A stretch of 61,588 bases of DNA from Chloroflexota bacterium (GTDB lineage Bacteria; Chloroflexota; Dehalococcoidia; Lucifugimonadales; UBA3495): NCBI GenBank assembly GCA_028875655.1, contig JAPPCX010000062.1, positions 1-61,588 on the forward strand, in the 5' to 3' direction. Positions 1 to 61,588 of the stretch are shown here, piece after piece. A program made the position numbers and the translations under genes. Under the pieces are notes generated by a model. It was given only the letters and a program-made list of their open reading frames with translations. It was not told the DNA's origin and did no database searches. Positions within the stretch are counted from its first letter, which is position 1; the number at the start of each line of letters is the position of its first letter.

Positions 1-1608
1 GGCCATGGCGTCGGCCATGGCCTGGACGCTGGCGCGGGCATCGTCGGACATGGGGTAGTCGTCGGCGATGCGGCCGGCGTCGCGGCCCTCGTCGATGGCG
101 GCGGCCATTTCGGAGATGAGTCGGTCGGCGTCGGCCTGCTGGCGGGCGAGTTCCTTGGGGATGCTGAAGGTGACCGGCTCGGTTGCGCCGGGCAGGATTT
201 CGCCGGTGTTGAGTTCGATGGACTGGCTGGCGGCCAGGGTGCCGGTGTCGTAGCGCAGTTGCATGGAGTCGCCCAGGTAGATGGGCGCGGTGGTGGCCGC
301 CACGTTGGGGTTTTCGGCGCGGGCGGCGCGGATGGCGTCGGCGGCGGCCATGACCCAGGTGGCCTTGGCCAGCTGGACGGCTACGGGGTGAATGTCGATG
401 CCGACCACATTGTCTTGCAGCAGGCGCAGGGTCTCGGTTGGGGACAGGCCGGCGGCCGTTTCCAGGATGCGCTCGACGGCGGTTTCGATGAAGGTTCCGC
501 TGCCGCAGCTGGGGTCGATGACGCGCTGGTTGAGAGGGTCGTCAACGACGGTCTCGGTGATGGCCTGGGCCAGCCAGCGGGGGGTGTAGTATTCGCCGAG
601 GCGCTTGCGTTCCTCCTGGGTGATGACGTTCTGGTAGAGGGTGGGCGCGACTTCCCGGGGCCGGTCGTCCCAGTTGAACCGCGCCACCTGGCGGGCGATT
701 TCGCGCAGGTAGGCGCTCGCGCCGATTTCGGTGGGCCAGGTGAACAGGTCGGCGTCGATGATGCCGTGGAGGTCGGACTGTTCGGCCAGGATACGGCCCT
801 TGAGCAGGTCGTCGGGCCGTTCTTCGGCGTGGCGGACCACGTCCGTCAACAGGCGCTGCTGGATGATGGTGGCGATGAGGCCGGTGATGTAGGTGTGGCG
901 GATGAACAGCCAGTCGCTATCGTCGTTGTCGGCGGCGGCGTCCTTGCCCAGGGCGACCTGCAACAGGTCCTGCCAGAGCCGGCGCTTGACGGCGACGGTG
1001 GGGTTCTCGCGGTTCTCGTTGTAGGCTTGCAGCAGCAGGTGGTTGCTGGCGCGGAACAGGGGCGCGCCGACGCCGAAGTATTTGGCCAGGTTGGCGGCGC
1101 TGGGCGACAGGTTGGATTCGTTGCGGTCGATGATGCCGTCCAGGAACTGGCGCAGCCGGACGGCCTGTTCGGGGCGGTCGAACTGCCGGGCGTCGCGGAG
1201 GCTGACGGTCATGGCGTGGTGGCTTTCGCCGACGTTGCGCTCCAGCCAGCGGAGGCCGTCGGTGAGGATGCCGTTCTGCACGCCCTTGCCGTCGGCGGCC
1301 GCGGCGGCGAGGTATCCGTCCAACTGGGCGACGTGGGCCGGGTCGATGGCGTTGTGGCCGGTGACGTCGCGCTTGACCTCGATGAAGGTGTTGCGCACGT
1401 AGATGTCAACGCGGCGGCTGTCCTGGTCGGCGGGATGCTCTTCCAGGGTGATTTCCGCCGGGCCGGCGACGCCGGCGGCGATGATAAAGTCGCGGATGCG
1501 GATGGCGATTTCGTTCTCCATCCGGCCGGCGTGGTGGGCGTCCAGCAGTGCGGCGAGGCACGCGCCCTCGTCGTCGGCAGGGATGGCAGGTTCGGTGTTG
1601 GTTGTCAT
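1..1608 (-). CDS. Type IIG-like nuclease/N6-adenine DNA methyltransferase, N-terminal part (partial at left edge)
   Basis: The minus frame is open from an ATG at 1608 to the window edge (536 codons, no stop), so the C-terminus is missing. An N-terminal PD-(D/E)XK-like patch (D68, then E77-V-K79 in IEVK) suggests a nuclease domain like those of type I R subunits and type IIG enzymes. The middle is helical. A gamma-class adenine methyltransferase core follows: RKRLGEYYTP at about 334-343, AdoMet motif I DPSCGSGTF at 365-373, acidic motif GIDIHP at 403-408 and LGDS near 445. The catalytic NPPF/Y motif and target-recognition region would lie beyond the edge. A single chain with cutting and methylating parts is typical of restriction enzymes that need no separate subunits, but BREX PglX-like methylases without nuclease activity remain possible. 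The long plus-strand frame over the same bases is a low-complexity shadow. Confidence 0.85.
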   Translation of the reverse strand, partial: MTTNTEPAIPADDEGACLAALLDAHHAGRMENEIAIRIRDFIIAAGVAGPAEITLEEHPADQDSRRVDIYVRNTFIEVKRDVTGHNAIDPAHVAQLDGYLAAAAADGKGVQNGILTDGLRWLERNVGESHHAMTVSLRDARQFDRPEQAVRLRQFLDGIIDRNESNLSPSAANLAKYFGVGAPLFRASNHLLLQAYNENRENPTVAVKRRLWQDLLQVALGKDAAADNDDSDWLFIRHTYITGLIATIIQQRLLTDVVRHAEERPDDLLKGRILAEQSDLHGIIDADLFTWPTEIGASAYLREIARQVARFNWDDRPREVAPTLYQNVITQEERKRLGEYYTPRWLAQAITETVVDDPLNQRVIDPSCGSGTFIETAVERILETAAGLSPTETLRLLQDNVVGIDIHPVAVQLAKATWVMAAADAIRAARAENPNVAATTAPIYLGDSMQLRYDTGTLAASQSIELNTGEILPGATEPVTFSIPKELARQQADADRLISEMAAAIDEGRDAGRIADDYPMSDDARASVQAMADAMA

Positions 1609-1614
1609 GCTGTG

Positions 1615-1642
1615 ATTATAGCAAGGCTATGCGGGCACACAA
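1615..1642 (-). promoter_or_regulatory. Predicted promoter for the methyltransferase, giving a leaderless mRNA
   Basis: On the minus strand TTGTGT (1642-1637) and a perfect TATAAT (1620-1615) are 16 bases apart. The -10 box ends six bases before the ATG at 1608, so transcription should begin at or next to the start codon. No ribosome binding site precedes the ATG. Confidence 0.5.
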
Positions 1643-1665
1643 GCACATTTGGTCGTTTCGCTGAT

Positions 1666-1695
1666 TTGCCCTTGCCTTGCGCCTACGGGTAAAAT
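1666..1695 (+). promoter_or_regulatory. Possible promoter for the LLM oxidoreductase
   Basis: TTGCCC (1666-1671) and TAAAAT (1690-1695) are separated by 18 bases, about 50 bases before the LLM start codon. It is divergent from the methyltransferase promoter. The -35 match is weak. Confidence 0.35.
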
Positions 1696-1747
1696 CCCCT
1701 CATCCCGTCCATCCGTCTATCCATGCCAGCAAAACAGGAGCGCAGTT

Positions 1748-2656
1748 ATGCCCAACCAGCAGATGCAGATTGGCGTTGTTTTTCCCCAGACCGAGATCGG
1801 TTCGGATCCTATTGCCGTGCGCGATTACGCGCAGGCGGCCGAGGAGCTGGGCTTCGCTCACATTATCGCCTACGACCACGTGCTGGGCGCGGATACCGAT
1901 TACCACCAGCCGTGGACGGGCAGCTACACCAAGGAGAGCATGTTCCACGAGATTTTCGTGGTGTTCGGCTACCTGGCCGCGCTGACCACCAGGGTGGAAC
2001 TGGTGTCGGCCATCGTCATCCTGGGACAGCGGCAGACCGCGCTGGTGGCCAAGCAGGCCGCCGAGGTGGACGTGCTCAGCAACGGCCGGCTGCGCCTGGG
2101 CGTGGGCATCGGCTGGAATCCGGTGGAGTACGAGGCGTTGGGCGAGGACTTCACCACGCGGGGCCGGCGGGCCGAAGAACAGATGGAACTGCTGCGCCGG
2201 CTGTGGACGGAGGAAGTGGTGGATTTCCACGGGCGCTATCACAACGTGACCAACGCTGGCATCAATCCCCTGCCGGTGCAGCGACCCATACCGCTGTGGA
2301 TGGGCGCCGGCAGCCGGGCGCGAGGGCCGATTCCGCCGGAGCGGGTGCTGAGCCGGGTGGGACGCTGCGCCGACGGGTGGTTCCCGCAGTTCGATGCCGA
2401 CCATCCCGACGCCGCGGCCACCATCGCCAAGGTGCGAGAAGCCGCCGAATCCGCCGGGCGCGACCCCGACGCCATCGGGATGGAGCCGCGGGTCAACTAC
2501 ACCGACGGGGATCCGGAGTTCTGGCAGGCGCGGGCGGAGACGTGGCGGGGGATGGGCGCGACGCACTTTTCCATCAACACCATGTCGGCCGGCCTGGCCA
2601 CGCCGGACGCGCACATCAACGCGATTCGCGAGTTCAAGGAAGTGGTCAACGGGTAA
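1748..2656 (+). CDS. LLM class (luciferase-like) flavin/F420-dependent oxidoreductase
   Basis: A 302-residue TIM-barrel oxidoreductase of the bacterial luciferase family, the size of F420-dependent members. Visible landmarks are the N-terminal strand QIGVVFPQTEIG, the AEELGFAHIIAYDHVLG segment, the conserved LSNGRLRLGVGIGWNPVEYEALG block (about 116-138) and the late VGRCADGWFP block. I start it at ATG 1748 because AGGAG lies seven bases upstream (1736-1740) and the family fold begins there; the frame is open further upstream to 1649. These enzymes oxidise or reduce small organic substrates using FMN or F420; the substrate cannot be told from sequence. It precedes an SDR gene on the same strand. 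Confidence 0.88.
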   Translation: MPNQQMQIGVVFPQTEIGSDPIAVRDYAQAAEELGFAHIIAYDHVLGADTDYHQPWTGSYTKESMFHEIFVVFGYLAALTTRVELVSAIVILGQRQTALVAKQAAEVDVLSNGRLRLGVGIGWNPVEYEALGEDFTTRGRRAEEQMELLRRLWTEEVVDFHGRYHNVTNAGINPLPVQRPIPLWMGAGSRARGPIPPERVLSRVGRCADGWFPQFDADHPDAAATIAKVREAAESAGRDPDAIGMEPRVNYTDGDPEFWQARAETWRGMGATHFSINTMSAGLATPDAHINAIREFKEVVNG

Positions 2657-2667
2657 GGAATACATCT

Positions 2668-2720
2668 GGATTCCCGCCCCGCATCAAGTGCGGGGTGACG
2701 TTCTTTCGCGGGAATGACGG
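2668..2720. repeat. Dispersed palindromic intergenic repeat, copy 1
   Basis: A 53-base element of nested inverted repeats. Outer arms ATTCCCGC / GCGGGAAT enclose an inner hairpin CCCCGCA-TCAAG-TGCGGGG. A nearly identical copy lies at 6114-6166 and a diverged one at 7159-7207. Short forms with only the outer palindrome occur at 37561, 44565, 50606 and 55595. All copies are intergenic. Confidence 0.85.
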
Positions 2721-2738
2721 TTCAAGGAGGCAACAACC

Positions 2739-3503
2739 ATGGGCAGGCTGGACGGCAAGGTGGCATTGATCAGCGGCGGCGCGCGGGGTCAGGGCGCGGT
2801 GGAGGCGCGCATGTTCGCGTCGGAGGGCGCGTGCGTCGTGTTCGGCGACATCCTGGACGACGAAGGACGCCGGGTTGAGGCCGAGATCCGCGAGCTGGGC
2901 GGGCAGACGACCTACGTGCACCTGGACGTTACCAGCGAAAGCGATTGGGCCGACGCCGTCAACGCGGCAGTATCCGAGTACGGCAATCTGAACGTGCTGG
3001 TGAACAACGCGGGCATCGTCCTGGGGCGCAGCATCGAGGAGATGACCGTTGAGGAATGGGACCGGCTGTTTGACGTGAACGCCAAGGGGGTGTTCCTGGG
3101 CACCAAGGCCGCACTGCCCGCGCTGCGGGAGTCCGGCGGCGGCAGCATCGTGAACATCTCGTCCACTGCCGGACTGGTGGGCAACGACTACAACCTGGCC
3201 GGATACAGCAGCACCAAGGGCGCGGTGCGCCTGTTCACCAAGAGCACGGCCATCCAGCACGCCGGCGAGGGAATCCGCTGCAACTCGGTGCATCCCGGCC
3301 CCATCGACACGCCGATGTTGCAGGAATCGCGGGCCAACCGGGGCAGCGGCCTGAGCGACGAGGAACAGCGCCGGCGGGTGCCGCTGGGACGCATCGGCCG
3401 CTCCGAAGACATTGCCTACGCCGTGCTGTACCTGGCATCGGATGAGGCGTCGTTTGTGACCGGCAGCGAGGTCGTCGTTGACGGAGGGCGCACCGCCATG
3501 TAA
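2739..3503 (+). CDS. Short-chain dehydrogenase/reductase (SDR)
   Basis: A 254-residue classical SDR. The NAD(P)-binding glycine motif is SGGARGQG (12-19), the NNAG motif is at 89-92, and the catalytic residues are Ser141/142, Tyr156 and Lys160 (YSSTK). The C-terminal SEVVVDGGRTAM is typical of FabG/3-alpha-hydroxysteroid dehydrogenase-like enzymes. It interconverts alcohol and carbonyl groups with NAD(P)H; the substrate is unknown. AGGAGG at 2725-2730, eight bases before the ATG, fixes the start. It follows the LLM gene but is separated from it by the palindromic repeat, and is followed by an inverted repeat that could end the transcript. Confidence 0.92.
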   Translation: MGRLDGKVALISGGARGQGAVEARMFASEGACVVFGDILDDEGRRVEAEIRELGGQTTYVHLDVTSESDWADAVNAAVSEYGNLNVLVNNAGIVLGRSIEEMTVEEWDRLFDVNAKGVFLGTKAALPALRESGGGSIVNISSTAGLVGNDYNLAGYSSTKGAVRLFTKSTAIQHAGEGIRCNSVHPGPIDTPMLQESRANRGSGLSDEEQRRRVPLGRIGRSEDIAYAVLYLASDEASFVTGSEVVVDGGRTAM

Positions 3504-3509
3504 TACGTA

Positions 3510-3532
3510 AGGGCGACCCAAAAGGTCGCCCT
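3510..3532. terminator. Inverted repeat between the SDR and tRNA-Pro genes
   Basis: AGGGCGACC (3510-3518), loop CAAAA, GGTCGCCCT (3524-3532): a perfect 9-bp stem between convergent transcripts. There is no T-run, so it may be a dispersed repeat that acts as a transcription barrier rather than a classical terminator. Confidence 0.45.
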
Positions 3533-3551
3533 ACATTCGCGTTGTAGAAAA

Positions 3552-3628
3552 TGGTCGGGGCGGCCAGATTTGAACTGGCGACCCCCTGCACCCCATGCAG
3601 GTGCGCTACCGGGCTGCGCTACGCCCCG
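3552..3628 (-). tRNA. tRNA-Pro (anticodon GGG)
   Basis: Read on the minus strand, the 77-base gene folds as a complete cloverleaf. The acceptor stem is CGGGGCG / CGCCCCG, the D-arm is GCGC...GCGC, the anticodon stem CCTGC/GCAGG encloses the loop ATGGGGT (anticodon GGG), and the T-arm is GCCAG-TTCAAAT-CTGGC. The discriminator base is A and the CCA end is encoded. It should read CCC and CCU proline codons. Confidence 0.95.
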
Positions 3629-3670
3629 CCCCGACACATACAGCATATCACGGGACACGATGATAGGCAA

Positions 3671-4336
3671 ATGAGACCGGACTGCTACAGCATTCTGGGC
3701 GTCCCGCGGACGGCGACCCCGGGCGAAATTCGCGCCGCGTACCGACGGCTGGCTCGCCTGTACCATCCCGACCTGAACTCAGGAAGCGAGGCGGAAGTCA
3801 GAATGCAGCAGATCAATGAAGCGTACGCCACGCTGTCCGACCCCGGCCGGCGCCGGCAGTACGACCTTCACGGAACCGTCAGCGGAGCGCCGGTGGCCCA
3901 GCGCCGGCCGTCCGGGACCGGACCCCGACGCGGCACGGCTCCGCCGCGCGACTACGTCCCCCAGCGCGGCGAGGACCTGGAAGTGTGCGTACTGATCAAC
4001 GCGCGGGATGCGGCGCGGGGGGCGCGCAAGTCTTTCGTAGTGGAGCGCATGGAAACCTGTCCACGCTGCCGAGGCGGCGGCCTGGAGCCGGAGGAAATCG
4101 CCATCGCCGGACGCTGCTGGCGTTGCGGGGGCGAACAGCGGCTGAGCCGGACGCTGCGCCTGAACGCCACCATACCGGCGGGGGTCGCCGACGGCAGCCG
4201 CCTGCGCCTGCGCGGCCAGGGCAACGCCGGGCTTGACGGCGGGGCCAACGGCCACGTGTACGTTACCGCCCGGCTTGCGCCCAATCGGGGCTGGGTACAC
4301 ACCCTGGGCTTCATCCTGCGGCACCTGTCCCGCTAG
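3671..4336 (+). CDS. Shortened DnaJ-like chaperone
   Basis: A 221-residue protein with an N-terminal J domain (about 1-66) containing the HPD motif (YHPDLN) needed to stimulate DnaK ATPase. A low-complexity Arg/Pro/Gly linker follows. The cysteine-rich region keeps only two of the usual four CxxCxGxG motifs (CPRCRGGG and CWRCGG), enough for a single zinc site. One beta-sandwich substrate-binding segment follows ([17 protein letters not shown]). Full DnaJ is about 370 residues, so this one lacks half the zinc domain and the second C-terminal domain. The ATG at 3671 is chosen because the J domain starts there; the open frame upstream overlaps the tRNA. Probably an accessory J protein rather than the housekeeping DnaJ. 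Confidence 0.82.
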
Positions 4337-4437
4337 AAATCCTTACCCCAGGAATCGATCAATCAGAACCACGGCTGCCGGTTAGTATTTTGCAACTTCC
4401 TGGGCTTAGGATACCACGAAAAAGGACCCTGAAGTCA

Positions 4438-6093
4438 GTGCCTGACTACCGCATTCTCACCGACTACCTGCGCCGCTGGCTGGCCGCCGTGCCGGCTGCG
4501 GGGCTGGCCGTCTCTGTGACCGACCGACGTCGCACGCTGTACGTTGGCGGACTGGGTCATGCGGACCTGGCGGCTCGCCGGCCGGTAACTGCCGGCACGA
4601 CCTTTCAGATTGGCAGCATCGGCAAATCGATGACTGCGCTGGCAGTTCTCCAGTTGGTACAGTCGGGCCGGCTGGACCTGGACGCGCCCGTCAGTACCCA
4701 CCTGCCCTGGTTCGCCATGCCCTCGCGGTACGGCCCCATCACCCTGCGGCATCTGCTCAGCCACACCGCCGGGCTACCGGCGGGAACGGACTTCACGCCG
4801 GCCGCCCGGTACGAGGGCTTCGCCCTGCGGGAAACCGAGGCCGCCTGGGAACCGGGCTCCCGCTTCCACTACTCCAACACCGGCTACAAATTGCTCGGCT
4901 GGCTGCTGGAGGACATTACCGGGCAGGACTACGGCAGCGTAATCCGCCGGCGGGTACTGGAACCATTGGGCATGGCCGCCACCGAGCCGGTGATCACCCA
5001 CGCGACACGCCACCGCATGGCCGCCGGGTACGTGCCGCTGCACGACGACCGTCCCTGCCGTCTGAGCGACACGCTGATACCGGCCACGTGGATGGAGTAT
5101 CCCGTCGGCGACGGCAGCCAGGCGTCAACGGCTGCCGACATGGCCCGGTACGCCCGGGTGTGGCTCAACGGAGGGCGCGGCGATGCCGGCGCCGTGGCGT
5201 CGCCGGCCATGCATTCGATGATGACCACTCCCGCCATCTCCATGTCCCGCGGCGACGCTTACCAGCACGATTACGGGTACGGATTCGGCATCATATCCCA
5301 CCAGGCCGACGGGCATCACTTCGTCGGACACGGCGGCAGCACCGTCGGTTTCCGCGCCATCATGCTCACCGACCAGACCGACGGGTTGGGCGTCGTTATG
5401 CTCTGCAACGGCTCCGACGTGGATACCTACGCGCCGGCGCGCTATGCGCTGCAATTCGCCGCTGCCATCGGCAACGGCCAGCCTGCGCCCGAACCGCCCG
5501 AGATACCGGACCCGACGCGGGTTGCCGACGCGCAACGGTACGCCGGGACTTACGTGGACGAACGGAGCGGCAACTCCCTGTGCGTGAACGCGGAGGGGGA
5601 TCGCCTGATGGTGAACCGGCCGGTGGGCGCGGACATTATGCTGGAACATATTTCGGGCAACGCCTTCTGCGCGCCGCACGACGATTTCGACCCGTTTCCA
5701 CTGCGATTTGGCTCCCGCGAGGATGGAGACGATGCCCCGATGGTTGAAATCCACCACGGGCCGGCCGTGTACGTCCGCGAGGGCAGCGCACCCCTGGCGG
5801 TTGAGGCGCCGTGTCCGCCCGAGTGGGGCGCGTTCTCCGGCCACTACCGCAGCCACGCGCCCTACGTTTCCAACTTCCGCGTCATTCTGCGGCGGGGACG
5901 GCTCTACCTGGCGTGGCCCAATGGCGGCGAGGAGCCACTGACGCCGCACCCGTCCGATTCAGGCCCGTCGCCGCGTTTCCTGGTGGGACCGCCGGGCGAA
6001 CCCACGGCGGAGTGGCTGCGGTTCGACCCGGTGGTGGGCAGTCGCGCGCTGCGTATCCTCTGGGCTGGCGGCGGCAGTTTCTACCGGGTATAG
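4438..6093 (+). CDS. Serine hydrolase of the beta-lactamase/penicillin-binding family
   Basis: The N-terminal about 360 residues form a class C beta-lactamase-fold domain: SIGKS gives the SxxK nucleophile, HLLSHTAGLP is the conserved loop, YSNTGY is the YxN motif, and HGGSTVGF replaces the KTG box. The C-terminal about 190 residues resemble the beta-barrel extension of Pab87/EstB-type proteins. I see no signal peptide, so it is probably cytoplasmic. The start is uncertain: GTG 4438 follows AAAAAGGA and is near the family start, while TTG 4390 would add 16 residues. Family members are esterases or D-aminopeptidases rather than true antibiotic-degrading enzymes; the substrate cannot be inferred. 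Confidence 0.85.
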   Translation: MPDYRILTDYLRRWLAAVPAAGLAVSVTDRRRTLYVGGLGHADLAARRPVTAGTTFQIGSIGKSMTALAVLQLVQSGRLDLDAPVSTHLPWFAMPSRYGPITLRHLLSHTAGLPAGTDFTPAARYEGFALRETEAAWEPGSRFHYSNTGYKLLGWLLEDITGQDYGSVIRRRVLEPLGMAATEPVITHATRHRMAAGYVPLHDDRPCRLSDTLIPATWMEYPVGDGSQASTAADMARYARVWLNGGRGDAGAVASPAMHSMMTTPAISMSRGDAYQHDYGYGFGIISHQADGHHFVGHGGSTVGFRAIMLTDQTDGLGVVMLCNGSDVDTYAPARYALQFAAAIGNGQPAPEPPEIPDPTRVADAQRYAGTYVDERSGNSLCVNAEGDRLMVNRPVGADIMLEHISGNAFCAPHDDFDPFPLRFGSREDGDDAPMVEIHHGPAVYVREGSAPLAVEAPCPPEWGAFSGHYRSHAPYVSNFRVILRRGRLYLAWPNGGEEPLTPHPSDSGPSPRFLVGPPGEPTAEWLRFDPVVGSRALRILWAGGGSFYRV

Positions 6094-6113
6094 AAACGGG
6101 CCTCGCGGTGGCT

Positions 6114-6166
6114 GGATTCCCGCCCCGTATCAAGTACGGGGTGACGTTCTTTCGCGGGAATGACAG
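6114..6166. repeat. Dispersed palindromic intergenic repeat, copy 2
   Basis: Nearly identical to 2668-2720. The inner stem reads CCCCGTA...TACGGGG instead of CCCCGCA...TGCGGGG: one base pair has changed on both sides, keeping the stem. It lies just after the stop of the serine hydrolase. Confidence 0.85.
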
Positions 6167-6202
6167 AGTGGGGGTGGGAATGACGGTATTTGTCAACAGG
6201 CC

Positions 6203-7138
6203 CTAACGGATGACCAGCACCGGCAGGTTGGAGTGGCGGATTACCCGGTCGGTGACGCTGCCCAGGACCATTCGCCCTACGCCGCTGCGCCCGTGGGTGG
6301 TCATCACCACCAGCGACGGCTGGGCGGAGGCGCAGTCGATGATGGCCTGGGCGATGTTGTCGTTCGTCCGGTGTTCGGTGGCGACGCCGTGGGCGTGGTC
6401 GATTCGCATACGATTTCTGACGTCATCCAGGTAGGCCGACGTTTCCTGCACGTCCTCGGCGGTCAACTCGTCGGGATTGGACAGCTCAAAATCGGGAATC
6501 GCGCCCATTTCCGGAGCCGTCAGATTCAACTGGCGCCGGTAATGGTCCTCGGTCGGCGTGATCCTCAACACCGTGATGCCGGCCGACAGGGCGCCGGCCA
6601 CGCTGATGGCGTGGGGAATCGACAGCTCGGACAGTGGCGAGCCATCCAGGGGCGCCACGACGGTTCTGAGCGATGTTTCCGGCGAAGGCGGGCCCAGCAC
6701 GTTGGCGCGCACGATGAGCATGGGGTTGGCGGTGGTGTGCAGGACCTTGTCGGTGACACTGCCCATCACCCAACGGGATATACCGCTGCGGCCATGGGTG
6801 GACATGACCACCAGCGCGGTGGGGTCGGCGCCGGCGACGGCAACGATGACGTCGGCGGCCGCCCCACGTTGGGCCACCACGCTCACGTTATACCCTTCGC
6901 CTTCCAGCCGTCGCCGCTGGGACTCCATGGCGACCAACGCCTGCGCGCGAGCGCCCTCTTCCAGGGTACTGATGGCGCCCCGGTTGTACCGCGCGCCCAG
7001 GAGGCCGGGCGGCAGGATGTCGTAGGCCTGCACCAACTCAATCGCCACGTCCAGCGACCTGGCGATCAGTTGGGCGTAGGGCAGCGCCTGATCGGAAAGC
7101 TCGGAACCGTCCAACGGAACGATTACTTTTGAGTACAT
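6203..7138 (-). CDS. Tandem universal stress protein (two Usp domains)
   Basis: A 311-residue protein made of two Usp domains, as in E. coli UspE. Each begins with a VxPLDGS strand (KVIVPLDGSELS and TVVAPLDGSPLS). Each ends with the ATP-binding signature (THGRSGISRWVMGSVTDKV and THGRSGVGRMVLGSVTDRV) followed by the final strand (PMLIVR, PVLVIR). The Gly-x2-Gly-x9-Gly-Ser pattern is kept in both, so both domains probably bind ATP. The start is ATG 7138; upstream sequence in the same frame is palindromic repeat. Usp proteins are cytoplasmic and rise under starvation, oxidative or respiratory stress; no partner gene is adjacent. Confidence 0.93.
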   Translation of the reverse strand: MYSKVIVPLDGSELSDQALPYAQLIARSLDVAIELVQAYDILPPGLLGARYNRGAISTLEEGARAQALVAMESQRRRLEGEGYNVSVVAQRGAAADVIVAVAGADPTALVVMSTHGRSGISRWVMGSVTDKVLHTTANPMLIVRANVLGPPSPETSLRTVVAPLDGSPLSELSIPHAISVAGALSAGITVLRITPTEDHYRRQLNLTAPEMGAIPDFELSNPDELTAEDVQETSAYLDDVRNRMRIDHAHGVATEHRTNDNIAQAIIDCASAQPSLVVMTTHGRSGVGRMVLGSVTDRVIRHSNLPVLVIR

Positions 7139-7158
7139 GGTTTTTGTATTCTCCCACT

Positions 7159-7207
7159 GGATTCCCGCACGCCACAGGCGTATCTGCGACTTTCGCGGGA
7201 ATGACGG
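7159..7207. repeat. Dispersed palindromic intergenic repeat, copy 3 (diverged)
   Basis: GGATTCCCGC...GCGGGAATGACGG outer arms with a different inner hairpin (ACGCC-ACA-GGCGT). It is followed by two direct copies of GCTATCGGGAATGA (7210-7240 region), which repeat the GGGAATGA end of the element. Confidence 0.75.
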
Positions 7208-7279
7208 TGCTATCGGGAATGATGGCGCTATCGGGAATGACTGCGCAATGTCAACGTTCATAGCCGGCAATGTCGGCGC

Positions 7280-7981
7280 TTACGGTTGGTAGAGAATTCT
7301 TCCGCACGCGCTGCAGGGCACCTGCCTGGATCTATCCCGCAGTTGCCGCATCACGTTGGTGGTCAACGTCATGCGACAGGAGACGCACACGCGGCCGTTG
7401 TCCACCAGGGCAATGGCGGTGCCGGCCTTGTTCCGCCGCAGCCGTTCGTAGCGTTGCAGATCGGCGCCGGGCAGGGTAGCCGCCAACGATTGGCGCTGGT
7501 CCTCCGCTTCCTCGCGCTCACGGGCAAGTTCGGAAAGGCGATCATTGAGTTGCGTCTCGGCTCCCTGCCAGCGGTCTTCGGCGTCCTGCATTTCGGTGCG
7601 GGCGCTTTGGGCGGCTTCCTCGTGGGTGCGCTGCGCTTCTTCCTGCTCCAGAATCGTGTCGTCCAGCTGGCTGATCTGGTACCGGGTAGAGTCAACTTCG
7701 CGTTGGACGGCGGAAAGGTCGCGGCGGGAAGTATTGCCGCTGTAGAGCCGGGACTCCAGTCCGGCCAGCCGCTCCTGCAGCCGGTCAACCTCTTCCCGCC
7801 GGCTGTGCACGTTGTCGGCGATGGTGAGCGCCTGAGACGAGTGGCGTTCGGCCTCGTCGGTGAGGTCGGGGCGATTGACGCCGGCGGCCAGACGTTGCTC
7901 CACCCGTTTCCGTTCGGTGTCGATGCTGTCAATCCGGTGATCGATTACCTGCAGGTCGTACAACTCTCGCGGGGTAGTCAT
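7280..7981 (-). CDS. Coiled-coil protein with C4 zinc ribbon (DUF164/zf-RING_7 family)
   Basis: A 233-residue protein. Residues about 5-180 are highly charged heptad-like helices (a long coiled-coil hairpin). The C-terminus carries CVSC and CSAC pairs that form a zinc ribbon. This is the layout of the widespread CT398-like family of unknown function, sometimes linked to RNA polymerase sigma-54 or secretion factors in other phyla. It is encoded alone on the minus strand behind the stress protein gene. Function is not assigned. Confidence 0.85.
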   Translation of the reverse strand: MTTPRELYDLQVIDHRIDSIDTERKRVEQRLAAGVNRPDLTDEAERHSSQALTIADNVHSRREEVDRLQERLAGLESRLYSGNTSRRDLSAVQREVDSTRYQISQLDDTILEQEEAQRTHEEAAQSARTEMQDAEDRWQGAETQLNDRLSELAREREEAEDQRQSLAATLPGADLQRYERLRRNKAGTAIALVDNGRVCVSCRMTLTTNVMRQLRDRSRQVPCSACGRILYQP

Positions 7982-8234
7982 GATTGGCTAATCTGCTCCG
8001 GCGTAATGGAGTCGGCAAGGTGGCCGCCGGCAACCTAGTCTATCAGGGTTGCCGCCGTTTTTATAGCGGCGGTTCCGCTACGTCAGGGTTCCGTTTTCGA
8101 CGGTTTTCCCGCCTGGATGCACGGGATAGACGGAATTTTTACTGACCTGTGAGATGCGAGTGTTGAATTAGGCTAGGCATCAAGCAGCCGAAACTAAGGT
8201 TTATCGTGTCTCTAAATTATGAATGATTTGCCTA
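7982..8234. other. Intergenic stretch, AT-rich toward its right end
   Basis: Together with the promoter and leader, 336 bases (7982-8317) hold no gene between divergent transcripts. A weak hairpin (TGCCGCCG...GCGGCGGT, about 8050-8080) is visible. Bases 8160-8234 are clearly more AT-rich than the surrounding genome. Nothing else is recognised. Confidence 0.5.
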
Positions 8235-8263
8235 TTGACTTAATTTTTCGTATGCACTAATAT
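8235..8263 (+). promoter_or_regulatory. Sigma-70 type promoter of the binding-protein gene
   Basis: TTGACT (8235-8240) and TAATAT (8258-8263) have the ideal 17-base spacing in an AT-rich setting, about 55 bases before the start codon at 8318. Confidence 0.75.
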
Positions 8264-8317
8264 CCGCCGCTAATGGGGCCGAAAAGCCACACGCTGCATT
8301 GACGAGGTAGAAAAAAC

Positions 8318-9532
8318 ATGATGAACCAGTTGAACCTCTTTTCCAACGCCGGAGTCCGGGCACTCGTGGCGGGTGCCTTGCTGCTGGCTCTGACTGCGAT
8401 TGCCTGCGGCGGGGCCGCGCCGGCAGCGCAAGCGGAGCCGATAACCGTGGAGGTTACACGCGTCGTCGAGCAACCCGGCCCGGAGGTCACCCGGGAAGTT
8501 CAGGTCGAAGTAACGAGAATTGTGGAACACCCGGGCGCCGAAGTCACGCGAGAAGTTCCGGTGGAAGTGACGCGGGTAGTACGAGAATTCGCGCCCAATG
8601 ATGATCCCGGCGAACTCATCATATACTCGGGGCGCAGCGAGTCGCTGGTTGATCCGATTATCCAGCAATTCAAAGGGGCGACCGGCATCGACGTGCGGGT
8701 GAAGTACGCCGGCACGGCGGCATTGGCGGCGACGCTGCTGGAAGAGGGCGCCAACTCGCCGGCCGACGTGTTTTACGCTCAAGACCCCGGCGGCCTGGCG
8801 GCAGTGTCGGAAATGATGACGGAACTGCCTACCGACATCATCGAGATGACGCCGGAATGGGCGCGTTCCGCCGAGGGCCACTGGGTGGGCGTAACCGGCC
8901 GGGCGCGGGTTGTGGTCTATGGCACTGACCAGCTGAGCGAAGATGACCTGCCGAACGACCTTTGGGGGTTCACCGAGCCGGAGTGGAAAGGTCGTGTGGG
9001 CTGGGCGCCCACCAACGGGTCATTCCAGGCTATGGTCACCGCGCTGCGAAGGGGATGGGGAGAGGAACGCGCTGAGGAATGGCTGCGAGCCATGATCGCC
9101 AACGACGTCAAGATTTACCCCAAGAACACGCCACAGGTAGCGGCGGCCGCCGCCGGCGAGATTGACGTGGGGCTGGTGAACCATTACTACCTGTACCGTT
9201 TCATTGCGGAGGAAGGTGAAGACTTCGCCGCGCGTAACGCTCACCTGCGGGGCGCTGGGCCGGGGTCAATCGTCCTGGTGTCCGGGGCCGGCATCCTTGA
9301 AACCGCTGACAACCCCGAGAACGCCGAGGCTTTCATCCGGTTCCTGCTCAGTTCGGTAGGACAGCAGTACTTCGCCGGCCAGACTTTTGAGTACCCCATG
9401 GTTGAGGGAGTGAGGCCGTCGGTGTTGCTGACCCCGCTGGCCGAGATCGAGCAGCCGGAGATCACGCTCGCGGATCTGAGCGACCTGGCCGGGACCCAGG
9501 CGTTACTGCAGAAAACGGGCGCGCTGCCGTAG
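8318..9532 (+). CDS. Extracellular solute-binding lipoprotein, iron(III)-type
   Basis: A 404-residue ABC-transporter binding protein. A hydrophobic signal peptide ends in the lipobox TAIAC with Cys30 as the lipid attachment site. Residues about 43-90 are a linker of repeated VEVTR/EVTRE units separated by Pro-Gly stretches. From about 98 a type 2 periplasmic-binding fold follows (LIIYSGRSESLVDPIIQQF), matching the iron(III)/thiamine-type family; VNHYYLYR near 285 resembles the tyrosine-rich iron site. It should sit outside the membrane and deliver ferric iron or a similar ligand. No permease or ATPase genes are adjacent, so it is an orphan here. GAGGT (8304-8308) is the ribosome binding site. 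Confidence 0.9.
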   Translation: MMNQLNLFSNAGVRALVAGALLLALTAIACGGAAPAAQAEPITVEVTRVVEQPGPEVTREVQVEVTRIVEHPGAEVTREVPVEVTRVVREFAPNDDPGELIIYSGRSESLVDPIIQQFKGATGIDVRVKYAGTAALAATLLEEGANSPADVFYAQDPGGLAAVSEMMTELPTDIIEMTPEWARSAEGHWVGVTGRARVVVYGTDQLSEDDLPNDLWGFTEPEWKGRVGWAPTNGSFQAMVTALRRGWGEERAEEWLRAMIANDVKIYPKNTPQVAAAAAGEIDVGLVNHYYLYRFIAEEGEDFAARNAHLRGAGPGSIVLVSGAGILETADNPENAEAFIRFLLSSVGQQYFAGQTFEYPMVEGVRPSVLLTPLAEIEQPEITLADLSDLAGTQALLQKTGALP

Positions 9533-9575
9533 CGATTCGCGTCGAGGCGTCGGGCTGTGTATAGTTAGCCCCGTC

Positions 9576-10838
9576 ATGCGGATACTCCACTTCTCCGACC
9601 TGCACATCGGCGTCGAAAACTACGGACGCACCGACCCGAGCACGGGGTTGTCCACGCGCCTCACCGATTTCCTGGAGGCGCTGGACGAGTTGGCGGAATA
9701 CGCCCTGGCCAACTCCGTGGACCTGGTATTGCTGGCCGGGGACGCCTACAAGGGGCGCGATCCGTCGCAGACGCACCAGCGGGAGTTCGCCCGCCGGCTG
9801 CGTCGCCTATCCGCCGCCGGCATCCCGACGTTCCTGCTGGTGGGCAACCACGACCTGCCGGCGGCATCCGGGCGGGCTCACGCCGTGGAGATATTCTCCA
9901 CGCTGGACGTGCCCAACGTGTACGTCGGGGCGAGTCTGAACAACCAGACCGTGCCCACGCCGGCCGGCCCGCTGCAAATCCTGTCGGTTCCCTGGCCGTC
10001 CCGAGGCGCGATGCTGGCGCGGGAAGAGTCTCGCGGGTTGACTATTGAGCAGATCAGGCAGGAAATCGAGCGGCGCCTGACCGCAGCCATCGCGGGGCGC
10101 GCCCAGGCGTTGAACTCCGACATTCCGGCGATCATGGCCGGCCACGTGACGGTCAACGGGGCGACGGTGGGCAGCGAGCGCTCCATGATGCTGGGCAACG
10201 ATCACGTGCTCAACGTGAGCGCGGTGCAGCAGCCGCAGCTTGAGTACGTGGCGTTGGGACACATCCACAAGCACCAGGTGCTGCGTCCGCCGGCAATGGA
10301 CGGATCGTCCAGCATCGGGCCGGCGGTGGCGTACTCCGGCAGCCTGCAGCGCGTGGACTTCTCCGAGGAGGCCGACGAAAAGGGGTTCTGCATCATTGAC
10401 ATCGACCCGAACGCGCCCCAGGGTCGCCGCCTCACCGACTTTCGTTTCGAGCGCATCGCCGCCCGCCCTTTCGTGACGGTTGACGCAACCGTGCCGGAGA
10501 ACGAGGGCAACCCGACGGAGTTTGTGGTACGCGCCATTGAGCGGCGGCCGGTGGCCGGGTCAATCGTCCGGCTGCGGCTGCGGCTGTCAGGGGAGCAGTC
10601 GGCCCGAGTGAGGGACGCCGACCTGCGGGCTGCGCTCTCGCCGGCCCACTACGTCGCCAGCATCGCCCGCGACCTGACCGACGAAACCCGCCGACGCCTG
10701 GACACGGAACCGAGCGACCTGCAACCGCTGACCGCCCTCCGCATGTACCTGGAAAACCAGGGCATCAGCCCGCAACGGCAGCAGATATTGCTGGAACGGG
10801 CGGAGGAGCTGCTGGCTTCTATCGAGGCAGGCGAGTAG
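9576..10838 (+). CDS. SbcD/Mre11-type DNA exonuclease subunit
   Basis: A 420-residue calcineurin-like metallophosphoesterase. The five phosphoesterase motifs are visible: DLH (D8, H10), GDAYK (D56), GNHD (90-93), GHVTVNG near 188 and LGHIHKH near 225. A C-terminal capping region follows, as in SbcD/Mre11, which pairs with the SbcC/Rad50 ATPase to open hairpins and process double-strand breaks. No sbcC gene is adjacent, which is unusual because the two are normally one operon. A TATAGT 10 bases before the ATG suggests a very short leader. Confidence 0.85.
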   Translation: MRILHFSDLHIGVENYGRTDPSTGLSTRLTDFLEALDELAEYALANSVDLVLLAGDAYKGRDPSQTHQREFARRLRRLSAAGIPTFLLVGNHDLPAASGRAHAVEIFSTLDVPNVYVGASLNNQTVPTPAGPLQILSVPWPSRGAMLAREESRGLTIEQIRQEIERRLTAAIAGRAQALNSDIPAIMAGHVTVNGATVGSERSMMLGNDHVLNVSAVQQPQLEYVALGHIHKHQVLRPPAMDGSSSIGPAVAYSGSLQRVDFSEEADEKGFCIIDIDPNAPQGRRLTDFRFERIAARPFVTVDATVPENEGNPTEFVVRAIERRPVAGSIVRLRLRLSGEQSARVRDADLRAALSPAHYVASIARDLTDETRRRLDTEPSDLQPLTALRMYLENQGISPQRQQILLERAEELLASIEAGE

Positions 10839-10847
10839 CGGTGCCTT

Positions 10848-10876
10848 TTGGATTCGCGCGCTGCCGGGCGTATAAT
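10848..10876 (+). promoter_or_regulatory. Sigma-70 type promoter for the Uma2-P1 peptidase-DUF2520 operon
   Basis: TTGGAT (10848-10853), 17 bases, perfect TATAAT (10871-10876). The predicted start near 10883 gives a leader of about 24 bases to the ATG at 10907. Confidence 0.75.
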
Positions 10877-10906
10877 GCGGGCGTTACCCATCCTGAGAGG
10901 CGTGCC

Positions 10907-11608
10907 ATGACCACCAAGCCAGTTGTGTCCAAGTCGGGACCGGCGGAGCCGGCTGGTCGGTTCCCGGAGTTTCCGCCCAGGGACGATATGCAGAACGCCC
11001 TTCACCTCGATGACCAAGGCCACCAGGCAGCGCTGCGCCGGCATCTGGGCAACCCCGACACCACCGTGGTCATAGGCGAGGTTCCCATCGGCTGGAACAT
11101 CCATACCCGGCGCGAGGTGATACGGGTTCCCGACCTGCTGATCGCCTTCAACGTTGACCGGGCGTTGGTAGTTGCGGAGATGGGCTACTCCATCGACGAA
11201 CACGGCAAGGCTCCCGATTTCGCGCTGGAGCTGGCGTCGCCCAACACGGCGCGCAACGACGAAAGGGGCAAGCGGATTGACTACGCCAACTTCGGGGTGC
11301 GGGAATACTGGCGGTTCGACGCGTCGGGCGGCCGGTGGTATCAACAGCCGTTGGCCGGGGACGTGCTGGTGGGCACGGAGTACCGGCCCGTTGAGATTCA
11401 CCGGGTGGACGACAACCGCCACTGGGGACACAGCGAGGTTCTGAACCTGGACGTGTGCTGGGAGGACGGGGAGATGCGCTTTTACGATCCGGCGGCCGGG
11501 CGTTACCTGCTTACCTTTGACGACGAGGCTGATGGCCGTCTTGCCGCGGAAGAACGCATCCGGCAGCTGGAAGCGGAAAACCGGCGGTTGCGGAACCCGC
11601 AGCCCTAG
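10907..11608 (+). CDS. Uma2 family PD-(D/E)XK endonuclease-like protein
   Basis: A 233-residue protein with the Uma2 (DUF820) signature: VPDLLIAFN gives the catalytic Asp, ALELASPNTARND the Glu strand, and the segment YANFGVREYWRFD follows. The C-terminus ends in a short charged coiled coil (ERIRQLEAENRRL). Uma2 proteins have a restriction-endonuclease fold and are abundant in cyanobacteria and Chloroflexota, but their target is unknown. GAGAGG (10895-10900) and the upstream promoter support ATG 10907 over the in-frame GTG at 10841. Confidence 0.85.
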   Translation: MTTKPVVSKSGPAEPAGRFPEFPPRDDMQNALHLDDQGHQAALRRHLGNPDTTVVIGEVPIGWNIHTRREVIRVPDLLIAFNVDRALVVAEMGYSIDEHGKAPDFALELASPNTARNDERGKRIDYANFGVREYWRFDASGGRWYQQPLAGDVLVGTEYRPVEIHRVDDNRHWGHSEVLNLDVCWEDGEMRFYDPAAGRYLLTFDDEADGRLAAEERIRQLEAENRRLRNPQP

Positions 11609-11621
11609 ATCGACCCCGCCG

Positions 11622-12614
11622 ATGAGGCACTCCCGTCCTGCCGGAACCATCACCGCCGTTCCCGGCATCACTGCCGGGCATTGGACGGATGCCGACTCCG
11701 CCACCGGCTGCACGGTCGTGCTGTGCGGGGATACTGCCGTCGGCGGCACCGCCGTGCGCGGCGGATCGCCGGGCACCCGTGAAACCGACCTGCTGGATCC
11801 CATGCGACGGGTGGACCGGGTTCACGCCATCCTGCTGAGCGGCGGCAGCGCGTTCGGGCTGGCGGCGGCCGACGGCGTGCAGCGATGGCTGGAGGAACGG
11901 GGCATCGGTTTTGAGACTCCGCACGGGCGCGTACCCATTGTTCCGGCGGCCATCCTGTACGACCTGGGCGTGGGCCGAGCCGACGTGCGGCCCAACGCGA
12001 CGGCGGGTCGCGCCGCTGCCTACGCCGCCAGCGATGCGCCGCTGGCATCCGGCTCGGTGGGGGCGGGAACCGGGGCGACGGTTGCCAAGGGGCTGGGGCC
12101 GGCCGGCCTAGTCAAAGGGGGCATCGGTTCGGCGTACTGCACGCTGCCCAACGGCATCTCGGTGGGCGCGGCCGTCGCCGTCAACGCCTGGGGCGGCATC
12201 CACGACCACCGCGACGGCAGCCTGATCGCCGGTCCGCGGCGCGACGACGGGACGATGGCCGATCCCATAGGGGTCATCCTCGATGGCGAATACCCGCCCA
12301 GCGAGCCGTCGATGACCAACACCACCATCGGCGTCGTCGCCACGGACGCCGGCCTGGACAAGGCGCAGGCCAACTTCGTGGCGTCGTCCGCCCACGACGG
12401 CCTCGCGCTGACCATCCGCCCGTGCCACACCACGAGCGACGGCGACACCCTGTTCTGCGTGGCGACGGGCCGCAACCCGACACCGGTGAACCTGACCGCC
12501 ATCGTCGCGGCGGCAACTCACGTCGTCGCGCTGGCGGTAATCGACGCGGTGCGGTCGGCTACCGGGCTGGCGGGGATACGGTCAGTCAGGGAGTTGAATC
12601 ATGGCATCAGCTGA
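11622..12614 (+). CDS. P1 family (DmpA/BapA-type) peptidase
   Basis: A 330-residue Ntn-type hydrolase of the L-aminopeptidase DmpA family. Diagnostic segments are TAVPGITAGHW at the N-terminus, LLSGGSAFGLAAADGV, VGAGTGATVAKGL and the TNTTIGVVATDA block, around which family members cut themselves to create the N-terminal nucleophile. Members remove N-terminal residues or beta-amino acids from peptides. The ATG at 11622 is chosen because the family begins there; the frame upstream overlaps the Uma2 gene. Its stop overlaps the next start by 14 bases, so the two are probably translated together. Confidence 0.9.
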   Translation: MRHSRPAGTITAVPGITAGHWTDADSATGCTVVLCGDTAVGGTAVRGGSPGTRETDLLDPMRRVDRVHAILLSGGSAFGLAAADGVQRWLEERGIGFETPHGRVPIVPAAILYDLGVGRADVRPNATAGRAAAYAASDAPLASGSVGAGTGATVAKGLGPAGLVKGGIGSAYCTLPNGISVGAAVAVNAWGGIHDHRDGSLIAGPRRDDGTMADPIGVILDGEYPPSEPSMTNTTIGVVATDAGLDKAQANFVASSAHDGLALTIRPCHTTSDGDTLFCVATGRNPTPVNLTAIVAAATHVVALAVIDAVRSATGLAGIRSVRELNHGIS

Positions 12615-13479
12615 CACCGTCCGCATCGGCTTCGTGGGCGCCGGCACGCTGGGCCGCGGGTTGGCGCTGGCGCTGGACGGCGTGGGCTGCAACGTGGTTG
12701 CCGTATCCAGCCGCACGCGGGCGAGCGCGGAATGGCTGGCGGAGCGCATCGACGGCTGTATCGCGCTGGATACGGCGCAGGACTTGGCCGACGTATGCGA
12801 TCTGGTGTTTATCACCACGCCTGATGGGGCCATAGCGGAGGTGGCGGCGTCGGTGAACTGGCGCGCCGGCCAGGGCGTTGCCCATTGCTGCGGCGCGGCG
12901 TCTGTGGAGCTGCTGGACGCGGCGTCCAGCGCCGGCGCGTCGGTGGGTGCGATGCACCCCTTCCAGACTTTCGCAGCGCTGAGCGATCCCACCGAGGCGG
13001 CCCGTCGGCTGTCCGGCGTGACCTTTGCGGTGTCCGCCACCGGCTGGCTGGTCGATTACCTGCCGTCCCTGGCCGAGCGGCTGGACGGACGGGCCATAAT
13101 CATCCCCGACGAATTGCGTCCGTTGTACCACGCCAGCGCGGTGCTGGCCTGCGGGTACGTGGGCACGCTGCTGGACGCGGCCATCGGCCTGTGGACGCGG
13201 ATGGGATACACCGAGGAGGATGGAGTGAGAGCCGTTGCGCCGTTGACTCGCGCCACTGTGGAGGCCATCGCCGCCGCCGGACCCGTAAACGCCGTAACCG
13301 GCCCGGCAGTGCGCGGCGACGCCGACACCATCGCCGCGCACCTGGCGCTGTTGTCCGAGCGCGCGCCCGAGTTGGTTGCGCTGTACCGGGAGTTGACGTT
13401 AGCATCCATCCCGTTGGCGCGGGCGAAGGGGGTTGGAGATGTGGAGTTGGCGGCGCTCACGTCCCTCGCCCCGCGGTGA
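12601..13479 (+). CDS. Rossmann-fold protein with DUF2520 domain
   Basis: A 292-residue protein: an N-terminal NAD(P)-binding Rossmann domain (RIGFVGAGTLGRGLALAL, 8-25) like those of F420-dependent NADP reductases and pyrroline-5-carboxylate reductase, followed by an all-helical DUF2520 domain. The motif AMHPFQTF near 118 is characteristic of DUF2520. Members are predicted oxidoreductases; some sit next to panB/panC genes, and panB is 3 kb downstream here. The ATG lies within the end of the P1 peptidase gene, indicating an operon. Confidence 0.85.
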   Translation: MASADTVRIGFVGAGTLGRGLALALDGVGCNVVAVSSRTRASAEWLAERIDGCIALDTAQDLADVCDLVFITTPDGAIAEVAASVNWRAGQGVAHCCGAASVELLDAASSAGASVGAMHPFQTFAALSDPTEAARRLSGVTFAVSATGWLVDYLPSLAERLDGRAIIIPDELRPLYHASAVLACGYVGTLLDAAIGLWTRMGYTEEDGVRAVAPLTRATVEAIAAAGPVNAVTGPAVRGDADTIAAHLALLSERAPELVALYRELTLASIPLARAKGVGDVELAALTSLAPR

Positions 13480-13486
13480 GGCCGGT

Positions 13487-13942
13487 TCAGCGCTGGCCGG
13501 CGAGGGTTGCGATTGCCACCATGGCGCGCTCTTGCGAGGATGCAGTGTTGAAGTCGATGGTGGCCTGTTCCGCAGCGTCAATCCAGGTAATGACCTGGTT
13601 CTGGGCAAAGGTGACGGTCGCACCGGGGTTGTAGTCCGCTTGCTCACGCTCTTTCTTGATGATGCCGATTACGTAGGCAAAATTTTGGACCGGTGAGCTG
13701 AAGAAATGGGCCCAACCGTGCAGCGGGTTCTCGGCGCGAAAATGGCGGAGCGACCGGTAGGTTGCAATCCAGCGGGATTCGTTGGCCGGCGTCCTGGGGC
13801 CTACGATAAGGTCGGCGTTGCTGGCTGCCAGAGCGTGAAACATTGCGTAGTAGGCGGTGCTGACGGCCCGACGCAACGCAGCCTGGGTGGGTTGGCCGCT
13901 GACGAGGAGGCGGCTGGCATTGATGAGTTCTAGCCAATCCAT
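13487..13942 (-). CDS. HEPN-domain protein, possible toxin of a two-gene module
   Basis: A 151-residue helical protein. RRAVSTAYYAMFHALA near its N-terminus is the YxxFH helix typical of HEPN-like proteins, many of which are RNases in toxin-antitoxin or abortive-infection modules. ATG 13942 lies inside the 3' end of the upstream minus-strand gene (overlap of 13 bases), so both are one transcript. No clear late Rx4-6H RNase motif can be fixed by eye. It could equally be a non-catalytic HEPN scaffold. Confidence 0.65.
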   Translation of the reverse strand: MDWLELINASRLLVSGQPTQAALRRAVSTAYYAMFHALAASNADLIVGPRTPANESRWIATYRSLRHFRAENPLHGWAHFFSSPVQNFAYVIGIIKKEREQADYNPGATVTFAQNQVITWIDAAEQATIDFNTASSQERAMVAIATLAGQR

Positions 13943-14241
13943 GGAGCGCCAAATTCCCCGGTGTCGCACTGGGGGATGTAGGAAATGGACGGGAGGGCGT
14001 GAATGCCGGCGTCGAGCATTGCCCGGTGAAGGTAGGGGAGGTAGGAGTTAATCCGGGGAATGTCCAAGCTGTCGGGAAGGCCGTCGTAAATAATCCAGAC
14101 GTCGAGGAAGGGGACGCCGTCGAAGTCCTCGGTGGGCTTGGTCCACACCTCCCGGTAGGGCAATCTGCCCTGGTGATGGTCGTCCAGGGTTGCCAGGATG
14201 ATGCTTTTGGCCTGTTCGGCCTGTTCGGCTGTGATGGTCAT
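13930..14241 (-). CDS. Small protein paired with the HEPN protein
   Basis: A 103-residue acidic protein, first gene of the minus-strand pair. The N-terminal third is helical (TITAEQAEQAKSIILATL). A strand FLDVWIIYDG with two aspartates and a helix AMLDAGIHALPSISYI follow. In HEPN modules the partner is often a minimal nucleotidyltransferase; the expected GS...DxD signature is absent, so I do not assign that function. The genetic arrangement (short partner first, overlapping stop and start) is that of an antitoxin-toxin pair. Confidence 0.55.
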   Translation of the reverse strand: MTITAEQAEQAKSIILATLDDHHQGRLPYREVWTKPTEDFDGVPFLDVWIIYDGLPDSLDIPRINSYLPYLHRAMLDAGIHALPSISYIPQCDTGEFGAPWIG

Positions 14242-14403
14242 GGTATGCTCCGTCGGGCGCGGGTAGCACGTAGAGTACAGAGGGTATAATCATATCAGGG
14301 CGATATTCGCTCGTATCGGCCCTACCATAGCCTGGGCCAAAGGCGTAGCCGACGCTGAACTCGCCGCGTTGAACTCCATTTTAATGCCATAGGAGGCTCT
14401 ATT

Positions 14404-14685
14404 GTGTCCGACAATCTCAGTACGCAATCTCTCGTTGATTTCTCAAAATCGCTCCTCTCGACACTCTCCAATGACCCGGCATAGTTTCTTTACGACGCCC
14501 TTGACCAAGCGGAGCCTTTGGGGCGGCGGTTGAAGCCGTGGGACGAACTGGATGAAGGACAGCGATCTACCATCGTTCGGCACGTAAACGATATGTCATC
14601 ATGGCAAACGGAGGGAAAAGTAGAACCTGCGGATGCCGACCTGCGGTTTGAGAATCATCCCGAGCTTCGGGAATTGCTGGCCTGA
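14404..14685 (+). pseudogene. Small gene interrupted by one in-frame amber codon
   Basis: A perfect AGGAGG (14391-14396) stands seven bases before GTG 14404. The frame runs 26 codons (ending LSNDPA) to TAG at 14482-14484, then continues in the same frame for 66 codons to TGA at 14683. The second part (FLYDALDQAEPLG...HPELRELLA) is a sensible, charged helical sequence. One change (TGG to TAG) would explain it. It is a recently broken gene, a read-through case or a sequencing error. No family is recognised. A hairpin with a T-run follows, as expected for a once-functional unit. Confidence 0.55.
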
Positions 14686-14714
14686 ACCGGCAAGCCAAGG
14701 AGCGCATCAGAAAG

Positions 14715-14744
14715 CGGAGGTTGTCAGAACAGGGCCTCCGTTTT
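14715..14744 (+). terminator. Likely rho-independent terminator
   Basis: CGGAGG (14715-14720) and CCTCCG (14735-14740) pair and are followed by TTTT, 30 bases after the stop of the amber-interrupted gene. The 14-base loop is long, so confidence is moderate. Confidence 0.5.
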
Positions 14745-14918
14745 CATTGCTGCCGCGCTCTCTATAGTTAGCCAAACGGCGATGGCAGGCTGCTATCCAG
14801 CATTGGCAGTACGGGGTCAAGTTGCTAAGATGGCCGCTGAGCGCGTACTGACTTAATTCGGAAACCTCACTGAGAATGCCGGCTCAGTGTGCGTAATCCC
14901 CCACGCCGAGTTGCAACA

Positions 14919-15827
14919 ATGGCGTTACCCCCACAACGGGCTTTTCTGCGGCCAATTTTGGAAATCACGGCCAAAGCGGAAATGCGGCTGTCCTACAAAG
15001 AAATCCTCGCTGAATTAATACCACTGCTGTCATTGAACGATGATGATCTGCAAGAGCGAACGCCGCACGGGGCCTTGCGGGTTGAGAAGCATACGCGCTA
15101 CTCGATGCACCTGCTGAAACGCGGCGGGCTGCTGGATGCCCCATCGCAAGGCTCGGAACGGGGCCGCTACCGGATTACCGAGCAAGGCCACCGGTATCTC
15201 TCCGAACATCCCGACGCCTTGGATCCGGCCCAACTCAATATGCTGGCGGCAAAGCAGGAACCGTCGGGGGATTCGTCGGCCCTTGCCGGAGCAATTCCAA
15301 CCGCCGGCGACATCTCGCCCGATGAGCAGATTGAAGTGACCTATGAGCAGTTGCGCAACAAACTGGCCGATGAGTTGCTGGAAATCGTAAAAGCCGTATC
15401 GCCCGAACGCTTTGAGGATTTGGTCGTTGATCTGCTGGTCAAAATAGGCTATGGCCGTGGGCGGAGAGTGGGACGCACTGGCGACGGCGGCATTGACGGC
15501 ATCGTGACCCAGGACCGGTTGGGCTTTGAAAAGGTTTACGTCCAAGCCAAGCGATGGGACACCGCCCAAGTCGGCGAGCCGGAAATCCGCAAATTCTCTG
15601 GCAGCCTTGACCCTCATGGCGCAACCAGAGGGGTATTCATCACCACTTCTCGTTTCAGTGAACCCGCAAAGCGAACCGCTGATTACGCCGCGCGCAACAA
15701 CAAAATCATCCTGCTGATTGATGGGCCGAAGCTGGCCAGACTGATGATCGAGTACGGCGTCGGAGTGGTTACTCAAACCGTGTATGAAATCAAAGAGATT
15801 GACGAGAACTATTTCACCGACGGCTGA
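14919..15827 (+). CDS. mrr: Mrr-type restriction endonuclease
   Basis: A 302-residue protein with the two-domain Mrr layout. The N-terminal winged-helix DNA-binding domain (about 1-100) includes GGLLDAPSQGSERGRYRITEQG. The C-terminal PD-(D/E)XK nuclease starts at about 160 (PERFEDLVVDLLVKIGYG), with the catalytic core GDGGIDGIV...YVQAKRW (Asp, then Gln-x-Lys) and the late GVFITTSRFS strand. Mrr cuts DNA with foreign methylation marks. ATG 14919 is preferred; GTG 14889 would add ten residues. It stands alone after a promoter-less 230-base gap. Other methyltransferases in this window could in principle create marks that Mrr attacks. Confidence 0.88.
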   Translation: MALPPQRAFLRPILEITAKAEMRLSYKEILAELIPLLSLNDDDLQERTPHGALRVEKHTRYSMHLLKRGGLLDAPSQGSERGRYRITEQGHRYLSEHPDALDPAQLNMLAAKQEPSGDSSALAGAIPTAGDISPDEQIEVTYEQLRNKLADELLEIVKAVSPERFEDLVVDLLVKIGYGRGRRVGRTGDGGIDGIVTQDRLGFEKVYVQAKRWDTAQVGEPEIRKFSGSLDPHGATRGVFITTSRFSEPAKRTADYAARNNKIILLIDGPKLARLMIEYGVGVVTQTVYEIKEIDENYFTDG

Positions 15828-15885
15828 CCGCCTCACCAGTCACTCTTTACCCAACCTTCAACCAGTCGCCGCCGGCGGGTTGGGC

Positions 15886-15894
15886 TGATACAAT
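15886..15894 (+). promoter_or_regulatory. Extended -10 promoter, nearly leaderless, for panB
   Basis: TGATACAAT (TGn followed by TACAAT at 15889-15894) ends nine bases before the ATG at 15904, predicting a leader of only about three bases. No -35 box or ribosome binding site is visible. Confidence 0.45.
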
Positions 15895-15903
15895 CGCCCC
15901 ACT

Positions 15904-16737
15904 ATGGCGACTACCATCCGCAAACTGGCCCAGATGAAGCGGGACGGGGAGAAGATCCCCATGGTCACCGCTTACGACTATACCGCCGCTCGCATCGCCG
16001 ACGCCGCCGGCATTCCCATCATCCTGGTGGGGGACAGCCTGGGCATGGTGGTGCTGGGCTACGACTCCACCATACCGGTCACCATGGACGACATGGTGCG
16101 CCACACCCGCATGGTGAGTCGCGGCGCGTCCGAGGCATTGATCGTTGCCGACCTGCCCTTCATGGCCTACCAGGTCGATGCCAACGAGGCCATGCGCAAC
16201 GCCGGCCGGCTGATGCAGGAGGGCGGCGCACACACGGTCAAGATGGAGGGCGGCGTCGCCATCGCCGACACCGTGCGTCGCATCGTGGATGCCGGCGCTC
16301 CAGTCATGGGACACATCGGCCTCACCCCGCAGTCGGTGAACGCGCTGGGCGGCTACCGGGTGCAGGGACGCACCCGCGCCACGGCCCGGCGCCTGCTGGA
16401 CGACGCGGTGGCCTTGCAGGACGCGGGCGCGTACTCGGTGGTGCTGGAATGCGTGCCCAGCCAGTTGGCGAAGGTGATCACCGAACGTCTCACCATACCC
16501 ACCATCGGCATCGGCGCCGGCCCCGATTGCGACGGGCAGGTGCAGGTGTTCCACGACATGCTGGGGTTGTTCTCCGACTTTCTGCCCAAGCACGCCCGGC
16601 GCTACGCCACGCTGTCCGACGACATAACCGCCGCATTTCGGCAGTACGCCGAGGATGTCCGCGCCGGGGATTTCCCCGCCGAGTCCGAAAGCTTTACCAT
16701 GAACGAAGCCGTGCTGTCCGATTTGCTGGATGGCTAG
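15904..16737 (+). CDS. panB: 3-methyl-2-oxobutanoate hydroxymethyltransferase
   Basis: A 277-residue TIM-barrel enzyme, the normal PanB length. It transfers a hydroxymethyl group from 5,10-methylenetetrahydrofolate to 2-oxoisovalerate, the first step of pantothenate (coenzyme A) synthesis. Family motifs are [25 protein letters not shown] (metal-binding Asp), [14 protein letters not shown] and [13 protein letters not shown]. No panC or panD is adjacent. Confidence 0.97.
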
Positions 16738-16834
16738 GTAGTGGACGGAAATTGCTATAATCACAATCATAGCCGCCGCCATAACCGTCGGCATCGCGCT
16801 CCCGCTCGCGTTCGGAGCAGTGGAGGGAACTAAC

Positions 16835-17005
16835 ATGGTATTAGCAGAATTGCGCAAGCGTCTTTACAGAGAAGAAGGCCGCCGAGAAACACAACGGGCT
16901 TGGGAAGCCTGGAACGAACGGCGACTTGCCGCTGAACGAGAGGGTTTGCCCTTCGACGAACCGCCGCTTTCCCTCAACAGAACTTCCGGCGAGAATGGAC
17001 GCTAA
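16835..17005 (+). CDS. Small charged protein, possibly membrane-anchored if it starts upstream
   Basis: From ATG 16835 (GGAGG at 16822-16826) it encodes 56 residues: a very charged helix (LAELRKRLYREEGRRETQRA...ERRLAAERE) and a Pro-rich tail. The same frame is open back to 16742 and encodes an uninterrupted hydrophobic stretch (IAIITIIAAAITVGIALPLA) directly before it, an ideal membrane anchor. No ATG, GTG or TTG precedes that stretch in frame; ATT 16751 would be needed. Either the anchor is a relic or a rare start codon is used. Family not recognised. It precedes the SDR gene by 22 bases. Confidence 0.55.
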   Translation: MVLAELRKRLYREEGRRETQRAWEAWNERRLAAEREGLPFDEPPLSLNRTSGENGR

Positions 17006-17027
17006 ACTGGAATAAGGACGACACGCA

Positions 17028-17879
17028 ATGCCCCGACTTGAAGGAAAAACCGCCATCGTCACCGGCGCCAGCCGCGGCATCGGCGCTGAAATCAGCCGCC
17101 TTTTCGCCGCCGAGGGCGCTCGCGTCATTTGCGCCGCCCGCACCGTCAACGAGGGCGACCACCCGCTGGAAGGCTCGCTGGCCAAGACCATCGCCGACAT
17201 CAAGGACGCTAGCGGCGAGGCGACGCCGGTGGCCGCCAACATCTCGCTGCCCGAAGACTGCGAGATGCTGGTGTCCGAGGCGCGGCGCATCTACGGCCCG
17301 GTGGATGTGCTGGTGAACAACGCGGCGCTCACCTACTACCTGCCCATCAAGGACTTTCCCGTCAACCGGTGGATGCGCTCGTGGGCCGTGAACTTCCACG
17401 CGCCGTTCATCCTGAGCCAGCTGGTGCTGACTGACATGATCGAGCGCAAGTCGGGCAGCATCGTCAACATCTCTTCCGGCTCCGCCGTAGGCCCGGGTCG
17501 CGGGCCATACGCCACACCGCCCAACAACGGCACCTGCTACGGCGCGGAAAAGGCGGCCCTGGAGCGGTTCTCCCAGGGACTGGCCCAGGAGGTGTACGAG
17601 TACGGCATCTCCGTTACTGCGGTTGCGCCCTCCCTGGTGGTGCCCACTCCGGGAACGGTGTTCCACCATCTCGTCGAAGGTATGGACGACCCCCGGGGCG
17701 AGCCGCCCGAACTACTGGCACAGGCCACATTGCTGTTGGCCTCCGAACCCGTTGACAAGGTCACCGGCCGCGTCTGCTACAGCCAGCAGATCCTGCTGGA
17801 GTTCGGCTGGATCGGCGAGGGTCGCGGCTGGGGCGTTGACGACACCCGGGGGCCGGGCAGCGGCTACAGTCAAATGTAA
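17028..17879 (+). CDS. Short-chain dehydrogenase/reductase
   Basis: A 283-residue SDR with TGASRGIG (12-19), NNAA (97-100), catalytic Ser150, and Tyr171/Lys175 in the motif YGAEK. The C-terminus is longer than in FabG (PPELLAQATLLLASEP...), and lacks the usual VDGG ending, so it belongs to a divergent subgroup. It probably acts on a CoA- or ring-linked alcohol together with the acyl-CoA dehydrogenase gene that follows 90 bases later; this is inference from neighbourhood. Confidence 0.9.
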   Translation: MPRLEGKTAIVTGASRGIGAEISRLFAAEGARVICAARTVNEGDHPLEGSLAKTIADIKDASGEATPVAANISLPEDCEMLVSEARRIYGPVDVLVNNAALTYYLPIKDFPVNRWMRSWAVNFHAPFILSQLVLTDMIERKSGSIVNISSGSAVGPGRGPYATPPNNGTCYGAEKAALERFSQGLAQEVYEYGISVTAVAPSLVVPTPGTVFHHLVEGMDDPRGEPPELLAQATLLLASEPVDKVTGRVCYSQQILLEFGWIGEGRGWGVDDTRGPGSGYSQM

Positions 17880-17968
17880 CGCATCAACGTGGTAAGATGG
17901 CGCGCGACCCGTCGAGATTGCTACGCCACTCTCGCAATGACAGGGATGCCCACAATAGGAGTTCTAAC

Positions 17969-19141
17969 ATGGAGTTCCAGTTCAGTACCGAGGACGCTAC
18001 TTTCCAGAGCGATCTACAGCAATTCATCTCCGAAGAGTACGTCCCACAATGGGAACTCGGCGAACGGGGCGAAGGCGAGGAAAACTGGAATCGCACGCTG
18101 GATATGCGGCGCAAGCTGGCCGACCGGGGCTGGCTGACCATGCACTGGCCGGAAGAATACGGTGGACAGAAAGCGTCGCCGGTGCGCACCGCCATCTTCA
18201 ACGAGGCGATGACCTACCACCGCGCGCCGGGACGCGACAACTTCGGCGTCCGTATGATGGGCGCGACCCTGATGATCCACGGCACCGACGAGCAGAAGGC
18301 CGAGCACCTGCCGCCCGTGGCCAAGGGCGAGGTCCAGTGGTGCCAGGGCTACAGCGAACCTGAATCCGGTTCCGACTTGGCGTCGCTGAGCACGCGGGCC
18401 ATCCGCGACGGCGACGAATTCGTCATCAACGGCAGCAAGATCTGGACTTCCATGGGACACCGGGGCGACTGGATTATGCTGCTCACCCGCACCGACACCG
18501 ACGCGCCCAAGCACCGGGGCATCAGCTTCTTCCTGGTGGACATGAAGACCCCCGGCATCGAGGTTCGGCCCATCATCAACATGGGCAACCGGCACGAGTT
18601 CAACCAGATTATCTTCGACAACGTGCGCGTGCCCGCCCGCAACATCGTGGGCGAGGAGAATCGGGGCTGGTACGTTGCGGTGACGCTGCTGGACTTTGAA
18701 CGGTCCGGCATCGACTACTCGGCGGCGGCGTTCCGGCACCTGGACGACACTCGAAGGTGGGCCGACGGCATCTCGCGCAACGGCAAGCCGCTGAGCCGGG
18801 AACCGTGGGTGCGCAACGTGCTGGGGGACCGCTACATCGAGTGCGAAGTCGCGCGCCTGATCGCCTACAACGTGGCGTGGATGCAGGGCGAGGGCCTGGT
18901 GCCCAACAAGGAAGCGTCGATGTCCAAGGTGTTCGGCAGCGAGACGGTGCAGCGCACCACCGCGTCGTGCCTGGAGGTCATGGGCATGTACGGCGGCCTG
19001 CGCGACGCCAGGTGGACGCCCATGGAAGCCGACATGCAGGAACACTGGCTGCGGGCGTTCTCGCACACCATCGCCGCGGGCACCAGCGAAGTGCAGCGCA
19101 ACATCATCGCCAGCCGGGGGTTGGGCCTGCCGCGCGGGTAG
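17969..19141 (+). CDS. Acyl-CoA dehydrogenase
   Basis: A 390-residue FAD enzyme of the acyl-CoA dehydrogenase superfamily. Visible landmarks are the N-terminal helices, the CQGYSEPESGSDLASL block that contacts FAD and substrate, WTSMGHRGDWIMLLTRT, and the C-terminal helical part ending AGTSEVQRNIIASRGLGLPR. The catalytic base position cannot be set reliably by eye. It introduces a 2,3 double bond in an acyl-CoA, passing electrons to ETF. ATG 17969 follows TAGGAG. Enoyl-CoA hydratase, the next step in beta-oxidation, is encoded 620 bases downstream across an inserted DUF6883/DUF4926 cassette. Confidence 0.95.
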   Translation: MEFQFSTEDATFQSDLQQFISEEYVPQWELGERGEGEENWNRTLDMRRKLADRGWLTMHWPEEYGGQKASPVRTAIFNEAMTYHRAPGRDNFGVRMMGATLMIHGTDEQKAEHLPPVAKGEVQWCQGYSEPESGSDLASLSTRAIRDGDEFVINGSKIWTSMGHRGDWIMLLTRTDTDAPKHRGISFFLVDMKTPGIEVRPIINMGNRHEFNQIIFDNVRVPARNIVGEENRGWYVAVTLLDFERSGIDYSAAAFRHLDDTRRWADGISRNGKPLSREPWVRNVLGDRYIECEVARLIAYNVAWMQGEGLVPNKEASMSKVFGSETVQRTTASCLEVMGMYGGLRDARWTPMEADMQEHWLRAFSHTIAAGTSEVQRNIIASRGLGLPRG

Positions 19142-19143
19142 GC

Positions 19144-19482
19144 ATGAGGCTGCCCAACGCTGAAAACGCCTGGGTTGAGCCAGCGAAAATACTGGAATAC
19201 CTGCTGTCAACAAGCAACGAAGACGGCGAAGGTAAGGCCAAGTTCTTTTTCCAATACGGATTCAGTCGAGAGCAGTGGCAGGACTTTGCGAACGCGCTGC
19301 GCAACCATGGGCAAAGGCACGGCGTGACCCGGGTTGTTGAAACAAGTTTCGGTCCTAAATTCGTCATTGAAGGCGCCATAGAAACTCTGGATGGGCAGAA
19401 TCCGCTGGTCCGAACGGTCTGGATGATTAACTACGGAACTGATTCACCCAGGCTAATCACCGCATATCCGTTGGAGGAGTAA
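19144..19482 (+). CDS. DUF6883 protein, possible toxin-like module
   Basis: A 112-residue protein beginning two bases after the acyl-CoA dehydrogenase stop. LPNAENAWVEPAKILEYLL and the ending PRLITAYPLEE are characteristic of DUF6883, a domain seen at the C-termini of polymorphic toxins and as a stand-alone partner of DUF4926. It is followed directly (TAA then ATG, no gap) by a DUF4926 gene, the usual pairing. Function is unknown; a toxin-immunity or toxin-antitoxin role is inferred from this pairing. Confidence 0.75.
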   Translation: MRLPNAENAWVEPAKILEYLLSTSNEDGEGKAKFFFQYGFSREQWQDFANALRNHGQRHGVTRVVETSFGPKFVIEGAIETLDGQNPLVRTVWMINYGTDSPRLITAYPLEE

Positions 19483-19716
19483 ATGCTACTGGAACATGAT
19501 CGCATCGTACTCACCGCCAACATACCGGAAGAAGGGCTTGAGGCCGGCGATGTTGGTGTTATCGTACACATCCATCCACAGCACGCCGCCTACGAAGTGG
19601 AGTTTTTCTCGCTGGACGGTAACACGGTGACCGTGGCCACTGTCATGGCCGAACAGGCCCGCGCCGTTACTAATCAGGACGTTACCCATGCCCGCATCAT
19701 CAGAGCAGCCGTCTGA
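19483..19716 (+). CDS. DUF4926 protein (stand-alone copy)
   Basis: A 77-residue beta-rich protein with the DUF4926 signature: GLEAGDVGVIVHIHP, AYEVEFFSLDGNTVTVATV. GGAGGAG precedes the ATG and the start touches the stop of the DUF6883 gene, so the two are coupled. DUF4926 proteins accompany DUF6883 and may neutralise it. A second DUF4926 copy follows immediately, fused to enoyl-CoA hydratase. Confidence 0.8.
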   Translation: MLLEHDRIVLTANIPEEGLEAGDVGVIVHIHPQHAAYEVEFFSLDGNTVTVATVMAEQARAVTNQDVTHARIIRAAV

Positions 19717-19762
19717 CCGGCTCAGTTCCGACTATTGCGATCAGCCGATTTCGGAGGAAACC

Positions 19763-20737
19763 ATGATTCGCGAACTTGACTTGGCTGCGATCACGGAAGA
19801 CCTTCAGGAGTACGGCTTGAAAGCCGGCGAAGTTGGCACCGTAGTACACGTTCATGAACCTGGTGTGGCATACGAAGTGGAGTTTTTCTCCCCGGCGGGC
19901 AACACCGTCGCCGTTGCAACCGTAGAAAACCATCAAGTCCGGCCGGCCAGCCCTGACGAGGTTCAACCGCTGACGGTTGACTACAACTGGGTGCAAGACG
20001 GCGTTGCGGTCCTCACGCTGACCAACCCGAAAAAGCGCAACGTGTTGTCATCGCGCACCCTGGCGGCGTTGGAAGAATGGCTGGGTTGGATTGCGAAAGA
20101 TCCTGAAGCCCGCGTGGTGGTCATACGCTCCGAGGGGCCGGTGTTCAGCTCGGGGCACGACCTTAACGAGTTGGTCAACGGTGAGGCTGAGGACTACACC
20201 GCCGTCTTTGACGCCTGCACCCGCGTCATGGAGGGCATCCGCCTGCTGCCCAAGCCGGTGATCGCGCAGGTGCAAGGTCTGGCCACCGCCGCCGGTTGCC
20301 AGTTGGTAGCCACCTGCGACATCGCCGTGGGTGCCGATAACGCGGCGTTCGCCACCCCGGGCGTGCAGATCGGCCTGTTCTGCACCACGCCGGGCGTCGC
20401 CGTTGCGCGCTCCGTGATGCCCAAGAAGGCCATGGAGATGCTGCTGACGGGTCGGCCCATATCGGCGCAGGAAGCGTTGGAGTTCGGCCTGATCAGCCGC
20501 ATTGCGCCGGCTGACGAACTGGAAGAGCAGGTGATGGACCTGGCCAGGCAGATCGCGTCGGCCAGCGCCCAGACGTTGGCCTTGGGCAAGGCGGCGTTCT
20601 ACAAGCAGATCGAGATGGATCGCCCGTCCGCTTACCAGTTCGCCGGGAAGGTGATGGTGGACAACCTGCTGGAAGACGACGCTCACGAGGGCATCACCGC
20701 GTTCCTGGAAAAGCGCAAGCCGGTTTGGACGACCTAG
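19763..20737 (+). CDS. DUF4926-enoyl-CoA hydratase/isomerase fusion
   Basis: A 324-residue protein from ATG 19763 (GGAGGAAA at 19753-19760). Residues about 10-65 are a complete DUF4926 domain (YGLKAGEVGTVVHVHE, AYEVEFFSPAGNTVAVATV), similar to the stand-alone copy just upstream. From about 75 a full crotonase follows: DGVAVLTLTNPKKRNVLSS, oxyanion loop SSGHDLNEL, GLATAAGCQLVATCDIAVG and the C-terminal helix. The Glu pair of true hydratases is not evident, so it may be an isomerase or another crotonase. No stop or ribosome binding site separates the parts. In beta-oxidation it would act after the acyl-CoA dehydrogenase upstream. Confidence 0.85.
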   Translation: MIRELDLAAITEDLQEYGLKAGEVGTVVHVHEPGVAYEVEFFSPAGNTVAVATVENHQVRPASPDEVQPLTVDYNWVQDGVAVLTLTNPKKRNVLSSRTLAALEEWLGWIAKDPEARVVVIRSEGPVFSSGHDLNELVNGEAEDYTAVFDACTRVMEGIRLLPKPVIAQVQGLATAAGCQLVATCDIAVGADNAAFATPGVQIGLFCTTPGVAVARSVMPKKAMEMLLTGRPISAQEALEFGLISRIAPADELEEQVMDLARQIASASAQTLALGKAAFYKQIEMDRPSAYQFAGKVMVDNLLEDDAHEGITAFLEKRKPVWTT

Positions 20738-20749
20738 CCGGAGGCCGTA

Positions 20750-21268
20750 ATGGCGTTGCAGGAATTTATCAAGGAATCTTTTGATAACAACTGGGAGTGG
20801 CTGGTGCGCTACGTGGACGGGCTGACCCAGGGCGAGATTGAGTTCACCCCCAACGAGCAGTGCCATTCCATCGGTTTTATCGTGTGGCATTATGGGCGGG
20901 CGCTGGATATGTGGGTGCAGTCGCTGGCCAAGCAGGACACCCAGCTCTACGAGCGGGAGTGGGCCGAGCGTCTGGGCTTCGCGCCGGAGCCGATGAACGT
21001 GGGGTTCGGCTACACGGTCGAGGACCTGATCAACTGGAAATGCCCCGACAAAGCCGTCTTGATGGAGTACGCCGACGCTGCCCGCAACAACCTGCTGGAG
21101 TTCCTCGCCCAGCATGACGACGAATCCCTGGTCAACACCCAGATGACCAATCGGCGCGGCGAAAGCATGGCGGTGGCCGATATGTTCCGCCTGCTCATCT
21201 GGGAGGTCAACCAGCACGGTGGCCAGGCCGGCTATCTGCGGGGGATGCAGCGGGGGTTGGGGCAGTAG
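20750..21268 (+). CDS. DinB family protein
   Basis: A 172-residue four-helix-bundle protein of the DinB/YfiT superfamily, with metal-ligand histidines in SIGFIVWHYGRALDMW (first site) and NQHGGQAGYLRG (last helix). Such proteins are thiol-dependent S-transferases or metal-dependent hydrolases; the individual reaction is unknown. It follows the crotonase fusion by 12 bases and is likely co-transcribed. Confidence 0.85.
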   Translation: MALQEFIKESFDNNWEWLVRYVDGLTQGEIEFTPNEQCHSIGFIVWHYGRALDMWVQSLAKQDTQLYEREWAERLGFAPEPMNVGFGYTVEDLINWKCPDKAVLMEYADAARNNLLEFLAQHDDESLVNTQMTNRRGESMAVADMFRLLIWEVNQHGGQAGYLRGMQRGLGQ

Positions 21269-21342
21269 AAAACCATTCCAATCCAGGGTAGGGGCGAATG
21301 ATTTTCGACCCCTGCTTGTAATTTCATCAGGAGAAATTCATT

Positions 21343-22527
21343 ATGCCCGCCAGCACTTTGCAATACCGCTACGACCCGTTGCACCAGGACATTGTGTGCT
21401 CGGAGACTGCCATCAACGACCTCCCGCGCATCGTTGACAACCTCGGCGGCAGCCGGGCGATGATCACTTGCGGCCCCACCATCCTCAGTGCGTGCGACGT
21501 GGTGCCGCGCGTGCAGGAGGCGCTGGGTTCCCGCTACGTCGGGACCTACTCCGGCGTTGCGCCCCATTCGCCCGTGGATACCGTTGAGGCCGGCGCGGCC
21601 ATGGCAGAGGAGGCCGAGCCCGACATATTCATCAGCGTGGGCGGCGGCAGCACCCACGACACCACCAAGGCCATTGCGGTCCTGCTGGCCGAGGGCGGGG
21701 ACATCCGCGACTACGCGATCTTCTTTGAGCCGCCCGACAAGATCATCGTTCCGCCGACGCCATCGCCCAAGGTGCCGATCGTCAGCGTGCCCACCACCAT
21801 GGGCTGCGCCGAGTTCAGCCGCGGCGGTGGCGGCATCACCGACCACGAGCAGGGACGCAAGCTGAGCATCGCCGGCGACGGCGTCACTCCCCGCACGATC
21901 ATCGTGGACGGGCAGGCTTTGGCCACCACGCCGCTGCGTATCCTGGTGTCCACCGCCATCGGGCAACTGCGCATCGCCATCGAGACTGTCTATTCCACCG
22001 GGCGCAACCCCATCGGCGACGGCATGGCGCTGCACGCCATCCGCCTGCTGTTCGAGAACCTGCCCAACTGCAAGGACGGCGACATTGACACGCTGCTGAC
22101 CACCAAGACGGCCTGCGCCATGGCATCACTGGCGTCCTTCGGCGGGTTGGGGTTGAACACCGCGACGTGCCACCACGTGGGCGGGCTGTACGACGTGCCT
22201 CACGGGGAGGCCAACGCCATCCTGCTGCCACACACCATGCGCTACAACCTGGACGCGTGCGCCGACCGACAGCGTATGATCGCCGAGGCCATCGGCGTCG
22301 CCAACTCAACGATGACCGACGAGGAGGCGGGACTGGCCGCCGCGGACGCGGTGGACGAACTGTGCCGGGAGCTGCAACTGCCCCGCACCTTGCGCGAGGT
22401 AGGCGTTCCCGAAGACGGGCTGGAGTACATCGCCACGGCGACGCTGAAAGACCGCAGCCTGAGCACCAACCCCAAGCCCGTAGTTGACGCCGGCCCGATT
22501 ATGGAGGTGCTGCGGGCGGCTTATTAA
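21343..22527 (+). CDS. Iron-containing alcohol dehydrogenase / maleylacetate reductase-like
   Basis: A 394-residue class III (Fe-ADH) enzyme. The NAD(P)-binding motif is VGGGSTHDTTKAI, and the metal-binding region CHHVGGLYDVPHGEANAILLPH holds the His ligands. It reduces aldehydes or ketones, or, as maleylacetate reductases do, a ring-cleavage product of aromatic degradation. AGGAG at 21329-21333 sets the start. An imperfect inverted repeat (AGGGGCGAAT...CGACCCCT, 21287-21312) lies in the gap before it. Confidence 0.9.
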   Translation: MPASTLQYRYDPLHQDIVCSETAINDLPRIVDNLGGSRAMITCGPTILSACDVVPRVQEALGSRYVGTYSGVAPHSPVDTVEAGAAMAEEAEPDIFISVGGGSTHDTTKAIAVLLAEGGDIRDYAIFFEPPDKIIVPPTPSPKVPIVSVPTTMGCAEFSRGGGGITDHEQGRKLSIAGDGVTPRTIIVDGQALATTPLRILVSTAIGQLRIAIETVYSTGRNPIGDGMALHAIRLLFENLPNCKDGDIDTLLTTKTACAMASLASFGGLGLNTATCHHVGGLYDVPHGEANAILLPHTMRYNLDACADRQRMIAEAIGVANSTMTDEEAGLAAADAVDELCRELQLPRTLREVGVPEDGLEYIATATLKDRSLSTNPKPVVDAGPIMEVLRAAY

Positions 22528-22563
22528 CGGCTCCGCTCATGGTGACCTTGTCGAACCACCCCG

Positions 22564-24507
22564 CTACAAATTCTCAATCGCCACCGGCTCCACCGGGTCG
22601 GCCAAGTCGAAGCCGAAGACGCGGGAGTAGAAGTACAGCTCGGCTTCCAGCGCGCGCTTGATGTTCTCGGCGCGGCGGAACCCGTGCTGCTCGCCCTCGA
22701 AGAGCAGGTAGGCGCACGGAATGCCCTTGGCGCGCACCGCGTCGAACATCATCTCGGCCTGGTTGGGCGGCACGATGCGGTCCTCCAGGCCCTGCAACAG
22801 GACGATGGGGCACGACAGGCCGTCGGTGTGGTTGATGGGCGAACGGCTTTCGTAGATGTCCTTTCCTTCCGGGTATGGCGCGATCAGCCGGTCGAGGTAG
22901 CGGGACTCGAACTTGTGGGTGTCCGCCGCCAGCGCGGTGAGGTCGGACACGCCGTAGTAGCTGGCGCCGGCCGCGAACACGTTGCGGAAGGTCAACGCCG
23001 CCAGCGTGGTGTAGCCGCCGGCGCTGCCGCCCCGGATGGCCAGGCGGTCGCCGTCGGCGAGTCCCTGGTGCACCAGGTGGAGCGCGGCGTTGGCGCAGTC
23101 GTCCACGTCCACGATGCCCCAGTTGCCGTTGAGCAGTTGCCGGTACGCGCGCCCGTAGCCGACGCTGCCGCCATAGTTGACGTCCACCACCGCAAAGCCC
23201 CGGCTGGTCCAGAACTGCACCGCCATGTCCAGCGCTCCGGACGCCGCGCCCGTGGGCCCGCCGTGGCTCAGCGCCAGCAGCGGCGGCAACTCGCCCTCCG
23301 GCGCCTGGTACTCGGGATTCCTGGGCGTGTAGTAGAGGGCGTAGGCCGGCCGCCCTTCGGTGGACGGGAACTCGATGGTCTGCGCCGGGGAGATGTAGCC
23401 GGCATCCACGTTGGTGGTTGACGCGGCTTTCAGCGTTTCCCAATAGCCGTCGTTCAGGTTCACCCGCATCAGCGACATGGGACGCTCGGCGTCGCCGGCG
23501 ACCACCACCGCTGTGATGCCCGACACCGCCAGGTCGCCGCGGCCCATCTCGCCGGCGGGGACGTTCAACGGCTGCATGACGCCACTGTTGGGGTTCAGGC
23601 GGTTCAGCGACCACGCACCGCGCCGGTTGACGGCGCAGATAATGTCCCCGTTGCCGGCGAACCCGTAGGTGCGGCTGGCAAAGACCCATTGCGGGCGGGC
23701 GTACTCGGCATCGTCCCGGTACAGAGCCTCCGGCCCGTTGTCGTCCAGGCGGTATAGGTTCCACCAGCCCGATTCCTCTGACACGTAGTGCAATATCCCG
23801 TCGGGCGACCATTCGGGCTGAAACACCGATACGCGCTCGCCGCCGGCGACCAGCGTGGCGTCGCCCAGCGTCCCGTCGTCCAACACCGGGGCCGTCCACA
23901 GGTGGGTTCCGTCCCAGGGCATGTTGGGGTGATTCCACGACAGCCAGACGAGGGTCCCGCCATTGGGGCTCAGACGCGGCGACGACACGAAATCCCAGCC
24001 ATCGAACAACACCACCTGTTCACCCGGCCCATCCGCCGGAACCGCTGCTATGGCGTTGATGATGTTCGTCGGATCCGAGTGATCCTCCCGGACACAGATG
24101 AGCCGGTTACGCCGGCGATCCAGCACGGCGTCAGCGTAGCGCAGCGGCGCGTCCGGCGTGATGGGCTGCGGCTCTCCGCCGTCCGGCTCTTGACGGTAAA
24201 TGCGCTGGTTGTCAAAGTTGGAGAACCACACCGTGCCGCCGTGGGCGATCCACGCCCCGCCGCCGTACTCGTGCACCCGGGTGCGCGCGTTGAACGGCGC
24301 CGGATTCACGTCGGAGACCGCGCCGTCCGGCGTCATGCGCATGATGACGTTGCGGCCGCCCTCCGACGGCCGGCCCTCCGTCCACAGGATGGCGTCGCCG
24401 TCGATGGCGACCTGCCCGATGCTGATGGACTCCGCAACAATAGCGTCCGCCGTGATGGGCGAACGCCAGGAACCGTAGGGCGCGATGGTGGGGTAGTTCG
24501 TAGTCAA
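22564..24507 (-). CDS. S9 family prolyl oligopeptidase (acylaminoacyl-peptidase-like)
   Basis: A 647-residue cytoplasmic serine peptidase. The first about 380 residues form a beta-propeller (repeated WSPDG/LSPNGG strands). The C-terminal alpha/beta-hydrolase carries the nucleophile elbow GGSAGGYTTL, the acid in QGLEDRIVPPNQ and the histidine in EGEQHGFR. It cuts short peptides. I place the start at TTG 24507, preceded by GGAGA; the in-frame ATG at 24561 lies inside a dispersed repeat and adds junk. It is convergent with the Fe-ADH gene. Confidence 0.9.
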   Translation of the reverse strand: MTTNYPTIAPYGSWRSPITADAIVAESISIGQVAIDGDAILWTEGRPSEGGRNVIMRMTPDGAVSDVNPAPFNARTRVHEYGGGAWIAHGGTVWFSNFDNQRIYRQEPDGGEPQPITPDAPLRYADAVLDRRRNRLICVREDHSDPTNIINAIAAVPADGPGEQVVLFDGWDFVSSPRLSPNGGTLVWLSWNHPNMPWDGTHLWTAPVLDDGTLGDATLVAGGERVSVFQPEWSPDGILHYVSEESGWWNLYRLDDNGPEALYRDDAEYARPQWVFASRTYGFAGNGDIICAVNRRGAWSLNRLNPNSGVMQPLNVPAGEMGRGDLAVSGITAVVVAGDAERPMSLMRVNLNDGYWETLKAASTTNVDAGYISPAQTIEFPSTEGRPAYALYYTPRNPEYQAPEGELPPLLALSHGGPTGAASGALDMAVQFWTSRGFAVVDVNYGGSVGYGRAYRQLLNGNWGIVDVDDCANAALHLVHQGLADGDRLAIRGGSAGGYTTLAALTFRNVFAAGASYYGVSDLTALAADTHKFESRYLDRLIAPYPEGKDIYESRSPINHTDGLSCPIVLLQGLEDRIVPPNQAEMMFDAVRAKGIPCAYLLFEGEQHGFRRAENIKRALEAELYFYSRVFGFDLADPVEPVAIENL

Positions 24508-24550
24508 GACAGATTCTCCGATGGCGAAGGGGGACGCCCCCTCACCCCAA

Positions 24551-24573
24551 CCCTCTCCCACCAGGGGAGAGGG
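24551..24573. repeat. Inverted repeat of the CCCTCTCCC...GGGAGAGGG type
   Basis: A perfect 9-bp stem (24551-24559 / 24565-24573) preceded by CCCCTCACCCCAA and followed by ATTTTTA. Similar strings are dispersed in many high-GC genomes. Because both flanking genes are on the minus strand and the T-run is on the plus strand, I regard it as a repeat rather than a terminator. Confidence 0.6.
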
Positions 24574-24586
24574 ATTTTTAGACGCT

Positions 24587-25468
24587 TTACTCGGCTACCG
24601 CCGGCATGACCTCCGACGCGACGGTTTCCATCGCGGGGAACACCTCTGCCGGGTCGCCGGAGTAGGGTGACACCACGATGCGCGATACGCCGATGTCCCG
24701 GTAGGCCTGGGCGTTGGCGCGCATCTCCGCAGGGTCGGTGCCCAGCGTGAACCGGCCGGGACGGCCGCCCTGCAACGGTACGCTGACCGATACGGGGATG
24801 GTGGCCGGGTCGCGGTCGGCGCGCTCCGCCCGCTCGTGCAGGTAGCGGATGCCCTGGGCCAGGTCCTCGGGCGGCATGGCGGTGGGATGCCAGCCGTCGC
24901 CGTGGCGGGCCGCCCGGCGGATGGCAGCCCGGCTGGTGCCTCCAATAATCAAGGGGATGCCCTCGGGACGCACCGGGCGCGGCGAGAATGCCATATCCGC
25001 GAACTGGAAGAAACGCCCCTCGTACCGGGGATCGTCGTCGCGCCAGAGGGTTTTCATGATCTCGATGGACTCGTCAGTGTACGGGCCACGCTCGGAGAAG
25101 GGCACGCCCATGGCTTCGATTTCGGTATCAATCACGCCGACACCCACGCCAAGCGCGACGCGCCCGCCGGATAGCTGGTCCAGGGTGGCCGCCTGCTTGG
25201 CCAGCCGCATGGGGTTGTGGTAGGGCAAGACCAGCACGCTGGTCCCCAGGATGACGCGGCTGGTCTGGGCGGCGGCGTAGGTCAGAATGGTCATCGGGTC
25301 GTAGTAGGGGCGGTTGCCCAGGCGCTCATAAACGTAGCTGACGTTGAAAACGTGGTCGCTGGCCCACACCGAATCGTAGCCCAACTCTTCGGCGCGGGCG
25401 GCGACGCTGACCACGTCCTGCACGTTGGCAAGGCCCTGGTTGTTGGAAAGGGAAAAGCCGATGTTCAT
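24587..25468 (-). CDS. LLM class F420/flavin-dependent oxidoreductase
   Basis: A 293-residue luciferase-like TIM-barrel. Landmarks are AEELGYDSVWASDHVF, ILGTSVLVLPYHNPMRLAKQAATLDQLSGGRVALGVGVG and PLIIGGTSRAAIRRAARHGDGWHP. It is a paralogue of the gene at 1748. Its divergent neighbour 90 bases away is a PPOX-fold flavin/F420 protein, a pairing consistent with F420 use. The substrate is unknown. Confidence 0.9.
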   Translation of the reverse strand: MNIGFSLSNNQGLANVQDVVSVAARAEELGYDSVWASDHVFNVSYVYERLGNRPYYDPMTILTYAAAQTSRVILGTSVLVLPYHNPMRLAKQAATLDQLSGGRVALGVGVGVIDTEIEAMGVPFSERGPYTDESIEIMKTLWRDDDPRYEGRFFQFADMAFSPRPVRPEGIPLIIGGTSRAAIRRAARHGDGWHPTAMPPEDLAQGIRYLHERAERADRDPATIPVSVSVPLQGGRPGRFTLGTDPAEMRANAQAYRDIGVSRIVVSPYSGDPAEVFPAMETVASEVMPAVAE

Positions 25469-25558
25469 ATCATGTCTCCGCGCTATGGTATGATATTTCC
25501 AATAATCTACAACTCTCGGACCACAGCGTCCACTGCTTTCCGATGGCTAGAGGTTACA

Positions 25559-25999
25559 ATGCCGCGGCTAACTCCCCAGGAAGTTGACGACTATCTTGCC
25601 GGCGCCCACGTGGCCCATTTCGCTTCCATCCGGCGAAATGGCGGCCCACACATCTCTCCGGTCTGGTACCAATGGCAAGCCGGCAGCGAACCCGACACCG
25701 GCACCGTAACCGTCGTATCCGGCGAATCCGCGGTCAAGACTCGGAACATCCTCCGCAACCCCAAGGTTTCCCTTTCCGTAGCCACCGACGAGTGGCCTTA
25801 CCAGTACGTCATCCTCGAGGGCGACGCCACCGTGACCACCGACAACATCAAAGAGGCGGTGCGCAGCATCTTTTCCCGCTACGAGGGCGCCGAACGGGGG
25901 AAGGAAGACGCCAACGAGCTGACTCAGGGCGATCAGAAGCTCGTTGCCATCGTAATCAACGTCAAGCGCATCCTTTCCTGGAAAGGAGATGCCGAGTAA
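25559..25999 (+). CDS. PPOX-class (split beta-barrel) F420/FMN-binding protein
   Basis: A 146-residue split-barrel flavin protein. HVAHFASIRRNGGPHISPVWYQW and SVKTRNILRNPKVSLSV (as GESAVKTRNILRNPKVSLSV in part) are typical of PPOX-class F420-dependent enzymes. They reduce or bind small cofactors with F420H2 or FMN. The start at ATG 25559 begins the fold; upstream in-frame codons belong to the divergent promoter region. Its stop overlaps the next start by 11 bases, so the two are co-translated. Confidence 0.85.
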   Translation: MPRLTPQEVDDYLAGAHVAHFASIRRNGGPHISPVWYQWQAGSEPDTGTVTVVSGESAVKTRNILRNPKVSLSVATDEWPYQYVILEGDATVTTDNIKEAVRSIFSRYEGAERGKEDANELTQGDQKLVAIVINVKRILSWKGDAE

Positions 26000-27185
26000 T
26001 CCCGCACAGTCCGTCCCGCCAACCGCCGACGCCGTGATCATCGGCGGCGGCGTAATGGGCTGCGCGATTCAGTACAATCTAGCCCGTTTGGGCGTTGCCA
26101 ATACCGTACTTCTCGAACGCGACGTGCTCGGCTCCGGCAGCACGGGCCGCTCCCAGGCCATCTGCCGGATGCACTACTCCAACGCCGTGACCACCGAACT
26201 CGCGTGGCAGAGCCTGCAAGTTTTCGCCGACTTCGACGCCCGTGTGGGCGGCACTTCGGGCTTTGTGAATACCGGCTACCTGGTGGTAGTCAACGAAGCG
26301 GATGAGGCTGGCCTGGAACGCAACGTGGCCATGCAGCAGGAGCTTGGGGTACCCACGTCGGTGGTGTCCCGGGACGACCTGGCCCAGGTGGCGCCGATGG
26401 TCACGCTGTACGAAGACGAGCGGGCCGCCTGGGAGCCGAACTCGGGCTACGCCGACCCCCACCAGGTCACCGTATCCTACGCCGCCCGGGCCCGCGAGGC
26501 CGGCGCACGCATCCTGATGCGCACCCCCGCGGCCGGAATTGAAACGCAGGGCGACCGGGTGCGGGCCGTCGTCACCGCCGATGGAGACCGCATTGCTACT
26601 GACACCGTCATCGTCGCCGCCGGCCCCTGGTCAAAGCAGGTGCTTGCCGGCGTGGGAGTTGACGTACCGCTGATTCCCGTGCGGCACCAGGTCGCCACCG
26701 TAGCGCGACCAGTGGAATTGGTGCCGCACCATCCCACGGTGGGAGACATCAGCCAGTCCTTCTCCTTCCGGCCCGACGGCTCCAACTTCACCACCATGGG
26801 ATTCGGAGACGACAACGAGCAATCCGACCCCGACGTTTATCCCCAGGGACTGGAGTTATCGGAGGCGGCGATCGCCCGGGGCAAGCTGGCGCGACGCATT
26901 CCCGGCATGGCCGACGCATATTACCGGGGCGGGTGGTCCGGCCTGTTCACCACCACGCCGGACTGGCATCCCGTGCTGGACGCGGTACCCGGCGTGAGCG
27001 GCCTCTACTGCGGCATCGGATTCAGCGGGCACGGGTTCAAGTTGTCGCCGGCCATCGGCAAGGCCGTTGCCGAGCTGGTGGTGGAGGGCCGCGCCCGCGA
27101 CGTTGACCTCACGCCGCTGCGGTTCACCCGCTTCGCCCAGGGGGACCTGATGGAATCCAGCTACCGCTACCGCGTGCTGGCGTGA
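25989..27185 (+). CDS. FAD-dependent oxidoreductase (DAO family)
   Basis: A 398-residue D-amino acid oxidase-type enzyme, like sarcosine oxidase beta or glycine oxidase. The dinucleotide-binding motif VIIGGGVMGCAIQYNLARLG is near residue 16, GSTGRSQAICRMHYS follows, and the C-terminal FAD loop is PVLDAVPGVSGLYCGIGFSGHGFKLSP. It oxidises a secondary or primary amine. Translational overlap with the PPOX gene suggests a common pathway. The gcvPA/gcvPB genes downstream fit glycine or methylated glycine catabolism, which is inference. Confidence 0.9.
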   Translation: MPSNPAQSVPPTADAVIIGGGVMGCAIQYNLARLGVANTVLLERDVLGSGSTGRSQAICRMHYSNAVTTELAWQSLQVFADFDARVGGTSGFVNTGYLVVVNEADEAGLERNVAMQQELGVPTSVVSRDDLAQVAPMVTLYEDERAAWEPNSGYADPHQVTVSYAARAREAGARILMRTPAAGIETQGDRVRAVVTADGDRIATDTVIVAAGPWSKQVLAGVGVDVPLIPVRHQVATVARPVELVPHHPTVGDISQSFSFRPDGSNFTTMGFGDDNEQSDPDVYPQGLELSEAAIARGKLARRIPGMADAYYRGGWSGLFTTTPDWHPVLDAVPGVSGLYCGIGFSGHGFKLSPAIGKAVAELVVEGRARDVDLTPLRFTRFAQGDLMESSYRYRVLA

Positions 27186-27233
27186 AAGAAATTTTGCATG
27201 GATGTACCCTCCAAAGGGCAACCGGAGTTCGCA

Positions 27234-27590
27234 ATGCTAACTCACGAACAAACCAAAACGGCTTACGACCTACTCGACCAGGCCGATGCCACCTTCGCCG
27301 CCGGCGACGAAATGCTGGGTGCGCAACGGTTGTGGAACTCATTCGCTGCGGTGATAGACGCCATCGCCCACGAGCGAGGTTTGCCGCCGTGCCAGGATGA
27401 CGACGACATCCGCCGTCTGTTGCAAGAACTGTCCACACACGAAAGCAGCGAATATTCCATGATGCTGAGGTTTCATACCGCCGAACGGTTCCGCAAGGCA
27501 GCAAAGCGTGGGGCAATGGAGGACTATGAAGTGGAAATTTTCGCCCCTGAGGTTCACCGCATCATTGGCGAACTTGCGGCAATAGCCTGA
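27234..27590 (+). CDS. PaREP1/HEPN-like small helical protein
   Basis: A 118-residue all-helical acidic protein. The pattern YDLLDQADATFAAGDEMLGAQRLWNSFAAVIDAIAHERGLP resembles PaREP1-type HEPN proteins (AxxGD...WGAAAHAV). ATG 27234 is chosen for GGAG six bases upstream; ATG 27198 is also in frame. It is followed six bases later by another small protein that may have a related fold. Function is unknown. Confidence 0.6.
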   Translation: MLTHEQTKTAYDLLDQADATFAAGDEMLGAQRLWNSFAAVIDAIAHERGLPPCQDDDDIRRLLQELSTHESSEYSMMLRFHTAERFRKAAKRGAMEDYEVEIFAPEVHRIIGELAAIA

Positions 27591-27595
27591 CCAAC

Positions 27596-27958
27596 ATGGA
27601 ATCCCGTGAACACGTCGGACAAGCCCGATTTTTGATGGGCCTCCTCAACCAACCTCCCATCTCTGGAAATACGCAGCTTTTATCGGAAGTGATATTGGGG
27701 GTCGCCATTCAAATGTTAAAAGCTGTCGCCAAGATGAACAACTTGCCCTGCGAAACCCACCGCGAAATGTTCCGCGCCGTGCGTGCAATTGGGGAAAGCA
27801 TAACTCCGGACGTGGAGTTGATACGCGAATTCGGCCGTGCTGAGGAATTGCACAAAAACTTTTATGACGGTGAAATGAGCAGCGACGAAATTGTGCAAGG
27901 TCGCGCGATGGCTGCCAAGTTCATAGTTAAGATGCAGCGCATCATTGACACCGGCTAA
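27596..27958 (+). CDS. Small helical protein, partner of the PaREP1-like gene
   Basis: A 120-residue helical protein with no clear family motif. The segment GRAEELHKNFYDGEMSSDEIVQGRAMAAKFIVKM looks HEPN-like (residue to be helical with Asn/His). Its start is six bases after the preceding stop, so the pair is one unit between the DAO oxidase and gcvPA. The base composition is lower in GC than the neighbours, suggesting acquisition. Confidence 0.55.
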   Translation: MESREHVGQARFLMGLLNQPPISGNTQLLSEVILGVAIQMLKAVAKMNNLPCETHREMFRAVRAIGESITPDVELIREFGRAEELHKNFYDGEMSSDEIVQGRAMAAKFIVKMQRIIDTG

Positions 27959-27986
27959 TTTCACCGCCAAACGGAGCTAACACCGA

Positions 27987-29312
27987 ATGGTAACCAACTT
28001 CCAATCCCATTACATTCCAAACACCCCTGCTGAGCAGGATGACTTGCTGGCGGCTATTGGCCTGCAAAGTATAGACGACCTGTTCGCGGACATTCCGGAC
28101 GGCTACCGCAACCCGACGCTGGAGTTGCCGGCGCCACTGTCGGAGCTGGAGATCCAGCGCGAGCTGAACGAACTGGCGGCGCGCAACCGGCCGCTGGCCA
28201 GCGGCCCGTCGTTCCTGGGCGCCGGCTCTTACCACCATTTCATACCGTCCATCGTCAAGGCGATCATGACGCGGGGCGAGTTCCTCACCGCCTACACGCC
28301 CTACCAACCGGAAGTGTCGCAGGGCACATTGCAGGTAATCTTCGAGTTTCAGACCATGATCAGCGCCCTGTACGGCATGGAGGTGGCCAACGCCGGCATG
28401 TACGACGGAGCGACCAGCGTGGCCGAGGCAGTGCTGATGGCATGCCGCGTTACCCGTCGCCAGCAGGTTATCGTCGCCGATACCGTGTCGCCGGCCTACC
28501 GCCAGGTCATCGCCACCTACTGCCAGGCACAGGGCATCACCATCGACGTCACGCCGGCTGGTCAGGTTGCCGGCGCGATTACCGAGGCCACCGCCGGCAT
28601 CGTGGCGCAGTATCCCAACTTCTACGGGTCGCTGGAGGACCTGCAAGCGCTGGGCGAAGCGGCCCACGCCGACGGCGCGCTGCTGGTGGTGTCCGCAGAC
28701 CCATTGGCCATGGGGATGCTGAAGCCGCCCGGCGAGTTCGGCGCGGACATCGTAACCGGCGAAGGCCAGCCCCTGGGCATACCGCCGTCCTTCGGCGGCC
28801 CGTACCTGGGGCTGTTCAGCTGCAAGCAGCAGTACATCCGCCAGATGCCCAGCCGCCTGGTGGGCCGCACCACCGACACTGAGGGGCGCACCGGCTACGT
28901 GCTGACCCTGCAAACCCGCGAGCAGCACATCCGCCGGGAGCGCGCAACCTCCAACATCTGCACCAACGAGGCCCTTTACGCGCTGGCCTCGTCGATCTAC
29001 CTGGCTGCCATGGGCCGGAACGGGCTGCGCCAGGTGGCGGAATTGTGCTACCACAAGGCGCACTATGCGGCCGACGCCATCGGCAAGCTGGATGGATACT
29101 CCCTGCCCCAATCAGCTGCGTTCTTCCAGGAATTCGTGGTGTCCTGCCCCAAACCGCCGGCTGAGGTCAACCGCCGGCTCATGGAGCGCAACATCCTGGG
29201 CGGCCTGGAGGTGAAGGACCGGTTCGACAACGGAATGCTGCTCTGCGTAACCGAGATGAACACCCGCGCCGAAATTGACGCTCTGGTCTCGGCGCTATCG
29301 GAAATCGCGTAG
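27987..29312 (+). CDS. gcvPA: Glycine dehydrogenase (decarboxylating) subunit 1
   Basis: A 441-residue PLP-fold subunit of the two-subunit P protein. SYHHFIPSIVKAIMTRGEFLTAYTPYQPEVSQGTLQ and MYDGATSVAEA are diagnostic. With GcvPB it decarboxylates glycine and passes the aminomethyl group to lipoyl-GcvH. No gcvT or gcvH lies in the window. It is separated from gcvPB by a membrane-protein gene. Confidence 0.96.
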   Translation: MVTNFQSHYIPNTPAEQDDLLAAIGLQSIDDLFADIPDGYRNPTLELPAPLSELEIQRELNELAARNRPLASGPSFLGAGSYHHFIPSIVKAIMTRGEFLTAYTPYQPEVSQGTLQVIFEFQTMISALYGMEVANAGMYDGATSVAEAVLMACRVTRRQQVIVADTVSPAYRQVIATYCQAQGITIDVTPAGQVAGAITEATAGIVAQYPNFYGSLEDLQALGEAAHADGALLVVSADPLAMGMLKPPGEFGADIVTGEGQPLGIPPSFGGPYLGLFSCKQQYIRQMPSRLVGRTTDTEGRTGYVLTLQTREQHIRRERATSNICTNEALYALASSIYLAAMGRNGLRQVAELCYHKAHYAADAIGKLDGYSLPQSAAFFQEFVVSCPKPPAEVNRRLMERNILGGLEVKDRFDNGMLLCVTEMNTRAEIDALVSALSEIA

Positions 29313-29328
29313 CGGGAGGGGCCGGGCG

Positions 29329-29898
29329 ATGTGGCGATTGCGCACCAGCTATGTGGACGACTGGGAGGACATGAAGGCGACTGACGCGATCCGTGTCCGC
29401 ATCCTCGGCCGGTCCGTGCATCCTTTGACCGCGCTGGTGGCAATGGCGGCCGTCGTCATACTGTTCATGGTCCTGTTCTACGTGAGCCGCGCGGACTGGT
29501 TCCCCAAGTCCACCACGATCAACTGGACCATTGCGGGCATCAGCATCGCCGTCATGCTGGTTGCCGGCGTCGTGTCCGGCATGTGCATCTGGGCGGTGGC
29601 GCAGTCAATTCGCCGGTCCAGAATGCAGTTGGCCAAGCTGGACGGAGCCACTGACGAGGAAGCTAGACAAGAGAGCGCGCGCTTCATCAGGCGCAACGTT
29701 TACCTGCGCCTGGGGGTGTACCTCGCCATGTCGTTGGCGCTGTGGTTTGTGCTCGGCAGCCCCTTCATATTCGACTGGGCCGGCCCCGGCCCGTACTTGG
29801 GCGGCCTTGCCGTGCTGCTGGCCGTCATCATGTTTTACACGTCCGGCACAGCCAGCCGCCTTTGGGCCAGGCTGCGTCGCGCCGGCAGCGAACCGTAA
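29329..29898 (+). CDS. Four-helix integral membrane protein of unknown function
   Basis: A 189-residue protein. Membrane segments are visible at about 31-52 (LTALVAMAAVVILFMVLFYV), 65-88, 135-152 and 155-175. A basic cytoplasmic loop (SIRRSRMQLAKLDGATDEEARQESARFIRR) lies between the second and third. GGGAGGGG precedes ATG 29329. It sits between gcvPA and gcvPB on the same strand, but nothing in its sequence connects it with the glycine cleavage system. Confidence 0.75.
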   Translation: MWRLRTSYVDDWEDMKATDAIRVRILGRSVHPLTALVAMAAVVILFMVLFYVSRADWFPKSTTINWTIAGISIAVMLVAGVVSGMCIWAVAQSIRRSRMQLAKLDGATDEEARQESARFIRRNVYLRLGVYLAMSLALWFVLGSPFIFDWAGPGPYLGGLAVLLAVIMFYTSGTASRLWARLRRAGSEP

Positions 29899-29958
29899 GG
29901 AACGCACCGAACCGCGCATTCCAATCTCAGTACACTTGTCACCGGAGATAGTCTGAAC

Positions 29959-31437
29959 ATGCTGAACAAAGGCGGAAACCGCGACACCACCAGGATGCTC
30001 ATGGACCGCAGCGTATCCGGCCGCGTGGGCGTCATCACGCCGGAACTGGACGTGCCGGCAGCGTCCCTGCCCGATGCCGTGTATCTCCGCGACTCGCTGC
30101 CACTGCCGGAGGTTTCCGAGCCGGAGGTGGTGCAGTATTTCACCTCCCTGAGCCAGCTCAACTTCAGCATCGACACCCACTTCTATCCCCTGGGGTCGTG
30201 CACCATGAAGTACAACCCCAAGATCAACGACGAGGTGGCGTTCCTGCCCGGGTTCGCCGGCATCCACCCGCAACAGCCGGCCGAGCAGTCGCAAGGCGCG
30301 CTGGAGCTGCTGTACCGCTTGCAGGAATTCCTCACCGAGGTCACCGGCATGTCCGCCACCAGCCTGGCTACCCTGGCCGGGGCTCACGGCGAACTGGCCG
30401 GCGTGCTGATGATGCGCGCGTATCACCTGGCGCGCGGGGATTCCGGACGCACCAAGATGGGCATACCCGACAGCGCCCACGGCACGAACCCCGCGTCGGC
30501 GGCTATGGCCGGTTTCGACGTGGTCACCATCCCCTCGGACGCCGACGGCAACACCGACCTGGCAGCCCTGCGCGAAATCGCCGGCGACGACCTGGCCGGC
30601 GTGATGATCACGCTGCCCAGTACCCTGGGCCTGTTCGACAGCCACATCCTTGAGGTGTGCCAGGTGGTCCACGAGTGCGGCGGCCTGGTCTATGGCGACG
30701 GCGCCAACATGAACGCGCTTCTGGGACGGGCCAAGCTGGGCGAGCTGGGCTTCGACGTGTGCCACCTGAACCTGCACAAGACCTTCAGCACGCCCCACGG
30801 CGGCGGCGGACCGGGAGCGGGCCCGGTGTGCTGCGGCGAAATCCTCACGCCCTACCTGGCCGCGCCAGTGGTGGAGCGTACTGACGCCGGCGAATACACG
30901 TTGTCGGAACCGGCGGAGAGCATCGGCAAGATAAGCGGGTTCCACGGCAACTTCGGCGTCCTGGTGCGGGCTTACACCTACATCCGCACGTTGGGCGCAG
31001 CCGGCTTGCTATCCATCAGCGGCAACGCGGTGCTGAACGCAAACTACATCATGCACGAGTTGAAGGACATCTACGCGCTGCCTTACGATCGCACCTGCAT
31101 GCACGAGGTGGTTTTCTCCGCCGACCTCCAGCGCGAGCGTGGCGTCAGCGGCCTGGAGGTCGCCAAGCGTCTGCTGGACTACGGGTTCCACGCGCCGACG
31201 ATGTACTTCCCGCTCATCGTCCATGAGGCGCTGATGATCGAGCCCACCGAGTCGGAGACCAAGGAGACTCTCGACGCCTTCATCGACGCCCTCCGCGCCA
31301 TCGACGCCGAGGCCACGTCAGAGCCGGAACTGGTGCAGCACGCCCCGCATACGACGCCGGTGTCGCGCCTGGACGAGGCCACGGCGGCGCGGAGGCCGGT
31401 GCTGCGGTGGGAGCCGGTGGAGGCGGCGGCGGATTAG
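29959..31437 (+). CDS. gcvPB: Glycine dehydrogenase (decarboxylating) subunit 2
   Basis: A 492-residue PLP-dependent subunit. The PLP lysine lies in HLNLHKTFSTPHGGGGPGAG, preceded by GDGANMNAL. YPLGSCTMKYNPK and AHGTNPASA are family signatures. It carries the catalytic PLP of the split P protein and works with GcvPA upstream. The C-terminal tail beyond the usual end is Arg/Glu/Ala-rich. Confidence 0.96.
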   Translation: MLNKGGNRDTTRMLMDRSVSGRVGVITPELDVPAASLPDAVYLRDSLPLPEVSEPEVVQYFTSLSQLNFSIDTHFYPLGSCTMKYNPKINDEVAFLPGFAGIHPQQPAEQSQGALELLYRLQEFLTEVTGMSATSLATLAGAHGELAGVLMMRAYHLARGDSGRTKMGIPDSAHGTNPASAAMAGFDVVTIPSDADGNTDLAALREIAGDDLAGVMITLPSTLGLFDSHILEVCQVVHECGGLVYGDGANMNALLGRAKLGELGFDVCHLNLHKTFSTPHGGGGPGAGPVCCGEILTPYLAAPVVERTDAGEYTLSEPAESIGKISGFHGNFGVLVRAYTYIRTLGAAGLLSISGNAVLNANYIMHELKDIYALPYDRTCMHEVVFSADLQRERGVSGLEVAKRLLDYGFHAPTMYFPLIVHEALMIEPTESETKETLDAFIDALRAIDAEATSEPELVQHAPHTTPVSRLDEATAARRPVLRWEPVEAAAD

Positions 31438-31495
31438 AGAAACCGAGGGCTGCTCGATGCGCAGCCCTTTTTCAAGTCCTGGGGGTTGGCACTGC

Positions 31496-32431
31496 CTACC
31501 CGCCCTGCTCCTCCAGGGCCCGGCGGATGTCCTCCGGGTCGACCTCAAACTCGATGCCGGCCCGCTCTTGCTGCAATAGCATGGCGACGCGGGAGTCGCG
31601 GCCGGCCCAACCTCGGTTCAACGCCTCAGTCATCTCGGCCAGGGTGGTGTTGGCGAGTTTCATGGGCACGTCGAACTCGCGGCCCACGGCAACCGCCAAG
31701 TCAACGTCCTTGCGGGCCAGACGCAGGGCGAAATCGGGCGGGTCGTAGTCGTTGATCAGGAAGTGCTGGGCCAGGCCTTCGAACATGCCGCGGCGTCCGC
31801 CGGCGCCCTTGCGGACGGCCAGCCACAGGGCCAGCGGATCCACGCCGGCCTTGATGCCCATGGTGAAAACCTCGGCCAGAGCGGTCTGCACGATGTAGCC
31901 GGCGCAGTTATGCACCAGCTTGGCGACGGCGCCGCTGCCGATTGGTCCGACGTAGTAGGCGGCGTCGCCGATAGAGTCCAGCACCGCCTTATGCTGATCG
32001 AACACCGCCTTGTCGCCGCCGACCCAGATCGCCAGCCGGCCGCTGGCGGCTCCGGCCGGGCCACCGCTTACGGGCGCGTCCAGCACGTTGATGCCCTGGG
32101 GCGCGACCCGGTCGTGAATCTGCCGGATCAGCGTGGGCGAGCTGGTGCTGAGGTCGAAGTAGGCTTTGCCGCCGGACATCCCGGACATGATGCCGTCTTC
32201 ACCCAGCGAGACGGCCTCTACCTCCACCGGCCCGGGCAGCGAGGTGAACACCACGTCGCTGGACTCGGCGACCTCGCGGGGCGTATCGGCCCACGTTGCG
32301 CCGGCCTCCAGGTGCTGGGTGGCGGCCTCGCGGCGGATGTCGTGGACCACCATGTCGTTGCCGCCGTTCAGGCAGTTGTACGCCATGCTGGCGCCCATGG
32401 TGCCCAGGCCAATAAATCCTACTTTTGCCAT
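31496..32431 (-). CDS. NAD(P)-dependent beta-hydroxyacid dehydrogenase
   Basis: A 311-residue member of the 3-hydroxyisobutyrate/tartronate semialdehyde reductase family. The Rossmann motif is GFIGLGTMGASMA (5-17), the substrate loop LDAPVSGGPAGAASG, and the catalytic lysine lies in the segment AVAKLVHNCAGY. It oxidises a beta-hydroxyacid or reduces its semialdehyde. A paralogue lies at 44656-45552. Confidence 0.92.
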   Translation of the reverse strand: MAKVGFIGLGTMGASMAYNCLNGGNDMVVHDIRREAATQHLEAGATWADTPREVAESSDVVFTSLPGPVEVEAVSLGEDGIMSGMSGGKAYFDLSTSSPTLIRQIHDRVAPQGINVLDAPVSGGPAGAASGRLAIWVGGDKAVFDQHKAVLDSIGDAAYYVGPIGSGAVAKLVHNCAGYIVQTALAEVFTMGIKAGVDPLALWLAVRKGAGGRRGMFEGLAQHFLINDYDPPDFALRLARKDVDLAVAVGREFDVPMKLANTTLAEMTEALNRGWAGRDSRVAMLLQQERAGIEFEVDPEDIRRALEEQGG

Positions 32432-32464
32432 AGCTGATTGTCTCCTGTAGCGACCGAATTGGAT

Positions 32465-33199
32465 TCAGCTTTGCGGATCGCCGTCCGACGGGTTCTTCCG
32501 GGTGGGGGCGTTTTCGCCCAGCACGATGCTGCGTCCGGTGTCGGTAACGCGGTAGTGGCCGGACTTGCCGGGGATGCGCTCCAGCCAGCGGAACTTGGTG
32601 CGGGCGGCGTTGCGCAGAGTTTGAACGAAGCTATGGGGGATGGGCCACCCGGCCAGGGTAAATAGGCGTTCCAGCTCGTCGGGATCGACGCTCCGCACGT
32701 TCAGATGACGGTCGGCGGCTTCGGCGGCTACCACAACGCGCCGCATATCGCCCAGCGGGCTGACGCGTTGGCAGAAGGCGATGAACTCGTGCTCGTCAGG
32801 GGTTGACGGTGTGTAAGCCGGCGCGGGAGCAACTGCCGACGCCGCAACCGGAGCCGGTTCTGCCGGGGGCGGCGGACGCTCGACTACCGCCGCCACGGTC
32901 GCAGTGGGGACCGGCGCATGGTTGCCGTTGGTGGCTCCGTTAGACGCTGCGCGCGTCGCGTCCGCGCCGTTTGCCGCCGGCACCATCTGCGGTGGCGCGG
33001 AACCGTGTCCGTTGGTTGGCGTCCCGTTGTGATGAGCGGCAGCATCGGGGAATCTGCCGTTCACCTCTTCAATTGGCTGCTCTGCAACCCCGTTCAGGTG
33101 CGGCATCGTTGAGTAGAGCACCTCGCGCACCAGATCCTTATCGTCGGCCTCGATGGCCACCTGCGCGCCCGACGGCAATGTGATATTGAGCTTGATCAT
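32465..33199 (-). CDS. Unknown protein: small N-terminal domain, Ala/Pro linker, C-terminal winged helix-like domain
   Basis: A 244-residue protein with no family I recognise. Residues 1-35 look like a small beta/alpha domain (KLNITLPSGAQVAIEADDKDLVREVL). Residues about 45-135 are low-complexity Ala/Pro/Asn/Gly. Residues about 140-225 are helical and end with a winged-helix-like SGHYRVTDTGRSIVLG, as in DNA-binding or Mrr N-terminal domains. It might be a regulator tied to nucleic acid. It lies 34 bases upstream of the dehydrogenase on the same strand. Confidence 0.6.
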   Translation of the reverse strand: MIKLNITLPSGAQVAIEADDKDLVREVLYSTMPHLNGVAEQPIEEVNGRFPDAAAHHNGTPTNGHGSAPPQMVPAANGADATRAASNGATNGNHAPVPTATVAAVVERPPPPAEPAPVAASAVAPAPAYTPSTPDEHEFIAFCQRVSPLGDMRRVVVAAEAADRHLNVRSVDPDELERLFTLAGWPIPHSFVQTLRNAARTKFRWLERIPGKSGHYRVTDTGRSIVLGENAPTRKNPSDGDPQS

Positions 33200-33335
33200 T
33201 CCCTACCACCCGGTCACAATGGGAAAGCCGCGACCCACGCTGACCTGTCGGGATCGCGACGGAACACCGCAATGATGGCTCAATGGTAATGTACCGCCGG
33301 GGCTTGTGGCAAGGCGAACGGATGGCAGGTTTGGG

Positions 33336-33776
33336 TCAATGTCGCGTGTCGTCAGCGGGGCTATCGTAGTGAATTACCTCCAGCCCCGGCAGGTTGCCAA
33401 AATCGCGGTCGTGGGAGAGAAGCGGACAGTCCAGCAGAACGGCGGTGGCCGCAATCCAGGCATCGGCAGCGCTCAATTCCCGGCCAATGCGGCGGCTCTG
33501 AGCGCGCAGACGCGAGCAAACAACAACCAACTGCCTGTTGCATCCCAACACGACATAGTTGTCACTGATATGTTCGATAAGATCGTTTATCCTTCTCTGT
33601 CCCCAATTGCTGCTCAAAGCGCCATACATAAGCTCAGCGTAAGTTTGGAAGGATATAGCACGATGCTGTTCGGCCAGTGCAAGCCGATAAGGCTCTCCGA
33701 TTGGGTCGTCGCGGAAGATGTACGAGACTACGTTGGTATCCACGATCACCAGATCGTTTTGGGTTGGTGCTGTCAT
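33336..33776 (-). CDS. vapC: PIN-domain ribonuclease, VapC-type toxin
   Basis: A 146-residue PIN domain. The metal-binding acids are Asp13 (IVDTNVVSY), Glu in TYAELMYG, Asp in SAADAWIAATA and Asp in LLSHDRDF. VapC toxins cut tRNA or rRNA unless bound by an antitoxin. Its ATG overlaps the stop of the upstream gene by four bases (ATGA), the usual antitoxin-toxin order. Confidence 0.88.
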   Translation of the reverse strand: MTAPTQNDLVIVDTNVVSYIFRDDPIGEPYRLALAEQHRAISFQTYAELMYGALSSNWGQRRINDLIEHISDNYVVLGCNRQLVVVCSRLRAQSRRIGRELSAADAWIAATAVLLDCPLLSHDRDFGNLPGLEVIHYDSPADDTRH

Positions 33777-34144
33777 GAGTCTCGTTCACCATGGATTATG
33801 CGAATGAACTCGTCCATATCGGCCTGATCATCGTAATCGCGCTGGGCAAAACCGGTAGCTCTTACAGGGTCGAAAATTCTCGGTTCCACCGCTTCGATTT
33901 CGTCTATGCTCGGCCATTCAACGCTGATCTCGCGTACTTTCAGCGGCCCGAACTGATTGCTCGGACCGGCCTGTTCGACGCCGACAACCTTCACGAAACA
34001 GGTTGCCAGTTGCTGCATTGTTTCGCTGAGATTCTCCTCAAATTGGAGTTCAATCAGCGTATCGCCGAAATTGTTCAGTTCAGCAGTGCGCTTCTCGCAG
34101 TTGACCTTCGTCAGGCGACCGCGTATCAAGATTTCCCTTTCCAT
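33773..34144 (-). CDS. Probable antitoxin partner of the VapC-type toxin (unusual family)
   Basis: A 123-residue acidic protein from ATG 34144. The first about 80 residues look like beta strands (REILIRGRLTKVNCEKRTAELNNFGDTLIELQF), and the tail is acidic and helical (FAQRDYDDQADMDEFIRIIHGE). It lacks the AbrB/SpoVT or ribbon-helix-helix signature of normal VapB antitoxins. The four-base overlap with vapC supports the antitoxin role; the fold suggests a new antitoxin type. The in-frame extension to 34222 is not supported by a ribosome binding site. Confidence 0.6.
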   Translation of the reverse strand: MEREILIRGRLTKVNCEKRTAELNNFGDTLIELQFEENLSETMQQLATCFVKVVGVEQAGPSNQFGPLKVREISVEWPSIDEIEAVEPRIFDPVRATGFAQRDYDDQADMDEFIRIIHGERDS

Positions 34145-34209
34145 TTCCGCACCCCCGGTCCTGCTTGGTGTGCCATGCTCAGAATGTATCACACTCGCCG
34201 CCCGCCACG

Positions 34210-35631
34210 TCAGCCCAGCCACGTCACAAAAAATGCGCCGGCGGCCAGGAAGATCAGGAAACCCAGCACGTCGGTGAACGTGGTGACAAATACTGCCGAT
34301 GACACCGCCGGGTCGATGCCGAGCCGCCTCAGCAGCAGCGGAACTCCGGCCCCTGTGAGCGCGGCCACCAGCAGGTTCCCCACCATGGCGATTGCCAGCG
34401 CGATGCCCAGGCCCGGGCTGCCTTTCCAGAGCCAGCCCAGCGCGCCGGCCAACGCGGCCAGCGCCATGCCGTGCAGCAGGCCCAACAGCAACTCCCGTCC
34501 CAGCAGGCGCAAACCCGTCGGCGCCGGCACCTCGCCAACGGCCATGCCGCGCACCACCAGCGTCACCGTCTGCGTGCCGGCGATTCCGCCCTGGCCGGCT
34601 ACCACCGGCAGGAACACGGCCAACATGGCGATGGCCGCGATGGTGGACTCAAAGAGGCTTATCACGGCGGCGGCCACCAGCACCGTCCCCAGGTTCAGCA
34701 CCAGCCAGGGCAGGCGGTGGCGGACCGACAGATGCAGGGGGCCGAAAACGCGTTCGCCAGGGGCGGAGGCGATGCGCAGCATATCCTCGGTGGCTTCTTC
34801 CTCACCGACGTACATGGCTTCCTCGGCGCGGATGACGCCCAGCACCCGCTGCTCATCGTCCACCACGGGTACGATGCTGAACGAGTACCGTGCCATGATC
34901 CGGTGAACCTCTTCCTGGTCGGTCACCGGCGATACCGATACCAGGCGATGCCCGTGCTCTTCGGTGATTTCACGAACCGAACGCGCCGGCGTCGCCAGCG
35001 CCAGCTGGGTGATACTGACGGCTCCCACCAGCCGTCGCCGGTCGTTGAGGACGCAAACCCAGCCGAAACCCTCGGCGTCCTCCCCGAACAGGCGCAGCAC
35101 GTCCAGAGCGTTGCCGGCCGTCACGTCGTGGCGCACCCGGGGGTAGTCCGTCATCATCATGCCGCCGGCGGTGTCGGGCGGATACTGGAGCAGCGGAACC
35201 ACGTCCTGGGGACGTTCCAACTCCGCGACGATGGCGTCGGCGCGTTCGTTGGGCAGTTCCTGGAGAATGTCGGCGACGGTGTGGCTGTCAACGTCGTCCA
35301 GCAGATCGGCGGCGCGCTCCGGCGGCAGTTCCTCAACGATGGTTGCCGCCGCCGGCGTCGGCGCCTCGTCCAGGATGTCGGACAGTTCACGCCGCGGAAT
35401 CAGCGCGACGAGCCGCCCGCGTTCCGCCCGGGAAACCCGTTGCAGCAGGATGCCCTGGTCCGCAGCCAGCATCCTCCGCAGCAGCCCGACCGCCATGCCG
35501 GCGCGATCGCGTCCCAGCGCTTCCCGTATGCGCCGTCGCAGGGATTGGTGGTCGGTTCGGACGTCGTCGCCCACCGGCGTCGATGCGAAATCCGACGCTC
35601 CGTTTGGTTGAGGGTCGGTCTGGCGATTCAT
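34210..35631 (-). CDS. mgtE: Magnesium transporter MgtE
   Basis: A 473-residue protein with the MgtE order: N-terminal helical superfamily domain (about 30-150, ELSDILDEAPTPAAATIVEELPPERAADLL in part), two CBS domains (about 160-280) and five membrane helices from about 310. The pore-associated segments LAVFLPVVAGQGGIAGTQT and FVTTFTDVLGF (metal-binding Asp) are intact. The CBS/N domains close the channel when cytosolic Mg2+ is high. Confidence 0.96.
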   Translation of the reverse strand: MNRQTDPQPNGASDFASTPVGDDVRTDHQSLRRRIREALGRDRAGMAVGLLRRMLAADQGILLQRVSRAERGRLVALIPRRELSDILDEAPTPAAATIVEELPPERAADLLDDVDSHTVADILQELPNERADAIVAELERPQDVVPLLQYPPDTAGGMMMTDYPRVRHDVTAGNALDVLRLFGEDAEGFGWVCVLNDRRRLVGAVSITQLALATPARSVREITEEHGHRLVSVSPVTDQEEVHRIMARYSFSIVPVVDDEQRVLGVIRAEEAMYVGEEEATEDMLRIASAPGERVFGPLHLSVRHRLPWLVLNLGTVLVAAAVISLFESTIAAIAMLAVFLPVVAGQGGIAGTQTVTLVVRGMAVGEVPAPTGLRLLGRELLLGLLHGMALAALAGALGWLWKGSPGLGIALAIAMVGNLLVAALTGAGVPLLLRRLGIDPAVSSAVFVTTFTDVLGFLIFLAAGAFFVTWLG

Positions 35632-35671
35632 TGCGGTTCACCTGGGACCGACACTCGTTGCGCCGGTCTGC

Positions 35672-37543
35672 CTAAATCGTTTGCTTTAATCTCACTGCCA
35701 GCGAGCGGGTCAAACCGGGCACGGCGGCAATGTCCTCTACCGTGGCTTCCTTGATGCCTTGCAGAGAACCGAAGCGGCGCAACAGCATCCGTTTGCGCTT
35801 GGGGCCGATGCCGGTAACCATGTCGATGGGCGATTTCAGGCTGCCCTTGGAGCGCAGGTTCCGGTGGAAGGTGATGGCGAAGCGGTGAGCCTCGTCGCGG
35901 ATGCGCTGCATGAGATAGAGAGCCTGGGAGTCCCGGGGCAGCACGATGGGCTCCGGCGTGTGCGGCACGAAGATTTCCTCGTTTTCCTTGGCCAGCGAGC
36001 ACAGCGGAATCTGCTCCAGGCCCAGGTGCAGCATGACTTCCCGGGCTGCGGACAGGTGTCCTTTGCCGCCATCGATGATTACCAGGTCGGGCATGACGCC
36101 CCAGGTATCCACCTTGCCGTCGGGGTCGGGGTTGGCGATGGCCTGGCTGAGCCGCTTGAAACGCCGGGTCAGCATCTCTTTCATGCTGGCATAGTCGTCA
36201 ACGCCGTCCACGGCCTTGATCTTGAAACGCCGGTAGTCGCGGGTGAGCGGCTTGCCGTCGTCAAACACGACCATGCTGCCCACCAGGTTGCTGCCCTGGA
36301 TGTGGGAGATGTCGTAACACTCCATGCGCACGGGAGCGGCCGGCAGGCTCAGTTCCTCTTCGAGCTCGCTGAGCGCGCCCTGTATCGCATCGGTGCGATG
36401 GAGCCACTTGGCGCGATGCTGGGCCAGGCCCTCGGCGGCGTTGTCGGCGACCACCTGCACCAGTTGGCGGTTCTCACCGCGCTGGGGGCGGTAGAGACGG
36501 ACCGCGCCGCCTCGCCGGTCGCGCAGGAAATCCTGCAACAACTGCGCATCCCCCTCCGGCGGGTCGTGCTGGATCAGGATGGTGGGCGGAATCTCCAGCG
36601 CGTTGGCGTAGAACTGCTGGACAAACTGGGCGATGATGGCGCCGGGTTCGTCGTCCTCCGGCCCCTCCATGAAGAAGTGATCGCGACCGATCAGCTTGCC
36701 CCGGCGGATGAAGAACGCCTCCACCCACGCCTCCCGTATGCGCGAATCGGGATCGGCCACAGCCACGGCGATGGCGTCCAGGTCGGCGGCGCGCCCGGAA
36801 TCCACCTTGACGGTGCGTTCCTCCTCGAATTTCTGGATTGCGCCCATCTGGTCCCGCAGCACGGCGGCGCGCTCGAACTCCAGCGACTCGGCGGCCTGTT
36901 CCATCTTGTCCCGCAGCTGCCCCGTGACCGTTTCAGTGTTGCCCTCCAGGAACAGGATGACCTGCTTGATTACTTCGTCATAGTCTTCGCGGGTGGCCAG
37001 GCCGGCGCACGGGCCGACGCAGCGGTGGATGTAGTATTCCAGGCAGGGGCGCAGGTCGGTTCCGGTGATCCGCTTGGTGCAGGAACGGTACGGGAACAGC
37101 TTCTTGACCAAGTCCATGGACTGGCGGACGCTGCCGGCGCTGGCGAAGGGGCCGAAGTAGCGCGCTCCGTCGGTGTGGACGCCCCGGGTGATGTACACCC
37201 GCGGGAACTCCTCGGCCAGGTCAACTTTCAGGTAGGGGTAGGTCTTGTCGTCCTTGAGGCGGACGTTGAAGTAGGGGCGGTGGCGCTTGATCAGCGTATT
37301 TTCCAGGATCAGCGCCTCAGCCTCGGTGTCGGTGACGATGTACTCAAAGTCGGCGAGCTCGCTGACCATGCGGCGCGTCTTGCGATCCAGGCCGGCCGGC
37401 GATCCGAAGTAGGACCGCAGCCGGTTCCGCAGCACTGCTGCCTTGCCCACGTAGATCACCGCGCCCTTGGCGTTCTTCATCAGATAAACGCCCGGACGCT
37501 CCGGCGTTACCAAAAGGCGATGGTCAAACTCTTGCCGTACCAT
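35672..37543 (-). CDS. uvrC: Excinuclease ABC subunit C
   Basis: A 623-residue UvrC of normal length. The N-terminal GIY-YIG nuclease (GVYLMKNAKGAVIYVGKA) makes the 3' cut. A Cys cluster (SCTKRITGTDLRPCLEYYIHRC) and a UVR motif that binds UvrB (near 200) follow. The C-terminal RNase H-like endonuclease (MECYDISHIQGSN...VIDGGKGHL) makes the 5' cut, and a helix-hairpin-helix pair ends the protein (PGLTRSLA). ATG 37543 is preferred over TTG 37549. The uvrA/uvrB genes are elsewhere. Confidence 0.97.
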   Translation of the reverse strand: MVRQEFDHRLLVTPERPGVYLMKNAKGAVIYVGKAAVLRNRLRSYFGSPAGLDRKTRRMVSELADFEYIVTDTEAEALILENTLIKRHRPYFNVRLKDDKTYPYLKVDLAEEFPRVYITRGVHTDGARYFGPFASAGSVRQSMDLVKKLFPYRSCTKRITGTDLRPCLEYYIHRCVGPCAGLATREDYDEVIKQVILFLEGNTETVTGQLRDKMEQAAESLEFERAAVLRDQMGAIQKFEEERTVKVDSGRAADLDAIAVAVADPDSRIREAWVEAFFIRRGKLIGRDHFFMEGPEDDEPGAIIAQFVQQFYANALEIPPTILIQHDPPEGDAQLLQDFLRDRRGGAVRLYRPQRGENRQLVQVVADNAAEGLAQHRAKWLHRTDAIQGALSELEEELSLPAAPVRMECYDISHIQGSNLVGSMVVFDDGKPLTRDYRRFKIKAVDGVDDYASMKEMLTRRFKRLSQAIANPDPDGKVDTWGVMPDLVIIDGGKGHLSAAREVMLHLGLEQIPLCSLAKENEEIFVPHTPEPIVLPRDSQALYLMQRIRDEAHRFAITFHRNLRSKGSLKSPIDMVTGIGPKRKRMLLRRFGSLQGIKEATVEDIAAVPGLTRSLAVRLKQTI

Positions 37544-37560
37544 TGGCAATTATCTCTTCG

Positions 37561-37580
37561 CTCCCGCGAAAGCGGGAGCC
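37561..37580. repeat. Short palindrome of the dispersed repeat family
   Basis: CTCCCGC GAAA(A) GCGGGAG, the core of the same palindrome seen at 44565 and 50606, between uvrC and the next minus-strand gene. Confidence 0.6.
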
Positions 37581-37600
37581 CAGGCGCTTGCCAGCATGCC

Positions 37601-37945
37601 CTAGATTACGAAGGACACGGCTACCAGCACCACGACCAGCACGCCGGAGAAGATTCCGATGCGCTTGAGTTCCGAACCCACGTGGTTGTAGGCCGCGGGC
37701 CGGTCAAAGCGACGGCCCCGGGGCTGTGTTTCGGAACGTCCGATGGGCCGGCTCGCCCCAGTGGGGGCGGCAGCTGACGCCGGACTCGGTGACGCGGACG
37801 GAGCGCTGGTCGGAGCGGGTACCGGCTCCGCTACGGCGGTTGCGGTTGCTCTCGCGCCGGCGGGCGGGTTGCTGCGGTTGGCGTTGTTGCGGCGCCGGCG
37901 CAGGTTGTTCTGCCGCGACGCGATTCGTTTGCCCTTGCTTGGCAT
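37601..37945 (-). CDS. Small protein with basic N-terminus, Ala/Pro linker and C-terminal membrane anchor
   Basis: A 114-residue protein. Residues 1-30 are very basic (KGKRIASRQNNLRRRRNN), 30-85 are low-complexity Ala/Pro/Ser, and the last 20 (IGIFSGVLVVVLVAVSFVI) form a membrane anchor. The basic part could bind nucleic acid or membrane phospholipid at the inner face. No family is recognised. It lies just upstream of uvrC on the same strand. Confidence 0.65.
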   Translation of the reverse strand: MPSKGKRIASRQNNLRRRRNNANRSNPPAGARATATAVAEPVPAPTSAPSASPSPASAAAPTGASRPIGRSETQPRGRRFDRPAAYNHVGSELKRIGIFSGVLVVVLVAVSFVI

Positions 37946-38083
37946 TGCGACCTCCGTGCGCCGCGACGCCGGAGGGCGTTCTTCAGCGCAATTTGCAGTC
38001 AGTATATGAATGGGAACGGCGGTTGTATGAAATGGCCGTTGGCATAAGTCAATAATACCAGCAAACGCGGCGGAATGTGCGTT

Positions 38084-39019
38084 TTAACCCTCAAGAGCCC
38101 GGGGGTGGCTGCGGCGGTACTCGTCGCGTACGTGGGTGTCGGTGAGGTGGGTGTACACCTGGGTGGTGGAGATGTTGGAATGGCCCAGGAGCTCCTGCAC
38201 GTGTCGCAGCGAGGCCCCGTTCTGCAGCAGGTGTGTCGCGAAGCTATGGCGCAGCGTGTGGGGCGTGATTTCAGGGTCAACGCCGGACTTCTTGGCGGCG
38301 GTTTTGAGGACGTTCCAGACCCACTGGCGGCTCAGACGCTCGCCCCGGTTGTTGACGTAGAGCGCGGTTTCGCCCTTCTTGTTGGTGACCAACTCGGCGC
38401 GCGCGCTGCCGATGTATTCGCGCAGGTTGACCAGGGCCTCGGGATACAGATATACGATGCGTTCCTTGGCGCCCTTCCCCCAGGCCCGTATGAAGCCCTC
38501 CTCAAAGTCGATGTCCTGCACGTTGAGGGCAACCAGCTCGCTGACCCGGACGCCGGTGGCGTAGAGCAGTTCCACCATGCTCGCGTCGCGACGGCCCTCC
38601 GGAGTTCCGGTATCGGCGGCGGTGCTGAGCAGCAGCTTCACGTCGTCTTCTGAAATGAACTTGGGCATGACCCGCCCCACTCGCGGCGAACCCAGATTCT
38701 CGGTGGGGTCTTCGCTGATCAGTTCGTTGGCGCTCAGGTAGCCGAAGAAAGACCGGACGGCCGCCACTTTGCGCGCGGTGGTCGAATCCCGATACCCCTT
38801 TTTTTCACGAAGCTCAACGATGTAAGCGTTCAGCAGGTCCAGATCCACCTCGCGCAAGATCTCAGGATCGTCGTCCGAGTCATCGAAGTATTCGGAGACG
38901 AATTCGCGGAACTGGTTCAGGTCGTTGCTGTAAGCGTCCAGCGTGTTCTGGGAAAAGCCGCGCTCGACGACCAGATACTGAAGGAAGGCATTCACGGTTT
39001 CTTTCATAATCTTCACCAT
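38084..39019 (-). CDS. xerD: Tyrosine recombinase XerD/XerC-type
   Basis: A 311-residue tyrosine recombinase with an N-terminal SAM-like core-binding domain (FLQYLVVERGFSQNTLDAYSNDLNQF in part) and the catalytic domain from about 115. The six catalytic residues are visible: Arg in TGVRVSEL, Lys in GKGAKER, His-x-x-Arg in HTLRHSFATHLL, His in LLGHSNISTT and Tyr in QVYTHL. Its size and sequence match chromosome-dimer resolution enzymes rather than integrases, although an unusual acidic insert (YFDDSDDDPEILREVD) is present. The start is uncertain (ATG 39019 or 39007). Confidence 0.9.
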   Translation of the reverse strand: MVKIMKETVNAFLQYLVVERGFSQNTLDAYSNDLNQFREFVSEYFDDSDDDPEILREVDLDLLNAYIVELREKKGYRDSTTARKVAAVRSFFGYLSANELISEDPTENLGSPRVGRVMPKFISEDDVKLLLSTAADTGTPEGRRDASMVELLYATGVRVSELVALNVQDIDFEEGFIRAWGKGAKERIVYLYPEALVNLREYIGSARAELVTNKKGETALYVNNRGERLSRQWVWNVLKTAAKKSGVDPEITPHTLRHSFATHLLQNGASLRHVQELLGHSNISTTQVYTHLTDTHVRDEYRRSHPRALEG

Positions 39020-39158
39020 CAACCCGCTTCGTGTTGCCTCTGTGCGGCGATGACATTCCAGGCAACCCGGCGGGGCAGGTGCTATTATTGTAAATCATCT
39101 TGACCGGGGCATACTTGGGGCCCTGCGAGATTCGGCGATTTTGCGCCACGGAGCGCCC

Positions 39159-39404
39159 ATGAACCCGCCCAGCTTCCTTTTCGTCGCCGTACAGTCCGTC
39201 GCCGTGCAGGCTGCCGACCTGACCTTTCTGGCCTACCTGGATATATGGATCATCAGCGGCCTGGTCCTGCTGGCCGTAGTCGTGGTGGTGGGCAAACTGG
39301 CCTGGGGAAAGCTGCGCCGGCGCGACGAGGAAGAGTTTGACTGGTACTACGACGACGACTACGTTTTGGATTCCGATGACGACTTTACGGACCATCGGAA
39401 TTAA
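39159..39404 (+). CDS. Small single-pass membrane protein with acidic tail
   Basis: An 81-residue protein: one membrane helix (IWIISGLVLLAVVVVVGKLAW, in part), a basic stop (GKLRRRDEEE) and a very acidic Asp/Tyr-rich tail (DWYYDDDYVLDSDDDF). Family unknown. It is divergent from xerD and convergent with mutS2. Confidence 0.6.
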   Translation: MNPPSFLFVAVQSVAVQAADLTFLAYLDIWIISGLVLLAVVVVVGKLAWGKLRRRDEEEFDWYYDDDYVLDSDDDFTDHRN

Positions 39405-39453
39405 GGCGTGGCCGCTTCCGCCTCGAACTCGCTGAGCGCCACCACAAATCGGC

Positions 39454-41874
39454 TCAGCGCAACTGCACCACCGTCACCCCCGCCGCGCTCCCGCCCTCTC
39501 CCGGCTCGGTAGTTGCCACCAGCGGGTGGCCGGTCAGGTACTCGCGGATGGCGCGGCGCAACGCTCCCGTGCCCTTGCCGTGGACGATCTTGAGCGACGT
39601 CATGCCCTCCAGCGCGGCATCGTCCAGCAGGGAGTCAATGATGTTGAGCGCCTCATCCACCCGATACCCGTGCAGGTTCACCTCCGGGCTCAGCGTGCGC
39701 TTGGCCTCCGGGCGCCGATACACCACGCCGGCCTGCTCGGCGGCGGGATGCACCCGGTCAGCCGCCCGGTCCAGCTGGTACACGGGCAGCCGGGCGCGCA
39801 TACTGCCGATCACGACCTCGATTTCCTGCTGTTCGTCGGGCGGCGTGACCACCTCCACCGGGCGAGACACGCCCCGGATGTACACCCGGTCTCCCACGTG
39901 CAGGTCGTGATACCAGGGCGGACGCTCCACGGGGATCGGCGCCCACTCCGGCGACACCACTTCCCGTTGTGCCTCGACCAACCGCTCGCGTTCCGCTTGC
40001 AAATCGACGTCCGAGCGTCGGGCGTCCCGGCCGGCAGCAGCCTGCCGTTCCTGCTCTCGTCGCAATGAACGTTCCGCCTGCCGTATGCGTCCGGCGACTT
40101 CTGCGATTTCCTCGGCAAGCTCGCGGCGGGCGTCTTCCACCAGTTGGGCCTTGGTATCTTCCACCGCTTCCAAACGCTCGGCAATCTCCTGCTCCTGCCG
40201 GCGGGCGTCGGCCAGCGCCTGCTCGGCCTGCTGGCGCAGTTCCGACACCGTGAGCCGTTCCTCCTGCAATTCCTGCAGCAATCGGTCGGTCTGCACGTGG
40301 GACGGCTCCAGGTGGGTCTGCGCGCCGGCTATCACGGTTTCAGGCAAGCCCAGCCGGTATGCTATGGTCAGGGCATAGCTGCGGCCCGGCACTCCGTGAG
40401 TCAGGCGGTACGTCGGCTCCAGCGTACGCGGGTTCAGGTCAACGCTGGCGTTGACCATGCCGGGCTCTTCCTGGGCCAGGCGCGCCACGTTGCGGTGGTG
40501 GGTCGTCGCCACCACCGTCGCGCCGCAATCCCGCAGGTGGGACAGCAAGGCGATGGCCAGGGCCGAACCCTCCTCCGGGTCGGTGGCCGAACCCAGCTCG
40601 TCGATCAGCACCAGCGACCGCGGTGTGACTACGTCCAGGATGCGCTGGATGTTGCGGATGTGGCTGCTGAACGTGGACAACGACTCAAAGATACTCTGCT
40701 GGTCGCCGATGTCGGCGTAGATGCCGTCAAAGAGGGGCAGGTCGGCCTCGTTGGCCGGCACCTGGAGGCCGGCGTGGGCCATCATCGCCAGCAGGCCGAC
40801 GGTCTTTAGCGCGACCGTCTTGCCGCCGGCGTTGGGGCCGGTGATGAGCAGAACCGGATGGTCGGCGTCAATGCTGATAGTGGTGGGCACCACGTCGCCG
40901 GTGAGCAGCGGATGGCGCGCGCCGCCCAGATGCAGCCGCCTCGGTTCATCCGCGTCAAGCAGGTTGGGAGGAACGGCCCGCAGGCTGGCGGCGTAGCGCC
41001 CCTTGGCCACCGCCAGGTCCAGGCGTCCCAGCAAGTGGATCATCAGGTTGATGTCCTCGGCGTAGCGGCCCACCAGGGACGACAGTTGCCGCAGCACCCG
41101 CTCTTCCTCGCGCTGCTCGGCCAGGCGAGTCTCGCGCCAGCGGTTGCCAAGGTCGATCGCCGGCATCGGTTCGATGAACACCGTGGCGCCGCTGTCCGAT
41201 ACGTCATGCACGATGCCGGGAGCTTTACCCTTGAAGTCGGTTTTGACCAGTAACACCATGCGCCCGTTGCGCTCGGTTACTATGTCTTCCTGCGCGATGC
41301 CGGAACGCTGGTAGCGGCGCAGCGTGCGCTGCATTACGTCGTTGAGCGCAGAGTACGACGAGCGGGATTCCCGGCGCAGGCGGGACAGCTCGGGCGTTGC
41401 GTTGTCCATGACTTCACCGGCGGGGCCGATGGCATGATTCACCGCGCTTTCCAGATCGGGCAGGTCGGGCAGGTTCTGGGTTATGGCGGCCAGGATGGGC
41501 AGATCTTCCCGATGGGACAGCGCGTTGCGATTCCAGCGGGCAGCGGCGGCCAATGCCCCGACGTTGCGCAGTTCCTCGCCGCTCAGGACGCCGCCCAGCA
41601 GGGCACGATGGACGGCAGGGCGCAGGTCGTCGGCGGGTCCCAGTTCCAGGGATGCGGCGGTGTCCAGCAGGCGACGGGCCTCGGCGGTTTCCTGCTGACG
41701 CACGGCTACATCGCGCGCGTCGGCGGAGGGTGTAAGCTCGGCGGCAGACTCCGCGCCGACGGCGGTGCGAGTCGCGGCGGCCAGTTGCCGGCGTATTTCG
41801 TCAAATTCCAGCAGCCCCAACGCGAGTTGGAAGCTGCCGTCGGTAGGCGTGGGTTGCTCGTCCGCCGAAACCAT
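39454..41874 (-). CDS. mutS2: MutS2 ATPase/Smr-domain protein
   Basis: An 806-residue MutS2. The helical clamp domain comes first; the ABC ATPase has Walker A GPNAGGKT, the Q-loop/signature region and Walker B VLIDELGSATDPEEG. A coiled-coil arm of about 100 residues (ELRQQAEQALADARRQEQEI in part) and a C-terminal Smr domain (EVNLHGYRVDEAL, VHGKGTGALR) follow. MutS2 does not do mismatch repair; in Bacillus subtilis it splits collided ribosomes, and the Smr domain may cut nucleic acid. It is the last gene of a minus-strand run with a VLRF1-type hydrolase and a YafQ/DinJ pair. Confidence 0.96.
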   Translation of the reverse strand: MVSADEQPTPTDGSFQLALGLLEFDEIRRQLAAATRTAVGAESAAELTPSADARDVAVRQQETAEARRLLDTAASLELGPADDLRPAVHRALLGGVLSGEELRNVGALAAAARWNRNALSHREDLPILAAITQNLPDLPDLESAVNHAIGPAGEVMDNATPELSRLRRESRSSYSALNDVMQRTLRRYQRSGIAQEDIVTERNGRMVLLVKTDFKGKAPGIVHDVSDSGATVFIEPMPAIDLGNRWRETRLAEQREEERVLRQLSSLVGRYAEDINLMIHLLGRLDLAVAKGRYAASLRAVPPNLLDADEPRRLHLGGARHPLLTGDVVPTTISIDADHPVLLITGPNAGGKTVALKTVGLLAMMAHAGLQVPANEADLPLFDGIYADIGDQQSIFESLSTFSSHIRNIQRILDVVTPRSLVLIDELGSATDPEEGSALAIALLSHLRDCGATVVATTHHRNVARLAQEEPGMVNASVDLNPRTLEPTYRLTHGVPGRSYALTIAYRLGLPETVIAGAQTHLEPSHVQTDRLLQELQEERLTVSELRQQAEQALADARRQEQEIAERLEAVEDTKAQLVEDARRELAEEIAEVAGRIRQAERSLRREQERQAAAGRDARRSDVDLQAERERLVEAQREVVSPEWAPIPVERPPWYHDLHVGDRVYIRGVSRPVEVVTPPDEQQEIEVVIGSMRARLPVYQLDRAADRVHPAAEQAGVVYRRPEAKRTLSPEVNLHGYRVDEALNIIDSLLDDAALEGMTSLKIVHGKGTGALRRAIREYLTGHPLVATTEPGEGGSAAGVTVVQLR

Positions 41875-41910
41875 GTGGGGAATTATAGCATTGGGGGATG
41901 GAATCGCTCG

Positions 41911-42195
41911 CTATGTTAACCGGAGTTCGCTGTGAGAACCGAGATGGACTAACTCCAGGGTATCTGCATCCGGCTTGCGGTAAATCAAAAGCAGGTCAAA
42001 CCGGATGTGGCACTCTCTGTAGCCAATCCAATTCCCGGCCAGTGCATGGTCTCGGTAGCGTGATGGCAGCGTTTCGTCAGCAGCCAGTAAATCGACAATC
42101 AGTTGGAGTGCGGTTTCCAAAGTCGCGCGGTGTCGGCCTCTCATTTCCCGTCGGTAATCGCGCCTGAACGACCTGAGCAGGTTAGTCGTCCTCAT
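41911..42195 (-). CDS. yafQ: YafQ-family type II toxin (mRNA interferase)
   Basis: A 94-residue RelE-fold toxin from ATG 42195 (ATGs at 42201 and 42207 also possible). The late block YRDHALAGNWIGYRECHI, DLLLIY and HLGSHSEL is the YafQ signature, including the catalytic His residues of the DHxL and GSHSEL motifs. YafQ cuts mRNA in the A site of translating ribosomes. It overlaps the 3' end of its antitoxin gene, and mutS2 starts 36 bases after its stop. Confidence 0.88.
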   Translation of the reverse strand: MRTTNLLRSFRRDYRREMRGRHRATLETALQLIVDLLAADETLPSRYRDHALAGNWIGYRECHIRFDLLLIYRKPDADTLELVHLGSHSELRLT

Positions 42196-42478
42196 CGTCA
42201 TCCGCATTTAGGTAGGCCATCAAGTCGGCAACATTGTCAAAACTGACCATATCACCACGCTCCGCAGATCTAATCTCCGCTATTGTCTCTGGGTCGAGTG
42301 GGATGCAGGGGAAAGGCAAGGCTTCCTCGGCGGCGATGTAGTGCATCATCAAACCAAGAGCGTCGGAAATAGTGATGTAGTGTCCATCCAGGACCGCGGC
42401 CACTTTGTCCCACGTCTTCTGGTCAACGTCTGCGCTGGCCTCAATTTTAATAGCGTCCACGTTGGCAACCCTCGTCAT
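42182..42478 (-). CDS. dinJ: RelB/DinJ-family antitoxin
   Basis: A 98-residue protein: N-terminal ribbon-helix-helix-like segment (IKIEASADVDQKTWDKVAAVL, in part), then TISDALGLMMHYIAAEEALPF, typical of DinJ, and an acidic tail (NADDDEDD). It would bind YafQ and the operon promoter. It is located 24 bases after the stop of the VLRF1 gene, so the pair may be expressed from that transcript as well as its own promoter. Confidence 0.85.
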   Translation of the reverse strand: MTRVANVDAIKIEASADVDQKTWDKVAAVLDGHYITISDALGLMMHYIAAEEALPFPCIPLDPETIAEIRSAERGDMVSFDNVADLMAYLNADDDEDD

Positions 42479-42502
42479 AGTCTGGATACAGTATATCCGA
42501 CG

Positions 42503-43300
42503 CTAACCATTCCACCGCAACGGGTAGGCTCGGCACTGGTACAGCATCGCGCCCACCTGGTCCAGCGCTGCCCGGTTCGGCTCCCGCACGTCCAGCCGGC
42601 GTTGTAGCGTGATGGACGCCAGGCGGCCCAGCATGTCGCACTCCTTGACAAACCCGTTGACGGTGGCGGCCTCACCACCCAGCGCAACGTAGTCCAGCCG
42701 GTCGAGCCACGGCCGCCACTGTCGTTCCAGCACGCCGGCTGCTTCCACGTACAGCCGGTGTATCTGGTTTTCCCGAACCCGTCGGAATCGCTGCTGAGAC
42801 GTGCCCCCGGCGTGGTGCCGGCTCTTCACGTAGCGCGTGTCCGTCTTGGATACCGCCAGCTGCTGCCCCTCGTACACCGCGATGGCGTAACGGCCCAGCC
42901 GCACCAGCGCGACGCCCACGGTGAAACGGGTCGCCAGCAGCGCGCGCAGCGGCCGGTCGTTGATGCCCTCGCCCAAGCTCGTGGCATCCATCGGAAAGGG
43001 CGGCAATATGGCCATACCGGCGTTCCCGATCCGGAAAGCCGCCAGGCCAGTCGGCGATCGCAGCGCCTGGTTGCTGGCGCGTTCCAGCGCGTCAATCCAC
43101 GAGGGGCCGTCCCGGTGCCTTGCCAACGCACCGATGGTAACGTCATCGCGCGCGCTGGAGGACGGCACGTGCAGGGTTGACGCGGCGACGCCCGACTCCG
43201 CCAATTCGCGGAGTCGGTCCAACTCGCGTTGCACCCGGCCTACGGACAACGATTGCCCGGGCCGCACGCTGGAACTGAAAGTGTCGTTGAGCGAAGCCAT
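42503..43300 (-). CDS. VLRF1/Vms1-like (acVLRF1-type) peptidyl-tRNA hydrolase
   Basis: A 265-residue protein. The block RYVKSRHHAGGTSQQRFRRVRENQIH (residues 157-181, quoted in part: GGTSQQRF at 165-172) matches the GGxxQ loop of VLRF1 domains, where a Gln directs cleavage of the peptidyl-tRNA bond, as in eukaryotic Vms1/ANKZF1 and the actinobacterial acVLRF1 group. The rest (FTVGVALVRLGRYAIAVYEGQQLAVSKTDT, in part) is the eRF1-like fold. It lacks the ankyrin and VCP-binding parts of eukaryotic members. It should release nascent chains from stalled 50S-tRNA complexes. First gene of the run leading to mutS2. Confidence 0.8.
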   Translation of the reverse strand: MASLNDTFSSSVRPGQSLSVGRVQRELDRLRELAESGVAASTLHVPSSSARDDVTIGALARHRDGPSWIDALERASNQALRSPTGLAAFRIGNAGMAILPPFPMDATSLGEGINDRPLRALLATRFTVGVALVRLGRYAIAVYEGQQLAVSKTDTRYVKSRHHAGGTSQQRFRRVRENQIHRLYVEAAGVLERQWRPWLDRLDYVALGGEAATVNGFVKECDMLGRLASITLQRRLDVREPNRAALDQVGAMLYQCRAYPLRWNG

Positions 43301-43397
43301 ATTGAATGATAACCGATTGCGCTCAGCTCAGCGAGCGGCTGCCGTGTGCAATAATGTTCCGGCTGAATCAACAAACCTATTCCGGCAGGTAATTGTC

Positions 43398-44543
43398 ATG
43401 GTTTCCCACGGCGTGCCCGATGACGTGCAGAACGAAGTCCTCTCCCCAACGGAACGGCAGCAACGCGCCCTCCGGCGGCTGGACGATGGCCACGCCGCGC
43501 TGCTGTCAGCCTTGGACGGCGTGGGCGAGGCCGAGGCGTTCCTGGGTTCCCGGTGGTCGGTATGGGAGGTGATGCAGCACCTGCTCACGGAGAACTTTGT
43601 GCAGGCGCTGGAGGAAATCGCCTCGGGCGATCGGGAGATGCTGCCGCCGTTCGATGCGCGGGAGGACCGCATCGCCGCCGACGTGGCCCGGCTGGAGGCC
43701 AACTACCAGCGTTTCCGTGCGCTGATAGTCGGCCTGTCGCCGGCACAGCTGGACTTGCCGGCCACGCCCTACAATCCCGAAAACAACTATCCCGCCCTGT
43801 CGCTGCTGGACTTGATTGAACGCACCTCGGGACATGAGGGCAATCACGCCCGCCAGGTAGTCGAAACCCGCAGGTTCGTGTCAGCCTTTCGCTCGGCGGA
43901 GCGGGCGGTCACCGTAGCCGGACTTGGGACGGGAGACCTTGCATCCGTCCCCATGCAGACGCGCGAAATGCTGGCCAACGCCGATTACGTCATCGGATCG
44001 CCGGACGCCCTATCGGTGGCCCGACGCTGGATACGTTCTGTGGAACTACCCCTGCGCGCGGAAAACCGCGCCGAGCTGGTCAATCGCACCGTACGGGACA
44101 TCCGCGCCGGCCTCTGGTCAATGGTCGCTACCCTGGGTGACCCGGCCGAGTCAATGCCCTCGCTGCTGACAGCTCTCGACGATGCCGTGGGAAAAGTGTC
44201 GGTCATATCCGCCCCCGGCTACTACCGGCTCGTGCTGGAGCAATCCGCACTTTCGCCTCTCGACGCCGTCTGCAGCTCGATCGAGCGCATCGAGGATGTA
44301 CAGCAACTAGCCGCGTCCGGCCGGGCCGTCGTCGTACTGGGAGCGGATGATGCCGGAACCTGGCGCGACGCGGCGGTCAGTTTGCAGCAGGCCGGCATCC
44401 CCGCCGATACGCCGGCCGATCTGCTAACCAATATGTCCACCAAGTGCACCACCGCCGCCACGTCTCTGGCCGAATTGATCGCCGCGCCGCTGGGAGATAC
44501 CGACGCGGCCGTAGATTCGGCGCTGGTCCTCCGGCATCACTAA
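43398..44543 (+). CDS. DinB domain fused to a tetrapyrrole-methylase-like domain
   Basis: A 381-residue protein from ATG 43398. Residues 20-165 are a DinB/YfiT-type bundle with His61, His146 and His150 at the expected metal positions (WEVMQHLLTENF, SGHEGNHARQV). From 171, VTVAGLGTGDLASVPMQTREMLANADYV (in part) resembles the N-terminal AdoMet-binding strand of tetrapyrrole (precorrin-type) methylases, and GRAVVVLGADDAGTWRDAA a later strand. The usual GDP motif is degenerate. The combination recalls MazG-methylase fusions such as YabN, but with DinB in place of MazG. Function unknown. Confidence 0.65.
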   Translation: MVSHGVPDDVQNEVLSPTERQQRALRRLDDGHAALLSALDGVGEAEAFLGSRWSVWEVMQHLLTENFVQALEEIASGDREMLPPFDAREDRIAADVARLEANYQRFRALIVGLSPAQLDLPATPYNPENNYPALSLLDLIERTSGHEGNHARQVVETRRFVSAFRSAERAVTVAGLGTGDLASVPMQTREMLANADYVIGSPDALSVARRWIRSVELPLRAENRAELVNRTVRDIRAGLWSMVATLGDPAESMPSLLTALDDAVGKVSVISAPGYYRLVLEQSALSPLDAVCSSIERIEDVQQLAASGRAVVVLGADDAGTWRDAAVSLQQAGIPADTPADLLTNMSTKCTTAATSLAELIAAPLGDTDAAVDSALVLRHH

Positions 44544-44564
44544 CGCCCTCCTGGCACTACTAAC

Positions 44565-44590
44565 GTCATTCCCGCTTTCGCGGGAATCCA
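44565..44590. repeat. Short palindromic repeat (GTCATTCCCGC-TTTC-GCGGGAAT)
   Basis: CGTCATTCCCGC and GCGGGAATCC arms around TTTC, the outer palindrome of the dispersed family with the inner hairpin missing, between two plus-strand genes. Confidence 0.8.
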
Positions 44591-44655
44591 GTATGATACA
44601 TCCAGTAAACAACAGCCAGCCGGACAGACTACCGCCTGGCAATGGAGGAAACACA

Positions 44656-45552
44656 ATGGCAGAGCGGATTGGATTTGTCGGGCTGGGCATCATGGGCAAG
44701 CCCATGGCCCGCAACCTGATGGCGGCCGGCTATGAGCTCACGGTCTATGACATTGTCGGCGAGCCGGTGGAAGAGCTGGCTACCGAGGGCGCGACCGCGG
44801 CGTCCTCGCCGGCGGGCGCGGCGGCGGGCAACGTCCGCACCATCACCATGCTGCCCGACTCGGCCGACTCCGAGCGGGCCATCCTGGGCCCGGAGGGCGT
44901 GCTGGAAGGCGCGGAACCCGGCTCGGTCATCATCGACATGAGCAGCATCGCCCCGTCCATGTCCCAGAAGATCGGCGCGGCGTGCGACGATAAGGGCGTG
45001 AAGTTCCTCGACGCGCCGGTCAGCGGCGGCGAGCCGGGAGCCATCGCCGGCACCCTGGCCGTCATGGTCGGTGGTGACGAGGCCGTGTTCGACGACTGCA
45101 AGGCCGTCCTGGACGTCGTTGGCGGCAACGTGGTGCTCACCGGCGACGTGGGAGCCGGCAACATCACCAAGCTTGCGAATCAGATCATCGTCGCCGCCAA
45201 CATCGAGGCGCTCAGCGAGGCGATGGTGCTGGCCCAGAAGGCCGGCGTCGATCCCGAACGTGTCTTCAACGCCATCCGCGGCGGTCTGGCCGGCAGCGCG
45301 GTGATGGAAGCCAAGGCGCCCATGATGCTGGACCGCAACTTCCGCGCCGGCTTCCGCATCCGCCTGCACCAGAAGGACCTGCGCAACGTGCTGCAAACCG
45401 CCGGCGAGCTGAACGTGCCCCTGCCCGTAACCGCCCTGGTGCAGCAGATGCTGGGCTCGCTCATCAACGACGGCGAGCAGGACGCCGACCACTCGGCCAT
45501 CCTGCACTTCATCGAAAAACTGGCCGGCGTGGAGGTAAACCGGGGCAGTTGA
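44656..45552 (+). CDS. 2-hydroxy-3-oxopropionate reductase-like dehydrogenase
   Basis: A 298-residue beta-hydroxyacid dehydrogenase: Rossmann motif GFVGLGIMGKPMARNL (6-21), substrate loop LDAPVSGGEPGAIAGTL, catalytic Lys in NITKLANQIIVAAN. The sequence is closest in pattern to tartronate semialdehyde reductases (GarR/GlxR). It would convert tartronate semialdehyde to glycerate in glyoxylate metabolism. GGAGGA precedes ATG 44656. The next gene starts two bases later. Confidence 0.9.
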   Translation: MAERIGFVGLGIMGKPMARNLMAAGYELTVYDIVGEPVEELATEGATAASSPAGAAAGNVRTITMLPDSADSERAILGPEGVLEGAEPGSVIIDMSSIAPSMSQKIGAACDDKGVKFLDAPVSGGEPGAIAGTLAVMVGGDEAVFDDCKAVLDVVGGNVVLTGDVGAGNITKLANQIIVAANIEALSEAMVLAQKAGVDPERVFNAIRGGLAGSAVMEAKAPMMLDRNFRAGFRIRLHQKDLRNVLQTAGELNVPLPVTALVQQMLGSLINDGEQDADHSAILHFIEKLAGVEVNRGS

Positions 45553-45553
45553 T

Positions 45554-46039
45554 ATGTTGGAAGGCGCACGGCAGTGGGTCGGCGATTTCGCGTCCGATTG
45601 GGCTGGCCCGATTGGTCTCGGCCTTGCCACCGCAGCCGTCATATGGATAGTCTGGCATTTCACCAAACCGGGTTGCACGATGATGGCTGCAGCCAACGGG
45701 CTGTGCAACCCGGGCATCGTTGCCCGCTACATAACCGTCGAAATCCTTCTGCAATCCGGGGGCGCCGCGCTGGCCGTAGGCGCGCTCAAAGGAGGCTATG
45801 ACAAAATTATGATGCGTAGAATGCTGAACGAGGAACGTGAAGCTCGCCAGCTGGCGGAGCAACAGTTGGCGTCTGAGCGTAAGCGGGTTGACGAGACCAT
45901 TCAGATGGTTGCGGAGCTGGTGAATGAATTCCGAGAAGAGCGCCGCAACAACGCAGCCACTCAGCAGGCCCTCCTGGACACCATCGTCCGCTTGACGGAG
46001 CAGAGCAACGGCCGGCGCCAGGACCCTCCCGAAAATTAA
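45554..46039 (+). CDS. Membrane protein with C-terminal coiled coil, unknown function
   Basis: A 161-residue protein: one membrane helix (GPIGLGLATAAVIWIVWHF, about 18-36), a second hydrophobic segment near 56-80, then a long charged coiled coil (about 88-150, MLNEEREARQLAEQQLASER in part). No family recognised. Its stop codon TAA lies inside the 8-base target duplication of the transposon that begins at the next base, so the gene is intact. It follows the reductase by two bases. Confidence 0.7.
   Translation: MLEGARQWVGDFASDWAGPIGLGLATAAVIWIVWHFTKPGCTMMAAANGLCNPGIVARYITVEILLQSGGAALAVGALKGGYDKIMMRRMLNEEREARQLAEQQLASERKRVDETIQMVAELVNEFREERRNNAATQQALLDTIVRLTEQSNGRRQDPPEN
46032..46039. repeat. 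Target site duplication, left
   Basis: AAAATTAA, identical to 49744-49751 on the other side of the transposon. Eight bases is the duplication length of the IS1595 family. Confidence 0.95.
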
Positions 46040-46065
46040 GGGAATTATATACGAAAGTAACCAAA
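46040..46065 (+). repeat. Left terminal inverted repeat of the transposon
   Basis: 26 bases starting GGGAATTATATACGAAAG, a perfect inverse match to 49718-49743. The match ends at base 27 (A here, C at the right end). Confidence 0.96.
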
Positions 46066-46070
46066 AGGGC

Positions 46071-46099
46071 TTGACAGCCAGCTGCGAAACGGTTACTAT
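46071..46099 (+). promoter_or_regulatory. Transposon promoter
   Basis: Perfect TTGACA (46071-46076), 17 bases, TACTAT (46094-46099), beginning five bases inside the left repeat. The transposase ATG is 31 bases downstream. All cargo genes are tightly spaced behind it, so this is probably the promoter of the whole set. Confidence 0.8.
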
Positions 46100-46130
46100 A
46101 TTCCCATAAATCAAGTGGGAGTGAGTAACT

Positions 46131-47066
46131 ATGGCAGGCCCCGGCAAGTCCTACCGCAAGGGCATTTCCATCCCCAAACTGCTGAAGATGTTCCCCGACG
46201 ACGCAACCGCCGAGGCGTGGTTCGTCGCACAGCGGTGGCCCCAAGGCGTCCGGTGCGCCTACTGCGAATCCGAGAGCGTCCAGGAAGGGACTACCCATCC
46301 CACCATGCCATACCGTTGCCGGAAGTGCCGCAAATTCTTCTCCGTCAAGACCAACTCCGTGATGCAGTCTTCCAAGTTGGGATACCAAGCTTGGGCCTTG
46401 GCGCTCTACTTCGTCACCACCGGCCTGAAGGGAACGTCCAGTATGAAGCTGCACCGGGACCTGGACGTTACTCAGAAGACGGCCTGGTTCCTGGCTCACC
46501 GGATAAGGGACACCTACATGAACGAGGGGCAGTCGGTGAACTTCTTTGGCCCGGTGGAAGTGGACGAGACTTACATCGGCGGACTGGAGAAGAACAAGCA
46601 CGAGTCGAAGAAGCTAAAGGCCGGACGGGGAGCCGTCGGCAAGACTCCCGTCGTCGGGCTGAAAGACCGCACCACCAACCAAGTGAAGACCGCGGTAGTC
46701 CCGGACACCACGGCCAAGACCCTACAGGGATTTGTCCACAGCAACACCACGGCCGGCGCGACGGTCTACACTGACGAGGCGGCGGCTTACCAGGGCCTGA
46801 ACCGGCCCCATGAGGCGGTCAAGCACAGCGCCAACGAGTACGTGCGGGGGATGGCCCACACCAACGGGCTGGAATCTCACTGGGCCCTGTTCAAGCGCGG
46901 GATCGACGGGATTTACCACCACGTCAGCGTGAAGCACCTGCCCCGGTACACCGGCGAGTTCGAGGGCCGACACAACGCCAGGCCGATGGACACCGGAGCA
47001 CAAATGACCGCGATGGTTCGGAGCATGAGCGGGAAGCGGTTGCGCTACATCGACTTGGTAGCTTAG
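46131..47066 (+). CDS. IS1595 family transposase
   Basis: A 311-residue transposase. The N-terminal zinc ribbon is formed by C42/C45 (CAYC) and C63/C66 (CRKC); a helix-turn-helix-like region follows. The DDE catalytic acids are visible as D145 (VEVDETYIGG), D215 (YTDEAAAY) and E248 in HTNGLESHWALFKRG, the pattern of the IS1595/ISXO2-like group. Length is normal and no frameshift is seen, so it should be active and mobilise DNA between the two 26-bp repeats. Confidence 0.96.
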   Translation: MAGPGKSYRKGISIPKLLKMFPDDATAEAWFVAQRWPQGVRCAYCESESVQEGTTHPTMPYRCRKCRKFFSVKTNSVMQSSKLGYQAWALALYFVTTGLKGTSSMKLHRDLDVTQKTAWFLAHRIRDTYMNEGQSVNFFGPVEVDETYIGGLEKNKHESKKLKAGRGAVGKTPVVGLKDRTTNQVKTAVVPDTTAKTLQGFVHSNTTAGATVYTDEAAAYQGLNRPHEAVKHSANEYVRGMAHTNGLESHWALFKRGIDGIYHHVSVKHLPRYTGEFEGRHNARPMDTGAQMTAMVRSMSGKRLRYIDLVA

Positions 47067-47079
47067 GAGGAGGGCTTTG

Positions 47080-47370
47080 ATGGTCAAGGAGACCCGGATC
47101 GTCTTTGACTTGGGCGACATTCGCCACGTCCGAATCATCTGCACCAAATGCCAGGGTGAGATTGCCAGGTCGCTATCCCAAAGCCGGAATATGCTGCCCC
47201 AGCGGTGTCCCAACTGCCTGGAAGAATGGTGGGATGAAGCCAGCAAGCCGAGGGTGATTGACGCGACGGTTGAGATGCTGAAGGCCGTTGACCGGCTGGT
47301 GCAATCGCTCAGCATGGACGAACAGCCGGTGGCGGTCCGCTTTGAGATTGACGGAGAGGATGAGAAGTAG
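47080..47370 (+). CDS. Small zinc-ribbon protein (transposon cargo)
   Basis: A 96-residue protein with CTKC and CPNC pairs (about residues 22-48) forming a zinc ribbon, followed by a helix (ATVEMLKAVDRLVQSLS) and an acidic end. GGAGGAGG overlaps the end of the transposase gene and precedes ATG 47080. Function unknown; it could be a DNA-binding accessory protein of the nuclease/methylase set. Confidence 0.7.
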   Translation: MVKETRIVFDLGDIRHVRIICTKCQGEIARSLSQSRNMLPQRCPNCLEEWWDEASKPRVIDATVEMLKAVDRLVQSLSMDEQPVAVRFEIDGEDEK

Positions 47371-47374
47371 GGAC

Positions 47375-48004
47375 ATGGCTGAGCAAAATTGCAAGCAGGA
47401 AGGGTGTGGGCGAACTGCCCGAGGTCCACATGGGCTATGTGGGACACACAATGCTCAATACCGGCGCAAAGGTAAGACATGGCCGATAGGTGAACGTGGG
47501 GCGCCGGATAGGCATTGCGTCGTTTGCCAGCGGTGCTTTACACCCAAGTATTCACGGACGCGATATTGCTCTGACGAATGCAGACGAGCGGGCAGTCGTG
47601 CCCTGAGGAAGGGCATCCTTCCCGACAGAATCAGTGCGGAAGTTGCCCGTGCTGGCGGACCAGAAAGTTACCGAAGTCGTGTCCATGAACATCCCATAGG
47701 AACGGTCCTGCATTTCAGCAATCACCCCTATCCCCGTGTCAAGGTGGGTCCGGGAAAGTCTTGGAGAGATGAACACCGCCACGTCATGGAGCAGCACCTT
47801 GGCCGGCCACTGGAAGCCCACGAAAACGTCCACCACAAGAACGGAGACCGGACCGACAATCGCCTGGAGAACCTGGAGCTATGGAGCACGTCCCAGCCCC
47901 CAGGCCAGCGGGTGGTAGACAAACTGGAATGGGCGGAGTGGTTCACAGCCCAGTACAAGGGACAGCAGTTGGAATTGGAGGGGACAGCAAATGGCAGGCC
48001 CTAA
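47375..48004 (+). CDS. HNH endonuclease with N-terminal Cys clusters (transposon cargo)
   Basis: A 209-residue protein. The N-terminal half holds Cys/His groups (C6, C11, C22, H25; CVVCQRC at 48-54 and CSDEC at 65-69) that look like two zinc knuckles. The C-terminal half contains an HNH_3-type core: H134 in EHRHVMEQHLGRPL, HHKNGD at 153-158 and NRLENLELW. Such domains cut or nick DNA and occur in homing-type and phage endonucleases. ATG 47375 starts four bases after the previous stop; its end overlaps the methyltransferase start by 14 bases. Confidence 0.85.
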   Translation: MAEQNCKQEGCGRTARGPHGLCGTHNAQYRRKGKTWPIGERGAPDRHCVVCQRCFTPKYSRTRYCSDECRRAGSRALRKGILPDRISAEVARAGGPESYRSRVHEHPIGTVLHFSNHPYPRVKVGPGKSWRDEHRHVMEQHLGRPLEAHENVHHKNGDRTDNRLENLELWSTSQPPGQRVVDKLEWAEWFTAQYKGQQLELEGTANGRP

Positions 48005-49463
48005 CTTCGCCAACCGGACGCTGTGGACCGGAGACAACCTGGACATCCTCCGGGGCATCAACAGCGAGTGCGTTGACCTGATCTATCTGGACCCGCCGTT
48101 CAACTCCAACCAGGATTATTCCGCGCCCGTGGGCAGCGCGGCGGCAGGCGCTGCCTTCAAGGACACGTGGACGCTAAGCGACGTGGACGATGCTTGGCAC
48201 GGTATGATAGCCGAGTCTCACCCTGCGCTCTACGGGATAATTGACGCGGCGCGTCCGGCCCACGGCAAGGGCATGAAGTCCTACCTGATTATGATGGCTG
48301 TCCGCCTGCTGGAACTTCACAGGGTGTTGAAGGACACGGGGAGCGTCTATCTCCATTGCGACGATACGGCAAGCCACTATCTCAAGCTCTTGATGGACTC
48401 GGTATTTGGTGCTGGGCAGTTCAGGAATCACCTGATCTGGCGACGGGCAACGGCGCACAATGACCCCCGGCGGTTTGGCCGGAACGTTGACCACATCCTG
48501 TACTACGGGAAAGGCCAGACCGCCACGTGGAACGGGGCTGAGATCGCAACACCGAAGACCGATGACGAAATCAGGAAAGCCTACCCTCAGACAGACGAAA
48601 GGGGGCCGGTCAGGTCGGAGAACCTGACCGGCCCCCTTCATGGCACTTCTCCGGGATTGCCAAGTACCACACCCTGGAAAGGCTACGACGTGTACGCCAG
48701 GGGCCGTTGCTGGTCTCCGCCCAAGACCGGAGCCTATGCCGTGTATATCGAGCGCCATTTCATCCCCGGCTACCGGAGCATCGAGGGCGTCCAGGAGCGG
48801 CTTGACGCTTTGGACGACGCCGGACTCATTCACCATCCCACTACCGGGGTGTGGCCGGGGCTGAAGCGGTACGCCGCCGCCGACCGGGGCAATCCGCCTC
48901 AGAGCCTGATACTGGACCCGACGGGTTTCACGAACTTCAACAAGGGCAGCGAGTGGGTAGGCTATCCCACGCAAAAGCCTCTGGCCTTGCTTGAGCGCAT
49001 CATCGCGGCCAGCTCCAACCCCGGGGATGTAGTGCTGGATCCGTTTTGCGGTTGCGCCACCGCCCTGGTAGCCGCCGAGAAGCTGGAAAGGCAGTGGGTG
49101 GGGATTGACCTTTCACCGAAGGCCAAGGACCTGGTGGAACTGCGGCTGCGAAATAACCTGGGCCTGTTCGGGTTGCAGACCACCTATCGTGAGGACGTGC
49201 CACGTCGTACCGACTTGGGCGAGGCACCACCCTACCGGACTCAGAAGCATACCCTGTTCGGCAAACAAGAAGGGTTGTGCGCCGGTTGTCGGGTGATGTT
49301 CCCGTTCCGCAACTTCACCATAGACCACATCATCCCGCAATCCAGGGGCGGAACCGACCACCTGGACAACCTGCAACTGCTATGCGGGGCCTGTAACTCC
49401 ATGAAGGGAGACCGGCCCCAGGAATACCTGCTTGCCCGCCTGCGGGAAGCCGGAATACTCTGA
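47991..49463 (+). CDS. DNA methyltransferase fused to a C-terminal HNH nuclease domain (transposon cargo)
   Basis: A 490-residue protein. Catalytic motif IV DPPF (34-37) comes before AdoMet motif I DPFCGCAT (350-357), the beta-class order of N4-cytosine/N6-adenine methylases; motif X-like GYPTQKPLALLERII is at 324-338. After the methylase ends (about 395), a short linker leads to an HNH domain: CAGC (430-433), DHIIPQSRGG (445-454), DNLQLLC...C (459-468). Modifier and cutter in one chain suggests a single-protein restriction enzyme or a modification-sensing nuclease. It is also possible that the HNH part is a relic of the neighbouring nuclease family. A strong hairpin lies within the gene at 48601-48636. 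Confidence 0.9.
   Translation: MAGPNFANRTLWTGDNLDILRGINSECVDLIYLDPPFNSNQDYSAPVGSAAAGAAFKDTWTLSDVDDAWHGMIAESHPALYGIIDAARPAHGKGMKSYLIMMAVRLLELHRVLKDTGSVYLHCDDTASHYLKLLMDSVFGAGQFRNHLIWRRATAHNDPRRFGRNVDHILYYGKGQTATWNGAEIATPKTDDEIRKAYPQTDERGPVRSENLTGPLHGTSPGLPSTTPWKGYDVYARGRCWSPPKTGAYAVYIERHFIPGYRSIEGVQERLDALDDAGLIHHPTTGVWPGLKRYAAADRGNPPQSLILDPTGFTNFNKGSEWVGYPTQKPLALLERIIAASSNPGDVVLDPFCGCATALVAAEKLERQWVGIDLSPKAKDLVELRLRNNLGLFGLQTTYREDVPRRTDLGEAPPYRTQKHTLFGKQEGLCAGCRVMFPFRNFTIDHIIPQSRGGTDHLDNLQLLCGACNSMKGDRPQEYLLARLREAGIL
48601..48636. repeat. Perfect 15-bp hairpin inside the methyltransferase coding sequence
   Basis: GGGGGCCGGTCAGGT (48601-48615), loop CGGAGA, ACCTGACCGGCCCCC (48622-48636), then TT. 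It falls in codons 204-216 in the variable region between motifs IV and I. A stem this long and GC-rich is not required by the encoded residues. Confidence 0.9.
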
Positions 49464-49473
49464 GGGAGACACC

Positions 49474-49704
49474 ATGCCGCGCAAGAGGAAGGAACGAGGC
49501 CGCCCAATGGAGCGTACCTACCCGCCCCGGATCGACGTTGCCCCGGAGGCAATGGCGAAGATGCTGTTCAGCGCAGGGCCTGTTACCGGCCCGGTGAGCG
49601 GGCGAGATTATCACTGTGCCGACTGCGGCGAGAAGGTGATTTACCCGGCAATTCTCTACTCGGATAACCGCTGCGAAGCCTGCCACCAGGCAGGGACGGA
49701 CTGA
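49474..49704 (+). CDS. Small zinc-binding protein (transposon cargo)
   Basis: A 76-residue protein. The N-terminus is basic (PRKRKERGRP) and the C-terminus holds CADC and CEAC pairs for one zinc. GGGAG precedes ATG 49474, ten bases after the methyltransferase stop and 13 bases before the right inverted repeat. Function unknown; the basic tail suggests DNA or RNA binding. Confidence 0.65.
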   Translation: MPRKRKERGRPMERTYPPRIDVAPEAMAKMLFSAGPVTGPVSGRDYHCADCGEKVIYPAILYSDNRCEACHQAGTD

Positions 49705-49717
49705 CTCCCACGGCCAG

Positions 49718-49743
49718 TTTGGTTACTTTCGTATATAATTCCC
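49718..49743 (-). repeat. Right terminal inverted repeat of the transposon
   Basis: 26-base inverse match to 46040-46065, ending CGTATATAATTCCC at 49743. Confidence 0.96.
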
Positions 49744-49751
49744 AAAATTAA
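49744..49751. repeat. Target site duplication, right
   Basis: AAAATTAA, identical to 46032-46039. It contains the stop codon (TTA at 49748-49750 = TAA on the minus strand) of the enoyl-CoA hydratase gene. Confidence 0.95.
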
Positions 49752-50566
49752 TCCGGAAACCGCGACCGGCTCCACTCCAGCGCGGCCCGCAAGCCGCTCT
49801 CCTCGCGGATGCGCGCGAACTCGGCGTGCTCGGGGGTCTCCGCCGTGTCGAACTGCGTCATCAGCTCCAGGTTGTGGTTCAGCGCGGACAGGAACCCGGC
49901 TGATTCCAGGGCGCGATTCACCGACAGTTTGGTGGTCTTGATGCCTATGGCCGAGATGCCCCGCATCTTCTGCGCCACACGCTCGCACTCCGCCATCAGG
50001 TTTTCGTGGGGCACGACGCGGTTGACCATGCCGATGCGCGCCGCCTCGTGCGCGTCGATGATGTCGCCGGTGAGCATCATCTCCTTGGCCAGCGCCAGGT
50101 TCAGCGAGTACGGCGTGATCAGGAACGGCGCGCCGTAGCCCAGCCATATCTCCGGCTCGCCCAGCATGGCCCGCTCTGATGCAATCTTGACGTCGCACAC
50201 CTGTACCAGTTCGCACGCGCCGCCCAGCGCGTACCCGTTGACCGCCGCGATCACCGGCTTGCTCAGGTTCCACACCATCAGGAAAGTCTCGATGTTGTGC
50301 TTCAGCCGCGAACGCCGCCCGTCCACCGACAGCGGCTCGCCGGCGGGGCCGCTGGCCTCGCTCTCAATGTCAAACCCTGCGGAAAACGCCCGGCCCGCTC
50401 CGGTCAGAATCACCACCCGCACGTCGGGGTTGGCTTCGATAGCCTCCAGCGCCTCCCGGAACTCAGCGATCAGCGTCGGGCTGAGGGCATTCAGCTTCTC
50501 GGGCCGGTTGAGGGTCAGGTAGCCAATTCCGTCCCGCTCCTCATACAACAACGTTTCAAAAGCCAT
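49748..50566 (-). CDS. Enoyl-CoA hydratase/isomerase
   Basis: A 272-residue crotonase. LTLNRPEKLNALSPTLIAEF, the oxyanion loop FSAGFDIE, KPVIAAVNGYALGGACELV and GEPEIWLGYGAPF are visible; Glu in GEPE is at the position of a catalytic acid. It hydrates or isomerises an unsaturated acyl-CoA. Its stop codon is within the right target duplication of the transposon, so insertion left the gene intact. Confidence 0.93.
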   Translation of the reverse strand: MAFETLLYEERDGIGYLTLNRPEKLNALSPTLIAEFREALEAIEANPDVRVVILTGAGRAFSAGFDIESEASGPAGEPLSVDGRRSRLKHNIETFLMVWNLSKPVIAAVNGYALGGACELVQVCDVKIASERAMLGEPEIWLGYGAPFLITPYSLNLALAKEMMLTGDIIDAHEAARIGMVNRVVPHENLMAECERVAQKMRGISAIGIKTTKLSVNRALESAGFLSALNHNLELMTQFDTAETPEHAEFARIREESGLRAALEWSRSRFPD

Positions 50567-50605
50567 ATCGCAGCTCCCCCTGCCATCAATCCCAAGTTCC
50601 TACGC

Positions 50606-50631
50606 CGTCATTCCCGCGAAAGCGGGAATCC
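50606..50631. repeat. Short palindromic repeat (GTCATTCCCGC-GAAA-GCGGGAATCC)
   Basis: CGTCATTCCCGC / GCGGGAATCC arms, same family as 44565-44590, here with loop GAAA. It lies between the cyclophilin and enoyl-CoA hydratase genes. Confidence 0.8.
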
Positions 50632-50643
50632 AGCGTCCCCGCA

Positions 50644-51387
50644 TTACGGGCCAACTATCTCCACCGACTGTATGACCACCGGATTCACCGGCGTGGAACC
50701 CTCGCCGCCCGGCTGCGTCGGCGCGGTGGCAATCACGTCGATGGTTTCCAGTCCCGCCACCGCTTGCCCGAAGATGGTGTAGTTGGGCGGCAACGGGTAG
50801 TCGGCGTGCATGATGAAGAACTGGCTGCCGTTGGTGTTGGGCCCGGCGTTCGCCATCGCCAGCACGCCGCGCGTGTAGGGACGCTGCACCGGCTCATCGG
50901 CGAAGCGATAGCCGGGTCCGCCCCCGCCCGTGCCGGTGGGGTCGCCACCCTGGATCATGAACCCCTCAATCGTGCGGTGGAAGATCACGTTGTCGTAGAA
51001 CCCTTGCCGCGCAAGGAACACGAAGTTGTTCACCGTGTTCGGCGCTTCTCCGGCCAGGAGCTCCACCGTGATGCTTCCCGCCGAGGTGTTCAACACGGCA
51101 GTGTAGGACGATGCCGGGTCGATGGTCATCGGAGGCGGCGCCGACCATTGCTTGATGGACTGGCCCTGATTCACCACGACCTCCGGTGTGGACGCGCCCG
51201 ATTCTGAGGACGCTGAGCCGGTGTCGGCGATCTGGGTCGCCTGAGGCACCTGGGTTGCTAGGGCCGGCGCAGCCGTGGGTTCGGCCGGTTCGGGGGCGGT
51301 GGGATTGGGTACGAATCCGCATCCGGCCACGGCCAGCATGGCAAGGCCCGATACGATGCAAACGGCAAGTATTCTGCGTACAGTCAT
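50644..51387 (-). CDS. Cyclophilin-type peptidyl-prolyl isomerase lipoprotein
   Basis: A 247-residue protein. The signal peptide ends in lipobox LAVAGC (Cys near 23), followed by a Pro/Ala/Thr-rich linker to about 85. The cyclophilin domain follows: FHRTIEGFMIQGGDPTGTGGGGPGYRF (in part) with the catalytic Arg of FHR, and GVLAMANAGPNTNGSQFFI. It speeds proline isomerisation in proteins outside the membrane. ATG 51387 is chosen because the signal peptide begins there; the frame is open to 51471. Confidence 0.93.
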   Translation of the reverse strand: MTVRRILAVCIVSGLAMLAVAGCGFVPNPTAPEPAEPTAAPALATQVPQATQIADTGSASSESGASTPEVVVNQGQSIKQWSAPPPMTIDPASSYTAVLNTSAGSITVELLAGEAPNTVNNFVFLARQGFYDNVIFHRTIEGFMIQGGDPTGTGGGGPGYRFADEPVQRPYTRGVLAMANAGPNTNGSQFFIMHADYPLPPNYTIFGQAVAGLETIDVIATAPTQPGGEGSTPVNPVVIQSVEIVGP

Positions 51388-51404
51388 GTGATAAGGCTCT
51401 ATCG

Positions 51405-52091
51405 TCAGTAGGGGCGTGTGATCTTGGCGACTTCTTTCAAGGCTTCCAGGGTGAAGTTGGGCGACTGGCACAGGCTGATGGTCTTCTCCTCGTAGTCGGC
51501 AATGGTCGCCACCATGTCGGGGATTTGATCCGCCAGCTCAAAGGGGATGTTGGTCACTCCGTGCTTGTCGCCGTGCAGCAGGTCGCCCGTGGACACCGTC
51601 AGTCCGCCCACGTCGATGGGAATGCCCATGTCCACCATGTGGACGTAGGCATGGGACACCGACACTTCCTTGGCAAAGAACTGGAAGCCCAGCTCGCGCA
51701 CCTCGTCCAGGTCGCGCACGGTGCCGTCGGTGGCGACGGCCACGGCTCCCAGCGCCTTGTGGATGTTGGACTGCACCTCGCCCCAGTACGCGCCCAGCGG
51801 CGGGTTGTCGATGTCGTGCAGCACGATGAAGCGCGGTTCGGGAACCGATACGATCAGATCCCACCAGTCCTCGCGGGGAACGCTGCGCCCCTCGGGACGG
51901 TTAGCGGAGATCACGCCGGTAACGGCGTAGCCCACGATGGGCGGAAAGTCCTGGAACACCGTCTTGATCTCCGGCAGCATGAAGCCGGCGTTCTTGGGCC
52001 GGAAGTTGAACCCCTCAATAGCGTTGCAGATGCTGGGAGAGTCAATCTTGGCAAGGGCTTGCAGGGTGGCGTCGCTGACGGTCTGGTACAA
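51405..52091 (-). CDS. RraA-like / HMG-aldolase family protein
   Basis: A 228-residue protein of the RraA/dimethylmenaquinone methyltransferase-like fold, which also contains 4-hydroxy-4-methyl-2-oxoglutarate and oxaloacetate aldolases. The signatures are VAVATDGTVRDLDEVRELGFQFFAK (the GxxRD motif, in part) and GIPIDVGGLTVSTGDLLHGDKHGV. Aldolase members split ring-cleavage products of aromatic acids, which would fit the LigB-like dioxygenases 2 kb away; this link is inference. Confidence 0.85.
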   Translation of the reverse strand: MYQTVSDATLQALAKIDSPSICNAIEGFNFRPKNAGFMLPEIKTVFQDFPPIVGYAVTGVISANRPEGRSVPREDWWDLIVSVPEPRFIVLHDIDNPPLGAYWGEVQSNIHKALGAVAVATDGTVRDLDEVRELGFQFFAKEVSVSHAYVHMVDMGIPIDVGGLTVSTGDLLHGDKHGVTNIPFELADQIPDMVATIADYEEKTISLCQSPNFTLEALKEVAKITRPY

Positions 52092-52190
52092 AGCCGGGCC
52101 TCCTGAGATTTGCTAACAGTGTACACGCCGGCAATGCACCGGCGCGGTGGAAAGCATACCACAAAACGGCGGGATGGTTTGATTGGCAGG

Positions 52191-52697
52191 TCAATCAGTT
52201 AGGCTATCGGCTAGCCGAGTGCCACATTCCACCAAACGGATATTTTGTCTGTCCCCTCGGAAATTCACCCGGTTGCTGGGTTTCCTCAATTCGTCAGAGA
52301 CACCGCGCCCGACCAACCTGGGACGGCAACCGCCTACAGGACGAAACCTGTAATGAATGTCTTCCGGGAGCAACTCGTTCGCAACAAGTATCCCGCCACC
52401 AATCTGCGCCACGAAGTCGTCAACGTCCTTACGGCCAGTGGTCAATTCGACCGGAACGACCCAAGGTCCTCCGCCAGCATCGTCGCCCCCAACAAACAAA
52501 TAATCGCAACGCCGTTGGTCATCGGGAAGACGCCATTGGCCACCCTTAACTTGAAAATTGGGCACATCCAGGTGAATCAGTACGTAGGGTGTTGGCGCAT
52601 TTGACAGACGCAAGTTGCAACCTCTATCGCTGCAACTATCTGCTTGGAATTGTCGTTCGGTTTGCGCTCTAACCGCATCGACCGCGGTCGCCGGCAT
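52191..52697 (-). CDS. Putative PD-(D/E)XK-like effector coupled to the ATPase
   Basis: A 168-residue protein. CDYLFVGG (D65) followed by VVPVELTTGR (E84-x-T86) has the spacing of a PD-(D/E)XK nuclease core with Lys replaced by Thr, and K90 nearby could substitute. The segments before (Cys-rich, CSDRGC) and after are of unknown fold. Its ATG shares a base with the ATPase stop (TAATG), so translation is coupled. Two-gene ATPase + nuclease units are a common design of phage defence systems. Assigning nuclease activity is inference. Confidence 0.6.
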   Translation of the reverse strand: MPATAVDAVRAQTERQFQADSCSDRGCNLRLSNAPTPYVLIHLDVPNFQVKGGQWRLPDDQRRCDYLFVGGDDAGGGPWVVPVELTTGRKDVDDFVAQIGGGILVANELLPEDIHYRFRPVGGCRPRLVGRGVSDELRKPSNRVNFRGDRQNIRLVECGTRLADSLTD

Positions 52698-54250
52698 TAA
52701 TCCTCCTTCAATCTTTCGATCCGGTTAGCGATTCTGGCAAAGCGGTTATAAAGCTCCACTGTGACTAGGCCGGCATCAGATGGGAATTTGCCCGCCTCTT
52801 CGTCGAAGCGCAACTCCTCCACCACCGACCCATCCTCGGTAGGTTGAAATGACCAGACGCCCAACTCTTCGGGGCTGAGAGCCAGGTCGGCCCCTTCAAA
52901 TCCCTCCCGACGCTCAACGGGCAGTTCCGACATCAGCACCAGGTTAGCCAACTCCTCTAGCACCCACTCGCTGTGCGTGGTGATGATGATGCGTATCCCA
53001 GCCTTCACCGCCGCCGCCAGCAGGCGAGTGAACTCAACCTGCATCGCCGGATGCAAGTGAGATTCCGGTTCCTCAATGATAAGCGTATCCCCGGGCTGGA
53101 CCACGTGGCGCAGATACAGCACTACCGGTGCGAGTTCCGACACCATTGACGAAGTGTTCGCCAGTGGTAGGTCTCGCTCCCACCCGTAGGGCCGGTACAG
53201 AAATTCCGGATAGCCAACCGGGTTGCTCGCAATGCGAATTTCGCCGCCCACTACGTTCCGCTCCAGATCCAGCGCAAGCGGATATTCCGACGCTTCTCTC
53301 TGGTTTCGCTGATTGCCTAAACCGACGATTCGCTCCAGAAAGTCCCCTAGGAGACCGGAGAATGTCGGCGCTATCGTGGGCTGTGATGCGCCCGCTATTA
53401 AAGACTGCACTATCGTCTGATGAGTGTGCATCAAATTGGCGCGGCTGGTGAGCAGGTAATGGGCCGGCTGGCTTAATGGCCCGACGCTGTCGGAAACAAA
53501 AACATTAGAGTACGCAGCTAGAAGTTGAGCCGCTACTGCTTCTTTCTCTTCATCGCTCGACGATTCCATGCCGTGCAGAATTGTCCAGGGAGTTGCAAAA
53601 TGAGGCGGGAACCACTGACTATTTTGTAGCGGTAGAACATCCTCAACCATGGCGTTTATTTTGACTCCCTCGTGTATCGCTACCTTGCACTCGTATGACG
53701 GTCGATGCCTCTCACCATTCCTTACTGAGCCCCGCACAGCGAAGCCTGCTTTGCTTCCGTTGCCATTGCGAATCAAGTTATCGAGGCAGACCATGCCGAA
53801 GCATCTGACCAGTTGGTCAGACAAAGGTGCGCTCCAATGGTCAGCGTCCGTGACAGCCGCGCGCACCAAGGTTAGCACAGGCGTCGGAAGTTCCTTGGCG
53901 CTGAATTCTTGGTATTCGGAACCACCTTCTCCCCAAGCATGGTAGCCTTCGGCTGTCCACTCCAATATGCTCGCAACACTATCACTCGACAGACCAGTAC
54001 GTTGTGCTGATTGTTTCAGGTATTGGGCAGGGAACGCGCCGCCGGGCAAGATCGTGTTTTTGTCGCGTCCGTAGTAGAAGCCAAAAAACCGATGCAGCGC
54101 GTATATCAGCGTCGCCAGATACGACTTGCCCGTATTGCTCGGCCCCACGAACACGGTGAACGGGCGCAACTCAACCCTGCCCTCGGCAATGGGCCCGAAA
54201 TTGCGGACTGATAGTTCCAGGGGTTTCTCGCCGTTTGTCGCAGCCATCAT
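52697..54250 (-). CDS. AAA/ABC-type ATPase (AAA_15/OLD-like), probable defence ATPase
   Basis: A 517-residue ATPase from ATG 54250 (GAGGAG upstream). Walker A is GPSNTGKS (36-43); the late Walker B is TLIIEEPESHLHPAMQ, typical of SMC/Rad50-like AAA_15 and OLD proteins; ITTHSEWVLEELANLV follows with the switch His. There is no TOPRIM domain, so it is not a full OLD nuclease. The large middle part is lower in GC than the neighbourhood and lacks recognisable domains. It is the first gene of a two-gene minus-strand unit with the putative nuclease. Confidence 0.85.
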   Translation of the reverse strand: MMAATNGEKPLELSVRNFGPIAEGRVELRPFTVFVGPSNTGKSYLATLIYALHRFFGFYYGRDKNTILPGGAFPAQYLKQSAQRTGLSSDSVASILEWTAEGYHAWGEGGSEYQEFSAKELPTPVLTLVRAAVTDADHWSAPLSDQLVRCFGMVCLDNLIRNGNGSKAGFAVRGSVRNGERHRPSYECKVAIHEGVKINAMVEDVLPLQNSQWFPPHFATPWTILHGMESSSDEEKEAVAAQLLAAYSNVFVSDSVGPLSQPAHYLLTSRANLMHTHQTIVQSLIAGASQPTIAPTFSGLLGDFLERIVGLGNQRNQREASEYPLALDLERNVVGGEIRIASNPVGYPEFLYRPYGWERDLPLANTSSMVSELAPVVLYLRHVVQPGDTLIIEEPESHLHPAMQVEFTRLLAAAVKAGIRIIITTHSEWVLEELANLVLMSELPVERREGFEGADLALSPEELGVWSFQPTEDGSVVEELRFDEEAGKFPSDAGLVTVELYNRFARIANRIERLKED

Positions 54251-54464
54251 GGAACGCTCCTCAACGGGAGTCGCTTTCTCATTGTTCCTTGCAATTCTAG
54301 CAGACACCATCCACATCATCCTGTTTATCCTGTGCATCCATGTAAAACCCAACTCGGCGCCTGTGAGCAAGCCCCCCGGTTGACACCGCCCCATTACCCA
54401 CGCAAAATGACGCCATCACGCACCGCCCGCGCCACACTTATACCTAATATCGGAAGGTGACGAA

Positions 54465-55511
54465 ATGGCAGAAATCCTGGGCCTTGGCCTTACGCACTAC
54501 CCGCCCCTGATCGGGCCGGACGAGGACAAAAACATCCCCCTCAAGCGCACGTTGAACAGCAACAAAAACGTGCCCGAGGAGATGAAGAACCCCAGCGCAT
54601 GGCCCGAACCCATGCGCATCGAATACGGCGAGGACGAAGGCTACGCGTCGTCGCTGGAGCACCGCGCCCGCCTGGTCGCCGGCTTCCGTCGCATCCGCGA
54701 GGAACTGGACGCCTTCAACCCCGACTTTGTCGTCATCTGGGGCGACGACCAGTACGAGAACTTCCGCGAGGACATCATCCCTCCCTTCTGCGTGCTGGCC
54801 TACGACGACTTCGAGTGCCAGCCCTTCGGCGTAGAGGGACACGCCGGCCGGCGCAACGTCTGGAACGAACCGGCAGGAACCACGTTCACGTACAAGGGCA
54901 ACAAGAAGGCCGCTACCGAGCTGGTTTCCGGCTTGATCGACCACGGCGTGGACATGGCCTACGCCTACCAGCCGCTCCACCAGCCGGGTCTCGGCCACGC
55001 CATCCTGAACACCCTGCTCTACCTGGACTATGACCGCAAGGGCTTCGACTATCCCGTGGTGCCCATGCTGGTCAACTGCTACGGCAGCCGAGTCATCCGC
55101 AACCGGGGCGGCGCAATCGAGTACCTGCCGGACCCGGACCCGCCCGGCCCGTCGCCCAAGCGCTGCATGCAAGTCGGCGCGGCCACGGCCAAGACGCTGA
55201 TGGACTCGCCGTACCGCGTCGCGTTGATTGCGTCGTCCTCATGGTCCCACGCCTTCCTGGTGGAGAAGAACCACTGGCTGTGGCCCGACGTCGAGTCCGA
55301 CCGCGCCCGCTTCGAGGAGCTCAAGGTCGGCGACTACCAGGCTTGGAGCCGCATCTCCACCGATCAAGTGGAGGACGCCGGCCAGCAGGAAATGCTCAAC
55401 TGGATGTGCCTCGCCGGCGCCATGGACACCCTGGACTACAAGCCGGAGATCCTGGACTACGTGGAAACCTACGTATTCAACTCCAACAAGTGCCTGGCTG
55501 TCTTCAAGTAG
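54465..55511 (+). CDS. LigB-type extradiol dioxygenase-like protein, copy 1
   Basis: A 348-residue protein of the class III extradiol dioxygenase (LigB/MEMO) superfamily. His11 in GLGLTHYP is the first metal ligand; WGDDQYENFRED and SSSWSHAFL (catalytic or metal His) are further conserved points. These iron enzymes cleave catechol- or gallate-type rings. AAGGTGA precedes the ATG. It is closely similar along its whole length to 55651-56697, a tandem duplication. Confidence 0.85.
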   Translation: MAEILGLGLTHYPPLIGPDEDKNIPLKRTLNSNKNVPEEMKNPSAWPEPMRIEYGEDEGYASSLEHRARLVAGFRRIREELDAFNPDFVVIWGDDQYENFREDIIPPFCVLAYDDFECQPFGVEGHAGRRNVWNEPAGTTFTYKGNKKAATELVSGLIDHGVDMAYAYQPLHQPGLGHAILNTLLYLDYDRKGFDYPVVPMLVNCYGSRVIRNRGGAIEYLPDPDPPGPSPKRCMQVGAATAKTLMDSPYRVALIASSSWSHAFLVEKNHWLWPDVESDRARFEELKVGDYQAWSRISTDQVEDAGQQEMLNWMCLAGAMDTLDYKPEILDYVETYVFNSNKCLAVFK

Positions 55512-55621
55512 GGGCAACCCTTGTGGTTGCCCGCGTACTGGAAACCCTTGTGGTTGCCCGCGTAGGGACGGGTTTCAAACCCGCCCGCCCCCTTGGATTC
55601 CGGCGAAAGCCGGAATGACGG
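55510..55621. repeat. Cluster of intergenic repeats between the dioxygenase copies
   Basis: It holds GGGCAACC-CTTGT-GGTTGCCC (55512-55532), a direct second copy of CCCTTGTGGTTGCCCGCGTA (55545-55565 region), CGGGTTT-C-AAACCCG (55569-55583) and a short palindrome GGATTCCGGC-GAAA-GCCGGAATGACGG (55595-55621) of the dispersed family. These look like mobile intergenic sequences accumulated after the duplication. Confidence 0.75.
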
Positions 55622-55650
55622 TTGTATTGATATAGATAAGGAGGCCCACC

Positions 55651-56697
55651 ATGGCAGAAATACTTGGCTTGGGACTGACCCACTCCCCCTCGTTCATCCG
55701 ACCCGACGAGGACGGCGAATCATCGCTCAAGCGCACCCTGCGCACCAACGACAACGTGCCGGCAGAAATGAAGAACCCGTCCAACTGGCCCGAGCCCATG
55801 CGCGTCGAGTACGGCGAGGACGAGGGCTACGCCTCCGCCGTGCACCTGCGCGAGCGCATGGTCGCTGGCTTTCGCAAGCTGCGCAGGGAACTGGACGAGT
55901 TCAACCCCGACTTCGTGGTCATCTGGGGCGACGACCAGTACGAGAACTTCCGCGAGGACATCATCCCGCCCTTCTGCGTGCTGGCCTACGACGAGTTCGA
56001 GTGCAAACCCTTCGGCGAAGAGGGCCACGCCACCCGGCGCAACGTCTGGGACGAGCCGGCGGGCACCACCTTCAAGTACCAGGGACACAAGGACGGTGCG
56101 CGCTCCCTGGTGTCCGGCCTGATCGACCGCGGCGTGGACATGGCCTACGCCTACCAGCCGCTCCACGAGCCGGGCTTGGGCCACGCCATCCTCAACACCA
56201 TCCTCTACCTGGACTACGACCGCCAGGGCTTCGACTACCCCGTCGTCCCCATGCTGGTGAACTGCTACGGCAGCCGCGTCATCCGCAACCGGGGCGGCAG
56301 CGTCGAGCACTCGCCCGACCCGGACCCGCCCGGCCCGTCGCCCAAGCGCTGCATGGAGATCGGCGCGGCGGCGGCGCAGGCCATCAAGGAATCTCCGTAC
56401 CGGGTGGCGCTGATCGCGTCGTCCTCATGGTCCCACGCATTCCTGACCGAAAAGCACCACTGGCTCTACCCCGACATCGAGTCCGACCGCGCGCGGTTCG
56501 CCGAGATGAAGGACGGTGACTACCAGGCCTGGGCGCGCATTTCCACCGAGCAGATTGAGGACGCCGGCCAGCAGGAACTCCTCAACTGGGCCTGCCTCGT
56601 TGGCGCCGTTGACGAGTTGGGCTACAAAGCCGACATCGTGGACTGGTACGAAACCTACATCTTCAACTCCACCAAGTGCTTGGCGGTGTTCAAGTAG
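55651..56697 (+). CDS. LigB-type extradiol dioxygenase-like protein, copy 2
   Basis: A 348-residue paralogue with the same landmarks as copy 1: His11 in GLGLTHSP, WGDDQYENFRED, SSSWSHAFLTEKHHW. Differences cluster near residue 12 (SPSFIRPDEDGESS against YPPLIGPDEDKNIP) and the C-terminal half, so the two copies may act on different substrates. AAGGAGG precedes the ATG. They may form a hetero-oligomer, as some LigAB enzymes do, or handle related ring compounds. Confidence 0.85.
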   Translation: MAEILGLGLTHSPSFIRPDEDGESSLKRTLRTNDNVPAEMKNPSNWPEPMRVEYGEDEGYASAVHLRERMVAGFRKLRRELDEFNPDFVVIWGDDQYENFREDIIPPFCVLAYDEFECKPFGEEGHATRRNVWDEPAGTTFKYQGHKDGARSLVSGLIDRGVDMAYAYQPLHEPGLGHAILNTILYLDYDRQGFDYPVVPMLVNCYGSRVIRNRGGSVEHSPDPDPPGPSPKRCMEIGAAAAQAIKESPYRVALIASSSWSHAFLTEKHHWLYPDIESDRARFAEMKDGDYQAWARISTEQIEDAGQQELLNWACLVGAVDELGYKADIVDWYETYIFNSTKCLAVFK

Positions 56698-56737
56698 CCG
56701 AGAGGGGTTCCGTTGGCTTGTGCGCGATGAGCATAAC

Positions 56738-56944
56738 ATGGTCTGTGTGGACTGCGGCCAGCCCGCGTCGCGGCGGTCGGGCATCTTCAACAAGGTTTAT
56801 CGGTGCCAAGATTGCCATGCGAAATTAGAAAAGAAGGGATGGCTGTTTGCCCTCGTGGGTTGCGGAGGTGCCTTGGCAATTATCGCTTTGCTGACACTGG
56901 CCTCATGCGGGACAGCCGTGGCGCTGGTGGCGGCGGTGCGGTAG
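56738..56944 (+). CDS. Small zinc-finger membrane protein
   Basis: A 68-residue protein: CVDC and CQDC pairs (residues 3-28) forming a zinc ribbon, then a membrane helix (LFALVGCGGALAIIALLTLA) and a short tail. It begins 40 bases after the dioxygenase. No family is recognised. No strong ribosome binding site is visible (GATGAGC only). Confidence 0.5.
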   Translation: MVCVDCGQPASRRSGIFNKVYRCQDCHAKLEKKGWLFALVGCGGALAIIALLTLASCGTAVALVAAVR

Positions 56945-56989
56945 AGAAACTTCACATCGGGACCGTAAATGAAGGAGTAGGAGTCCCCA

Positions 56990-57226
56990 ATGGATGATTA
57001 CCAGTTGACGCAAACCCTCCGGTCCGTTGGCATGGAAGTATTTGAGACCTTCTATGACCACTTCGCCGATGGGCGGTTGACCAACCAGCAGGTTGTCGCA
57101 TTTCTGATCGAGCGGCGCGGTTATGCTGAACCAGCGACTCAAAGCCGTGTCGCCAGTGCCCGCACGATAATCAGAGCAGGCCGGGGGCCTGACGCCTTGA
57201 GCCTGTGCGCCAGAAGAACCAGATAA
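56990..57226 (+). CDS. Small helical protein of unknown function
   Basis: A 78-residue protein: two or three helices (LTQTLRSVGMEVFETFYDHF, NQQVVAFLIERRGY) and a basic C-terminus (IRAGRGPDALSLCARRTR). GGAGTAGGAG precedes the ATG, giving good translation evidence. The pattern resembles a small DNA-binding or regulatory protein but nothing specific. Confidence 0.55.
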   Translation: MDDYQLTQTLRSVGMEVFETFYDHFADGRLTNQQVVAFLIERRGYAEPATQSRVASARTIIRAGRGPDALSLCARRTR

Positions 57227-57306
57227 ACCCCGCCGGTACTGTGGCCACTGGCGGGGTCAACACACAAGTAAACGGAATCCAACAGGGCTCTAATCCGAAA
57301 CTGCGC

Positions 57307-57330
57307 AGGGGCGAATAGATATTCGCCCCT
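57307..57330. terminator. Inverted repeat AGGGGCGAAT/ATTCGCCCCT
   Basis: A perfect 10-bp stem with a 4-base loop (AGAT) between convergent genes (ends at 57226 and 57357). The string is of a type dispersed in this genome (imperfect copy at 21287). It may stop transcription from both sides. Confidence 0.55.
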
Positions 57331-57356
57331 ACATCGTTAACCAACCCGATGACGGG

Positions 57357-58505
57357 TCACCCTCGGAACGGCCTGAAAAACTCCCGTACCTCGTGGGCCA
57401 GCAGCTCTGGCTCCTCCAGCGCGGCGAAGTGCCCGCCCCGGGGCATCTGCACCCACCGGCGCACGTCCCAGGATCGTTCCGCCCATTCGCGGGGCGGCTT
57501 GGCGATCTCCTGGGGGAACATGGCCATGCCCGCCGGCGTCGGCACCTTTTCGCCCTCCGTCATCTCCCACACGGAGCTCTGGTTCTCCTTGTACATCCGC
57601 ACCGACGACCCGATGGTCTGCGTCACCCAGTAGATGGTCACCGTAGTCAGCAGTTCGTCCTTGGTGTACGTGCTTTCCACGTCGCCGTTACAATCGCTCC
57701 ACGTCCGGTACTTCTCCACGATCCACGCGGCCAGGCCGGCCGGCGAGTCGTTGAGGCCATAGGATAGCGTCTGCGGCTTGGTCCCCTGGATGTGGCTGTA
57801 CCCGCCCTCCGACTGCTGCCAGCGTTCCCGCTGGTCCGAGTGCGCCTGCTCCGCCTCGGTCAGCGGACGCGAACCCGGCCCCAGGTACGGCGTCGGCCGC
57901 GTGATCGAAGTCAGATGCACCCCGATCATCTTGTCCGAGTGCGCGTAGCCCAGACGCGACGTGACGCCCGCGCCGATGTCGCCGCCCTGCGCCGCAAACT
58001 TGGGATAGCCCAGGTTCTCAGTCATCAGCTTGGCCCACAGGTCGGCTACCTTCTGCACCTGCATCCCCGGTTCCTGCGACGCCTGCGAGAACCCGAACCC
58101 CGGCAGCGACGGCGCAACCACGTCAAACGAGTCCCCCGGATCCCCACCGTGTCCGCCCGGGTCGGCCAGCAGCGGGATGATCTTGGTCATCTCGAAAAAC
58201 GTGCTGGGCCAGCCGTGGGTGATCACCAGCGGCATCGGGTTCGGCCCCGTCCCATCCTCCTTGATGAAGTGGATGCTCAGCCCATCGACCTCCGACTTGT
58301 AATGATGGAAGGCGTTCAGCTTCCGCTCCTGCGCCCGCCAGTCGAAACCAGTCCGCCAGTATTCGCACAGCTCCTTGATGTAATCCAGGTTGGAACCGTA
58401 CTCCCAGCCCACGCCGGGCATTTCGTCGGGCCACCGGGTCAGGCTGAGACGCTGGCGCAAATCGTACAGAACCTCGTCGCTGATTGCTATCTCAAAGGGT
58501 TCCAT
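57357..58505 (-). CDS. Epoxide hydrolase (EHN type)
   Basis: A 382-residue alpha/beta-hydrolase with the N-terminal EHN lid (residues 1-100, EVLYDLRQRLSLTRWPDE, in part). HGWP is the oxyanion-hole motif, Asp in AQGGDIGAGV is the nucleophile, and the late GGHFAALEEPELLA carries the base His. It opens epoxides to diols, as the microsomal-type enzymes do. ATG 58505 starts the EHN domain; upstream in-frame codons lie in the divergent promoter region. Confidence 0.93.
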   Translation of the reverse strand: MEPFEIAISDEVLYDLRQRLSLTRWPDEMPGVGWEYGSNLDYIKELCEYWRTGFDWRAQERKLNAFHHYKSEVDGLSIHFIKEDGTGPNPMPLVITHGWPSTFFEMTKIIPLLADPGGHGGDPGDSFDVVAPSLPGFGFSQASQEPGMQVQKVADLWAKLMTENLGYPKFAAQGGDIGAGVTSRLGYAHSDKMIGVHLTSITRPTPYLGPGSRPLTEAEQAHSDQRERWQQSEGGYSHIQGTKPQTLSYGLNDSPAGLAAWIVEKYRTWSDCNGDVESTYTKDELLTTVTIYWVTQTIGSSVRMYKENQSSVWEMTEGEKVPTPAGMAMFPQEIAKPPREWAERSWDVRRWVQMPRGGHFAALEEPELLAHEVREFFRPFRG

Positions 58506-58610
58506 GGGACTTCTCCGGTTTGGTGGTGATTGCCGGTCACCGGTCATTGGATTAGCGTTGTGAGCGCGATTATAGCCGAAAATGGTGGCGCATGAGGGAA
58601 CGGCAAGCGG

Positions 58611-58640
58611 TTGACACGACCCCTTATTCCCCATCACAAT
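58611..58640 (+). promoter_or_regulatory. Promoter of the cupin-LLM-hydrolase operon
   Basis: Perfect TTGACA (58611-58616) and CACAAT (58635-58640) with an 18-base spacer, about 40 bases before the cupin start. Confidence 0.55.
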
Positions 58641-58678
58641 AAACAAAATCGGAAATTGACTTATTTGGAGGGTTCAAC

Positions 58679-59251
58679 ATGACCACAACCACAGCCTACA
58701 CCGTTGATGCATTCATCGACGACGTGCGCGACATCTTCGACGCCACGGAGGATCCGCTGGCCCAGGCCTCCGGCGTCGCCGAGCGCATGGAGCTCCTGCT
58801 GAAGACCCCCGGTTGGCTGGAGGAGCGCCTCGAACTCCCCGACGAGGGCGGCTACGGACGCTATGACCTCCACCTGGATGAGGACTACGGCCATCCCGGC
58901 GGCGGCTTCTGGCTGATGGCTTCGGTGCAGCGGCCAGACCAGGACAACCTGCCCCACGACCACGGCAACGCCTGGGTGGTGTACGGCGTGTATGACGGCG
59001 CCATCAAGCAGACCAAGTGGCGCTGGTTCTACCCCGGAGAGGGCGTGGATTCCATTACGCTCCAGGAGACCGGGGACTTCACCCAGAAGGACGGCAAGGT
59101 GGCATTCTTCCTGCCGGGCGAGATCCACAACACCCTGAACGTCACCGGCGACCGCGCCGTGGTGGTGCGCCTGGAATCCCAGAAGCTCGACCGCATCACC
59201 CGCTACCAGTACAACCCCGAAGAGGGCACCATGGTGGTAATGGACCGCTAG
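58679..59251 (+). CDS. Cupin-fold protein (cysteine-dioxygenase-like)
   Basis: A 190-residue protein. The central barrel has a metal-site pattern, PHDHGNAWVVYGVYDG (two His) and GEIHNTLN (third His), like cysteine dioxygenase-type cupins or related small-molecule dioxygenases. The N-terminal about 55 residues are helical. It starts an operon: the LLM oxidoreductase begins four bases after its stop. Its substrate is unknown; thiol and quinone-related compounds are possible. Confidence 0.75.
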   Translation: MTTTTAYTVDAFIDDVRDIFDATEDPLAQASGVAERMELLLKTPGWLEERLELPDEGGYGRYDLHLDEDYGHPGGGFWLMASVQRPDQDNLPHDHGNAWVVYGVYDGAIKQTKWRWFYPGEGVDSITLQETGDFTQKDGKVAFFLPGEIHNTLNVTGDRAVVVRLESQKLDRITRYQYNPEEGTMVVMDR

Positions 59252-59255
59252 GCGT

Positions 59256-60359
59256 ATGAAAGCATCTTACCTGGGCGCGATGGGCTACGCTCACCGCCGC
59301 GACTTCCCGCGGGCCTGGCCCACGCCGCCCAGCTACAACGACCCCGCAACCTCGGTGCAGAGCTACCAGGACGGCATTGAGGAATGCGAGTTCGCCGAGG
59401 AGATGGGCTTCGAGTGGGTCAGCTTCTCCGAGCACCACTACTCCGGACGCATCGCCACCGGCACGCCGGCGGTGATGGCGGCGGCGGTAGCCGAGCGATG
59501 CAAGACGGTCAAAATTGCCATGCTCGGCCCCCTGATGCCGTTGAACAACCCCGTGCGCGCCGCCGAGGAGCTGACCCTGCTGGACAACCTCACGAACGGC
59601 CGCCTCGTAATGGGGTTCCTGCGTGGCACCCCCAACGAGGACCAGGTGTACGGCGTCAATCCCGCCGAGGGCCGGGGCCGGATGCTGGAGGGCATGGACC
59701 TCATCCTCAAGGCCATGACTGAACCCGAACCCTTCTCGTGGGAGGGCCAATACTACCAGTACCGCACGGTTGCGGTGTGGCCTCGCCCCGTCCAGCAGCC
59801 CTTCCCGGCCGCCCTGGTGGCCACCCGCACCGACGAGGCCGTCCGCTACGCCGCCGAACATAACCTTGGCCTCGGCGTGTCCTTCATCCCCGTTGAAGAC
59901 ACGGGCCGCATCGCCGACAAGTACCGCGCCTGGTGCGATGAAAACGGCTGGCAGCCGCAGCCCGACCAGATGGTGTATCGCGGCAGCATCTACCTGGCCG
60001 AAACCGACGCCCTGGCCCAGGAGTGGTTTGACCGCCAGACCGACCAGGGCCGCGCGCCCGGCATGGCCCTGCGTTCCTCAGTGTCCCAGGTGATCCAGGC
60101 CACCCGCGACGGCCAGGATGTGGACTACCGCAACGTCTTCGCCGGCAGCGCCAGCGGCGACATCGTGGGCGGCGCGCCCGGCCTCACCTTCGTCGGCGGC
60201 CCCGACAAGGTGTTCAACGAGATCAAGGCGTACCACGACCGCTGCGGCATGGGCGTCATCGACCTGTTCTTCCAGCAGCCCAGCCTCACCCACGCCGACG
60301 TGATGCAGGAAATCGACCTGTTCGGGCGCGAGGTGCTGCCCCGCCTCAAGGAGCTCTGA
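59256..60359 (+). CDS. LLM class flavin-dependent oxidoreductase
   Basis: A 367-residue luciferase-like monooxygenase: CEFAEEMGFEWVSFSEHHYSGR, PLNNPVRAAEELTLLDNLTNGRLVMGFLRG and AEHNLGLGVSFIP. Its length and the EHHY motif are those of the FMN-dependent two-component monooxygenases (LuxA-like) rather than the short F420 type. It uses reduced flavin to oxidise an aldehyde, sulfonate, terpene or ring compound. Operon with the cupin before and hydrolase after it (three-base gap). Confidence 0.92.
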   Translation: MKASYLGAMGYAHRRDFPRAWPTPPSYNDPATSVQSYQDGIEECEFAEEMGFEWVSFSEHHYSGRIATGTPAVMAAAVAERCKTVKIAMLGPLMPLNNPVRAAEELTLLDNLTNGRLVMGFLRGTPNEDQVYGVNPAEGRGRMLEGMDLILKAMTEPEPFSWEGQYYQYRTVAVWPRPVQQPFPAALVATRTDEAVRYAAEHNLGLGVSFIPVEDTGRIADKYRAWCDENGWQPQPDQMVYRGSIYLAETDALAQEWFDRQTDQGRAPGMALRSSVSQVIQATRDGQDVDYRNVFAGSASGDIVGGAPGLTFVGGPDKVFNEIKAYHDRCGMGVIDLFFQQPSLTHADVMQEIDLFGREVLPRLKEL

Positions 60360-60362
60360 TCC

Positions 60363-60887
60363 GTGGCGACGGCAGAATCCACCGGCACGGTGGTAATAAT
60401 CGACGACTCCGGCGGTGGTTCCCAGCCGCTGCATGATGGGCTGTCCGCTCACTGGCGGGTAGCAGAGTCAACCGACGCAGCCGGCTCGGAACGGTACGGG
60501 CTGGTGGGCATATCCGACGGGGCCAACGCCGCGTTGCAGCACACCCTGGCGAATCCCGAAACCGTCGATGTACTGGTGCTCGTGTCGCCCACGGCCATCC
60601 GTCCTTGCGGCGATGCCAACGGCGCCGACGCCGAGATGGAGGCCCGCCTACCCAACGTGCAATGTCCCACGCTGGTGGTGTTCGGCCTGGAGGACCGTTC
60701 GGTGCGGCCCGAGGCGGCCAGCACCTACCGCGAACGTATCCCCAACTGCAACGTCGCCTTCGTGTACGCCGCCGGCCACGACATCGCCGCCGACCGGCCC
60801 CAGGCCCTCGTCAACCTCGTATCCGACTACCTGGAGCGCCGCGAAACCTTCATAGTGCAGAACCGCAGCGGCGTCATCAACCCTTAA
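60363..60887 (+). CDS. Compact alpha/beta-hydrolase
   Basis: A 174-residue protein from GTG 60363. The nucleophile elbow GISDGAN (Ser), acid in GLEDRSVRPE and base in YAAGHDIA give a complete catalytic triad. About 80 residues are missing from the N-terminal half compared with usual 250-300-residue members, including the oxyanion-hole HGxx segment; no lid domain is present. So it is either a shortened functional esterase or a decayed gene. Its end overlaps the convergent DinB gene by 11 bases. Confidence 0.75.
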   Translation: MATAESTGTVVIIDDSGGGSQPLHDGLSAHWRVAESTDAAGSERYGLVGISDGANAALQHTLANPETVDVLVLVSPTAIRPCGDANGADAEMEARLPNVQCPTLVVFGLEDRSVRPEAASTYRERIPNCNVAFVYAAGHDIAADRPQALVNLVSDYLERRETFIVQNRSGVINP

Positions 60888-61401
60888 TCTGACGCTGCCC
60901 TTCCTGCAACTCGTCAATCTGCTCCCGCGTGCGCCCATAGATCTGCGGCACGTCCCAGCCGTTGAGGCCGGAGTAGGTGTCGATCTGCGAGCGGTGATGC
61001 ACCTCGTGCTCAATCAGCATCATCAGGATGCGCCACCCGCTCAGCGTGCCGTCGGTGTCGATCATCTTGATGCGCCGGTTCAGCCACTCCGCCGGCGTGC
61101 CGTCCAGCCGCCGGTGAAACTCCGCGTGGGATTCGTTCAGCGCCGGTATCCACTCCGACTGCCGATCGGTGCTGGGAACCTCCCAGTCGTACAGCCAGCC
61201 CTCGTTGCGATAGGCCCGCGAGAAGTACATCCGCGACTCGCAGATGTGATGCACGATCTGGTTGATGCTCCACGACTTTTCGCCCTCACCCACCGGCGGC
61301 GTCCAGCCCTGCGCCTCGGTTGGCAGCGCCTGGATGTCCCGCAGCGTGCGGCGGTGTATGGAATCGAAGAAGCGCAGGAACTCCTGCGGATCAGTCAGCA
61401 T
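60877..61401 (-). CDS. DinB family protein
   Basis: A 174-residue DinB/YfiT bundle with metal-ligand histidines in SINQIVHHICESRMYF and LIEHEVHHRSQIDTY, the classical arrangement. WSI...H and EHEVHHRSQ match the DinB_2 subgroup. It is the third DinB-type protein in the window (others at 20750 and within 43398). Likely a thiol-linked transferase or hydrolase; reaction unknown. Confidence 0.88.
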   Translation of the reverse strand: MLTDPQEFLRFFDSIHRRTLRDIQALPTEAQGWTPPVGEGEKSWSINQIVHHICESRMYFSRAYRNEGWLYDWEVPSTDRQSEWIPALNESHAEFHRRLDGTPAEWLNRRIKMIDTDGTLSGWRILMMLIEHEVHHRSQIDTYSGLNGWDVPQIYGRTREQIDELQEGQRQIKG

Positions 61402-61495
61402 GGTGTTTGAATCTCCCTATCAAGCGCCGGGCCAGACCGTTGCGATTGGCGTAGTGTAGAATCGGGAACCGAATATCGCAAGCGAGGAAGACGCG

Positions 61496-61588
61496 ATGAA
61501 GTACGACGTGATCATGGAATGGAGTTGCCAAGAGAGCCTGTCCCAGAAAACCCGTGTACGACCCGCAAGGAGTGGTGAATGCCTATGG
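61496..61588 (+). CDS. Possible gene start at the right edge (partial)
   Basis: ATG 61496 follows GAGGA (61484-61488) and stays open to the window edge (31 codons: MKYDVIMEWSCQESLSQ...). A second candidate start is ATG 61579 in another frame, preceded by AAGGAG (61567-61572). Too little sequence is present to choose or to name a product. Confidence 0.3.
   Translation, partial: MKYDVIMEWSCQESLSQKTRVRPARSGECLW

What the first reader, a model, noticed from the sequence alone, without database searches (positions are those of the whole stretch)
43398..44543. Unusual DinB + tetrapyrrole-methylase-like fusion
A DinB metal-binding bundle (three positioned His) is followed by a region with GLGTGDL and a later VVVLG strand, reminiscent of tetrapyrrole methylases. 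It parallels YabN-like MazG-methylase fusions but uses DinB. It might join a thiol-transfer or hydrolase step to an AdoMet- or nucleotide-sensing domain.
Basis: inference. Interest (0 to 1): 0.5.

Follow-up and report, generated by a model that had tools for sequence, protein, structure and literature searches.

The report
DinB enzyme fused to CbiE remnant
This bacterial gene joins a DinB-type metal enzyme to a worn-down copy of a vitamin B12-pathway methyltransferase (CbiE), and in related bacteria half of that copy is already gone, so the attached part is probably a reused or decaying remnant and not a working methyltransferase.

Summary
Window 43398-44543 (+) is one 381-aa ORF: an N-terminal DinB_2 domain with the three positioned His (H61, H146, H150), then a full two-lobed tetrapyrrole-methylase (TP, class III) domain. 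Both Pfam matches pass their cut-offs, and structure searches return TP methylases. The nearest methylase family is CbiE, of which the genome has a separate intact copy.

The functional reading is weakened. CbiE-conserved positions are 12 of 26 kept in the N-lobe but only 2 of 21 in the C-lobe. The gene is confined to one family of Dehalococcoidia/SAR202-type Chloroflexota: 14 of 14 genomes of the window's genus carry the full form; in other genera 21 genomes carry DinB plus only the N-terminal lobe and 2 carry DinB alone. dN/dS rises from 0.105 (DinB) to 0.158 (N-lobe) to 0.333 (C-lobe).

Best reading: a DinB (STL-superfamily) metal enzyme carrying a CbiE-derived, probably non-catalytic accessory domain whose N-lobe has its own conserved RxxRxxRxGxW motif, while the C-lobe is dispensable. 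It resembles YabN only by analogy. New variant of a known kind; modest interest.

The parts
43398..44543 (+). DinB-TP methylase fusion ORF, 381 aa
   Evidence: full-length orthologs in 13 loci, 64-86% identity
43387..43389 (+). AGG, possible Shine-Dalgarno, 8 nt before the ATG
   Evidence: sequence comparison of 14 upstream regions; inference
43482..43859 (+). DinB_2 domain (residues 29-154)
   Evidence: Pfam PF12867, 35.0 bits, E 2.3e-8
43578..43580 (+). H61, presumed metal ligand
   Evidence: His in 36 of 36 family proteins
43833..43835 (+). H146, presumed metal ligand
   Evidence: His in 36 of 36
43845..43847 (+). H150, presumed metal ligand (HxxxH with H146)
   Evidence: His in 36 of 36
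43896..44210 (+). TP-methylase N-lobe (residues 167-271), CbiE-derived
   Evidence: Pfam PF00590; CbiE profile 44.6 bits; homologous half domain in other genera versus CbiE: 99% probability, E 5.5e-18
43920..43937 (+). GLGTGD loop (residues 175-180), counterpart of CbiE GVGPGD
   Evidence: alignment with 12 CbiE
44085..44117 (+). RxxRxxRxGxW motif (residues 230-240), specific to the fusion clade
   Evidence: R233 and W240 in 34 of 34 fused proteins, R230 in 33, R236 in 32; CbiE differs
44133..44144 (+). LGDP (residues 246-249), counterpart of CbiE WGDL/P
   Evidence: D248 in 13 of 14 of the genus and 5 of 20 half proteins
44211..44540 (+). TP-methylase C-lobe (residues 272-381), eroded; absent in half-domain orthologs
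   Evidence: VIA-align to 3ffy C-lobe Z 10.1, 2.9 A over 103 residues; 2 of 21 CbiE-conserved positions kept
44328..44342 (+). VVVLG strand (residues 311-315)
42503..43300 (-). divergent neighbour: acVLRF1-type GGQ release-factor-like gene (context, not part of the protein)
   Evidence: Pfam PF18859, 101.1 bits; present in 13 of 13 genus loci and 10 of 15 other family loci
39454..41874 (-). mutS2 (context)
   Evidence: Pfam MutS_V and Smr; 11 of 13 genus loci, 12 of 15 other family loci
44656..45552 (+). 3-hydroxyisobutyrate-dehydrogenase-like gene (context, genus only)
   Evidence: Pfam; 13 of 13 genus loci, 0 of 15 other family loci

Best explanation
A DinB (S-transferase-like, STL) metal enzyme was fused once, in one family of Dehalococcoidia-type Chloroflexota, to a spare copy of the B12-pathway methyltransferase CbiE. 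Shown: the fusion, the His triad, the CbiE kinship of the N-lobe, the erosion of CbiE residues, and the absence of the whole C-lobe in sister genera. Inferred: the DinB half does the chemistry (a divalent metal on H61/H146/H150 activates a thiol or water for transfer or hydrolysis). The CbiE-derived half no longer methylates, because the class III active site lies between the two lobes and one lobe is eroded here and missing elsewhere. Its N-lobe has been kept as an accessory (dimerisation, lid or docking) module marked by the clade-specific RxxRxxRxGxW stretch, and the C-lobe is on its way out.
For: Both Pfam matches above cut-off. TP fold by structure. CbiE as the nearest methylase: the TP proteins that I identified among the weaker profile hits were CbiE; profile-profile 99.2%, E 1.3e-19; fused N-lobes form one clade (100/99) next to most CbiE rows. 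Separate intact CbiE and five other TP methylases in the genome. CbiE-conserved positions kept: N-lobe 12 of 26, C-lobe 2 of 21. Half-domain orthologs in 21 genomes, DinB-only in 2, at the same locus where mutS2 or acVLRF1 could be found. Identity DinB 85%, N-lobe 75%, C-lobe 52%; median dN/dS 0.105, 0.158, 0.333. His triad 36 of 36. Metal-dependent thiol transfer in eight B. subtilis STL proteins whose only fully conserved residues are three His (PMC5815605 passages).
Against: In the genus the C-lobe is still under purifying selection (dN/dS about 0.33) and open in 14 of 14 genomes, so it is not a plain relic; GxGD and GDP loops of the N-lobe are mostly kept there. The direction (full to half) is not proven: the tree places the full forms among half forms, and a single half clade is only not rejected (AU p 0.088). 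No thiol co-substrate was identified. The whole-protein model is of low confidence (pLDDT 68, pTM 0.40), so no DinB/TP interface can be read from it.
Confidence: 0.6

Rival explanations
1. In the window's genus the protein is a true bifunctional enzyme: the TP domain still binds AdoMet and methylates a substrate (not precorrin-7) that DinB also handles.
For: Complete two-lobed fold; the Asp of GxGxGD kept in 11 of 14 and that of GDP in 13 of 14 genus sequences; C-lobe under purifying selection.
Against: The CbiE PGxSS, LHxR and RPxDLMP stretches are all replaced; 2 of 21 C-lobe positions kept; C-lobe absent in 21 orthologs.
Confidence: 0.12
2. The TP domain is a sensor: it binds AdoMet, a nucleotide or a tetrapyrrole without catalysis and regulates DinB.
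For: The N-lobe glycine loop and GDP loop are mostly retained in the genus; the domain is selected.
Against: The ligand cleft needs both lobes (recalled), and the glycine loop is itself lost in the g240 half proteins.
Confidence: 0.15
3. The TP part is a neutral relic being lost step by step; only DinB matters.
For: Rising dN/dS towards the C-terminus; half and zero versions at the same locus.
Against: dN/dS well below 1 in both lobes; 13 N-lobe positions held in at least 32 of 34 proteins, several of them not CbiE residues (R233 and W240 in 34 of 34).
Confidence: 0.1

Closest known systems
DinB/YfiT (STL) superfamily, e.g. Bacillus subtilis BstA-H
   Same: DinB_2 domain with three positioned His (H...HxxxH)
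   Different: has a C-terminal TP-methylase-derived domain; no bshC in the family (0 of 49), so not shown to use bacillithiol
CbiE, cobalt-precorrin-7 C5-methyltransferase
   Same: N-lobe sequence and collinear two-lobe fold; nearest family by profile
   Different: fused to DinB; far below the CbiE cut-off (14.9 versus 92.9 bits); C-lobe hallmarks replaced; a real CbiE exists elsewhere in the genome
YabN-type TP methylase-MazG fusion (recalled)
   Same: a TP-methylase fold joined to a helical metal-binding enzyme domain
   Different: DinB in place of MazG, order reversed (order recalled), TP part eroded; no MazG match

Membership tests
DinB / STL superfamily | profile match above the curated cut-off | tested here: met
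   35.0 against 24.8 bits
DinB / STL superfamily | three conserved His | tested here: met
   H61, H146, H150 in 36 of 36
DinB / STL superfamily | four-helix bundle fold | tested here: inconclusive
   helices predicted but low confidence in this half; weak profile match to solved 2rd9 (E 8.4e-5) and DinB-like 3dka (E 0.0093)
DinB / STL superfamily | metal-dependent thiol transfer | not testable with these tools
   needs an assay
TP methylase (PF00590, class III) | profile match above the curated cut-off | tested here: met
   29.6 against 27.8 bits; narrow margin
TP methylase (PF00590, class III) | two-lobed class III fold | tested here: met
   domain model pLDDT 78.8; VIA-align Z about 10-11 to CbiE 2bb3, RsmI and diphthine synthase (rmsd 8-10 A over both lobes; C-lobe alone 2.9 A)
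TP methylase (PF00590, class III) | AdoMet binding and methyl transfer | not testable with these tools
   needs binding and activity assays
CbiE equivalog | match above the NCBIfam cut-off (TIGR02467) | tested here: not met
   14.9 against 92.9 bits
CbiE equivalog | C-lobe residues conserved in CbiE of the class | tested here: not met
   2 of 21 kept
YabN | MazG domain | tested here: not met
   no MazG match up to E 10 in Pfam

The most novel reading that the evidence does not exclude
Half of a methyltransferase fold has been recruited as a new stand-alone accessory domain: a CbiE N-lobe without its partner lobe, with a new RxxRxxRxGxW motif, serves a DinB metal enzyme across one bacterial family, and the window's genus preserves the intermediate with both lobes.
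Probability: 0.4. Interest if true: 0.5.

Novelty: new variant of a known kind. Interest (0 to 1): 0.36.

Why it matters
I found no description of this architecture: no paper in the searched library holds both 'DinB' and 'tetrapyrrole methylase' or both 'SAR202' and 'DinB'. The orthologous locus shows three states (DinB alone, DinB plus one lobe, DinB plus two lobes) in one family, a compact case of how a catalytic domain is co-opted and trimmed. It also warns against annotating these proteins as methyltransferases.

Tried and rejected
CbiE replacement (the fusion supplying the B12 step): rejected, the genome has its own CbiE, CbiF, CbiL, CbiH, CobA and RsmI. MazG/YabN member: rejected, no MazG. 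Frameshifted or split gene in half-domain genomes: the other two downstream frames of 16 loci were read and show no recognisable C-lobe. Bacillithiol partner: bshC in 0 of 49 family genomes, controls rang in 3 of 14. Mycothiol MshC: own genome only below cut-off (323.7 of 485.1 bits), and the matching ORFs look like CysRS. Homologs outside the family: class 393 genomes, order 250, phylum 400 (draws overlap in part): the fusion only in the window's genome in the class and phylum draws, and only in family f1 in the order draw. Nearest solved sequence to the TP profile: only 3nut, E 0.67. Literature searches for YabN+MazG+tetrapyrrole methylase returned 0 papers, CbiE/pseudo-methyltransferase terms 0; searches listed nothing that I judged relevant from titles and abstract starts. 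NmbA (PMC12719100, passages) is a class I methyltransferase, not related. PMC6514570 (passages) describes acVLRF1 and does not contain the word DinB.

Rows left out: G430 (half form, N-terminus disrupted in its frame) was left out of the alignments and tree of half proteins (20 of 21 used). One search tested 10 of 11 TP proteins at hand (L081 left out; it scores as CbiE, where it was also one of the seeds). Alignment A3 holds 6 of 14 genus, 5 of 21 half and 2 of 2 DinB-only proteins; A5 11 of 12 CbiE; A6 6 of 21 half; one search scanned 5 of 21 half proteins and 2 of 2 DinB-only; one search used 13 of 21 half loci and 2 of 2 DinB-only, another the same plus 4 of 13 genus loci; one search used 5 of 14 genus and 9 of 20 half.

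Full report
Observation. The ORF at 43398-44543 (+) encodes 381 aa. Thirteen close relatives found in public genomes are all full length at 64-86% identity; record titles name Chloroflexi, Dehalococcoidia and a SAR202 cluster bacterium. The ATG and MVSH start are invariant and most upstream regions carry an AGG-type stretch. DinB_2 (29-154) and TP_methylase (171-349) both pass Pfam's cut-offs.

The C-terminal region is a TP-methylase fold. An AlphaFold model of residues 165-381 on 14 sequences has pLDDT 78.8, pTM 0.60; 151 PDB chains match at E <= 0.001 and all 50 listed are TP-type methyltransferases. VIA-align gives Z about 10-11 over both lobes but with rmsd 8-10 A, meaning the lobes are not placed well relative to each other; the C-lobe alone fits 3ffy at 2.9 A over 103 residues. 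The full-length model is poor (pLDDT 68.3, pTM 0.40).

Which methylase. The genome holds seven TP_methylase matches: CobA, CbiF, CbiL, CbiH, RsmI, CbiE and the fusion. The weak hits of the fusion profile that I identified in other genomes are CbiE. Profile comparison with 11 CbiE of the class: 99.2%, E 1.3e-19 for the whole domain; 99.0%, E 5.5e-18 for the half domain; 11.8%, E 0.0025 for the C-lobe alone, against 0.3% for a DinB control. In an N-lobe tree the fused lobes are one clade (100/99) grouped with most CbiE rows at 91/85, with a short alignment and long outgroup branches.

Erosion. Of positions conserved in at least 11 of 12 CbiE, the genus keeps 12 of 26 in the N-lobe and 2 of 21 in the C-lobe (kept meaning the CbiE residue in at least 13 of 14 rows). 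The CbiE stretches PGxSS, LHxR and RPxDLMP are replaced. Mean identity within the genus falls from 85 to 75 to 52%, and median dN/dS rises from 0.105 to 0.158 to 0.333 over 91 pairs, with synonymous sites fairly saturated.

Distribution. In 50 genomes of the family, the DinB part occurs in 37: 14 of 14 of the window's genus with both lobes, 21 in other genera with DinB plus N-lobe only, 2 (g238) with DinB alone. The half forms end at nearly the same site, after the strand that closes the N-lobe. Thirteen family genomes gave no such DinB match, several of them incomplete. Outside the family, no fusion was seen in draws of 250 (order), 393 (class) and 400 (phylum) genomes. The locus is shared: mutS2 is upstream in 11 of 13 genus loci and 12 of 15 other loci, including both DinB-only loci; acVLRF1 in 13 of 13 and 10 of 15. 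Three half loci (G426, G411, G412) showed neither neighbour in the stretch held. The DinB-only genes thus sit at the orthologous place.

Direction. On a tree of 36 proteins drawn with a midpoint root, which falls on the branch to the DinB-only pair, the full forms sit among half forms, but one clade of all half forms is not rejected (AU p 0.088). The common end point of the half forms and the homology of the C-lobe to TP methylases favour full-length fusion first and one later truncation; repeated truncation is possible.

Mechanism. DinB: the three His are in 36 of 36 proteins; three such His are the only residues fully conserved in the eight metal-dependent B. subtilis transferases (PMC5815605, passages). 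The thiol partner is unknown. The CbiE-derived part is most likely non-catalytic: a one-lobe form cannot build the inter-lobe active site (established knowledge of class III enzymes, recalled). Its N-lobe is nevertheless selected and has clade-specific residues, R233 and W240 in 34 of 34, which argues for an accessory role. This last step is inference.

Context. The gene is divergent from an acVLRF1-type GGQ gene, near mutS2. A functional link with ribosome rescue is possible but rests on position alone.

Noticed in passing
42503-43300 (-) and 39454-41874 (-): An acVLRF1-type GGQ release-factor-like gene next to mutS2, a pair conserved through much of the family that may reflect ribosome rescue.
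   Followed up: partly
46131-49463 (+): IS1595-type transposase, an HNH gene and a DNA N6/N4-methylase fused to a C-terminal HNH nuclease; this stretch had no match in the 13 relatives' loci between conserved flanks, so it looks like an inserted island.
   Followed up: partly
20780-21229 (+) and 60982-61356 (-): Two further DinB_2 genes in the window; the genome has 11 DinB_2 matches in all.
   Followed up: no
L083 406-2724 (own genome, contig C34): A CysRS catalytic domain fused to a family 2 glycosyltransferase, beside a separate ordinary CysRS-like gene on another contig.
   Followed up: partly
44568-44587: Short inverted repeat (ATTCCCGC-TTTC-GCGGGAAT) between the fusion and the downstream dehydrogenase gene, REP-like.
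   Followed up: no
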